NCBI GenBank assembly: GCA_024644385.1
Contig: JAHELB010000013.1
Coordinates: 1-37,416 of the forward strand
Direction of reading: 5' to 3'
From: Nitrosopumilaceae archaeon
GTDB taxonomy: Archaea > Thermoproteota > Nitrososphaeria > Nitrososphaerales > Nitrosopumilaceae
Length of the DNA: 37,416 nt
Positions 1-37,416 of this stretch are shown here, in pieces. Under the pieces are notes generated by a model, which saw nothing but the letters and a program-made list of their open reading frames with translations, was not told where the DNA came from and ran no database searches. The position numbers and the translations under genes are program-made. Position 1 is the first letter of the stretch, and each line of letters begins with the position of its first letter.

Positions 1-2
1 CG

Positions 3-251
3 GCGTTACACACTGTAAAAAACTATCGAGATGCCATCAAATGTTATGATTTGGCTATTAGAGTTGACAGGAAATGTGTGATGGCATTAGCGTACAAGGG
101 TCTTTCTTTAGGGGAGTTGGGCAATCTTCAAGAAGCAATTAAACACTTCAAGAAGGCCCTAGCTATTGATAAAAATTTTGATCTTGCAAACATTAGTAAA
201 AAACTCGCCCAGGATTTGTTAAAATCCCAAAAAAAGTCTAAAACACAGTAA
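3..251 (+). CDS. TPR-repeat protein, C-terminal end (5' end outside window)
   Basis: The reading frame is open from the left edge, so only the last 82 codons are visible. They hold about two tetratricopeptide units: one ending in DAIKCYDLAIRVD, and a full one running from ALAYKGLSLGELG to KALAIDKNF, with the usual small and aromatic TPR positions. A Lys/Ser/Gln-rich tail (KSQKKSKTQ) follows. TPR arrays form helical scaffolds for protein-protein contact; the partner cannot be told from sequence. A TTG at 51 could be read as a start, but the TPR pattern continues upstream of it, so I treat the gene as truncated by the window. The last 14 bases overlap the 3' end of the convergent zinc-finger gene. 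A much longer TPR protein lies at 28.9-30.5 kb and may be a relative. Confidence 0.85.
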   Translation, partial: ALHTVKNYRDAIKCYDLAIRVDRKCVMALAYKGLSLGELGNLQEAIKHFKKALAIDKNFDLANISKKLAQDLLKSQKKSKTQ

Positions 252-411
252 CATCGCCAGGAGCAGGTTCACGTTTTATTTCCTTTTCATGTGATTCAAA
301 AAACTCCTTATGAATAGTTTTTTGATGCTCTCTTAATTTTTCAAGGTTTTCAAAACCATCATGGCACAAATAGCATTTGGGTTTATCTTCATCTGTGAGT
401 GGTAAAACCAT
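238..411 (-). CDS. Small C2H2 zinc-finger protein (57 aa)
   Basis: A 57-residue frame on the minus strand carries one classical zinc-finger pattern, C13-X2-C16-X12-H29-X4-H34, with a Phe (F20) and Leu (L26) placed as in TFIIIA-type fingers. The tail is acidic/basic and ends APGDVTVF. Single-finger microproteins like this are common in archaea and are usually presumed to bind nucleic acid or protein; the target here is unknown. A start six bases upstream (ATG at 417) is also in frame. I prefer 411 because an AT-rich box (GATAAGTAT, centred near 438) would then sit about 27 bp upstream, the leaderless spacing seen at other genes here. The 3' end overlaps the TPR gene tail-to-tail. The promoter region is shared divergently with mqnE. 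Confidence 0.75.
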   Translation of the reverse strand: MVLPLTDEDKPKCYLCHDGFENLEKLREHQKTIHKEFFESHEKEIKREPAPGDVTVF

Positions 412-462
412 AAGCATCTTTAATCTAATGCATACTTATCTTTTGACACCTTGGTAGTTAAG

Positions 463-472
463 GAATATATCC
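463..472 (+). promoter_or_regulatory. TATA-like box for mqnE
   Basis: GAATATATCC is centred about 26 bp before the mqnE start codon. That is the spacing expected for a leaderless archaeal transcript. Confidence 0.45.
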
Positions 473-492
473 TAAAAGAATGACATCATTTT

Positions 493-1590
493 ATGTTAGA
501 TCAACTGGTGAGTGATTCAAGCGCACTTGATAAGGTCCTTTCAGGAGAAGAACTTTCATTTAATGAAGGCTTGGAATTAATGGACTATGATAATCTACAT
601 GTTTTAGGAGCCGTGGCTGATCACGTACGTCAAAAATTAGTTGGAAATCAAGTTTCTTTTACAGCATCTTATTACATGAATTACACTAATGTTTGTGCAG
701 CAAGTTGCCAAATGTGTGCCTTTTATAGAAAAGAAGGTGATGAAGAGGCTTATACTCTAAGACCTGAACAAATTGAAAAACGAGTAGGAATTGCCAAACA
801 AATGGGTGCCACTGAGGTACACATTGTCGGTGGATTTCATCCAACACTCCAAATTGATTATTATGAAAACATGATGAAAGTAATTAAAAAAAATCATCCA
901 GAATTAAAAATAAAGGCTCTAACTGCCGCTGAAATTTTTTTCCTCTCAAAGTTAACCAAAAATTCTACAAAGGAAATTTTGTCACGACTTAAAAATGCAG
1001 GTCTAGATTCTATGCCTGGTGGAGGGGCAGAATTATTTCATCCTGATATTAGACCCAAAATTGCTCGAGGAAAATGTACCGGACAGGAATGGCTCGACAC
1101 CATTGAGGAGGCACATAATCTTGGAATTAAAAGTAATGTCACGATGCTTTATGGTCATATTGAAAAACCAGAACATGTAATTGATCATCTAATAAAAATT
1201 CGAGAGTTACAAAAAAAGACTGGAGGTTTTATCACGTTAATTCCTTTAAAGTTTAGTTTGGATAATACCGAACTAGAAAAAGAACATCTAGTAAATAATG
1301 AATGCTCCTCAGTTTATGATTTAAAAATAACTGCAGTCTCTAGATTAATGCTGGCAAATGTCTTGAATAATATTTCTGTTTATTGGGTAGCATATGGAAA
1401 AAAACTTGCCCAAGTTGCCCTCTCAAATGGAGGAAGTGATTTAGTTGGCACTGCTTTCTCTGAAGAAGTTTATCGAGCAGCAGGAAAACCTACCGCCTCC
1501 TCAATTCAGGAGCTTGAAATTATGGTAAAAGAAATTGGACGAGATCCCATCCAGCGTGATACCTTTTTTAATGTAATTCAAAAATTTTAG
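493..1590 (+). CDS. mqnE: Aminofutalosine synthase (radical SAM)
   Basis: Radical-SAM enzyme of the futalosine route to menaquinone. MqnE joins the enolpyruvyl product of MqnA to SAM, giving aminofutalosine. The cluster-binding motif is CxxxCxxC at Cys68, Cys72 and Cys75. MqnE-type blocks follow: HIVGGFHP, then TAAEIFFLSKL, then MPGGGAELFHP, then TMLYGHIE, then YWVAYGKKLAQVAL. The length of 365 aa is typical. MqnC and CofH are close relatives, but the GGGAE and YGHIE blocks with this spacing favour MqnE. It is monocistronic: the next gene converges on it after 8 bp. An mqnD-like gene lies 2.2 kb downstream on the other strand. MqnA and MqnC are not in the window. The start ATG is leaderless relative to the TATA-like box. 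Confidence 0.9.
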   Translation: MLDQLVSDSSALDKVLSGEELSFNEGLELMDYDNLHVLGAVADHVRQKLVGNQVSFTASYYMNYTNVCAASCQMCAFYRKEGDEEAYTLRPEQIEKRVGIAKQMGATEVHIVGGFHPTLQIDYYENMMKVIKKNHPELKIKALTAAEIFFLSKLTKNSTKEILSRLKNAGLDSMPGGGAELFHPDIRPKIARGKCTGQEWLDTIEEAHNLGIKSNVTMLYGHIEKPEHVIDHLIKIRELQKKTGGFITLIPLKFSLDNTELEKEHLVNNECSSVYDLKITAVSRLMLANVLNNISVYWVAYGKKLAQVALSNGGSDLVGTAFSEEVYRAAGKPTASSIQELEIMVKEIGRDPIQRDTFFNVIQKF

Positions 1591-1598
1591 TTTAAATT

Positions 1599-1907
1599 TT
1601 ATTTGTTTAGATACTTGTTGATTGATTCCAATTTTTCTTCCATTTTTTTATCTTTGTCTCTTCTAGAATCAATTTTTAAAATTACTTCAACCCTTTGAAC
1701 CCCAAGGTTGTGAACTACTTCCATGATTGATTTTGAAGCTTGAAAAATTTTATCAATATCATTCGATTCTAAAATTGTCCCCATCGAATTTACCTCATAT
1801 CTTACCGCTTTCATTTTTTGAATGGATTCAATCGCCTTGGCAATGTAAAAACTTGCACTAGTATTTCCTGTTCCTATTGGATAAACACTAATTTCTGCCT
1901 GAATCAT
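1599..1907 (-). CDS. MTH1187/YkoF-family thiamine-binding-type protein
   Basis: The 102-aa protein has the beta-alpha-beta-beta-alpha-beta layout of the UPF0045/MTH1187 family (DUF77, Thiamine_BP): an opening IQAEISVYPIGTG strand, a YEVNSMGTILE block near residues 37-47, and VQRVEVILKID near 70-80. Family members are small ferredoxin-like proteins that assemble as tetramers, and some bind thiamine or related small ligands. The in vivo role in archaea is uncertain. It converges with mqnE, with 8 bp between the stops. No membrane segment or signal peptide is visible. Confidence 0.85.
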   Translation of the reverse strand: MIQAEISVYPIGTGNTSASFYIAKAIESIQKMKAVRYEVNSMGTILESNDIDKIFQASKSIMEVVHNLGVQRVEVILKIDSRRDKDKKMEEKLESINKYLNK

Positions 1908-2264
1908 GGTTAATAGATAGTTTTTCTATTGCTATATCATTATTGACAAATTATTGGGTTTAATCATAAGATGAAAATACCCAAAAATAGGTTTTAAATT
2001 ATTTTTTGGGAGGGATCCATGAAAAATGGTTCATGTGGACAAAAACATGGTTAAAAGACATTTCAAAACTTGATGAATAATGTGGTTGAAACGTTTAGGG
2101 AGAAGGACATGGAATATACGCTCCTTAATTGCATATACCTTGATTTTTTCATTCATAGGGCTAGTATTGTTGGATATTTCAACAAACTTTTTGCAAAATA
2201 TCTTTGTTAAACCATAGTGATTTTTGAAATTATTTTTTTGGGAAGGAAAGTCTCTTTTTTATTA
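1908..2264. other. Mostly intergenic interval with one possible microprotein
   Basis: This 357-base interval separates two minus-strand genes. The only coding signal I see is the 45-codon plus-strand frame at 2080-2217, listed separately. The rest is AT-rich and has no convincing tRNA, repeat or strong hairpin. Confidence 0.6.
2080..2217 (+). CDS. Possible single-span membrane microprotein (45 aa)
   Basis: This short frame starts at the first ATG after an in-frame stop. It encodes a basic head (WLKRLGRRTWNIR), one hydrophobic segment (LIAYTLIFSFIGLVLLDI, about residues 16-33) and a short polar tail. A positive head followed by an 18-residue hydrophobic stretch is the normal pattern of a small inner-membrane protein with the head inside. 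No clear TATA box lies at the leaderless distance, and I recognise no family. The frame stands alone on the plus strand between two minus-strand genes. It could be chance in AT-rich DNA, so treat it as a candidate only. Confidence 0.4.
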   Translation: MWLKRLGRRTWNIRSLIAYTLIFSFIGLVLLDISTNFLQNIFVKP

Positions 2265-2549
2265 TTATTGTGCGAGATGTGAGACTTCGCTTTTACTATT
2301 GTCGTGGGGATCATATCCACGTTTTTTGTGAATAGTGCTAATCACCCCTTTAGTAAATTTATCAAATTTTCTATCTTTCATAGAATCAATTACTTCATCC
2401 ACAGTTTTTTTCATGTCGATTTCTTTGCATCTTCGATCTGCTTCTGAACAATAGAATTCTATGTATTTTTGAATATAATCATATTCAGGTCCTTCAATTC
2501 CCATTTCTAATCTCCTTCGGCTTAGCCTATGTCTCCAGGTTTCACTCAT
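2265..2549 (-). CDS. Conserved-looking small hypothetical protein
   Basis: The 94-aa protein is soluble and highly charged. It opens with an arginine-rich stretch (WRHRLSRRRLEMG) and continues with amphipathic helices (KYIEFYCSEADRRCKEIDMKK, then DEVIDSMKDRKFDKFTKGVISTIHKK). It has two cysteines (in FYCSE and RRCKE) and a polar tail. I do not recognise the family. The length, start codon and clean helical pattern support a real gene. Its promoter region (2550-2731) is shared divergently with the PPOX gene and contains a 15-bp palindrome. Confidence 0.65.
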   Translation of the reverse strand: MSETWRHRLSRRRLEMGIEGPEYDYIQKYIEFYCSEADRRCKEIDMKKTVDEVIDSMKDRKFDKFTKGVISTIHKKRGYDPHDNSKSEVSHLAQ

Positions 2550-2664
2550 CGAATCACCTTCAATACTATTTTAAAGAATTTAAAGGCAACTAGTTTTAGA
2601 TTATTTTTTGAGGCTCTTCGTGCTATATTAAGTCGAAATAATAATAAAAAAATTTTTAACCAAA

Positions 2665-2679
2665 AATTAACCGTTAATT
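2665..2679. promoter_or_regulatory. 15-bp palindrome between divergent genes
   Basis: AATTAAC and GTTAATT flank a single C, giving a perfect 7-1-7 inverted repeat. It lies in the 182-bp gap between the divergent genes starting at 2549 (minus) and 2732 (plus). Operator function is inference; AT-rich gaps produce such repeats by chance fairly often. Confidence 0.25.
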
Positions 2680-2731
2680 AAAAAGTAAAAATGTTGATTA
2701 AATAGATGAAATCTTAATTACCAAACACAGG

Positions 2732-3106
2732 ATGAGTATAAATGGTATGCAGAATTTAGCTTCTCAAAAATATATTTCTCTTGAAACATATAAAAAAAAT
2801 ACTCAATCAGTTAGAACTCCTGTTTGGTTTGTAATTCATAATGATTTGATTTTTGTGATAACAAGGGAAAAAACTGGAAAGGTTAAACGCATAAAAAATA
2901 ACCCAATTGTAAAAGTATCTCCCTGTACCTTTAAAGGAAAAATTACTGGAGAGTGGATGTCAGGAATAGCAAAAAAAGTGATTGGCGAAGAATCTCAATT
3001 GGCAATAGACCTTAGGAAAAAAAAGTATGGGTTTATGGCAAAAATCGCACAGTTTGCAAGCAGGGGAAAAGGAGATTTGATTGTATTTTCCATAAAATTA
3101 ATTTAG
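2732..3106 (+). CDS. PPOX-class (F420-dependent-type) flavin/deazaflavin protein
   Basis: The 124-aa protein has the split beta-barrel pattern of the pyridoxamine-phosphate-oxidase-like superfamily: an early YISLETYKKN block, a TPVWFVIHND strand pair, ITREKTGKVKRIKNNP (the phosphate-binding turn) and a VKVSPC strand. It most resembles the F420-dependent branch with the 'RTPVWFV' motif. Archaea of this group make F420, so the cofactor is plausible, but the substrate is unknown. A second PPOX protein of a different subgroup lies at 34.5 kb. A downstream ATG (2743) is an alternative start. The ATG at 2732 keeps the N-terminal MSINGMQNLASQKY extension. Confidence 0.8.
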   Translation: MSINGMQNLASQKYISLETYKKNTQSVRTPVWFVIHNDLIFVITREKTGKVKRIKNNPIVKVSPCTFKGKITGEWMSGIAKKVIGEESQLAIDLRKKKYGFMAKIAQFASRGKGDLIVFSIKLI

Positions 3107-3150
3107 ATTTTTATAATTTTTTTTCAGAAGGACTTCTTATCCTTTTTTTA

Positions 3151-3432
3151 TCAAGTTGTTGGTTTTTTCTCTTCTTTTTTTGGACTACCCTTACTCTTTC
3201 GTCTGGCACCAAAACTAATCAACACCAACAAAAATCCTACACCTGTTAAGATACTTGCCAATGTGTTCATATCCTTGTTTTCTTGTTCTTTGATCAAAAA
3301 ATCTATGATTTCCTCTTCAGTCATTCCAGCCTGTCCAACTGGAACTGTTGAGTTAATTAATAACAGAAGGACCAAACCTACAACTAACATTGCCATTCCT
3401 CCACCTAGAATTCTTTTATCGACTAAAACCAA
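3151..3432 (-). CDS. Two-span small membrane protein
   Basis: The 93-aa protein has two hydrophobic segments: GGMAMLVVGLVLLLLIN near residues 11-27, and LASILTGVGFLLVLISFG near 58-75. Between them is a short acidic loop (MTEEEIIDFLIKEQENKD), and the tail is strongly basic (ARRKSKGSPKKEEKKPTT). A basic tail normally stays in the cytoplasm, so both ends would be inside. I recognise no family. It follows the 96-aa gene and the mqnD-like gene on the same strand (55-bp and 26-bp gaps), so the three may be cotranscribed. Confidence 0.7.
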   Translation of the reverse strand: MVLVDKRILGGGMAMLVVGLVLLLLINSTVPVGQAGMTEEEIIDFLIKEQENKDMNTLASILTGVGFLLVLISFGARRKSKGSPKKEEKKPTT

Positions 3433-3487
3433 TCTTGATCATAATTGTTAAGATTTCACCATATATTAGGAATATCAAAGTTTTTTG

Positions 3488-3778
3488 TTAAAATCCTTCA
3501 GGAGGATTTTGAACAAACACATTACAAACCAAGGCATCAGTTTTTGAATCTCTGTATTGTACATTACATGTTACAAATCTACCTTTAAGGGCTTTTTCTA
3601 AATCTGCCTGACTTTTTTCGTCATATTGGGGATTGTTTGGGTTGTCTATTTTTGCGATAATTACTTTTTCTGTTTTCCCATATTCCTCAGCATTATCTTT
3701 TCGATGATGAGTAATTAACAATTCAAATGCGTTGTTGGATAAAAAAGCAATAACAGAACCTCCAATTCCATCTCCCAT
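3488..3778 (-). CDS. Small hypothetical protein downstream of mqnD-like gene
   Basis: The 96-aa soluble protein has a glycine-rich start (MGDGIGGSVIAFLSNNAFELLITHH) and alternating beta-type segments (EKVIIAKID, RFVTCNVQYR, ALVCNVFVQN). Two cysteines lie in the C-terminal half. I do not recognise the family. It starts 26 bp after the stop of the mqnD-like gene on the same strand, so cotranscription is likely. A shared role is not implied by anything in the sequence. Confidence 0.65.
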   Translation of the reverse strand: MGDGIGGSVIAFLSNNAFELLITHHRKDNAEEYGKTEKVIIAKIDNPNNPQYDEKSQADLEKALKGRFVTCNVQYRDSKTDALVCNVFVQNPPEGF

Positions 3779-3804
3779 GAACTCTCAAAATTATTATAAT
3801 ATAT

Positions 3805-4632
3805 TTACTTGATGGCAATACTAAGATCAAATTTGGGTACAAGACTTTTTTCATTGGCCATCTCAAAAAGTTTCTTGATGGATTGCTCGCCTCTATCTCC
3901 CATATTCACCGTAACAGAATTGACATACATTTTTACAAATTTTTCAATAAGATCACGTGGCTTTCCTCTACTGTATTGCATTGCATAGTCTATGGCATCA
4001 TCAAAATGATCTAATGCATACTCTATTGATTCTTGAAGGTATTTGTCAAATTTGTGGATTGTTTCCATTCCTAAACTAGTTTTCATCACATTAATTCCTA
4101 GTGGTACTGGTAATCCGTTTGTGGTTTTATCCCACCATTCTCCAACATCTAAAATCTTGATATTTCCTTCTTGTTCGTATGACAATTGAGTTTCATGGAT
4201 TACCAATCCAACATCGACTTCACCATTTTTAACAGCCTGTGGAATATCTGAAAAATTCATTTCTACATAATCAAACTTGCCTATCATTAATTGAAGAAGT
4301 AAAAATGCCGAAGTCATTTTTCCAGGTATTGCTATTTTACTTTGTTTAATCTCGTTTATGGTCATCTGTTTTGATGATGTAACTATTGGCCCATACCCAA
4401 CTCCAAAACTTCCACCACTTCTCAATACTGTGTATCCTGGAATATATGCACAGGCATGAACCGAAACTGCAGTTACATCCAGTTCTGGATTTGTGGCTTT
4501 TTGATTTAGTTTCTCAATGTCTTCAATGACATGGTTTACAATAAAATCAGGTGAATTTACTTTCCCCTTGAACATTCCATAAAACATGAAAGCATCATCT
4601 GAATCAGGGGTATGTCCCACAGAAATCTCCAC
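3805..4632 (-). CDS. mqnD: 1,4-dihydroxy-6-naphthoate synthase-like protein (MqnD type)
   Basis: This 275-aa protein is of the MqnA/MqnD periplasmic-binding-protein-like fold. MqnD converts cyclic dehypoxanthine futalosine to 1,4-dihydroxy-6-naphthoate in menaquinone synthesis. Diagnostic blocks are HTPDSDDAFMFYGM at residues 7-20, TAVSVHACAYIPGYTVL, the SGGSFGVGYGPIV turn, and the VDVGLVIHETQLSYEQEG segment. MqnD is preferred over MqnA because of the HTPDSDDAF start and the HETQ motif. The start codon is GTG. Two small genes follow on the same strand. mqnE on the other strand 2.2 kb away supports the pathway assignment. Confidence 0.88.
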   Translation of the reverse strand: MEISVGHTPDSDDAFMFYGMFKGKVNSPDFIVNHVIEDIEKLNQKATNPELDVTAVSVHACAYIPGYTVLRSGGSFGVGYGPIVTSSKQMTINEIKQSKIAIPGKMTSAFLLLQLMIGKFDYVEMNFSDIPQAVKNGEVDVGLVIHETQLSYEQEGNIKILDVGEWWDKTTNGLPVPLGINVMKTSLGMETIHKFDKYLQESIEYALDHFDDAIDYAMQYSRGKPRDLIEKFVKMYVNSVTVNMGDRGEQSIKKLFEMANEKSLVPKFDLSIAIK

Positions 4633-4700
4633 AAATTGTTTTTAAAAGTTCGTTATAAAAATCAAAACCCAGTTAGAGTCTCATCGACTAATCGTTTTTC

Positions 4701-4710
4701 TAATATATGG
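4701..4710 (+). promoter_or_regulatory. TATA-like box for the SIS isomerase gene
   Basis: TAATATATGG is centred about 25 bp upstream of the ATG at 4730, which predicts a leaderless mRNA. Confidence 0.45.
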
Positions 4711-4729
4711 AAGATCTATTTTACATAAT

Positions 4730-5638
4730 ATGCATACTATTGATGCTTTTGAAAAGGACGTAGAATTACAAAAAAAATTTTTAAAAATTTTTAAAAAACA
4801 AAAACCACTATCTGAAGAAGATCAAAGAAATACAGTTTTTACTGGAAGCGGGGACTCTTTGGCATCAGCAATGCTTGCGGAATCTTTTTCAAATTTCAGA
4901 GTAAAATCAATGGATCCCCTAGATTTACTAAAAAATAAATCGATTACAAAAAATAAAGCAGTCTATTTTGTTTCAATTTCTGGCAATACTATTTCAAATA
5001 TCAGAGTTGCCAAGCAAGCCAAATTGGCAATAGCTATTACCTCTAAACCACAAAGTAGGCTGGCTAATTCTTGCTCTTCATCAATTTTACTCCAATCATC
5101 AAACTCTGATGTTTTTACAGCTGGGAGTATCAGTTTTTTAGAGACTGCCTTAACTTGCATTTCTCTAGTAACCTCTTTTGCAATTCCCAAAAATATTAAT
5201 ATTTTTAAAAAAGCAAAATCTGATGCTAAGCATTCTAGAATAGGAAAAAGAATTTTTATCTTAGGAAACATGCATACATATCCTGTTGCAATGTATTGTG
5301 CTGCAAAGTTCTATGAACTTTTAGGATATGACGCACATTTTGAAAAAATTGAACAATTTTCCCATATGGAACTATTTTCAACTAAAAAAGACGATACTGT
5401 AATAATTTTTGAGGAAAAAAACTATCATAATTCCCAACTTGTACAAAACCTCAAAAATGTAGGTCTAAATGTAATTCACCCTACTTTAAATTCAAAAAAT
5501 AAAATTTCTCAAATTATTTATTACACATTTTATTCTCAACTTCTACCACTGTTTGAGGCCAAAAAACAAAAGAAAAAAGACTGCCATTTTGTGTTGGCAA
5601 AAAAACTTCGAACTGTAAGTGATAATATGATTTATTGA
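4730..5638 (+). CDS. SIS-domain sugar isomerase (phosphoglucose/phosphomannose isomerase-like)
   Basis: The 302-aa protein has two SIS halves. The first carries FTGSGDSLASA near residues 37-47 and VSISGNTISN near 76-85, the glycine/serine loops that hold sugar phosphate. The second opens with GKRIFILGNMHTYPVAMYCAAKFYELLG. The segment EKIEQFSHMELFS resembles the Glu-plus-'SHNE' catalytic region of archaeal bifunctional phosphoglucose/phosphomannose isomerases, and length and layout match that group. A GlmS-type isomerase half is less likely because no glutaminase domain is present. The substrate is inference. It precedes EF-2 by 50 bp on the same strand, but EF-2 has its own TATA-like box. Confidence 0.75.
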   Translation: MHTIDAFEKDVELQKKFLKIFKKQKPLSEEDQRNTVFTGSGDSLASAMLAESFSNFRVKSMDPLDLLKNKSITKNKAVYFVSISGNTISNIRVAKQAKLAIAITSKPQSRLANSCSSSILLQSSNSDVFTAGSISFLETALTCISLVTSFAIPKNINIFKKAKSDAKHSRIGKRIFILGNMHTYPVAMYCAAKFYELLGYDAHFEKIEQFSHMELFSTKKDDTVIIFEEKNYHNSQLVQNLKNVGLNVIHPTLNSKNKISQIIYYTFYSQLLPLFEAKKQKKKDCHFVLAKKLRTVSDNMIY

Positions 5639-5655
5639 TCTAATTTTTCTCATAA

Positions 5656-5666
5656 GATTTAATAGC
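5656..5666 (+). promoter_or_regulatory. TATA-like box for EF-2
   Basis: GATTTAATAGC is centred about 28 bp upstream of the EF-2 ATG. It suggests a separate, nearly leaderless transcript for this high-expression gene. Confidence 0.4.
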
Positions 5667-5688
5667 TGAATAAATTGGGATTGCGAAT

Positions 5689-7881
5689 ATGGTGAAATTC
5701 AAGTCAACAACCGAAGTTTTAAAAATTATTAAAAACAAAGAACAAATTCGAAACTTTGGTGTAATTGCTCATGTAGATCATGGAAAAACAACCATGAGTG
5801 ACAGTTTATTGGCTAATTCTGGAATTATAGCTCCCTCTGCGGCTGGAAAGGCGCTGGCAATGGACTTTGATAAAGAGGAACAAGCAAGAGGAATTACAAT
5901 TTACCAGGCAAACGTAACCTTACATTTTACTAAAAAAGATACCGAATATGTCATAAATATGATCGATACTCCAGGCCATGTTGACTTTAGTGGGAGAGTA
6001 ATTCGAAGTCTTAGGGCAATCGACGGTGCAGTTGTGGTATGTGATGCAGTTGAGGGAATCATGACCCAAACAGAGACTGTAACTAGGATGGCCCTTGAAG
6101 AAAGGGTAAAACCTGTTTTGTTTATCAACAAAGTCGACAGACTCATTAAGGAACTTCGATTAACTCCTGAGAAAATGCAAGAGACACTAGCAGCAGTTGT
6201 TTCAAACTTTAATCAACTCGTAGAAACCTACGCTGAACCTGAATACAAAGAAAATTGGAAAGTATCTATCCAAGATGCAAGTGTAACATTTGGTTCTGCT
6301 AAAGATAGATGGGCAATCAATCTTGATATTATGAAAGAAAGAGGTATTTCCTTCAAAGATGTAATTGATGCTTATCAAAACGAAAAGGTGGATGATTTGG
6401 TAGAAAAAGCACCATTGGCAGATGCTGTTTTAGGCATGGTTGTTAAACATCATCCTCCACCCCATGTTGCTCAAAAATATAGAATTCCACAAATCTGGAA
6501 AGGAGATCTTGATTCCGATATAGGAAAGGCATTACTTGCTTGCAGTGACGATGGTCCAACTATCATGATGATTGTAAACATGGTTTTGGATCCAGCTGCA
6601 GGTCCTGTGGCAATTGGCAGATTGTTTTCTGGAACTATCAAAGATGGACAAACTGTCAATATTATTGACGCCAAAAGAGAGGGACGTGTCCAATCTGTAA
6701 ACTTTTTCATGGGAAATCAAAGAGAACAAGTTGGTCAACTTGGTTCAGGAAATATTCCTGCACTTTTAGGATTGACAGAGGCAAGAGCTGGAAATACAAT
6801 TTCATCCATTAAAGGAATTCAAATGTTTGAAGGTGTAAAATATGTCTCAGAACCAGTTGTTCAAATTGCAGTGGAGCCCAAACATCCTAAAGATTTGCCT
6901 AAACTAGTAGATGTTTTAAAACAACTTTCAATTGAGGATCCAAATTTGGTTGTAAAAATAGATGAAGAAAGTGGAGAAACTATTGTAGCAGGAATGGGTG
7001 TTCTGCATCTGGATGTGGCAACACATCGTATTCAAGATGCAAAAGTGGAGATTATAACCTCTGAGCCCTTAATCAATTATCGTGAAACGGTAAAAGGACC
7101 ATGTGAACCAGTAATGTCAAAATCACCAAATAGACACAATAAACTTTTCATGAAAGTAGAGCAATTGGAGCCAAACATAGCTCAAATGCTAAGGACTGGA
7201 GAAATCAGCGATTTGAAAGATAAAAAGGTTGTAGCAGATCTTCTGAAGAAAGAAGGTTGGGATACAGATACCATTAAACGAGTAATGAGATTTGATTCTC
7301 GCGGAAATGTCCTAATAAACGGAACAAAAGGAGTTCAGTTTGTTCATGAATCCACTGATTCTATTAATTCAGGATTTGACGAGGTCATGAAGGAGGGTCC
7401 ATTGTGTAAAGAACAAATGCGGGATTGTAAATTTACCTTTACTCATTTTGTACCTCATGAGGATACTGCTCATAGGGGATTATCTCAATTAGGTCCTGCT
7501 TCCAGACGAGCTTGTATGGGCGCGTTGCTTTCTGCAGGAACTACCATTCTAGAACCAATGCTTGCAATCGAAGTTAGAGTTCCAACTGACCTAGTAGGCA
7601 ACGTCGCTACTGTTCTTTCTGGAAAACGAGGAAAAGTTCTCGATATGCAACAAAAAGGTGCAAGCAGCATAATCACCGGGGAAATCCCAGCGTCTGAAAC
7701 TTTTACACTGTCCGAAGAAATGAGGGGACAAACTGCGGGTAGGGCAACTTGGAATACTTCTTTTAAGAAATGGTCTGAAGTTCCAAAGTCCATGTTTGCC
7801 TCTGCAATTGCGGACATTAGAAAACGAAAAGGCTTGGCTCCTGAACCTCCAGGAATTAACGAATTCATTGACAAAGAATAG
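5689..7881 (+). CDS. fusA: Translation elongation factor 2
   Basis: Archaeal EF-2 is the GTPase that drives ribosomal translocation. GTPase motifs are AHVDHGKT at 27-34, DTPGH at 93-97 and NKVD at 147-150, with the effector region ARGITIYQANVTLHF near 66-80. Domains II-V follow, ending LAPEPPGINEFIDKE. The length of 730 aa is normal. The domain IV loop reads HEDTAHRGLSQLGPASRR. His595 in HRG is the equivalent of the diphthamide histidine, but the residues after it differ from the euryarchaeal pattern HRGPAQ and the eukaryotic HRGGGQ. It is a single-gene unit closed by a strong hairpin terminator at 7922-7953. Confidence 0.97.
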   Translation: MVKFKSTTEVLKIIKNKEQIRNFGVIAHVDHGKTTMSDSLLANSGIIAPSAAGKALAMDFDKEEQARGITIYQANVTLHFTKKDTEYVINMIDTPGHVDFSGRVIRSLRAIDGAVVVCDAVEGIMTQTETVTRMALEERVKPVLFINKVDRLIKELRLTPEKMQETLAAVVSNFNQLVETYAEPEYKENWKVSIQDASVTFGSAKDRWAINLDIMKERGISFKDVIDAYQNEKVDDLVEKAPLADAVLGMVVKHHPPPHVAQKYRIPQIWKGDLDSDIGKALLACSDDGPTIMMIVNMVLDPAAGPVAIGRLFSGTIKDGQTVNIIDAKREGRVQSVNFFMGNQREQVGQLGSGNIPALLGLTEARAGNTISSIKGIQMFEGVKYVSEPVVQIAVEPKHPKDLPKLVDVLKQLSIEDPNLVVKIDEESGETIVAGMGVLHLDVATHRIQDAKVEIITSEPLINYRETVKGPCEPVMSKSPNRHNKLFMKVEQLEPNIAQMLRTGEISDLKDKKVVADLLKKEGWDTDTIKRVMRFDSRGNVLINGTKGVQFVHESTDSINSGFDEVMKEGPLCKEQMRDCKFTFTHFVPHEDTAHRGLSQLGPASRRACMGALLSAGTTILEPMLAIEVRVPTDLVGNVATVLSGKRGKVLDMQQKGASSIITGEIPASETFTLSEEMRGQTAGRATWNTSFKKWSEVPKSMFASAIADIRKRKGLAPEPPGINEFIDKE

Positions 7882-7921
7882 CATTCCAAATCCTAACGCA
7901 TATAATTTTAAATTAACAAAT

Positions 7922-7953
7922 ATCTGTGTGTATTTTTAAACACACAGATTTTT
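7922..7953 (+). terminator. Hairpin plus T-run terminator after EF-2
   Basis: ATCTGTGTGT pairs perfectly with ACACACAGAT around an 8-base loop and runs straight into TTTTT. It sits 40 bp after the EF-2 stop. It is an intrinsic-type terminator; archaea also end at T-runs alone. Confidence 0.7.
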
Positions 7954-8214
7954 AATAATAATTCCATTTATTGTCTTTACAAGTCAAAAAAGAGTTGTCA
8001 CCATATAACAAATCGTTAATGGTCTTAAACTCTGACAACGGTTCAGACCCCGAGGGGAAACTCAAGTCTGAACTATCCCTCTCGTCTTTTTGCAAAAACC
8101 CCTTTAATTTAAACCAGAATTTGCAAATAAAACAGAAAAAATTTGATTTATAGGGACGTGTGTGTTTTTTGAACAATCATTAGTTGATAACCTTTCGTTA
8201 AAAAAAAATACTAA
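7954..8214 (+). ncRNA. Dense inverted-repeat leader or small RNA upstream of the cyclin-fold gene
   Basis: No convincing gene lies here. In order: a 7-bp inverted repeat GTTGTCA/TGACAAC (7994-8000 and 8033-8039) around a TATA-like CATATAAC (8002-8009); helix 1, GTTCAGAC/GTCTGAAC (8041-8048 and 8066-8073); helix 2, CGAGGGG (8051-8057) with CCC-T-CTCG (8077-8084); a T-run at 8087-8091; and the palindrome TTTTTGCAAAAA. Helix 2 begins inside helix 1's loop and closes after it, so the two form a pseudoknot or exclude each other. Helix 2 followed by Ts looks like a terminator and helix 1 like its competitor. Attenuation of the gene at 8215, or a short RNA starting near 8030, are both inference. Confidence 0.4.
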
Positions 8215-8520
8215 TTGATAGACAAAAAAGTTGAAGCCATTTATGAAGAATTTAGGTGTGAATTAGGAATTCATGAAAGAGATATTGTAGATGCCCAAAA
8301 TCTTCACCAAGATCTTTTAAATAAAAATCCCTTTAGATATGAATCGCCTTACTTAATATCCGCTGTATGTGTATATGCGATTTCTTATATGATTCCTCAA
8401 AAAGTAACTATCGAAGAGATTGAAAAAATTTCACATATCAAAAAAGAAGATATTGTAAAATGCTACAAAATGATATTAGATTTGGAATTAAGCTCTATTC
8501 CAGAACGTGATGATGATTAA
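8215..8520 (+). CDS. TFIIB-like cyclin-fold small protein
   Basis: The 101-aa protein starts at TTG. Residues about 40-95 (SPYLISAVCVYAISYMIPQKVTIEEIEKI and KKEDIVKCYKMILDL) match one cyclin repeat of archaeal TFB: a P-x-x-x-A-A-A-x-x-Y helix, a T-x-x-E-I helix and a closing helix with the 'I-x-x-x-Y-K' pattern. Full TFB has a zinc ribbon and two cyclin repeats (about 300 aa). This protein has neither ribbon nor second repeat, and its tail is acidic (PERDDD). It could be a transcription-factor derivative that contacts TBP or DNA, or an unrelated helical protein. A structured leader candidate lies immediately upstream. Confidence 0.6.
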   Translation: MIDKKVEAIYEEFRCELGIHERDIVDAQNLHQDLLNKNPFRYESPYLISAVCVYAISYMIPQKVTIEEIEKISHIKKEDIVKCYKMILDLELSSIPERDDD

Positions 8521-8584
8521 AGTTAATCAATTTTGAGAAAAATTTGATAAATGAATAAAATATTGGTAAAGTTTTTAGAACATT

Positions 8585-8690
8585 AGAAATCAGGAGCGCT
8601 GTAGGTCGGGAAGTAGGTTCACATAATGTTTGGTCAAAAGACCAATCAAAAGATCGTCCTACTTCTCTGCTATGTCATATAGAAATTATA
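8585..8690 (+). ncRNA. Candidate small RNA with a long two-part hairpin
   Basis: Outer stem GAAGTAGG (8610-8617) pairs perfectly with CCTACTTC (8658-8665). Inner stem TTGGTC (8630-8635) pairs with GACCAA (8640-8645) across an AAAA loop. Between the stems lies a symmetric internal loop of 12+12 bases, with two further possible pairs. A TATA-like box near 8559 predicts a start near 8585. The stem-pocket-stem shape recalls an H/ACA guide RNA, but I see no ACA box or K-turn. The RNA ends are guesses and the whole call is inference. Confidence 0.35.
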
Positions 8691-8705
8691 ATTAAAAAAG
8701 GCTAC

Positions 8706-8761
8706 GTAGTAATCATTATACTTTACGTCAACAATGTTGACCAAATATTATACATTACTAC
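8706..8761. repeat. Nested palindrome
   Basis: GTAGTAAT (8706-8713) and ATTACTAC (8754-8761) flank GTCAACA/TGTTGAC (8727-8733 and 8735-8741), which is itself a perfect 7-1-7 palindrome. Both share nearly the same centre. A recognition site or hairpin are both possible. Confidence 0.5.
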
Positions 8762-8897
8762 TAAATTATTTTTTAAGATGTTGGCAAGCTTATCAAATTT
8801 CCATAAAAATAGAAGACCCATAATTTACGCTTAAAGTTATTCTTTGTTTGGCAGATTTGAAAAGGTAGTTTTTATTTTGGCTAGCTAAAAAATAGAT

Positions 8898-9146
8898 ATG
8901 GGATTATTGTACACCAAACTATACTTGGATTTTGAACCAAATGATTGGAAACAGACTTCTACAAACCCAGTCACTTTTGAAGCACTTGAGGATAATGTAA
9001 CCTTGGAAATTATGGACACTTCTCAAAATTCGTACAATTTACAATTCAAAAAAGGTGGCCGACTAAATCTTTTTCGAGTAGTGGGAAAATTTCGTCTTAC
9101 TTGGAATGACGAGGATTTAATAAAACAGCAAAATTTGAAATATTAA
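8898..9146 (+). CDS. Small hypothetical beta-rich protein
   Basis: The 82-aa protein begins MGLLYTKLYLDFEPNDWKQ. It alternates short hydrophobic strands with polar turns (VTFEALEDNVTLEIMDTSQNSYNLQFKKGG, then LFRVVGKFRLTW), suggesting a small all-beta fold. No cysteine, signal peptide or membrane span is present, and I do not recognise a family. It starts 378 bp after the cyclin-like gene. The next small gene begins 26 bp after its stop on the same strand, so the two may form a unit. Confidence 0.55.
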   Translation: MGLLYTKLYLDFEPNDWKQTSTNPVTFEALEDNVTLEIMDTSQNSYNLQFKKGGRLNLFRVVGKFRLTWNDEDLIKQQNLKY

Positions 9147-9172
9147 AAAAAGGTACAATACTCCAAAAATAA

Positions 9173-9403
9173 ATGTCACTTGAAATAAAAGTAAAACAAA
9201 TTTTAGAACAATTTGAGGATACCTCTTCCAACGATATTATAAAAATTTTAAATCAAATTCGAAGTAAATTACAACAACCATCCACTCAGGAATATCTTCA
9301 TGAAAAATTAAATTTAATTTCTCTTTCCACGAATGAGCAAGAAAAGAAAAAACTTTGTAAACATCTAAGGCCTTATTTTTATTGGTATTTGGAAGGACTT
9401 TAG
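9173..9403 (+). CDS. Small helical hypothetical protein
   Basis: The 76-aa protein is almost entirely predicted helix: LEIKVKQILEQFEDTSSNDIIKILNQIRSK, then EYLHEKLNLISLSTNEQEKKK, ending with an aromatic tail (PYFYWYLEGL). No motif is recognised. The gene starts 26 bp after the preceding small gene. It converges with the 140-aa gene, 12 bp apart. Clean start, strong helical heptads and tight packing make it likely real. Confidence 0.55.
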   Translation: MSLEIKVKQILEQFEDTSSNDIIKILNQIRSKLQQPSTQEYLHEKLNLISLSTNEQEKKKLCKHLRPYFYWYLEGL

Positions 9404-9415
9404 GTAAAATTAACC

Positions 9416-9838
9416 CTATTCAAATTGGGTTATTTTTGATTTTGCAAGTTTTATTAATTCTAAATCACCTTTAACCGATGGTAAATCTCCTATCAAGCTT
9501 AGATAATATTCATGACCAGTATCTTGAGCTTTAATAATATCAGTTTCATAGGATGTAAGAGCTTTTTCTAAAAATGAAATATTTTCTTTTAGTGTGCTTG
9601 TTTCTTTAGTAAAAGAAAGACTTTGCTCTATTTTCTTTATTATTTCATCAATTTTTGGTATTGTTTTAATTGCAGCTTGTCTTAGGATTTCTCCAAACAT
9701 TGCCGCTGACTCCTTTATTTCTGGACTTTTATCTACTGTCAAAAGCCTTTTCTTGTAATGAATTAAGGATCGTAAAATAATTTCATAACCTCCTTCATTC
9801 TTCAGATAAATTTCTCCTATCCAAACTTTATCAGACAA
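9416..9838 (-). CDS. Helical hypothetical protein (140 aa)
   Basis: The protein begins MSDKVWIGEIYLKNEGGYEIIL and continues as long amphipathic helices, with Lys/Glu-rich heptads at about residues 60-85 (KTIPKIDEIIKKIEQSL) and 86-115, suggesting a helical bundle or short coiled coil. No cysteine, signal peptide or membrane segment is seen, and I do not recognise the family. It is the only gene on its strand here, between convergent and divergent neighbours. Confidence 0.65.
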   Translation of the reverse strand: MSDKVWIGEIYLKNEGGYEIILRSLIHYKKRLLTVDKSPEIKESAAMFGEILRQAAIKTIPKIDEIIKKIEQSLSFTKETSTLKENISFLEKALTSYETDIIKAQDTGHEYYLSLIGDLPSVKGDLELIKLAKSKITQFE

Positions 9839-9952
9839 TTTTTAAGGTCTGTTTTGTGCATTCTTATACATTCTTAATTAATTTTTTTATTCATTTTTAG
9901 CAAGTACTTTTTTCTACCGAAGCTAACTTCAAATAAACACTCACTACGCCAT

Positions 9953-10171
9953 CTAATACTCCTCAAGGATAGGATTTTCTTTTTCCATTAAACGAAGTAA
10001 AATCCCTGCCATTGTAACTCCGATCCCCATTAGTCCAACAAATGTCCCTCCATGTTTTGCATATTTTAAAATTTGATCCAAATCAGGGTTATTTTGAATG
10101 GAATAAAACAACATCAATCCCGCAATAATCATGATTACTCCGAACAAAATTATCAGCGATTCACTTTTCAT
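9953..10171 (-). CDS. Two-span small membrane protein (72 aa)
   Basis: Two hydrophobic segments are separated by a polar loop: LIILFGVIMIIAGLMLFYSI near residues 6-25, and GTFVGLMGIGVTMAGILLRLM near 42-62. The loop contains NNPDLDQILKYAKHG. A short acidic tail (KENPILEEY) follows. No family is recognised. It is divergent from the cupredoxin gene at 10293, with 121 bp between them that must hold both promoters. Confidence 0.65.
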   Translation of the reverse strand: MKSESLIILFGVIMIIAGLMLFYSIQNNPDLDQILKYAKHGGTFVGLMGIGVTMAGILLRLMEKENPILEEY

Positions 10172-10292
10172 ATAATTAAAACTGACATATTGGTAATAAA
10201 GCCGTATATTTTATTTTATGTGGAAAATTTTACTTTTTAATGGATGATTGCAAAAAAGAAAACAATTTTAACCAAATTCGGTACCTTATGGT

Positions 10293-11105
10293 ATGAAAAT
10301 TATAAATTTTTTATTTATTATGGTGACTCTGGCTTCATTTTCTATTTTTGAAAATGTGTATGCTGAGGTATATGATATTAATATGCCTACAGGCTCCGCA
10401 AGTCCAGACGCTCCATATTTTTGGCAAAATGAAAAAACTGGAGAAGCAACAGGTGACATTGAAATCCTTGTGGGTGATACAATTGTTTGGAAAAATGGAG
10501 ATCAAGCTAAACATACGATAACCTCTGGTACCCTTGAGGGAGGTCCAGATGGGAATTTTGGAGGAGCAGATTTTCTTGTTCCCGGTGATTTCTATGATTT
10601 TACATTTAAGAAAAAAGGAAGTTATCCCTATTTCTGTTTAATTCATCCCTGGATGACTGGGGTTGTAACAGTAACAAGTGTGGGATACAAAATTTTTTCT
10701 GGTGTGGGAAAAAATATTGGAGATGGTCTTTCCTTATTTGACATTGATTACCGGTATAGTGGAATCATTTCTGGCGTTAATGTAAACCAAGAAGAAAAAT
10801 CCATCACCATTCAATTGAAAAATGAATCTAACTCCGGACAAGAAAATCTATCGTTGTTACTTCCTTCTGAATTAATTGACGGTCCTTATGTTATTTTTAT
10901 TGACGGAAAAAAAAACCTTACATTTGAATATATTCCGGATGATGTAAATACTATAGATTTAGTGTTACCTGAAAATTCAAAAGAGGTTAAAATCATTGGA
11001 AGCAAAATAATGCCTGAATTTGGAATTCTGTCTTTAATTATTTTAGGGATTGCAATTAGTACCATGATATTTATTCAAAAATCAAAAATTAAGATAGATA
11101 ACTAA
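10293..11105 (+). CDS. Secreted membrane-anchored cupredoxin with PEFG tail
   Basis: The protein has a signal peptide (hydrophobic 4-20, likely cut after VYA-24) followed by a plastocyanin-like domain to about residue 130. Type 1 copper ligands are His74 (KHTITSG), Cys115, His118 and Met121 (CLIHPWM). A second beta-type domain fills about 135-235. The C-terminus is PEFG at 241-244, a hydrophobic span and a basic tail: the thaumarchaeal PEFG sorting signal, presumably cut by an archaeosortase-like enzyme and anchored in the outer membrane leaflet. Blue copper proteins in ammonia oxidisers are thought to replace cytochrome c in electron transfer. A direct role in ammonia oxidation here is inference. 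Confidence 0.9.
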   Translation: MKIINFLFIMVTLASFSIFENVYAEVYDINMPTGSASPDAPYFWQNEKTGEATGDIEILVGDTIVWKNGDQAKHTITSGTLEGGPDGNFGGADFLVPGDFYDFTFKKKGSYPYFCLIHPWMTGVVTVTSVGYKIFSGVGKNIGDGLSLFDIDYRYSGIISGVNVNQEEKSITIQLKNESNSGQENLSLLLPSELIDGPYVIFIDGKKNLTFEYIPDDVNTIDLVLPENSKEVKIIGSKIMPEFGILSLIILGIAISTMIFIQKSKIKIDN

Positions 11106-11154
11106 TTTGATTCCCCCTCAAAAACTCCCTTTTATTTTATGGTAAATATTATTA

Positions 11155-11165
11155 GAATATATTTA
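11155..11165 (+). promoter_or_regulatory. TATA-like box for the DUF6659-like gene
   Basis: GAATATATTTA is centred about 26 bp before the ATG at 11186, the leaderless arrangement. Confidence 0.45.
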
Positions 11166-11185
11166 GTAAATTTTCAATTGTTTCA

Positions 11186-11563
11186 ATGACGAAAAAAAAA
11201 AATAATCTTCTAAAAATTGTTGAAGAAATAATAAATTTAGATCCCAAAATGAGATTTACCGCAATTATAGATACTAAAGGAAATATACGTGAGGCAATTA
11301 TGAAAAGTGGTAAAACTTCGCTCAAGTCTCAAAGGGAAGAAGAACATTTTTGCAAACAAGTTGCCCAGAGAAAAACAATGCGAAAAGAATTTGATAAATC
11401 TCTTGGCAAAGTTCGATATGTACACGTTGAAAGAGAAAAAATAACACAAATGGTGATATATACAAAACGGAATATTGTATACTTTACAATGGAACCAGAA
11501 ATGCCAATAAATAAAAAAATAAGGTTGATTACAAGTATTAAAAAAATAACTACTAATCTTTAG
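11186..11563 (+). CDS. Roadblock-like small protein (DUF6659-type)
   Basis: The 125-aa protein starts with a lysine-rich head and a helix (LLKIVEEIINLDPKMRF). A strand-turn-strand follows (TAIIDTKGNIREAIM), then a long basic helix, then RYVHVEREKITQMVIYT and NIVYFTMEPE strands. This order resembles the thaumarchaeal DUF6659 family, which has a roadblock/longin-like profilin fold. The functions of these proteins are unknown; related folds regulate small GTPases or sensors. It has its own leaderless promoter. Confidence 0.65.
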   Translation: MTKKKNNLLKIVEEIINLDPKMRFTAIIDTKGNIREAIMKSGKTSLKSQREEEHFCKQVAQRKTMRKEFDKSLGKVRYVHVEREKITQMVIYTKRNIVYFTMEPEMPINKKIRLITSIKKITTNL

Positions 11564-11634
11564 TATTCAAATTGGAAATCTTTGTGTTATTCACTTAGTT
11601 GTTGAAATTGAAAAATTTTCTCTCCGATTCTAAA

Positions 11635-11961
11635 ATGTTTGAATACCAAAAATATTACAAAGAATGTCAAACAAACAATCAACCCTTCATCAAAGCACAG
11701 AAAAACTTAATCGATGGAAATTATTTAGTTCAATTGGATCTAATTACATGCGATTATAATCTCGCATCCTGTAATCAAGAATGGATTAAGGAATTATTTA
11801 CAACCGAAACAAATTATTTGAAATCTACCCATCCTCAAAAATTAATATTCAAAGGTTGCAATATAGATAAAGAACTTGCGTGGTATGATGGAGTTTTATC
11901 TGAAAGATTAGATACCTTTTGTGAAACCTTATTCAGATTATCTCGCATTGATGACAAGTAA
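11635..11961 (+). CDS. Hypothetical protein with four cysteines (108 aa)
   Basis: I chose the ATG at 11635. Upstream in-frame TTG codons at 11599 and 11602 would add 12 residues. The protein starts MFEYQKYYKECQTNNQPF. It has cysteines in KECQT, LITCDYNLASCNQEW and FKGCNIDKE, plus FCETLFRLSR near the end, which would allow disulphides or a metal site. There is no signal peptide or membrane span. I do not recognise the family. It is followed after 58 bp by the PIN-like gene on the same strand. Confidence 0.55.
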   Translation: MFEYQKYYKECQTNNQPFIKAQKNLIDGNYLVQLDLITCDYNLASCNQEWIKELFTTETNYLKSTHPQKLIFKGCNIDKELAWYDGVLSERLDTFCETLFRLSRIDDK

Positions 11962-12019
11962 TTTTATGAAGTTTTTTCAAATCTTTACACTAATATTATA
12001 ATTTTTTAATTAATCTTTA

Positions 12020-12301
12020 ATGAAGAAATTAAAAATATTAATTGATGAAATGGATGATGGTTGGGATGAAAGGCTTCAAAAACTTGGTTTTGATGCTTTT
12101 AGCGTAAAAAAATTGCGAGTAGAAGGGAAAAAATTGCGTACAGACTACTCTGTAATCAATTATGCAAAGGAAAATGACATGATTTTGGTTACCCGGGATA
12201 CAGAAAGCGGACAAGCTTGCGCAGAAAACAATCTACCATACATTTTACTAGATAATGATGAAATTTTTAAAATTGCATTAGATAAAATTAATGAATTCTA
12301 A
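12020..12301 (+). CDS. PIN-like (DUF5615/Mut7-C-type) protein
   Basis: The 93-aa protein has the pattern of DUF5615 PIN-like proteins: ILIDEMDDGWDERLQKLGFDA at the start with acidic residues Asp9/Glu10, TDYSVINYAKENDMILVTRDTESG in the middle with Asp42 and Asp60, and a short YILLDND strand near the end. PIN folds are Mg-dependent ribonucleases, often the toxin half of toxin-antitoxin pairs. No obvious antitoxin is adjacent: the neighbour at 11635 is not a typical DNA-binding protein, and the 80-aa gene downstream is convergent. A catalytic role is inference. Confidence 0.7.
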   Translation: MKKLKILIDEMDDGWDERLQKLGFDAFSVKKLRVEGKKLRTDYSVINYAKENDMILVTRDTESGQACAENNLPYILLDNDEIFKIALDKINEF

Positions 12302-12328
12302 TTAATACGAAATCGTAAGGTAAAAATT

Positions 12329-12571
12329 TTAATTTTTAACCCTGTGATATTTTTCTAAAACTTTTTTCTCGCCCAAAATACCCACTTCTTTTGATAGTTC
12401 TTCTAAAATTTTTATCCCTTCTAAAATAACTCCTTTTTTGAATTCTTTATTTTGTAATTTGTGTCTTAGGACCAATTTTTCATTATTTACAAAGCTTAAA
12501 AATGATACAGAATTTCCCATTTCTAAATTAATAAAAAATTCAACATATTCGGTTGCCGATCTAATTCCCAT
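12329..12571 (-). CDS. Small hypothetical protein (80 aa)
   Basis: The protein reads as short N-terminal helices (YVEFFINLEMGNS), a strand (VSFLSFVNNEKLVLRHKL) and an amphipathic helix (GVILEGIKILEELSKEVGIL), with a basic end (KKVLEKYHRVKN). I recognise no family. It converges with the PIN-like gene, 27 bp apart. Thaumarchaea carry many such 70-90 aa proteins. The regular start and helical pattern favour a real gene. Confidence 0.5.
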   Translation of the reverse strand: MGIRSATEYVEFFINLEMGNSVSFLSFVNNEKLVLRHKLQNKEFKKGVILEGIKILEELSKEVGILGEKKVLEKYHRVKN

Positions 12572-12667
12572 AATTTTTGAATTTTTTTCTAATATTTGAT
12601 TGCGTTGATTTGGGCAAATTTTTCTTTATTTATTCAGATTTATTTATGATTTATTATAACGTATATT

Positions 12668-12922
12668 GTGGAAAATTGTGACAGAAGAACTAGATCCTAT
12701 AAGAATGGGAAAACTTTTGATCAGTGTAAAGAACTCGCAGAATCAATGAATCCTAATTTTCAGATGCAAATTGATCAAAAAGGAAAAATTCTTTGGACCG
12801 AAATTATGGATCAGGTTAACCACGATGAACTAATCTACAAACTGACTTTGAAATATCTACGAAGGGATGGTTTTGATATTGGAAATTACAAAATTCCAGA
12901 AGTTAAAAAATTCAAGTTGTAG
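12668..12922 (+). CDS. Small hypothetical protein (84 aa, GTG start)
   Basis: It starts at GTG 12668 (MENCDRRTRSYKNG); the next in-frame ATG is about 27 codons in. The protein is hydrophilic, with FDQCKELAESMNPNFQMQID near residues 17-36 and TEIMDQVNHDELIYKLTLKYLRRDG near 44-68. Its end (IPEVKKFKL) overlaps the stop of the convergent membrane-protein gene by 11 bp. No family is recognised. The tight overlap and fairly regular helical pattern support it, but the GTG start is tentative. Confidence 0.5.
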   Translation: MENCDRRTRSYKNGKTFDQCKELAESMNPNFQMQIDQKGKILWTEIMDQVNHDELIYKLTLKYLRRDGFDIGNYKIPEVKKFKL

Positions 12923-13742
12923 AGTCTATTTTACAACTACCATCTGCATTTCTTAATTTTTTAGCCATTAAAAAAGGCGTAATAATCAATATCGGAATGG
13001 AGATTGCTATGAATAATGTTTGTAGGTGTGTAAGGGCAAGTGTTAAAGCAATTCCACTTGCTGTTCCGACAAAAATAGACATAAAAGTACCTGCACATGT
13101 GGGACATGCAATAAATAATCCAGTTGCTGCTCCAATTGTGCTAACACCCCTTCCTTTTCTAGAAATTGAAAATGCGCTTACTGCAATCGCAGCATTAAGA
13201 CCTACCAAATAGGACACTATGATTTGGAGTAGTAGGTTAACGGGGATAATCTGGAGACCAATGTGCTCGGTTAAATAGATGATAATTTTTGGCATGTAAC
13301 CTGGTTCGCCACAACAGGGGGCCACAAATCCAGAGGGGATTGTAGCACCATAATGTATGGCAAAATTAACTTCAGGTTGATAAACCAGCGTACCTGAAAC
13401 TAGTGAAAAAAATATGCCATAAAACACAAAAGTTACAAGAAAAACTTTTTTTGATTTTTTATTCCATGTGGTTAAAGCAATTATTGTAAATAGGTCTTTT
13501 TGTTTTTTCTCTACCTTTTCTCGGTGAAAAATATAAAGTCCATATGTAATACCCCCTAAACACGCCACCAAAATAATGTAAAATCCATATGCTATTCTCT
13601 GAATCGGTTCAAAGGCTTCGGGTGTAATTAATTGAGGATCTTGATATCTTGAATAGATTATAAATAAAATAACAATTGAGACAAATCCTAGGATCATTAA
13701 TTTTTGCCCACTTTTTCTTCTGGTGACAAAATCAGTTTCCAA
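12912..13742 (-). CDS. Polytopic membrane protein with CC and CPTC motifs
   Basis: The 276-aa protein has about six hydrophobic segments (residues 14-30, 53-71, 101-121, 165-192, 203-235 and 242-260). Cys143-Cys144 lie in a loop (APCCGEPGYMP) after the third segment. A CPTC motif (Cys213-Cys216) sits in a glycine-rich membrane segment (IACPTCAGTFMSIF). A further Cys lies near the end (DGSCKID). Paired cysteines of this kind suggest thiol redox chemistry or binding of a soft metal such as copper, fitting the copper-rich biology of these archaea; this is inference. I do not recognise a named family. It may be cotranscribed with the TrkH gene upstream on the same strand (55-bp gap). Confidence 0.75.
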   Translation of the reverse strand: METDFVTRRKSGQKLMILGFVSIVILFIIYSRYQDPQLITPEAFEPIQRIAYGFYIILVACLGGITYGLYIFHREKVEKKQKDLFTIIALTTWNKKSKKVFLVTFVFYGIFFSLVSGTLVYQPEVNFAIHYGATIPSGFVAPCCGEPGYMPKIIIYLTEHIGLQIIPVNLLLQIIVSYLVGLNAAIAVSAFSISRKGRGVSTIGAATGLFIACPTCAGTFMSIFVGTASGIALTLALTHLQTLFIAISIPILIITPFLMAKKLRNADGSCKIDSTT

Positions 13743-13797
13743 CGAGAATATTTTATCCCAACTACATTAAATTTTTTCTTTATTTTTTTTGAACCTT

Positions 13798-15612
13798 TTA
13801 GATTAGTTTGGGGACAAAAATATAGATTATTGCGATAATTTCTAACCTCCCAAAAATCATAAGGAATCCTAATACTACCTTCGTTGCAGGATCTGTATCA
13901 AAATCAATAACTCCTGCAGAGAGCCCCCCAGTAGTAATTACGCTTACAGATTCAAAAAAGGCATTTTCGTAACTAACATCCTCGATTGCAGATAAATGTC
14001 CAGCGGTAATTATTGCAATTAAAGGAAATAAAGATATTATGATCAAAGTCGAGTATAATTCTTTTTTTGTTTCAGCGGTTAAGGACACCCTCTTTTCTTT
14101 ACGAATAATATTGCCAAAATTTTTCAAATGAAACAATCTGAAAATTTTTAAACCACCTGCAGTTGAAAAACCACATCCTCCAATAAACATTAAGACAATT
14201 AGAATTCCGTGAGCTGCTGCGTTTAACTCTGACAAGCTTTCTTGTTGAAGGCCCGCAGTTGTACTGGCAGATACAGAATAGAATGCACTGCCCCAAGGGT
14301 CAAACCCACTAACTGCCATAAATAATAAAGTTGCAGAGGTTAAGATTGCAAAATATGCTAATACTTCTTTTCCTAGTTTTGGAGAAAGGAATTTTTTTCT
14401 TACAAACCCGTAGTGAAATGTAAAGGGTAATGCACCTAAAATCATTGCGCCCATCAAAACTATTTCTTCCTGCCAAAGTAAATCTTGTAAAATGGTTGAA
14501 TTTGGTAGAAACCCTCCTGTTGCCAAAGTACTCATAGCCAGTGAAAAGTTATCCAATAGATTTCTTTCACCAAAAACCCATAACAATAATGCCACAATTA
14601 CGATATAAAGTGCAAAAATAATGGTGATAGTTCCAAAAAGTTCTCTCATATGTAATGTCCTACCTGAAATAAAACCTCTCATTGATTGGAGTTTTGATTC
14701 CGGATAAAATGCAGTAATGACAAGATAAATGAAACTCATCCCCCCTACCAATTGGGTAAAACTACGATAGAAGGTAAAACTTTGAGCTAAATTCTCTGGT
14801 TCGTCAAACAAAGAAATGCCGCCAGTGGTGAAACCTGCAGCACTAGAAAAAAAAGCATTTGAAAAAGCCTCCCCTGGTGATAAATCAGGAGGAGAGACAT
14901 ACAGATACGGTGTAGTACCAAAAAGTGTTAGTAAGAAAAGACTAGAAAACACTAGAATTGAGGCTTGTTGTAGATTGAGACTTGCTTTTTCTCCGTACGA
15001 ATTAAGAAAAAACCCCGTTACAAGTAATAAAACTGTGTTTAAATAAATTCCAGTTGCAATGTCTGTTTCTCCTAGGATTGTAGCTAAGATAGCAGGCACT
15101 AAAAGTAAAACTCCTGCAAATTGTAAAACAAATCCTAAATTTCCCAATATTGCCTTAATTGGAGGGCTAAGAAGACGGGCTGGAGTTGCAGTTGCATCTC
15201 TTATTGCATTTGCAATGGTTGCCTGAAAAACAATTCCGATAACTTGGTTTTTTTTATTAATTACTGGTAATTTTCTAATGTTGTTATCTCTCATTTTATG
15301 CAGGGCATCTTGTAGGGTGGCTTTTTCATTAACCACAATTAAGGGGGTATTCATTACATCTTTTAGTTTTGTTGATTCTGCATAAACTGTAATATCGCTA
15401 ACTTTCCTTAGAATATCTTCATCAGTTACAATTCCAACTGGCTCTCTTAATCCATCGGTAACGACAATGTCATCTGTTTCATAATGTTGAAGCATTCTTG
15501 CGGCGTCTCTAGTTAGAGTATTTTCATTTAGTAATAAAACGTCCTTATCCATAAATTCTAAAACCGGTTTTGTAAGAATGTATGATATGGCTTTTTCAGG
15601 ATTTGTAGACAT
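13798..15612 (-). CDS. trkH: TrkH-type potassium transporter with N-terminal CBS pair
   Basis: The 604-aa protein has two CBS domains (about 20-75 and 85-140; IVTDEDILRK and KLPVINKKNQVIGIV are typical). A TrkH/KtrB potassium channel-like part of some 450 residues follows. Four pore loops are visible: AGFTTGG at 259-265, ATGGF at 364-368, STTAG at 450-454 and TTGGLS at 560-565. The conserved GFSTAGGLK stretch is at 481-489. CBS pairs bind adenine nucleotides and would gate uptake. In most bacteria such sensing sits on a separate TrkA/KtrA subunit, so the fusion is notable; no trkA is in this window. It uses an ATG start and lies divergent from the DUF151 gene. Confidence 0.9.
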   Translation of the reverse strand: MSTNPEKAISYILTKPVLEFMDKDVLLLNENTLTRDAARMLQHYETDDIVVTDGLREPVGIVTDEDILRKVSDITVYAESTKLKDVMNTPLIVVNEKATLQDALHKMRDNNIRKLPVINKKNQVIGIVFQATIANAIRDATATPARLLSPPIKAILGNLGFVLQFAGVLLLVPAILATILGETDIATGIYLNTVLLLVTGFFLNSYGEKASLNLQQASILVFSSLFLLTLFGTTPYLYVSPPDLSPGEAFSNAFFSSAAGFTTGGISLFDEPENLAQSFTFYRSFTQLVGGMSFIYLVITAFYPESKLQSMRGFISGRTLHMRELFGTITIIFALYIVIVALLLWVFGERNLLDNFSLAMSTLATGGFLPNSTILQDLLWQEEIVLMGAMILGALPFTFHYGFVRKKFLSPKLGKEVLAYFAILTSATLLFMAVSGFDPWGSAFYSVSASTTAGLQQESLSELNAAAHGILIVLMFIGGCGFSTAGGLKIFRLFHLKNFGNIIRKEKRVSLTAETKKELYSTLIIISLFPLIAIITAGHLSAIEDVSYENAFFESVSVITTGGLSAGVIDFDTDPATKVVLGFLMIFGRLEIIAIIYIFVPKLI

Positions 15613-15706
15613 TAAGCTATCATTTATTGTTCATGTTAAATAATTTGGGGTATAACGTTTTTGATCGTTTGAAATCTTCCCATAACTTTTGACCAAAAAT
15701 CATATC

Positions 15707-15714
15707 TTTATAAA
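15707..15714 (+). promoter_or_regulatory. TATA box for the DUF151 gene
   Basis: TTTATAAA is close to the archaeal consensus and centred about 32 bp before the ATG at 15742, leaving a leader of only a few bases. Confidence 0.55.
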
Positions 15715-15741
15715 TGTAAAATCAATACATAGTGTCATACA

Positions 15742-16167
15742 ATGAATATTGATCAAGCTCAAGACCCCGATTATGAATCAGTCAAGATTGATTATGTCGG
15801 ATTTGTAGATCCGTATGCGGTTGAGGGAATGATCGTTTTAAAAACATCTGAAGGAAAAGAATTTCACATGAGAGCATTTTCAGGGGAAGTTGCAAAACAC
15901 ATTTCTAGTTTTTCTGAAAGTCCGGAAGAAACTATTCCGTCAATTTACAAAATGATTGAAGAGATTTGCGAGCAGAATGAACAAGTTTTGGTCAAAGTAA
16001 AAATCTATGAAAGTGGTGAGGTTTTACGTGCAAATCTCTATTTTACAGGCAAAAAAGACATTGTTTTGAGAAATTATCGTGCATCAGACGCTGTCGCTTT
16101 GGGTGCATTTTATAAAATCCCAATTCTAGTCAGAAAAAATCTATTAAAAACAAGTATGGAAGCATAA
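15742..16167 (+). CDS. Bifunctional-nuclease-domain (DUF151/BFN) protein
   Basis: The 141-aa protein has the DUF151 pattern: KIDYVGFVDPYAVEGMIVLKTSEGKEFHMRAFSGE at about 15-48, SIYKMIEEICEQN at about 71-84, VLVKVKIYESGEVLRANLYFTG, and the closing YRASDAVALGAFYKIPILV block that defines the family. Plant and bacterial members have reported nuclease activity or stress roles. Biochemistry in archaea is little known, so enzyme activity is inference. It is single-gene and divergent from trkH. Confidence 0.85.
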   Translation: MNIDQAQDPDYESVKIDYVGFVDPYAVEGMIVLKTSEGKEFHMRAFSGEVAKHISSFSESPEETIPSIYKMIEEICEQNEQVLVKVKIYESGEVLRANLYFTGKKDIVLRNYRASDAVALGAFYKIPILVRKNLLKTSMEA

Positions 16168-16324
16168 TTTGAATATTTTCTTTTTATAACTTTTAAGTTA
16201 TTAAAATTAAATAATTTATTATAAAATGTTTTTACAGATTGGGATTATATTTTATCAAAATCAAAAAAATAAAATTTAGTTAATGTAATAACCTTTTAAC
16301 TATTCTTAAGACGATCCTTATGTT

Positions 16325-16906
16325 TCAAATATTGATAGGTCTTTGATGAAATTTTTTACCTGTAGAATTAATCCCTTCCATTAGTTCTTGGAATCGGGGG
16401 TAATTTGGTTTTAAATCTGACAATCCTGTTTTAATAATCCTAAGATAATGAAATAATTTTCTTACTTGCTTATTTTTTTGGGATTTTGATAAAGACGAAT
16501 TTGATATCTCTTTTAGATTTGCCGAAATATCACAAAATTTTATTATTCTTGATTGTGGTGTTAAAATTTTAAGTTGTTGGATATATTGTAATTCTCTCTC
16601 TTTATTGGAGAGATTCAAGTCTTTTGTTAAAGCTAAAACAAGGACAGATATGGTATTTCCAAATACCTCATTAATTTCTTCAAAAGTAGTATCTGTATAC
16701 TCAATTACGTCATGAAGCCACCCCGCACTTAAAATTTCTTCATTAGTTACCCCTAAATTTTTCAATCTGTTTACTACTCCTTCTAAATGACTTGAAAACG
16801 ATGTAATTCCATCTCTTCTTTTTTGATTTTTGTGTTTCCCAACTGCAAATTTTTTGGCTTTACCCACAATATCAGGTACTTCATTCAACATAGCAATTTG
16901 ACTCAT
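16325..16906 (-). CDS. HD-domain (p)ppGpp hydrolase-like protein
   Basis: The 193-aa protein is the size of stand-alone SpoT-HD/MESH1-type hydrolases. Residues matching the family metal and catalytic set are His40 (FSSHLEGVV), His65-Asp66 (GWLHDVIEYTD) and Asp126 (IIKFCDISANLKE), with the SpoT-like KHKNQKRRDG opening near residues 24-33. No synthetase, TGS or ACT domain is present. Such HD-only enzymes cleave (p)ppGpp or, like MESH1, NADPH phosphate. The natural substrate in archaea, which mostly lack RelA, is unknown. No partner gene adjoins it. Confidence 0.8.
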   Translation of the reverse strand: MSQIAMLNEVPDIVGKAKKFAVGKHKNQKRRDGITSFSSHLEGVVNRLKNLGVTNEEILSAGWLHDVIEYTDTTFEEINEVFGNTISVLVLALTKDLNLSNKERELQYIQQLKILTPQSRIIKFCDISANLKEISNSSLSKSQKNKQVRKLFHYLRIIKTGLSDLKPNYPRFQELMEGINSTGKKFHQRPINI

Positions 16907-17160
16907 CCCGTATGTAGAGTTTATTAAATTTGAAATGTAAAATAAAAATTAAAACGCTTCATAATTCGGCAAACTCATCATTTTTCAGACATAGCTTTCT
17001 TAATCATCAGCTAATTCAAAAGTTATCTTGCAATACTTTTATGGGTTACTTTGAGGCATGTGAAATCAAGAGTTAAACAGGTAAAAGCAGTCAACCGATG
17101 ATTCCAAGGAAATAAAGTGGCAGGATACAAATTTAGTTTTTTCACAAACCATTTTTTGTG

Positions 17161-17727
17161 ATGCAAAAAACCATTATAATTGCAGCAATATGGGTTTTTA
17201 CAATATTTCCTATATAGAATTCCTCTTTTGGTCAAACCAATAACGAGACCTCTATTCCTGATGAAATCTTAGATCTAGGAACTAAGATTGGTGAATCAAT
17301 AATTGAAAATGGAGTAGAAATAGAAAAGATTTAGTTTGAGAATGATGATGAAATTCCAGAGATAGAACAACTGATAACTGCATTACAAGAAATACAGGAA
17401 AATTTTAAAAATTTAATTGAAAGTTTTGAGGACTATATCGAAGCGGGAAATCCAATTTTGGAATCATATCCAAAACAATGTAGAACAAGTGACGGGTGAA
17501 ATTTTATTGAAGATATTAATCTAATAATAATAAATTTTGAGTCTCTTTGTATAAAATAAGATGAAAAGTGACTGAAAGAATTTAAGGAATGTGAATTCAT
17601 CTCAGAGGAACAATGCAAATCCATTAAAGGGAAATTCCTTGAATGCGAATCTACATGTAGACACATAGCTGATGCACAAATGTGTACTATGCAATACGTT
17701 CCGGTTTATGTGATTCCATTTAAATAA
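17161..17727 (+). pseudogene. Secreted coiled-coil/cysteine protein gene with five in-frame stops
   Basis: One continuous frame of 188 codons runs from ATG 17161 to TAA 17725 with no shift, but is cut by TAG 17215, TAG 17332, TGA 17497, TAA 17557 and TGA 17569. Read through, it gives a signal peptide (MQKTIIIAAIWVFTIFPI, stop, NSSFGQT), a polar region, an amphipathic helix (IEQLITALQEIQENFKNLIESFEDYI) and a C-terminal part with cysteines in FKECEF, EEQCKS, LECEST, CRHIAD and MCTMQY. The preserved frame and amino-acid pattern show a recently dead gene. All five stops are one transition from Trp or Gln codons. No family name is recognised. Confidence 0.75.
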
Positions 17728-17749
17728 ATTTTAGAATTATTTTGATGAA

Positions 17750-18010
17750 TTAATAAGTAACTCTTCTTATTAAATGAGGTTCTTTAAGCATAATCGAAAT
17801 GTTGTTAGGGGCTGTTAATTCCACTTGTTTTAAATTATGATTTGTAACAACAATTAAAGCCTCACAACGAGAACATAGGATAGTTTTTCCACCAGATCGA
17901 TTTTCAGTTATAATTTCTTTTTCTAATTTATCTTCTTTATTGCAAGTTGGACATAATCTTGGATCCTTTAGAATTAAAATAATTTCACGAATGTAAATAC
18001 TTCTTGTCAT
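17750..18010 (-). CDS. Zinc-ribbon small protein (86 aa)
   Basis: CPTC (Cys20, Cys23) and CSRC (Cys46, Cys49) form a CxxC-X22-CxxC zinc-ribbon/knuckle, with a basic-acidic linker (NKEDKLEKEIITENRSGGK) between. The rest is a beta-type tail (ALIVVTNHNLKQVEL and ISIMLKEPHLI). Similar small ribbons bind nucleic acid or protein partners; the role here is unknown. It starts next to a 457-bp gene-free interval and converges with the dead gene at 17161-17727. Confidence 0.65.
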   Translation of the reverse strand: MTRSIYIREIILILKDPRLCPTCNKEDKLEKEIITENRSGGKTILCSRCEALIVVTNHNLKQVELTAPNNISIMLKEPHLIRRVTY

Positions 18011-18282
18011 TTTTGGTATATGACTATTTCAATAATAAATTGTTTCAATTTGTTGTTAATTGGCACCCAGCAGTTTTATCTCAAACATCAAACCGTTTAA
18101 TTATTTGAAACAAAACGTTAGGTATTCAACATATTTCCTAATCTGGCCAATTAACACTAACTCTATAATCTTATCAAATAAATTTTTTTTAGTTTTTAAA
18201 AAATAATTTGTTAAAATATTTCGATCTCTACTAAATTATTACATTTAATAATCAAGTTTATTGTAAAAATTTGTACAATATC

Positions 18283-18290
18283 TTAAATAC
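18283..18290 (+). promoter_or_regulatory. TATA-like box for the RNA candidate
   Basis: TTAAATAC resembles the archaeal TATA consensus and predicts transcription from about 18312, just before the structured region. Confidence 0.4.
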
Positions 18291-18311
18291 TTTAATTTCC
18301 TATAGTAATTA

Positions 18312-18445
18312 ATGTCGTTAGTTGCAAAATCTGGCGATTAAGATGCGTGACCTCACAGAACGAAAAAGGCAATCAGGCATTAAAAGACCTGACCATGAGA
18401 GGAAATCTCTCAAAGTTCTGTAAGAAAGAGGTTACGCCTTTTCAA
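18312..18445 (+). ncRNA. Candidate structured RNA with a three-way junction
   Basis: Helix A pairs GCGTGACCTC (18345-18354) with GAGGTTACGC (18428-18437): 10 pairs, one G-U. Helix B continues it: ACAGAAC (18355-18361) with GTTCTGT (18415-18421), leaving a 6-base AAGAAA bulge on the 3' side. Inside are two hairpins: TCAGG/CCTGA (18373-18377 and 18388-18392, 10-base loop) and TGAGAG/CTCTCA (18396-18401 and 18407-18412, loop GAAAT). That is 28 nested pairs in 93 bases, GC-richer than the surroundings, with a promoter-like box upstream and T-rich bases after it. It is not a tRNA, 5S, RNase P or SRP RNA by layout. Neighbouring purP reads the other way and ends 23 bases after the RNA, so it is no purP leader. 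Function unknown. Confidence 0.6.
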
Positions 18446-18467
18446 TTTTCATTATCAAAAATAATTG

Positions 18468-19559
18468 TTAAGTGACAATTTCATCCAAACGGTCTTCATC
18501 CTGAGCCTGCTTAATTTCCATGGCAATTCTTCTTCCAACTCCAAAAGTTTGACCATATTGATATTTGGTATAAGGGCTAGTTGTGGCCACAATTGGGTTT
18601 CCTGGGACTCGAAGGGAGACATCATAAACTATCAATTCTAAATCCTTTGTAATCACACTTTGTAGTGAAAATGGGCCAATTATTCCAGGCGAATACTCTC
18701 TTTTTACTGCCGCAACAAATTTGTCTCCCATTTTGATTACCTTTTCAAGAAGCGATTCTCTGATGCTTGCAGGAGTATGTCCTACTTCGATATTTTGAAG
18801 ATCAATATCGATATCCATTTGCTGTCTTGCAGGTAGTGCATTGTAATCATGAACATTAGTTTGCAACCTTCTTTCAATCCCAATAAAATCTACTTGTTTG
18901 GAAATTGGGGTGTGAAAGAAATTAAAATTCATATATGTACCAATTGCTAATTCTTCGATACTAGATTTTTCTAAATCTCTCCTTGAAATCAATCCCTGTT
19001 TTATTTTGGCCTCAGATTTTTGTAAATAGTCTTTGTAGGACGAAACTGTAAAAAATGCACGTTCAAGGGGTCTGTTTTTTTCTTGAACTTTAACAATACT
19101 TGGTTTATTGATATTTTTTGGATTTTTAAACAGTTTGGGATATTTTATCCTTGCCTTCTCTAAAAGGAAATATTGATTACGTTTTGCAGTCCTTTCTTCG
19201 GCTTTGAAAAGTTTTCTATTTCCAAAGATAGGAACCTTGAAAGAGTTTTCAAGAATTTTATATCCTAAATAAACAGTTAATGATCGATGAGGAACCACGA
19301 TAGTGTTCGTGTCTCTAAGAATTTTTTGATTTTTTGCAGAAGCCATATCTTTGAATTTGTTTAACACAATGATTTCATCAGCAATCCTTCCAAATCGTTG
19401 ATAAGGTCCCTCTCTCCCCTTTTGGCAATAAACTACTGTTTGGAAATTTTCTTCTTTTGCACCATCCATTACCTCAAGAGCAGAATGGCTTCCAAGAACC
19501 CCAATTCGCAAATCCGAGTATTCATTTACAATTTTTTTAATCTCTGTGGATGTAATCAC
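18468..19559 (-). CDS. purP: FAICAR synthetase, PurP (archaeal purine synthesis)
   Basis: The 363-aa protein is of the PurP family, the archaeal ATP-grasp-like enzyme that formylates AICAR with formate and ATP to give FAICAR, replacing PurH transformylase. Family blocks: IGVLGSHSALEVMDGAKEE near the start, VVPHRSLTVYLGY, VPIFGNRKLFKAEE, SIVKVQEKNRPLERAFF, EELAIGTYMNFNFFHTPI, and DVSLRVPGNPIV then GRRIAMEIKQA near the end. The length is normal. The start lies under a TATA-like box at 19581-19589, so it is probably leaderless. purSQLF and purC lie 3-13 kb away, consistent with one pathway dispersed over several operons. Confidence 0.95.
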   Translation of the reverse strand: MITSTEIKKIVNEYSDLRIGVLGSHSALEVMDGAKEENFQTVVYCQKGREGPYQRFGRIADEIIVLNKFKDMASAKNQKILRDTNTIVVPHRSLTVYLGYKILENSFKVPIFGNRKLFKAEERTAKRNQYFLLEKARIKYPKLFKNPKNINKPSIVKVQEKNRPLERAFFTVSSYKDYLQKSEAKIKQGLISRRDLEKSSIEELAIGTYMNFNFFHTPISKQVDFIGIERRLQTNVHDYNALPARQQMDIDIDLQNIEVGHTPASIRESLLEKVIKMGDKFVAAVKREYSPGIIGPFSLQSVITKDLELIVYDVSLRVPGNPIVATTSPYTKYQYGQTFGVGRRIAMEIKQAQDEDRLDEIVT

Positions 19560-19561
19560 AA

Positions 19562-19589
19562 TATAAATACAAAAAAGGAGGTAATATAG
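19562..19589. promoter_or_regulatory. Overlapping divergent promoters of purP and the 63-aa gene
   Basis: On the plus strand TATAAATAC (19562-19570) lies 44 bp before the TTG at 19610. On the minus strand CTATATTAC (19581-19589) lies 26 bp before the purP start. The boxes are less than 20 bp apart, so polymerases would compete. Confidence 0.5.
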
Positions 19590-19609
19590 CTAATTTTTAA
19601 CAATTAGAT

Positions 19610-19801
19610 TTGATTAAAAATCAAAAGACTTTTGTCAATCAACCCCCTATTGATTATGTGTTTTATTCCTTTGAATTGCAGATGGCAGGAGTAATTTTGT
19701 TAACTGCCATGATGGCAGGAGGGATCTCTCTTTGGATCAAGCGAAGGAGAGCCTCAGCCGAATTTGATGAAACGCAAAAAGATGAGGCTCAAAATTTTTA
19801 G
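19610..19801 (+). CDS. Single-span small membrane protein (63 aa)
   Basis: The TTG start is supported by the upstream TATAAATAC box. One transmembrane segment (MAGVILLTAMMAGGISLWI, about residues 25-43) is followed by a basic stop-transfer block (KRRRASAEF) and an acidic/polar tail, suggesting the tail is inside. A shorter product from ATG 19682 would begin with the membrane segment. No family is recognised. It is divergent from purP and upstream of ubiX, which has its own TATA-like box. Confidence 0.6.
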   Translation: MIKNQKTFVNQPPIDYVFYSFELQMAGVILLTAMMAGGISLWIKRRRASAEFDETQKDEAQNF

Positions 19802-19831
19802 TTTTCTAGTGGCAAAATAGGTATGGCAAGT

Positions 19832-19846
19832 ATTAGATAAAATACC
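19832..19846 (+). promoter_or_regulatory. TATA-like region for ubiX
   Basis: An AT-rich TAGATAAAATA box is centred about 26 bp before the ATG at 19866, giving a leaderless transcript. Confidence 0.35.
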
Positions 19847-19865
19847 TTAATTCACTAGCAGATAT

Positions 19866-20423
19866 ATGAAATTAATTATTGGAATTACAGGAAGTACAGG
19901 GGTCCTTTACGGAATTAGAATGCTAGACGTTTTAAAACAATTGGGAGTAGATACCCATTTGATAATGTCCCAGTGGGCTGAAAAATGTATTTCTATGGAG
20001 ACTGAATATACCGCTGATTATGTAAAATCATTGGCTACAAGTACATCTGATGAGAAAAATATGGCATCTAGTGTTTCAAGTGGTACACATAAAGTAGATG
20101 GAATGATAGTTGCACCTTGTAGCATGAAGACCCTATCTGCCATTGCAAATGGTTATGATGACACACTAGTTGCACGAGCCGCAGGGGTTACAATTAAAGA
20201 ATCTAGAAAATTAATATTGATGGTAAGAGAAACACCTCTCTCTCCCATTCACCTAGAAAACATGTTAAAATTGTCTAGAATTGGCGTTGTAATTCTACCT
20301 CCCGTTACTGAATTTTACACAAAACCAAAAACCATATCTGATATTGTAAACCACGGTGTTGGGAAATGTCTAGATCAATTTGATTTACAGCATGACTTAT
20401 ACCCTCGATGGGGAACTTTCTAA
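19866..20423 (+). CDS. ubiX: Flavin prenyltransferase, UbiX family
   Basis: The 185-aa protein is of the UbiX/Pad1 family, which makes the prenylated FMN cofactor used by UbiD-type decarboxylases. It has the N-terminal FMN loop GITGSTG at residues 6-12 (usually GITGASG), the APCSMKTLSAIANGYDDTLVARAAGV block, and the RETPLSPIHLENM signature. In organisms with the futalosine route, UbiX/UbiD pairs are thought to act late in menaquinone synthesis, fitting mqnE and mqnD in this window; that link is inference. No ubiD is in the window. The 3' end overlaps the SRPBCC gene by 32 bp, implying translational coupling. Confidence 0.92.
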   Translation: MKLIIGITGSTGVLYGIRMLDVLKQLGVDTHLIMSQWAEKCISMETEYTADYVKSLATSTSDEKNMASSVSSGTHKVDGMIVAPCSMKTLSAIANGYDDTLVARAAGVTIKESRKLILMVRETPLSPIHLENMLKLSRIGVVILPPVTEFYTKPKTISDIVNHGVGKCLDQFDLQHDLYPRWGTF

Positions 20424-20859
20424 ATCAGCGTTGCCAAAGTTTTATTTAGAAAAATCTATCAACGCAAATATAGAAACTGTGTTTGATACTTTTTCTAATT
20501 TTGACAATTACCAAAAATTATTTCCTCTACATTATCCATCCGTCAGAATTCGTTCAGTACGAGGTAATGTCTCCATAGTTGAAGAGCACATGAATATCAG
20601 TGGGCAAGAATTGGTAATAATGGCAAAACATGTTACTGATAAACCTACTTTGCATGAAGTATTTGTAATAGGTGGAGATGCAAAGGGAAGTTACATAAAG
20701 CAACAGTTCGAAGAAATTTTGCGTGGAACAAAAATTCTAGTCAACATAGATTTAAAATTAAAAGGGAAAATGAAATTTTACAATATTTTTAGAAAAAGTA
20801 AATTTGAGCAGTATTTTGCATCACTTTTAGAGGATTTTAAAAAAAATATTGAAAACTAG
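20392..20859 (+). CDS. SRPBCC/START-like ligand-binding protein
   Basis: I chose the ATG at 20392 rather than an upstream TTG at 20380. The 155-aa protein shows the SRPBCC pattern: a first strand (FYLEKSINANIETVFDTFSNFDNYQKLFP) near 20-48 with the helix-grip turn, central strands (SVRIRSVRGNVSIVEEHMN), and a closing amphipathic helix (FEQYFASLLEDFKKNI). The fold has a hydrophobic cavity for lipids or polyketides, and COQ10/RatA-like members bind quinones. Because it overlaps ubiX, a role in quinone binding or in handling an isoprenoid intermediate is plausible but unproven. It ends overlapping convergent tatA by 4 bp. Confidence 0.75.
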   Translation: MTYTLDGELSKSALPKFYLEKSINANIETVFDTFSNFDNYQKLFPLHYPSVRIRSVRGNVSIVEEHMNISGQELVIMAKHVTDKPTLHEVFVIGGDAKGSYIKQQFEEILRGTKILVNIDLKLKGKMKFYNIFRKSKFEQYFASLLEDFKKNIEN

Positions 20860-21065
20860 TCTGATTTTGCTTCTTTATCCTTAAAATCTTTGAGCTCTTT
20901 TTCACCCTCAATTTTTCCTTTCTCAAATTCACCTTTAGCTTTTCCAAAGGTTTTTGCAAGTTCGGGAATTTTTTTTGCTCCGAAAATGAAAACCACTGCA
21001 ATAATAATTAGAATTAACCACTCATTCCCCATAGGTAATTGAAGAAGAAAATTCTCTAATCCCAT
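20856..21065 (-). CDS. tatA: Twin-arginine translocase subunit TatA
   Basis: The 69-aa protein has a membrane helix (WLILIIIAVVFIF, about residues 15-28), the FG turn (FGAKKIPELAKTFGKAKGEF) and an amphipathic basic-acidic helix. Its tail is charged, as in the TatA/E family. TatA assembles the pore that exports folded proteins. It lies 25 bp after tatC on the same strand, so the pair forms a minimal Tat operon, and overlaps the SRPBCC gene tail-to-tail by 4 bp. Confidence 0.93.
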   Translation of the reverse strand: MGLENFLLQLPMGNEWLILIIIAVVFIFGAKKIPELAKTFGKAKGEFEKGKIEGEKELKDFKDKEAKSD

Positions 21066-21090
21066 AACTCCTAATTCTTTATATTTGGAT

Positions 21091-21882
21091 TTAAATGTTC
21101 AACTTTTTTCTTTCTTTACGCTCAATTAGGAACATTCCTGCAAAATACAGTGCAATCATTGGTCCTGAAACAAACCACATTGTCACTCCTGTGCCATCAG
21201 GTGTAATTATTGCTCCAAAGATTACAATTGCGACAATTGCGTATCTAATGTTGTTTCGCCAAAACTTTGAATCTACCATCCCAGTCATGGATATGGCGTA
21301 CATTGCCAGTGGAAGTTGAAATGAAAGTCCAAAAGCAAGCAAGAATTGTAAAATAAATGTAACAAAATCCATTACGTTGAGAAACGTGACTAGCCCTGAT
21401 GATTCCCCGTAGCGATATAAAAATTCAAGAATATACGGAATTACAAAATTATATGAAAAAATGCACCCTGCAATAAACAATCCTAGTGCAGGAATAGAAA
21501 TACTTCTGCTGACATTAATCTCATTTTCCTTTAGGGCAGGTTTAATGAACCCAACCAACTCTTTGATAATAATTGGCATTCCAGCTACCATTCCAACTAA
21601 TGCGGCAATGTAAACTTGAGCAAAGAAAGCCTGACCTGGGGCTGTTTGAATTAATTGGACATCGGTAGGTACCAGATTTTCACTCATGTGATTAGTAATT
21701 TGAGCAGCAATGTTGTCAAGTGGTTCTAAGGCGGGATAGTATAAGGTAACTCCTACAAAATCAAATGGTGTGGCGTGAAATGTTAGAACAAAAACCGTGA
21801 TAATTCCAATAATTATCACAATTCGTAAAATACTTTTTCTGAGTTCTTCGAGATGATACCTGATTTCATTTAACTCAGACAT
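21091..21882 (-). CDS. tatC: Twin-arginine translocase subunit TatC
   Basis: The 263-aa protein starts with a cytoplasmic helix (ELNEIRYHLEELRKSILRI) and has six membrane segments. TatC signatures are visible: the FFAQVYIAALVGMVAGMPIII segment, FIKPALKENE after it, YRYGES in the loop, and the LPLAMYAIS segment near the end. TatC binds the twin-arginine signal peptide and docks TatA. The ends are typical (MSELNEIRYHLEEL; basic IERKERKKLNI tail). The 166-aa hypothetical gene lies 31 bp upstream on the same strand and may be cotranscribed. Confidence 0.95.
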   Translation of the reverse strand: MSELNEIRYHLEELRKSILRIVIIIGIITVFVLTFHATPFDFVGVTLYYPALEPLDNIAAQITNHMSENLVPTDVQLIQTAPGQAFFAQVYIAALVGMVAGMPIIIKELVGFIKPALKENEINVSRSISIPALGLFIAGCIFSYNFVIPYILEFLYRYGESSGLVTFLNVMDFVTFILQFLLAFGLSFQLPLAMYAISMTGMVDSKFWRNNIRYAIVAIVIFGAIITPDGTGVTMWFVSGPMIALYFAGMFLIERKERKKLNI

Positions 21883-21913
21883 TTAAGATCTATTCTATCT
21901 TTAACCAACTTAT

Positions 21914-22414
21914 TTATTTGCCTGGAATGGGAAGTAACTTTGATTCAGGAAATCCTCCCTGCTTCATTTCTTCCTGGCTAAGGTCTTGAAATTCTAATGT
22001 AATTACAGATTTTGTATCAAATTTTTTTTCCAATTCCCGTGCCAACAATGCAATCTCCTTTCCGGAATAGATTTCTTTTGATCCTTTTAGAAAAATCCGC
22101 TCACCTTTTTCCATTTCCTTCCCATTAAATTTTTCTTGAAGAAATTTGGTAATTGAGGGTAGTTCTGAGCGAGGAATGTTGTTATGAAAATAGGTAATTC
22201 CTTTTACGGATTCGTAATCAAATGGGGTTCCATTTTTGTAAAGGAAAACCCCAAAAAATCTAGCCTCGTCCTCTGGCTCTTTTGTGCATTTGATTTCCCA
22301 ATTAAGCAATTTACCTTCAGAATAAACAAAATTCTCGATTTCATCTGGAGTAATTTTCCAATATCTCTGTTTTGACAAGTGCTTTTTTTGATATCTTTCT
22401 ATTATAAATTCCAT
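21914..22414 (-). CDS. Hypothetical soluble protein upstream of tatC (166 aa)
   Basis: The protein is soluble and charged. It has an N-terminal RYQKKHLSKQRYWKI segment, WEIKCTKEPEDEARFFGVFLYKNGTPF beta strands, and a C-terminal GKEIALLARELEKKFDTKSVITLEFQDLS helix and strand. One Cys is present. I recognise no family. It is divergent from the RHH gene (60 bp apart) and precedes tatC on the same strand. A Tat role is not supported beyond position. Confidence 0.6.
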   Translation of the reverse strand: MEFIIERYQKKHLSKQRYWKITPDEIENFVYSEGKLLNWEIKCTKEPEDEARFFGVFLYKNGTPFDYESVKGITYFHNNIPRSELPSITKFLQEKFNGKEMEKGERIFLKGSKEIYSGKEIALLARELEKKFDTKSVITLEFQDLSQEEMKQGGFPESKLLPIPGK

Positions 22415-22446
22415 TATAAAGCCAAATTTTGTAATTTTAAAACTTT

Positions 22447-22455
22447 TTTTATATG
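22447..22455 (+). promoter_or_regulatory. TATA-like box for the RHH gene
   Basis: TTTTATATG is centred about 24 bp before the ATG at 22475, predicting a leaderless transcript. Confidence 0.45.
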
Positions 22456-22474
22456 AATAACATATGATACTAAC

Positions 22475-22627
22475 ATGGGAGTAAGGGTTACCATTGTTTT
22501 AGATGACGCCAACGCGGAAAAATTAAGAAACCTTCAGGCAAAAATGATAAAATCCTCATCCAAATCTGTTAGTTTTTCACATGTATTGAATATTGTTTTA
22601 GAAGAAGGAATAAAAAAACACAAATAA
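22475..22627 (+). CDS. Ribbon-helix-helix (CopG-like) DNA-binding microprotein (50 aa)
   Basis: It starts with a short strand (GVRVTIVLDDANAEKLRNL). The pattern strand, helix (DANAEKLRNLQAKMI), polar turn with SFS and helix (SFSHVLNIVLEEGIKK) is that of ribbon-helix-helix proteins, which bind DNA as dimers with the strand in the major groove. Antitoxins of this size usually pair with a neighbouring toxin, but no small partner gene adjoins it. It may be an orphan regulator. The leaderless promoter and clean termini make it likely real. Confidence 0.75.
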   Translation: MGVRVTIVLDDANAEKLRNLQAKMIKSSSKSVSFSHVLNIVLEEGIKKHK

Positions 22628-22737
22628 AAAAAAGATCTTATTGGGAAATAACTCCAAAAAAATGGATAGTATCAAATACGTTCGATTCTCTCCTTTCAAT
22701 TTATGTTTGACAAATTTATTATTATTTTACCTCCAAA

Positions 22738-22754
22738 AATTTGTTTAACAAATT
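22738..22754. repeat. 17-bp palindrome in the gap before purS
   Basis: AATTTGTT and AACAAATT flank a single T (8-1-8, perfect). It lies 128 bp upstream of purS, in a 254-bp gap otherwise free of clear features. It may be an operator or the RHH site; AT-richness makes chance possible. Confidence 0.35.
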
Positions 22755-22881
22755 AAAAGAAAATTTTTCTTAAAAAAAATCCAGTAGGAATACATCTATC
22801 TAATACGGATTAACTCTAAATATAAGGAGTTAAAATTTTTCGGAAGATAAATTAACCTCATTTTAATTTTTCAATACATTC

Positions 22882-23136
22882 ATGACTCTATTTACCATCA
22901 GTGTGACTATTGAAAATAAACCTGGAATCAGTGATCCGGAAGGAGAAACAATACTTAATGATCTTGTGTTAAAAGGAACTTACAAGACTGTGTCAAAAAT
23001 CAAAACAGCTAAAATGCTGAAATTCGCAATTAAAGAAAAAGATAAAACAACTGCTGAAACAAAAATTCGAAAAATCTGTGATGATCTACGTATCTATAAT
23101 CCGATGGTAAGCAAAATCACGATAAATGTAATTTAA
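22882..23136 (+). CDS. purS: FGAM synthase small subunit PurS
   Basis: The 84-aa protein has the PurS ferredoxin-like fold: TLFTISVTIENKPGISDPEGETILNDL at the start, then the KTVSKIKTAKMLKFAI strand and ending helix-strand (ICDDLRIYNPMVSKITINVI). PurS bridges PurL and PurQ, channelling ammonia for formylglycinamidine ribonucleotide synthesis. It precedes purQ by 113 bp; purQ has a TATA-like box of its own, so the subunits may be transcribed from two promoters. Confidence 0.94.
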   Translation: MTLFTISVTIENKPGISDPEGETILNDLVLKGTYKTVSKIKTAKMLKFAIKEKDKTTAETKIRKICDDLRIYNPMVSKITINVI

Positions 23137-23221
23137 CTAATGTTTTTTGCCTTCAATTTTTACAATTACTGTTTTAAAAGATCGTCATTTGAAATTTACC
23201 TTTTTTCCTATTAGATTGAGA

Positions 23222-23230
23222 TTAAATATC
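23222..23230 (+). promoter_or_regulatory. TATA-like box for purQ
   Basis: TTAAATATC is centred about 24 bp before the GTG of purQ, predicting a leaderless mRNA. Confidence 0.45.
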
Positions 23231-23249
23231 TCTTTGAGTTAAAGAGAAT

Positions 23250-23930
23250 GTGAAGGTTGGGGTAGTAGTTTTTCCGGGAAGTAATTGTGATCGAGACATG
23301 TTCCACGTGCTAACTGATGTATTTAATCTCGACGCCCAATACTTTTGGCATGAAAAAGGTCTTCCAAAAAATATTGATGCAGTAGTTCTTCCAGGAGGGT
23401 TCTCATATGGAGATAGACTAAGAGCTGGGATAATTGCTGCACATAGTCCAATCATTAAAGATATTCAAAAATTGGCAGAAAAAGGAGTTCCTATTTTAGG
23501 CGTTTGTAATGGATTTCAGATTCTAGTTGAATCAGGACTTTTACCAGGCGTTCTTCTCAAAAATAATTCGCTTAAATTTATGTGTCAGTGGACTAATTTA
23601 ATAGTTGAAAACAATAACACTCCCTTTACATGTCAATTCAAATTAAAAGAAAAAATTCCTATCCCAATTGCTAATGGAGAAGGTAGATATTTTGTAGATG
23701 ATAATACTTTAAAAAAATTAAAGCAAAAAAATCAAATTGTTTTTCGATACGAAAAAGTTGTAAATGGTTCTTCTGATAAAATTGCTGGAGTCTGCAATGA
23801 GGACGGAAATGTTGTTGGAATGATGCCGCATCCAGAACGAGCAGTTGAATCAGAGATAAATCCAATTGACAACAAACCCTCATCATTAATTTTTGAATCA
23901 CTACTAAATACAATAGGTGTTGAAAATTGA
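23250..23930 (+). CDS. purQ: FGAM synthase glutaminase subunit PurQ
   Basis: This class-I glutamine amidotransferase supplies ammonia to PurL. The N-terminus KVGVVVFPGSNCDRDM is PurQ-typical. The nucleophile is Cys86 in ILGVCNGFQIL. His and Glu of the triad lie in MMPHPERAVE near the end. The 226-aa length fits. The start codon is GTG. The stop overlaps the TTG start of purL by 4 bases (TTGA), so the two are translationally coupled. Confidence 0.96.
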   Translation: MKVGVVVFPGSNCDRDMFHVLTDVFNLDAQYFWHEKGLPKNIDAVVLPGGFSYGDRLRAGIIAAHSPIIKDIQKLAEKGVPILGVCNGFQILVESGLLPGVLLKNNSLKFMCQWTNLIVENNNTPFTCQFKLKEKIPIPIANGEGRYFVDDNTLKKLKQKNQIVFRYEKVVNGSSDKIAGVCNEDGNVVGMMPHPERAVESEINPIDNKPSSLIFESLLNTIGVEN

Positions 23931-26092
23931 GTTTAGAGCGACAAGAATTAGAAGATTTAAAATCCAAAATTGGAAGAGATCCTACATCAACTGAAGTGCA
24001 AATTGTTGCTGCAGAATGGTCTGAACATTGTTCTTACAAGTCTTCCAAAAAACATCTAAAAATGTTACCGATGACTGGACCCTCGGTAATTTTTGAAAAA
24101 GGATATGACTCTGGGGTATTAGATGTGGGAGATGGTTATGTTGTAACTGCTCACATTGAAAGTCACAACCATCCCTCAGCTGTTGAACCATATGGTGGGG
24201 CCGCCACTGGAGTAGGAGGAGTGATACGAGATATTTTATCTACAGGCACAAGACCTATTGCAATTTTTAATGGGTTAAGATTTGGAAATATTGAAAAAGA
24301 TCCGCAGGCAAGATGGCTCTTCAAAAATGCAGTTACTGGAATAGCTGACTATGGAAACTGTTTAGGAATTCCCACTATTGGGGGAGAAGTTGAATTTGAT
24401 GAATGTTATTCAAATTATGCATTGGTTGATGTGGCAGCAATTGGCTTTGGTAAAAAAGAAAATTTGATAAAAAATCATGCAAATAAAGGAGATCTTGTTG
24501 TTTTAATGGGGGGTTCTACTGGTAGAGATGGGATTGGCGGTTCCCAATTTGCATCTGATTCTCTTGAAACTGAAGATAGGTCAGCTGTTCAGATTCCAGA
24601 TCCATTTATTGAAAAATTAATCATAGAGGCAATCATGGAGGCGAGAAATCTTCACCTTATTAACGCAGTAAAGGATCTTGGTGGCGGTGGTTTATCTTGT
24701 GCTGTATCTGAAACCGCTGATACAATGGGTATAGGAATAGAATTAGATGTGGACAAGGTGCATACAAGAGAACCTGGAATGCACCCTGATGAAATCATGG
24801 TATCTGAATCTCAAGAGAGGATGCTGATAATTATAGATAAACAAAAACTAAAGAAACTTCAAGATATTTGTAAAAAATTTCGAGTTATTTGCTCGGTAAT
24901 TGGCCATGTGACTTCTGGAAATTTGGTTCATGTTAAAAAGGGTAAAAAAACATTCGCAAAAATTTCTGCTGAAATAATTGCAAACGCACAACTTCTTGAC
25001 AGACACTCAAAAAAACCCGCCTACCTAAAATCAATTCAAAAGGAAAAAAAACTAGACTCTATTACAAATTACTCAAAAATTATGATTACACTATTATCTT
25101 CTCCAAACATTGCAAGTAAATCTTGGGTTTATGGACAATATGATCATGAGGTAGGGATTAGAACTGTAGTAAAACCTGGACAAGATGCTTCTGTTTTAAG
25201 ACTGGATAACGGAAAATTTCTGTCTGCCAAAATTGATGGCAACCCAAAGCAATGCTACATTAATCCACGAGAAGGCGCAATAGGATGCTTTGAGGAGGCA
25301 TGTAGAAATGTCGTATGTACTGGTGCAAGGCCAATTGGAATGCTTGATCATTTACAATTTGGAAATCCTCAGGATCCAGAAATTTTTTGGACATTTTTAG
25401 AATCTCTAAAAGGGATAACTGATTTTGCCAAATTTTTCCAAATACCCTGTATTGGAGGAAAAGTTAGCCTTTACAATGAAACTTCTTTAGGCCCAATCAA
25501 ACCTACTCCAATAATTGGAGTTTTAGGATTAATAGATAACACTCCACTAATACCAAAAAAAATCAACAATAGTGACTGTCTAGTAATAATTGGTAATACT
25601 AAAGATGAATTAGGAGGCTCTGAATTCTATGAATATATTCATAGATTTGTTGGGGGTAATTGCCCCAAAGTTGACTTTAAGGAATCTAAAAGAAATATGA
25701 ACTCAGTTTTGGATATAATTAAAAAAGGATTGATCAAGGTAGCCCACGACTGCTCAAAGGGAGGATTAGCCGTTGCTGTTTCTGAGATTTGCATGACCAA
25801 TAAAATTGGATGTAAAATATCACTGGAAAATGTTCCAGGTGAAAATTTACCTCCTGATCGAGTATTGTTCTCTGAAAGTCACTCAAGATATCTTTTGGTC
25901 TTAGACAAGAAAAATTTGAAACCTCTAGAAAACCTTTTACAAAAAAATAAAGTATCTTACAACACTATTGGTAGATTTGAAGGAAACAGAATTCAGTTTA
26001 ACGTGAGAAAAAAATCGTTAATTGATCTAAGCGTTGATAAGGCGTTGAAGGTTTGGATGAATTCATTGGAGAATCTGATAATACATGGTTAA
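23927..26092 (+). CDS. purL: FGAM synthase large subunit PurL
   Basis: The small-type PurL (721 aa) works with PurS and PurQ. ATP-dependent amidation of formylglycinamide ribonucleotide takes place here. Family blocks are EWSEHCSYKSSK near residue 30, AHIESHNHPSAVEPYGGAATGVGG with the histidines near 80, ISTGTRP-like loops, GGSTGRDGIGG, and KDLGGGGLSCAVSE; a second half repeats the pattern (DCSKGGLAVAVSE). The TTG start overlaps the purQ stop. The 3' end overlaps the purF ATG by 8 bp. No truncation is seen. Confidence 0.96.
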   Translation: MSLERQELEDLKSKIGRDPTSTEVQIVAAEWSEHCSYKSSKKHLKMLPMTGPSVIFEKGYDSGVLDVGDGYVVTAHIESHNHPSAVEPYGGAATGVGGVIRDILSTGTRPIAIFNGLRFGNIEKDPQARWLFKNAVTGIADYGNCLGIPTIGGEVEFDECYSNYALVDVAAIGFGKKENLIKNHANKGDLVVLMGGSTGRDGIGGSQFASDSLETEDRSAVQIPDPFIEKLIIEAIMEARNLHLINAVKDLGGGGLSCAVSETADTMGIGIELDVDKVHTREPGMHPDEIMVSESQERMLIIIDKQKLKKLQDICKKFRVICSVIGHVTSGNLVHVKKGKKTFAKISAEIIANAQLLDRHSKKPAYLKSIQKEKKLDSITNYSKIMITLLSSPNIASKSWVYGQYDHEVGIRTVVKPGQDASVLRLDNGKFLSAKIDGNPKQCYINPREGAIGCFEEACRNVVCTGARPIGMLDHLQFGNPQDPEIFWTFLESLKGITDFAKFFQIPCIGGKVSLYNETSLGPIKPTPIIGVLGLIDNTPLIPKKINNSDCLVIIGNTKDELGGSEFYEYIHRFVGGNCPKVDFKESKRNMNSVLDIIKKGLIKVAHDCSKGGLAVAVSEICMTNKIGCKISLENVPGENLPPDRVLFSESHSRYLLVLDKKNLKPLENLLQKNKVSYNTIGRFEGNRIQFNVRKKSLIDLSVDKALKVWMNSLENLIIHG

Positions 26093-27518
26093 GGAAAATT
26101 GTGGTGTTGTAGGAATTTTCTCTCTCAGTGGGACTAATGTCGTTCCAATGGCCATTGATGCATTACGAGCGCTCCAACACAGAGGACAAGAGGCATGGGG
26201 TATTGCTATTCCAAACAAGGCCCCTCTAAAAAAATTAGGATTAGTGTCTTCTGCATCATCCGATTTCAAAAAAATAACTGAAGAATATAGCTCTCCTTCA
26301 GTCATTGGCCATGTGAGATATTCTACAATGGGTAGAAGTTCCATTGAAAACGCCCAACCACTAAAGGTAAAAGATTTGTGTATAGCACACAACGGCACCA
26401 TATCAAACATTCAGGAATTATCTAATCTGGTTGGTGGATGTTCCTTTAGCCCTCAAAATGCAAGCGACACCTTGGTTGCTGCCCAAAGACTCGTATCATT
26501 AATTTCTGAAAATGGTCAAATGGGTAAAGCCCTCTCCATTTTAAAAAATGAAATGGTTGGTTCCTATTGTTTTACATTCATCTCAGATGACAACTCTGTT
26601 TATGCTGCAAGAGATCCAAAGGGATTCCGTCCGATGGTTTTGGGACACAAGGAATCCGATGATACTTTTATTGTTGCATCAGAATCATCAGCTCTTTCTG
26701 CAGTGGGTGCAAAACTTCAAAGAGATGTCAATCCCGGAGAACTAATTAAATTAAGTAAATCTGGAATTGAAACAGAAAGGTTCTCGAGAGATGATTCTAG
26801 AGCTCATTGCTCCTTCGAATTTACGTATTTTGCTCATCCCTCTAGCCAAATGGAAGGAAAAAATATCTATATAGCAAGAAAAAAAATTGGACAATTTTTA
26901 GCCAAAAAATTTCCAATTCCTGATGCAGATTTAGTAATTCCTGTACCAGATTCAGCAAGACCCGCCGCACTTGGTTATGCTCAAGAATTAGGAGTTTCCT
27001 TTGATGAAGGATTACTTAAAGACAGATACAGTAAGAAAGGACCACTACGTAGTTTTATCGAGCCACACCAAACAGATAGAGTTGAAATTAATCGGTGGAT
27101 AATTCCTATTAGAGAAATTATTGAGGGGAGACATGTGGTTGTAATTGATGATAGCCTGGTTAGAGGAACAAGTTCAAAAGCTATAATCAAAGCTTTGAGG
27201 AGAGCTGGTGCAAAAAAAATCAGCATGCTTATCACTTACCCACAAATAAATTTTCCATGTTATGCAGGAATCGATTTTCCTTCACAACAAGAATTAGCGA
27301 CATTTACAAATGGAAAAAAGATGACATCAAATGAGATTACTGAGATGGTTAGATGCGATATCGGGGCCGACTTTTTAGGATATAATGATGCTGAAAATTT
27401 GGCAGATGCTGTAGGAATACAAAAAGACTCGATGTGCTTTACATGTTCTTCTGGAAACTATGAATCCCTTGGAATAACCCCTGACTTTAAGACAAGAGAA
27501 GAGATCAAAGGCGAATAG
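26085..27518 (+). CDS. purF: Amidophosphoribosyltransferase PurF (iron-sulphur type)
   Basis: PurF starts purine synthesis, making phosphoribosylamine from PRPP and glutamine. Cys6 in the MVKENCGVVGIF start would be exposed by removal of a 5-residue propeptide and act as the glutaminase nucleophile. Cys242 (HCSFEF), Cys392 (FPCYAG), Cys451 and Cys454 (MCFTCSSG) match the four ligands of the [4Fe-4S] cluster in the B. subtilis enzyme. The PRPP loop is VVVIDDSLVRGTSSK. The 477-aa length is normal. The start overlaps purL by 8 bp, giving a coupled purQLF unit. Confidence 0.96.
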   Translation: MVKENCGVVGIFSLSGTNVVPMAIDALRALQHRGQEAWGIAIPNKAPLKKLGLVSSASSDFKKITEEYSSPSVIGHVRYSTMGRSSIENAQPLKVKDLCIAHNGTISNIQELSNLVGGCSFSPQNASDTLVAAQRLVSLISENGQMGKALSILKNEMVGSYCFTFISDDNSVYAARDPKGFRPMVLGHKESDDTFIVASESSALSAVGAKLQRDVNPGELIKLSKSGIETERFSRDDSRAHCSFEFTYFAHPSSQMEGKNIYIARKKIGQFLAKKFPIPDADLVIPVPDSARPAALGYAQELGVSFDEGLLKDRYSKKGPLRSFIEPHQTDRVEINRWIIPIREIIEGRHVVVIDDSLVRGTSSKAIIKALRRAGAKKISMLITYPQINFPCYAGIDFPSQQELATFTNGKKMTSNEITEMVRCDIGADFLGYNDAENLADAVGIQKDSMCFTCSSGNYESLGITPDFKTREEIKGE

Positions 27519-27632
27519 ATTCAAACCTTTATTTTTGATTTTAATAATTTTACATTTTTAAAATAAACTCGAAAAAACATTAAATCCCTAGATCGATAAG
27601 AGGATTACTACCGATCGAAACAGGCTAATTCA

Positions 27633-27640
27633 TATATACT
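27633..27640 (+). promoter_or_regulatory. TATA box for the PEFG secreted protein
   Basis: TATATACT is centred about 26 bp before the ATG at 27662, a leaderless arrangement. Confidence 0.5.
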
Positions 27641-27661
27641 TGGAATTTTTTCATTGATGAT

Positions 27662-28468
27662 ATGTTAAAAATTGCGGTCCTGGCATTAGTTGCAATTTCT
27701 TTAATACCTTTATCCTCCGCATTTGCAGATGGGAAAATTGAATTAAGTTCTGACCAAAATAAAATTAAACCCACAGATACCGTTTTGGTGTATGGCAAAG
27801 TTTCTGGAGTAACGAATTACATTCCAGTAAAGTTGACAGTTCTAGCTCCAGACGGAGAAATTGTTTTTTCACCACAACTTAAAATTGACGCTAATGGTGA
27901 ATTCAAAAGATTAATCCACCCTCCGCTTCCAAGCTTTAAACTAGGAACGTATACTGTAGTGGCAAGTCATGACAATGTAAGTACTTCTCCTAGAATCCAA
28001 TTTATTGTAACAGGTCAAAGTCTAGTAAAGGAAGACCAAGGCATCGCACCTGGAACTGGAGATAAAAAAATTGTGCCCGGACTTGAAATATCTGCAATTG
28101 CCCTTGAAGGGTCTGATACCATAACCATAACTGGCACACCCGTTTCTAGAGACACTGCCATTACTTTTACCATTTTTTCTCCAACTGGAAAGTTAGTCTC
28201 AGTGGAACAAATTACCCCGCAAACACTCAATCCCTTCACCGTTGAAATTAAGACTGGTGGACCCCTATGGACCGAGGATGGAATATATACAATTACAGCT
28301 AATCAGGGAATCGCCTCAGAATTTCAAGATTCAGTGGAAGTTGAGATTGTAAAAGGCAGAATTATTCCAGAATTTGGAACAATCGCTGCAATGATTCTTG
28401 TAATATCGATAATGTCGATAATTGCGGTTTCGGCAAAATCTAAACTTAGTGTCATGCCAAGGTTTTAG
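27662..28468 (+). CDS. Secreted beta-sandwich protein with PEFG C-terminus
   Basis: A signal peptide (MLKIAVLALVAISLIPLSSAFA, cut near residue 22) is followed by two Ig-like halves: KIELSSDQNKIKPTDTVLVYGKV to FIVTGQ, and LEISAIALEGSDTITITGTPV to VEVEIVKG. The C-terminus has PEFG at 236-239, a membrane span (IAAMILVISIMSIIAV) and a basic tail. This is the thaumarchaeal PEFG sorting signal, so the protein is probably anchored on the cell surface. The function is unknown; similar Ig-like proteins form cell-envelope or adhesion structures. It is a single-gene unit. Confidence 0.85.
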   Translation: MLKIAVLALVAISLIPLSSAFADGKIELSSDQNKIKPTDTVLVYGKVSGVTNYIPVKLTVLAPDGEIVFSPQLKIDANGEFKRLIHPPLPSFKLGTYTVVASHDNVSTSPRIQFIVTGQSLVKEDQGIAPGTGDKKIVPGLEISAIALEGSDTITITGTPVSRDTAITFTIFSPTGKLVSVEQITPQTLNPFTVEIKTGGPLWTEDGIYTITANQGIASEFQDSVEVEIVKGRIIPEFGTIAAMILVISIMSIIAVSAKSKLSVMPRF

Positions 28469-28507
28469 ACATATTTGAAAAAATATAATGGTGCACTTTG
28501 ATTTGGA

Positions 28508-28520
28508 AAATTTTTTAAAT
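28508..28520 (+). promoter_or_regulatory. TATA-like box for the DUF427 gene
   Basis: The TTTAAAT core (28514-28520) is about 26 bp upstream of the ATG at 28543, as for leaderless genes. Confidence 0.45.
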
Positions 28521-28542
28521 AGAAAAAAATATTTTTAAAAAC

Positions 28543-28821
28543 ATGAAAGCAATATGGAATGATACTATAATTGCCGAAAGTAACAACACGGTAGTTGTAG
28601 AAGGGAATCATTATTTTCCAATTGATTCTATAAAAAAAGAATATTTTAAAAAAACAGATTTTACTTCCTTTTGTGGTTGGAAAGGAATGGCAAATTATTA
28701 CTCTGTAAATGTTAAGGGAAATACAAACAAAGACTGTGCTTGGTATTATGAAAATCCAAATGATGCTGCAAAAAAGATCAAGGGGATGGTGGCTTTTTGG
28801 AATGGTGTAAAAATCAAATAA
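28543..28821 (+). CDS. DUF427 family protein
   Basis: The 92-aa protein matches DUF427: MKAIWNDTIIAES, NTVVVEGNHYFP near residues 15-28, the conserved TSFCGWKGMANYYSV block near 40-54, and AWYYENPNDAAKKIKGMVAFW near the end. DUF427 is widespread in bacteria and archaea. Structures show a small beta fold; its role is unresolved. It is monocistronic. Confidence 0.88.
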   Translation: MKAIWNDTIIAESNNTVVVEGNHYFPIDSIKKEYFKKTDFTSFCGWKGMANYYSVNVKGNTNKDCAWYYENPNDAAKKIKGMVAFWNGVKIK

Positions 28822-28925
28822 TTTTTTACGTTTAGAGAATATTTTTAAATATTTTTTCCAGGGTTTGTAAAGTGATTAAAATTAGATTCAAAAATAAATT
28901 TTCAATAAAACCATAAGGTTCTTTT

Positions 28926-30479
28926 CTAATTCATATTTTTAAGGGCTCTTTCTCTATTTAATAATACATTAGGATCATTCGGATTTATTTCCAATGCTTT
29001 TTCGTAACAGGCTAAAGCCTCTTTAAATTGCTCAAAAAAACAAAAGGCAACTCCCTTGTTAGATAGGACATTTACATTGTTAGGATTAATTTCAAGGGCT
29101 TTATCATAACACACTACTGCTTCCTCATGTTTTCCAAGTCTAGCCAATGCAACCCCTTTATTGGATAATGCATTAACATGATTTGGAAAACTTTTCAAGA
29201 TTTTCTCATAGCATTTTATTGATTCTTCATATTTTCCAAGTTTGCCCAAGGCAACTCCCTTGTTGAATAACGAATTCACATGATTTGGATTAATTTCAAG
29301 GGCTTTATCATAACACACTACTGCTTCCTCATGTTTTCCCCGTTCGTTCATTGTCACACCTTTGAGATAAAGGGCATCAAAGATATTTGGAATAATATCC
29401 TTCACGGGTTCATTTTCTACTACTTTTTCTTTCTTTTTTTCCTGCTTCATAGTGGAACTAGCATGAATTATGGTATCCAATTTACTTGGGATAATATTTT
29501 CCACTTTATCATTTTCTACTACTTTTTTCGATTCTTTTTTTATATTTGATAAAGCAACTTCTTTTTTTATACTTGATACAGCAACCTCTTTTTGCTGCAA
29601 GGCTTTGAGGTCTCTTGGTTTTATTTCCAAAGCCTTATCAAAACATTTTATGGCTTTGTGGTGTTCGTTGAGAGTTTCCAATACAATACCTTTCTGGTAT
29701 AATAAATCAAAATCATTCGGTTTTATTTCCAAAGCTTTATCATAACACACTACTGCTTCCTCATGTTTTCCGAGTATATCTAAAATAATTCCCTTATTGT
29801 ATAATGTATTCACGTCATCAGGATTTATCTTCAATACTTTATCATAACATGTTAAGGCTTCGTTGTTTCTCCCAAGAGCTTTTAGTGATAATCCTTTATT
29901 GTATAATGCAACAAAATCATTTGAATTAATTTTTAACAATCTGTCATAGCATCTAATACCTTCCAAATGTCTTTCAAGACCATTCAGGGTAACGCCTTTT
30001 TGGTATAATGTATTCACGTCATCAGGATTTGCCTCCAAAACTTTATCATAACATGCTAGCGCTTCATTATATCTGCCAAGAAAACTTAGCGATAAACCAC
30101 AATTGTATAATGTATTCACATCATTAGGGTCAATTTCCAAGGCTTTGGCATAGTTTTCTAAAGACTCTTCACGTCTTCCTAGTTTTGCTAAGGCAACACC
30201 CTTGTTGTATAATGTATGAAAATTGGTAGGAACAACTAATAAGACTTTGTCATAGCATAACACTGCTTCTCTATTTTTTCCAATTCTAGCTAAAGCAACC
30301 CCCTTATTGTATAATGTATTCACGTCATCAGGATTTATCTCCAAGGCTTTATCGTAACATAAAATGGCCTCTTCATTTTTTTCAAGATTACTTAATGTGA
30401 CTCCTTGGTTGTAGAAAACCTCAAAATCATCTAAAATGATTTCCAATTCCTGAATCGCCCATGAAGAAAGAGTATACAC
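28926..30479 (-). CDS. TPR-repeat protein with 12 units in an 8+4 arrangement
   Basis: GTG start. After a short head (YTLSSWAIQELEIILDD), eight 34-residue TPR units run to about residue 295. Each has the pattern LYNKGVALxxLGKxEEAxxCYDKALEINPDD. A 75-residue Lys/Glu-rich linker follows, and then four more units to the end. The linker holds two related blocks (VVENDKVENIIP and VVENEPVKDIIP), so it may be a degenerate duplicated segment. The protein has no signal peptide or membrane span and is probably a cytoplasmic scaffold. Repeats share long stretches of nearly identical DNA, which favours unequal recombination. A truncated TPR gene lies at the left window edge. Confidence 0.92.
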   Translation of the reverse strand: MYTLSSWAIQELEIILDDFEVFYNQGVTLSNLEKNEEAILCYDKALEINPDDVNTLYNKGVALARIGKNREAVLCYDKVLLVVPTNFHTLYNKGVALAKLGRREESLENYAKALEIDPNDVNTLYNCGLSLSFLGRYNEALACYDKVLEANPDDVNTLYQKGVTLNGLERHLEGIRCYDRLLKINSNDFVALYNKGLSLKALGRNNEALTCYDKVLKINPDDVNTLYNKGIILDILGKHEEAVVCYDKALEIKPNDFDLLYQKGIVLETLNEHHKAIKCFDKALEIKPRDLKALQQKEVAVSSIKKEVALSNIKKESKKVVENDKVENIIPSKLDTIIHASSTMKQEKKKEKVVENEPVKDIIPNIFDALYLKGVTMNERGKHEEAVVCYDKALEINPNHVNSLFNKGVALGKLGKYEESIKCYEKILKSFPNHVNALSNKGVALARLGKHEEAVVCYDKALEINPNNVNVLSNKGVAFCFFEQFKEALACYEKALEINPNDPNVLLNRERALKNMN

Positions 30480-30593
30480 AGGTAGGCTTTAAATTTAAAA
30501 AAATGTTATAAATAATTCATTACATCATGATTTTGTTCTGACTAAATTCAGATCTACATTATTCTTATTTAATACAATCACACAAAATCTCTG

Positions 30594-30980
30594 GTGAAAA
30601 ATTACACAATTCTCATTATTTTGATCGGCGCAGGAATAGTCGGCATGGTGGTGGTCTTTGGTTCAGATGTAGTTAAAATGTCCGTGCCTACACAAGATTA
30701 TGAGCTTTTTGTGGATCCTATAATTGACAAGCAAAACTTGTTTGATATCGGTCGAGTGACTATACAAAATACGGGGTTAAAACCTCTTACCAACATTCAT
30801 GTAAACTTTGGAGATGGTGATACATTAGATCTGCAAATTTTAGAACCAGGTGATAAAATCCTTCTTTCTCCTCCTTCAGAAAATTCTATGGAATTTGTTA
30901 TTATTAGTGCAGATAACGATATTTTTGTAAGCAAAGCGTACAGAACACCACCAAAGATGGTTGGGATGATGGGGTCTTAG
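30594..30980 (+). CDS. N-terminally anchored extracytoplasmic protein
   Basis: The 128-aa protein starts at GTG with a membrane segment (YTILIILIGAGIVGMVVVFG, residues 4-23) and continues as a beta-rich domain (IGRVTIQNTGLKPLTNIHVNFGDGD, then ILEPGDKILLSPPSENSMEFVIISADND). The 'NTGxKPLTNI...' pattern resembles the CARDB/DUF-type beta-sandwich of extracellular archaeal proteins. It is likely anchored by its N-terminal helix with the domain outside. No named family is recognised. It lies 82 bp before the receiver gene on the same strand. Confidence 0.65.
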   Translation: MKNYTILIILIGAGIVGMVVVFGSDVVKMSVPTQDYELFVDPIIDKQNLFDIGRVTIQNTGLKPLTNIHVNFGDGDTLDLQILEPGDKILLSPPSENSMEFVIISADNDIFVSKAYRTPPKMVGMMGS

Positions 30981-31061
30981 GTTTTTTGCATGTTTTCCAA
31001 TTAATTTATGTAATAAAATAAACATACAATTCTCTATATTCCACAAATAGATAATCCAATT

Positions 31062-31418
31062 ATGAAAGTACTCATAGTGGATGACAATCAAGACATTACA
31101 GACTTACTCTCAAAATTTCTTGATGCAAAGGGATTTGAGAATGTGGTAACTAATGATCCTCAAGATGGACTAAGACAAATTAAAGAAGGGCATTATGACA
31201 TGGTTCTTTTAGATATTTCCATGCCTGAAATTAGTGGAATTGATATCATTCAAAACTTGGAGCAAGACAATCTACTAAAAAATCAAAAAATTGTCATATT
31301 TTCTGCAACTGCATTTACTACCAAGGAGATTGATCAGTTGATAACTAAACAAGGAATACATAGTTGCTTGAAAAAACCAATTGCTCTCAACAAACTCTTA
31401 GCGACAATTACACATTAA
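31062..31418 (+). CDS. CheY-like response regulator receiver domain
   Basis: The 118-aa protein is a lone receiver. Metal-binding Asp7-Asp8 (LIVDDNQD), phosphoacceptor Asp51 (VLLDISMPE), Ser81/Thr83 (FSATAF) and Lys105 before Pro106 (LKKPI) form the complete active site. There is no output domain, so it acts by binding a partner, as CheY and Spo0F do. No histidine kinase is in the window. Thaumarchaea hold many such stand-alone receivers. It may share a transcript with the small anchored protein upstream. Confidence 0.92.
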   Translation: MKVLIVDDNQDITDLLSKFLDAKGFENVVTNDPQDGLRQIKEGHYDMVLLDISMPEISGIDIIQNLEQDNLLKNQKIVIFSATAFTTKEIDQLITKQGIHSCLKKPIALNKLLATITH

Positions 31419-31510
31419 GACTTTTTTTTAATTTTTGCGATACTGATAATAAATTTAATTTTTTTTAATTAAAATCATGTTGAGGACTTGATTATGGGTT
31501 GAAAGTTAGA

Positions 31511-32656
31511 TTAGGACACATAAATTTTTCCCCATCCTCGTTTTTCAAGAGTTATTGCTGTGTCTAATTTTACACATGCGGGAGAACCATTATTTTTAAT
31601 TATCAATACAAACCCTTCTTTACATTTTATATCGTGAGTATTTACACCTGAAGAAATTTGTTTTAATGGTGGTTGATTTGGTATTTGTTTGTTAATTATT
31701 GAAAGTCCTCCGCCATAATACATGGAATACAATTTTCCAGTTTCAGAGTTTATTGCAAGCTCAAAAGGTTCTGAAACTGGTATTGTTTCAATTACCCTGT
31801 TCTCAAAACCATCAATTACCGAAATATCTCTAGATCCCTGATTTGATACATAGATAATATTGGATTTAGGATCAGTTACCACTCGCCTTGGAATTTCGCC
31901 TACATCAATGGAATTTAACACTTTATTTGTTGAGCCATCAATAACTGAGACTGTATTAGTCTCCTGGTTTGTCACATAGACAATGTTTGTTGCTGGATTT
32001 ACTGCTATGCCCCTAGGGCTTTCTTGAACTTTAATTGTAGTTATTTTTTGATTGACATTTCCATCCCACACATGTACTAAATTTTCTGACTCACTGGTAA
32101 CATAAACAATCCCTGTTGAAGGATTCACTGCAATTCCACATGGCACCAAAACCTCAAAAGACGATATAATTTCATTTGTTTTACCATCAATCACCGATAC
32201 TGAATGTGCCCTATCACTTGTGACATAAATGGCGTTGTTATTGGGATTTACTGCAATATCGTATGGATCCTTTAAGCTAATCTCTTTTATCACCTTATTT
32301 GTGGTGCCATTTAATATTGAAAGAGTATTGGCAAATTCTCCTCCAACATAAATCAAGTTTGTTTCTGGATTAATACCGACACCAAAGGGAGTTTTAACCA
32401 CGTTAATTGATTCAAGAATGTTATCTGTTTTACCATCCAGTATGACAAGTTTCCCTTCATAGAATTGGGTGACATATACCTTGTTTGTTCTTTCATTTAC
32501 AATCCCAGAAGTCGGCGCGCCCTGCAAATCTAAATTAGATACCATATAAGAAAAATTCTCAGAAAAAGCATTTTCTAATAAAATGGAATCTGTGCCTGAA
32601 AGAAAAATACCTGAAAATATCAGGCCTAAAACTATCTTGGAGATATTTAGTGTCAC
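31511..32656 (-). CDS. Secreted YVTN-type beta-propeller protein
   Basis: A hydrophobic signal region (ISKIVLGLIFSGIFLSG, residues 5-21) precedes about seven repeats of some 42 residues. Each has the pattern IAVNPxTNxIYVTNxxxxTVSVIDGxTNKVIxxIxV, giving a YVTN seven-blade propeller. The last 40 residues (IKCKEGFVLIIKNNGSPACVKLD and GWGKIYVS) form a cysteine-pair tail found in many thaumarchaeal surface proteins, with one disulphide likely. The protein is exported and probably binds other surface proteins or polymers. It is divergent from purC with 88 bp between the starts. Confidence 0.88.
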   Translation of the reverse strand: MTLNISKIVLGLIFSGIFLSGTDSILLENAFSENFSYMVSNLDLQGAPTSGIVNERTNKVYVTQFYEGKLVILDGKTDNILESINVVKTPFGVGINPETNLIYVGGEFANTLSILNGTTNKVIKEISLKDPYDIAVNPNNNAIYVTSDRAHSVSVIDGKTNEIISSFEVLVPCGIAVNPSTGIVYVTSESENLVHVWDGNVNQKITTIKVQESPRGIAVNPATNIVYVTNQETNTVSVIDGSTNKVLNSIDVGEIPRRVVTDPKSNIIYVSNQGSRDISVIDGFENRVIETIPVSEPFELAINSETGKLYSMYYGGGLSIINKQIPNQPPLKQISSGVNTHDIKCKEGFVLIIKNNGSPACVKLDTAITLEKRGWGKIYVS

Positions 32657-32733
32657 TATTACTGAATCAATATTTAGCCATAATAATAGATTCTTCTATT
32701 TTACAAAAATTCGTAAATTTTGTTTTTACCATG

Positions 32734-32737
32734 GGAG
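32734..32737 (+). promoter_or_regulatory. Shine-Dalgarno-like site for purC
   Basis: GGAG lies 7 bases before the purC ATG at 32745. An ATG at 32731 would give a five-codon frame whose TGA overlaps the purC ATG, but a ribosome-binding site is the simpler reading. Confidence 0.45.
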
Positions 32738-32744
32738 CAATTAA

Positions 32745-33593
32745 ATGATAACGCCCTTAATTGACTCTGTGAAATTTTTAACCTCCGGAAAAGTAAAGGA
32801 TCTCTTCGACCATGGAGAGGATACATTGATTTTCAAATTCTCAGACAGGGTGTCTGCATATGATGTTAAATTTAGGGAGAATATTCCCCAAAAAGGCGAG
32901 GTTTTATGCAAATTTGCCGAATTTTGGTTTAATGAGTTATCGATACCAAATCATTTTGTAAAAAGAAAATCAGATACTGAAATTATTGTAAAAAAGATGA
33001 AGATGTTACCCATTGAATGTGTGGTAAGAGGTTATTTTTATGGGAGCCTAGTGAACAGATGGAAAAAAGGTGAAGTCAAAATTCCGGAAGGGTCTGATAC
33101 TACACTTGCTTCTAAATTATCTAGACCCATTTTTGATCCTACAACAAAGTCAGAGCACGATATTCCCGTTGATAAAAAAAAAGCAATCGAAATGAAATTA
33201 GTTACAGAATCTCAGTATGATTGGCTTGAAAAAACCTCGATAGATATTTACAAGAAAATGGCCTTGACAGCCAACAATGCTGGATTTATTCTAGCTGATT
33301 TGAAATTAGAATTTGGAATTTTAAATGGGGAAATTGCCTTGGGTGATTCTATTGGACCTGATGAATACCGGCTTTGGCCACTAGACTCCTATACAGTTGG
33401 ACAAATTCAAGAGGCCTATGACAAACAAATTTTGCGTGACTGGTTGACTGAAAAGGGGTATCAAAAACAATTCGAGACTCAACGTGAGGAAGGTAAAGAA
33501 CCAACACCTCCAGAAATCCCTAAAGACATAATTCAAAAAATGACAGAGAGATATGTTACTGCATATGAGAAATTAACTGGTCATAAACTTTAG
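32745..33593 (+). CDS. purC: SAICAR synthetase PurC
   Basis: The 282-aa enzyme ligates aspartate to CAIR in purine synthesis. Family blocks are [28 protein letters not shown] near the start, [19 protein letters not shown] near 95, [13 protein letters not shown] with the nucleotide-binding region, and [10 protein letters not shown] followed by [13 protein letters not shown]. The length is normal. It stands apart from purSQLF and purP, showing dispersal of the pathway. It uses an ATG with a Shine-Dalgarno-like GGAG. Transcription may be ended by the AT-rich sequence after 33600. Confidence 0.96.
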
Positions 33594-33743
33594 TAGTTTT
33601 ATTTTTAATTTGACCTAAAAGGAAGACGGGAAGCTACTTTAAACTCGAATTTATTTTTTGGACATCCTGCAAAAATTAACCAAATGCATGATTTGACCAA
33701 CTTTTTTTTGAAACAACATATTTTTTTAATTTTTTATTTTTTC

Positions 33744-33757
33744 TTGTACCGGTACAA
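33744..33757. promoter_or_regulatory. 14-bp perfect palindrome (possible operator)
   Basis: TTGTACC is followed directly by GGTACAA. It lies 190 bp upstream of the winged-helix gene and has a size typical of dimeric regulator sites. The binding protein is not known. Confidence 0.35.
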
Positions 33758-33851
33758 TATTTACATAATCACTATCAAAATTATTGTATTGTTATCAATA
33801 TACTTGATATGCTTACCAAAAATATGAGAATAAATCTAATAATTATCACAG

Positions 33852-33873
33852 CACTATGAAAATTTTCATAGTG
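33852..33873. promoter_or_regulatory. 22-bp perfect palindrome upstream of the winged-helix gene
   Basis: CACTATGAAAA is followed directly by its exact reverse complement, with no spacer. It lies 76 bp before the ATG at 33949. Winged-helix dimers bind palindromes of this size, so it is a good candidate for autoregulation. Confidence 0.5.
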
Positions 33874-33934
33874 GAAAAATTTTAATGCGATTAGACAAAA
33901 AAATATGATACAAGGATCTTTTAGCTAAAATTTA

Positions 33935-33939
33935 GAGGT
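33935..33939 (+). promoter_or_regulatory. Shine-Dalgarno-like GAGGT
   Basis: GAGGT lies 9 bases before the ATG at 33949. Most genes here look leaderless, so this one is probably transcribed with a leader from upstream AT-rich boxes near 33900. Confidence 0.45.
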
Positions 33940-33948
33940 ATAATTTGA

Positions 33949-34461
33949 ATGTCCACCATACTAGAAAAACAAATCAAAGTAAACCGAATAGTAACCACTA
34001 GCCTAGAGCATGCCCGTGCAATTGAAGACCCTGCACGTGCAAAAATCATGGAATTTTTGTATAAAAATTCCTTGTCTGCCGAACAAATTTCAAATGAATT
34101 AAAAAAGACAGGATACAAAAAAGCACTAACCACGGTTAGACATCATTTAGAAATTTTAAAAAAATCGGGTCTAGTGGAAATTGTAAAAATTGAGGAATCT
34201 CGAGGTGCAATTACAAAATTTTATGGCACCTCAACAAAACTACTTGGTTACCAGACTCCTGAGGATTTCGAATCAAAATACTCCAAAATAATTGATAACA
34301 CTTCAGTTAAAATTGAAAAAATACTCCGAGGACTGGTCCCAAAATCTACAAAATCAAAAAAAGATAAAAAAAGCCAACCTCAAGACTATTCTCAATATTT
34401 GGTATTGGAGATAATGAATAGAGCAATGACCAATGTTTTAGAAAAAACAGCAAAAAAATAG
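33949..34461 (+). CDS. ArsR-like winged-helix transcription regulator
   Basis: The 170-aa protein has a helix-turn-helix of ArsR type: RAIEDPARAKIMEFLYKNSLSAEQISNELKKTG (about 22-54), then TTVRHHLEILKKSGLVEIVKI, whose TVRHHL is the recognition helix. A beta wing (RGAITKFYGTS) follows. A charged linker (PKSTKSKKDKKSQPQD) leads to a C-terminal helix. No metal-binding cysteines are present, so it is not a classical metal sensor. Palindromes upstream suggest autoregulation. The next gene, a PPOX protein, is 77 bp downstream and may be a target. Confidence 0.8.
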   Translation: MSTILEKQIKVNRIVTTSLEHARAIEDPARAKIMEFLYKNSLSAEQISNELKKTGYKKALTTVRHHLEILKKSGLVEIVKIEESRGAITKFYGTSTKLLGYQTPEDFESKYSKIIDNTSVKIEKILRGLVPKSTKSKKDKKSQPQDYSQYLVLEIMNRAMTNVLEKTAKK

Positions 34462-34538
34462 GTCGATCCTTTACCTGTAACTCCCACAACGCCCTGAGAG
34501 AGTAAAATAATTATCTACTGCTAACCATCTGGACTATT

Positions 34539-34946
34539 ATGGAAGAAAAAGCGGTAAAATTATTCCAAGACAAAAATCTTGTTTTTATTGCCACTGTTAT
34601 GAAAGATGGTTCTCCCCAATTAACACCGGTCTGGGCAAATTATGAAGATGATCATATTTTGATAAACACCGCAGAAGGTAGAATTAAACACAAAAACATT
34701 TTGCATGATCCACGAGTTGCAGTATCTGTAGTTGCAAAAGATAATCCATTAGATATGGTAACAATAAGAGGAAAAGTTGTACAAGTGATACCAGATTATG
34801 ATTACAAACATGCAGACAAACTAACTTTACAATACATGGGCCATGATCACTATCCATTCAAACGGAAAGATGAAAAAAGAATTATTCTAAAAATAAAACC
34901 AGAGTTAACATTTGTCTTACCTGAATTAAAAATGAATGAGGACTAG
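34539..34946 (+). CDS. PPOX-class F420-dependent-type oxidoreductase
   Basis: The 135-aa protein has the split-barrel pattern: LFQDKNLVFIATVMKDGSPQLTPVWANYEDDHILINTAEGRIKHKNILHDPRVAVSV. The GSPQLTPVWAN block and the DPRVAVSVVAKDNP strand are those of the F420-dependent PPOX group. Later DKLTLQYMGHDHYPFKR is the C-terminal helix with the aromatic YPF. Substrates in archaea are unknown. It is probably cotranscribed with or regulated by the winged-helix gene upstream. It is the second PPOX protein in the window, of a different subgroup from that at 2732. Confidence 0.85.
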   Translation: MEEKAVKLFQDKNLVFIATVMKDGSPQLTPVWANYEDDHILINTAEGRIKHKNILHDPRVAVSVVAKDNPLDMVTIRGKVVQVIPDYDYKHADKLTLQYMGHDHYPFKRKDEKRIILKIKPELTFVLPELKMNED

Positions 34947-34953
34947 GAGATTC

Positions 34954-34992
34954 TAATGTTTCTAAATTCGAATTTAGAAACATTAAATTTTT
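34954..34992. terminator. Perfect 32-bp palindrome, bidirectional terminator
   Basis: TAATGTTTCTAAATTC (34954-34969) is followed directly by its exact reverse complement, ending at 34985, then a T-run at 34988-34992. It lies 8 bp after the PPOX stop and 46 bp before the stop of the convergent H1-like gene, so it can end transcription from both sides. Confidence 0.65.
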
Positions 34993-35031
34993 ACAATAAA
35001 TGGACTAGATAAAAAAGGTAGAAAAAGCAGC

Positions 35032-35367
35032 TTATCGTCTTCTTGCTGCTCTTCTTTTAGGTGCTGCTCTTCTTTTAGTAGCGGCTCTTCGTTTTGGAGC
35101 TGCTCTTCTTTTAGTAGCTGCCTTTCGTTTTGGAGCTGCTCTTCTTTTAGTAGCTGCCTTTCGTTTTGGAGCTGCTCTTCGTTTTGGAGCTGCTCTACGT
35201 TTTGCGCCGGTTTTACTTCTTGCTGCTGCACCTTTTTTAGCTGCGGCTCTTCGTTTTCTTAGAGCTGCGGTTTTAGCTGCGGCTGCTGCTTTTGCGGCGG
35301 CATTTCTTTTTCTTGTTCGTGCTGCTTTTCTAGCTGCTGCTGCACGTTTTTCTTTAATGGTTACCAT
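35032..35367 (-). CDS. Histone H1-like Lys/Arg/Ala-rich DNA-binding protein
   Basis: The 111-aa protein is almost entirely Lys, Arg, Ala, Pro and Thr, with one acidic residue (Glu6). Residues 58-111 are nine tandem hexapeptides of the form (R/K)AA(P/T)KR, coded by 18-nt repeats with a partial 36-nt period. The composition matches the tail of linker histone H1 and bacterial H1-like proteins, which bind DNA by charge. A role in nucleoid compaction or DNA protection is inference. There is no folded domain, cysteine or signal peptide. The low-complexity coding repeats make copy number likely to vary between strains. Confidence 0.85.
   Translation of the reverse strand: MVTIKEKRAAAARKAARTRKRNAAAKAAAAAKTAALRKRRAAAKKGAAARSKTGAKRRAAPKRRAAPKRKAATKRRAAPKRKAATKRRAAPKRRAATKRRAAPKRRAARRR
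35035..35196 (-). repeat. Nine 18-bp tandem coding repeats
   Basis: This segment codes the nine hexapeptides of the H1-like tail. The units differ mainly in the Pro/Thr and Arg/Lys codons, giving an alternation with about 36-bp period. Confidence 0.75.
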
Positions 35368-35479
35368 TACTTACACGCATAATTCATCGTGGTTATATGG
35401 TGAAAGTCACACTTTATTGCCCCAAAAATAGGAAATTTTGACAAAAAAAATTTTAAAAAAATTTTTTAATTTTTTGCGA

Positions 35480-35965
35480 TCAACAATTTGTAAGACAGAT
35501 CATTGCAGTATCAACAGTTGATTGTTCTTTTGTTGGACGAATTATAATGTCAAATTGTTTTTGCTCGTCATATGGGACATCAAACTGTGTTGTTCTTCTG
35601 ATAGGTTTTCCTGGTTCTAAATAATCACCATAAAGATCTTCTTCTGAAAATTCTCCGTACACTGCTTCGTGTTTTTGATCTTTTTCATCTACTAGGTAAA
35701 ATTGACCCCCTGACATTCGAGTTTCTTCTTGACTAATGTTTTTTGCCTCTATAATGATTTTAACAAAGGTATTTTCTGGTTTAGTGTCTTTGTTTCCCAT
35801 ATGTGTCCCATCAAATGTTACAATATACTCTACGGGTCCAACTATTACTGACTCTCCTGCATTTACTTCGATGAAATTGGTTTGATATTGGGTATACATG
35901 TACATTGCAACTGCCATTGAAGCAATTACTGCTACAATTACAATCACCAACCCTAGTCCTGCCAT
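35480..35965 (-). CDS. Membrane-anchored DUF4352-like extracellular protein
   Basis: The 161-aa protein has an N-terminal membrane helix (LGLVIVIVAVIASMAVAMYMY, residues 4-24) and an immunoglobulin-like domain. The latter carries VKIIIEAKNISQEETRMSGGQFYLVDEKDQKHEAVY and LEPGKPIRRTTQFDVPYDEQKQFDIIIRP, the strand-loop pattern of DUF4352. It ends with two cysteines (MICLTNC). It is anchored with its domain outside. Telomeric-repeat-binding or 'TRF2-like' DUF4352 proteins in archaea are of unknown function. A T-run follows its stop. Confidence 0.75.
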   Translation of the reverse strand: MAGLGLVIVIVAVIASMAVAMYMYTQYQTNFIEVNAGESVIVGPVEYIVTFDGTHMGNKDTKPENTFVKIIIEAKNISQEETRMSGGQFYLVDEKDQKHEAVYGEFSEEDLYGDYLEPGKPIRRTTQFDVPYDEQKQFDIIIRPTKEQSTVDTAMICLTNC

Positions 35966-36135
35966 TGCTGAATTTTGTCAAATTTAGTATATAGTTGAAG
36001 CGAAAAACCCTGGGGATTTTGCCTAATGGGTAGTAATTTAACAAAAAAGGAGTGTGGGGTTTCAGGGCTTCGATAAGTACGTAATGAGTATGTATTGATT
36101 ATACTGAAATAAAGGGGGTTTTTTGCAAAACATAC

Positions 36136-36381
36136 TTGGTGAAAAAGTACTCTCAAAAAGATTTTCTTAAAATTGGCGTAATTGCTGGGATTGTTGTGAT
36201 TCCACTGGTAATTGCCTATGGTGCAGGGGGATACTTTGTTGAAGACGGCACAGAATTTTGGTCTGAATGGGATTGTGACCAAATTACTAAATTTGCCATG
36301 AGTTCAGAGTTTAACAAAATAAGTGAGCACCAACATATGCAGTATAACTTGGACATGTCCACATGCATTAAAGAACCATGA
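36136..36381 (+). CDS. Single-span small membrane protein with two cysteines (81 aa)
   Basis: It starts at TTG 36136 or GTG 36139. A basic head (VKKYSQKDFLK) leads to a membrane segment (IGVIAGIVVIPLVIAYGAGGYF) and a short extracytoplasmic part with EDGTEFWSEWDCDQI and MSTCIKEP. The two cysteines could form a disulphide. No family is recognised. The 170-bp gap before it shows no clear structure. It may be a single gene. Confidence 0.6.
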   Translation: MVKKYSQKDFLKIGVIAGIVVIPLVIAYGAGGYFVEDGTEFWSEWDCDQITKFAMSSEFNKISEHQHMQYNLDMSTCIKEP

Positions 36382-36547
36382 TTTTTCTATTTTCTAAAAA
36401 ATTATTATGGTTTACCTTTTGATTCTAAATTACTACATAAAATTTATGGATGTTTAGTCCCATTTTTTTCAATATTAGGAACAAAATTGTAACATTATAA
36501 TTTTACTGTAAGAAATTGTTAAATGAGGTTCTCCTAAACTTGAACCA

Positions 36548-37228
36548 ATGAATACCAAATCGGTTTTGGGCATATCCATAGCTGCAGTATTTGCAGTATC
36601 ATTGATTTTTACCCAAAATGCTTTTGCAGGTGTTCCAGAGCCATTTATTGCATCTGTTGTTCCACAAAATCAAGAAGAAAACAGATACGTGTACTCTTGG
36701 GATCCTGAAGCAGATTTACCAAAGGTAACTGACGACGTTTTTGTGGACATTCCTATTGTCGGATTTGGAGTAGCAATTGTAACCTTTACTAGCGATTCTG
36801 ATGTAAACTTTACAGGAGCAACTATACATCCGCCAGCACGTGACAACAGACAACATTCTACTGGATGGCATCCTCATACAGGTGAAGCCTCAGTAATTGC
36901 TGATACAGAAGGTTTAGAATTCTGTATTACAGATCTAAACAGTCCACATGCTGGAATGGTCAACACTAGAGACACTTTCAGAATGTCCATGAGTGCAGAT
37001 GATGCTCTAAACACACCAGATGATTGGGAAAATGGCCCCTCAGGTGCTATTACTTTCCACTTGGTAGTTGACACTGAAAATTGTGATGGACAAACACCCG
37101 AACTAAAAGGTGGTGATGGCTGGGGTGGTAAGAACGACAATGGTTCCCCGCAGGATCATATTGGACCTGCACTTCCTGGATTGAAGGTTGTAATTGACGA
37201 AATAATCTTCGGACCTGGAGTACCTTAG
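36548..37228 (+). CDS. Secreted protein with signal peptide (226 aa)
   Basis: A signal peptide (MNTKSVLGISIAAVFAVSLIFTQNAFA) is cut near residue 27. The mature part is acidic and beta-rich, with blocks PQNQEENRYVYSWDPEADLP, GFGVAIVTFTSDSDVNF, STGWHPHTGEASVIADTEGLEFCITDL, and a Gly/Asp-rich KGGDGWGGKNDNGSPQDHIG near the end. Two cysteines (EFCITD, ENCDGQ) may form a disulphide. No transmembrane tail or PEFG motif is seen, so it is likely released. Some features recall spondin-domain proteins of archaea, but I am not sure. Codon use and composition appear native. Confidence 0.75.
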   Translation: MNTKSVLGISIAAVFAVSLIFTQNAFAGVPEPFIASVVPQNQEENRYVYSWDPEADLPKVTDDVFVDIPIVGFGVAIVTFTSDSDVNFTGATIHPPARDNRQHSTGWHPHTGEASVIADTEGLEFCITDLNSPHAGMVNTRDTFRMSMSADDALNTPDDWENGPSGAITFHLVVDTENCDGQTPELKGGDGWGGKNDNGSPQDHIGPALPGLKVVIDEIIFGPGVP

Positions 37229-37266
37229 GTAGAAATTTTCTATCTTTTTTCTTTATTTTTTTGGGG

Positions 37267-37310
37267 TTTAGCTTTTACGCCTAGCTAAAAAAACTAACAA
37301 CACTTTAGCT
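37267..37310 (+). other. Three complementary segments that can form alternative hairpins
   Basis: TTTAGCT at 37267-37273 and again at 37304-37310 both pair with AGCTAAA at 37283-37289. Either hairpin can form but not both. It lies 39 bp after the secreted-protein gene; the rest of this 188-bp end of the window shows no gene. It may be a terminator or part of an element beyond the edge. Confidence 0.3.
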
Positions 37311-37416
37311 GGGAGAGCTTGGTGGTTTCATGGTTGCTTGTCATAGTTAGGCATGAGTGTTCAACCCCCCCTAAAAAATGGCATTTTCAATAATATCGTA
37401 TTATGCCTATTGAGAC

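Follow-up and report, generated by a model that had tools for sequence, protein, structure and literature searches.

A candidate structured RNA family of Nitrosopumilaceae couples a conserved three-way junction to a putative leaderless micro-ORF of fixed length

We analysed a window of 37,416 nt, the whole stretch of DNA given as positions 1 to 37,416 of contig JAHELB010000013.1 from the Nitrosopumilaceae archaeon assembly GCA_024644385.1. At 18312-18445, the plus strand holds a predicted structured RNA whose neighbour, purP, was identified by its Pfam domains PF06849 and PF06973 (DUF1246 and DUF1297). The gene is convergent with the RNA, in the opposite orientation already described by a reading made from the sequence alone (the sequence-only reading). 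Elsewhere in the window, positions 17151-17730 (+) hold the remnant of a protein gene, a single frame broken by several in-frame stops (NETSIPDEILDLGTKIGESIIENGVEIEKI*FENDDEIPEIEQLITALQEIQENF and further), likely a pseudogene of a small secreted protein. The landmarks of the RNA locus are listed below.

18283..18290, plus strand: TATA box TTAAATAC; the first A of AAATA lies 27 nt before the start codon, a spacing kept in homologues
18312..18341, plus strand: putative leaderless micro-ORF, ATG + 8 codons + TAA (MSLVAKSGD), from homologue comparison
18315..18337, plus strand: P1 hairpin within the micro-ORF (18315-18321/18331-18337); most clades have it, though the register differs, and in some it is weak or missing
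18342..18344, plus strand: spacer GAT from stop codon to P2, 2-5 nt in homologues
18345..18354, plus strand: P2 5' strand, 10 bp with one G-U, partner 18428-18437 (folding, covariation)
18355..18361, plus strand: P3 5' strand, 7 bp, partner 18415-18421, with two-sided changes at all 7 pairs
18373..18392, plus strand: P4 hairpin, 5 bp (18373-18377/18388-18392; folding, covariation)
18396..18412, plus strand: P5 hairpin, 6 bp (18396-18401/18407-18412), GAGAG-GNRWU-CUCUC, the most conserved sequence of the RNA
18415..18421, plus strand: P3 3' strand (folding, covariation)
18422..18427, plus strand: variable 6-nt bulge between P3 and P2 on the 3' side (folding, homologue comparison)
18428..18437, plus strand: P2 3' strand (folding, covariation)
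18439..18450, plus strand: U-rich 3' tail, probable oligo-U terminator; T prevails after P2 in 102 homologues

Folding of the window sequence placed 28 nested core pairs within 18312-18445 and recovered every helix that the sequence-only reading had described (10 bp with one G-U, 7 bp, a 6-nt bulge, and hairpins of 5 and 6 bp). The minimum free energy of −44.8 kcal/mol compares with −26.1 ± 3.4 kcal/mol for shuffled controls (z −5.5); with 0 of 200 shuffles as good as the native sequence, this control left the proposed structure standing. The same reading had placed a TATA-like box about 30 bp upstream and T-rich bases after the structure. Both are there: TTAAATAC begins 29 bp before 18312, and the U-rich tail from 18439 is conserved in homologues, T dominating at nearly all of positions 1-11 after P2 in 102 of them.

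The helices are also supported by covariation. Among 56 related sequences, 12 of the 30 predicted pairs showed two-sided changes. A diverse alignment of 55 cores then served the check on compensatory changes in relatives, with two-sided compensatory changes at 22 of 27 core pairs. In these cores, 90.6% of cells were paired, compared to 82.2% in shuffles, and covariation reached 0.315 compared to 0.181 (0 of 500 shuffles as good); slid-alignment controls dropped to 31-51% paired. P5 is almost invariant, and P4 varies in length and sequence while its pairing is kept. We conclude that the three-way-junction structure is real.

One claim of the sequence-only reading, that no reading frame occupies the RNA, turned out to be wrong. 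The first 30 nt (18312-18341) form a 9-codon frame that reads ATG TCG TTA GTT GCA AAA TCT GGC GAT TAA, and almost every homologue has this frame. All 102 of the 102 unique copies have a stop codon 2-5 nt before P2 and a start codon 9 (rarely 8) codons upstream of it, with no stop between. We guarded against bias with a core-only covariance model that is blind to the 5' region; it fetched 20 further copies, 18 of which carry the micro-ORF, bringing the overall count to 120 of 122 homologues. One of the two copies that lack it (L232) has a degraded core. A weak homologue in genus g11, L243 (G019:C52:3581-3667), has TGT at the stop position and hence no micro-ORF; all four of its helices appear to form, with GCAAU as the P5 loop, and it could show how the RNA works without the frame.

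The geometry of the 120 micro-ORFs is tightly held. They start with ATG (110), GTG (8) or TTG (2), stop with TAA (69), TAG (32) or TGA (19), and span 9 codons in 115 copies and 8 codons in 5. The spacer from stop to P2 measures 3 nt in 67 copies, 4 in 46, 5 in 6 and 2 in 1. Length changes only by a whole codon (3 nt) in the ORF and by single nucleotides in the adjoining spacer. When the 92 distinct ORFs were compared, frame 0 met its first stop at codon 10 (87) or 9 (5), and the other two frames ended at scattered positions. On a core tree, which was built from few columns and gives approximate change counts, the stop switches among TAA, TAG and TGA at least 28 times, and in the 120 copies it never switches to sense. 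Of the stops, 19 have G at their second position and 32 have it at their third, but none has both. TGG is thus seen 0 times where 4-5 are expected, with P 0.0015 for the 120 copies and 0.005 for the distinct ORFs, copies being treated as independent.

The peptide shows no such constraint. Across 160 close pairs, pN/pS for the micro-ORF was 1.12, a ratio that RNA pairing in P1 may blur, and the peptide therefore appears unselected and free to drift. There are 84 different peptides among the 120 copies, and some groups share the residues x-K-D-V-x-P/S. These comparisons indicate that the start, frame, length and stop of the micro-ORF are under selection and the peptide is not, and we infer that the micro-ORF is a translation signal, rather than a structural one. 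If it is truly read, what is selected would be the act and place of translation, not the peptide.

Another explanation considered was that P1 gives rise to the ORF. On average, P1 of the homologues has a better fold than its shuffles (mean z −1.9), but its register shifts from clade to clade and some clades with a weak P1 still have the ORF, so we rejected this explanation. In L196, L199, L200 and similar copies, and in L238, P1 seems to be replaced by a hairpin with the start codon in it (ATGTC...GACAT, for example), and such a hairpin could gate initiation.

Of 120 homologues, 91 have the AAATA box 27 nt before the start codon and 16 have it 26 nt before. With the usual archaeal distance from TATA box to transcription start, transcription would begin at the start codon or no more than a few bases from it, and the predicted 5' UTR is therefore near zero. 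In a crude test, an AAATA box 25-28 nt before the start was present at only 5 of 82 long ORFs, and we did not retain this geometry as a general rule for leaderless genes.

Nitrosopumilaceae, a family of marine ammonia-oxidising archaea, are among the commonest archaea in the sea, and the RNA is widespread within them. BLASTN found it in sampled members of the same genus, in some other genera of the family and at a second locus in its own genome, and placed it beside purP at 43 of 80 purP loci from named genomes. A covariance model built from 56 sequences matched 181 of the 200 Nitrosopumilaceae genomes sampled; it covered 115 of 119 good genomes and 18 of the 22 genera, and gave no match in genera g5 (0.8-Mb genomes), g8 and g14. 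Among the matches listed from a class sample (n = 300) and a phylum sample (n = 397), all genomes were Nitrosopumilaceae, which agrees with the suggestion that the RNA is lineage-specific. An RNA that 115 of 119 good Nitrosopumilaceae genomes carry, often as several copies, is likely to be important to the family.

Genomes carry 1-5 copies. The genome under study has three, on C39 (the window locus), on C67, where the RNA is convergent with a 143-aa gene and divergent from an SDR gene, and on C19, where it is convergent with EPSP synthase. A possible fourth copy at C50:820-941 (E 0.6) was counted as a chance match because by eye the stretch resembles a HIT-type protein gene and the conserved core is absent from it. 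In L176 (G072:C184:10092-10216 and 10398-10524), two RNA copies stand in tandem, separated by about 180 nt; both have a TATA-like box and a micro-ORF of their own, with 8 codons in one and 9 in the other.

The gene downstream is convergent with the RNA at most of the 52 loci examined, and some copies lack this arrangement. Neighbours differ by locus and include purP, a 140-170 aa gene, EPSP synthase and TFIIB. We regard the RNA as free-standing on account of the mostly convergent downstream neighbour and the differing neighbours, and the convergent gene at most loci likewise argues against an ordinary 5' leader. The 140-170 aa gene (L111 3284-3715 and likely orthologues) has no Pfam match and is possibly exported, judged by its N-terminus. 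In many genera this gene is convergent with the RNA and often overlaps the RNA 3' end by a few bases; the locus beside it may be the ancestral one. In genus g9 (L170, L173, L177, L178) the convergent neighbour is a TFIIB gene, confirmed by Pfam for L173.

An Rfam scan bore out the statement that the RNA belongs to no recognised family: no Rfam 15 family reached its gathering threshold in the window or at 13 loci with diverged copies, and matches for the RNA at E up to 10 were at chance level only. The described mismatch to tRNA, RNase P and SRP RNA held as well. ARAGORN found no tRNA or tmRNA in the window, and a reduced RNase P RNA (RF00373) or SRP RNA (RF01857) was rejected with the genome's own versions located elsewhere, at G000:C4:3363-3641 and G000:C49:2263-2574. 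There was no match to an Rfam guide-RNA family, which Rfam covers poorly for archaea, and no canonical C/D box pair by eye. A viral or phage origin was discarded after one exact pattern gave no match in viral contigs and phage records gave no match either. Our literature search, from which subscription papers were largely absent, returned no description of the RNA, and an earlier sighting of the transcript is possible. In conclusion, sequence comparison identifies a new, free-standing, multi-copy, lineage-specific family of predicted structured RNAs. The proposal of a regulatory or housekeeping RNA, perhaps lineage-specific, thus stands as to its free-standing nature, its lineage and the lack of a known family, but not in its frame-free view; with a micro-ORF at the 5' end, the likely mechanism changes.

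Since start and stop are kept and the peptide is not, we suggest that the RNA works by loading a ribosome onto itself. The RNA would be a free-standing transcript of about 135-140 nt with its own TATA promoter and an end at the oligo-U stretch, laid out as a leaderless 9-codon mRNA at the 5' end followed by a rigid three-way junction. A ribosome would start at the very 5' end and read 9 codons; at termination, with the stop in the A site, P2 would start only 2-5 nt further on, near the point where mRNA enters the small subunit. By general ribosome geometry, a last sense codon in the P site would set P2 about 9-12 nt beyond the first P-site base, close to that entry point, and a 30-nt ORF is about one ribosome footprint. 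Because 30 nt hold one ribosome, a single terminating ribosome would be loaded onto each RNA, beside its junction. In some TACK archaea leaderless mRNAs are common; they may start with AUG or GUG, and the 5' triphosphate helps them to bind the small subunit (PMC11698992).

With modest confidence, we favour a ribosome-linked regulatory RNA in which one ribosome is loaded via the leaderless micro-ORF and terminates beside the three-way junction. We put forward more tentatively, as plausible but short of probable, that the family forms a self-loading class in which the fixed-length micro-ORF recruits exactly one ribosome and parks its termination at the junction, as a reserve, brake or sensor. 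The RNA might act on the loaded ribosome, slowing termination or recycling or keeping a monosome in reserve. Alternatively, the loaded ribosome might be a sensor of translation state that gates binding to the junction, above all to P5. Transcription, translation, ribosome docking and physiological role are all things that we infer here from sequence.

Other explanations fit parts of the data. The RNA could be a trans-acting structured sRNA whose junction alone does the target work, with micro-ORF translation tuning stability or coupling RNA amount to translation. The core is conserved independently of the ORF, most clades have P1 as a hairpin at the 5' end, an ORF that is fixed while its peptide is unselected would fit, and in the stability version a ribosome would shield the 5' end. 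We consider this explanation unlikely, though the strongest of the alternatives, as it leaves unexplained the exact length of 8-9 codons and the 2-5 nt from stop to P2. Less probable still is a cis-regulator, a leader-peptide attenuator whose read-through RNA would be antisense to the convergent neighbour, which is purP in the window. A promoter, a leader ORF, hairpins and a U-tract do follow one another in that order, and the downstream gene is convergent at most loci; set against this are the varied neighbours (purP, the 140-170 aa gene, EPSP synthase, TFIIB and others), the non-convergent copies and a core with no visible mutually exclusive terminator/anti-terminator pair. That the RNA is a small mRNA, with the 9-residue peptide as its product and the junction as its 3' UTR, seems improbable: the near-universal ORF and the x-K-D-V-x-P/S residues of some groups are outweighed by peptide diversity, the pN/pS above and a structured part far better conserved than the peptide. 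A purely non-coding RNA, with the 5' NUG and the URR before P2 as structural or transcriptional signals, would fit codons at fixed places between promoter and helix and the overlap of P1 with the ORF, but is very improbable in view of the absent TGG, the in-frame 3-nt length changes, the 0 internal in-frame stops in 92 distinct ORFs and the ORF kept where P1 is weak or absent.

No RNA class known to us has, as a constant element of a free-standing structured RNA, a leaderless ORF whose length is fixed and whose peptide does not matter; for this reason we call the RNA new in category. Leader-peptide attenuators resemble it in that a short translated ORF stands close before RNA structure and a U-tract; however, they require a same-strand downstream gene, whereas here there is no co-directional structural gene at most loci, the neighbour being convergent, and sensing codons are not kept, so membership was rejected. 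Like tmRNA, it would be a free-standing structured RNA with a short ORF and a stop read by the ribosome, but it has no tRNA-like domain or ARAGORN match, and its ORF lies at the 5' end instead of internally. In Haloferax, rancRNA_s194 binds the ribosome and inhibits protein synthesis in vitro (PMC6104027), and sRNAs with ribosome occupancy are described (PMC12482152). These offer a functional parallel, as archaeal intergenic sRNAs that are ribosome-bound or occupied, some with small ORFs; they are euryarchaeal, and the abstracts of the two papers mention no fixed-length leaderless ORF together with a conserved three-way junction. Dual-function sRNAs and the cyanobacterial Yfr6 / Downstream-peptide RNA (PMC2864571) resemble the family in having a short ORF inside a structured sRNA, although a selected or functional peptide is not supported here (pN/pS 1.12). 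In Yfr6, a short conserved coding sequence follows a 5' UTR motif, whereas in the window RNA the ORF is at the 5' end, the peptide is not conserved, and it is the length of the ORF and its distance to the structure that are conserved.
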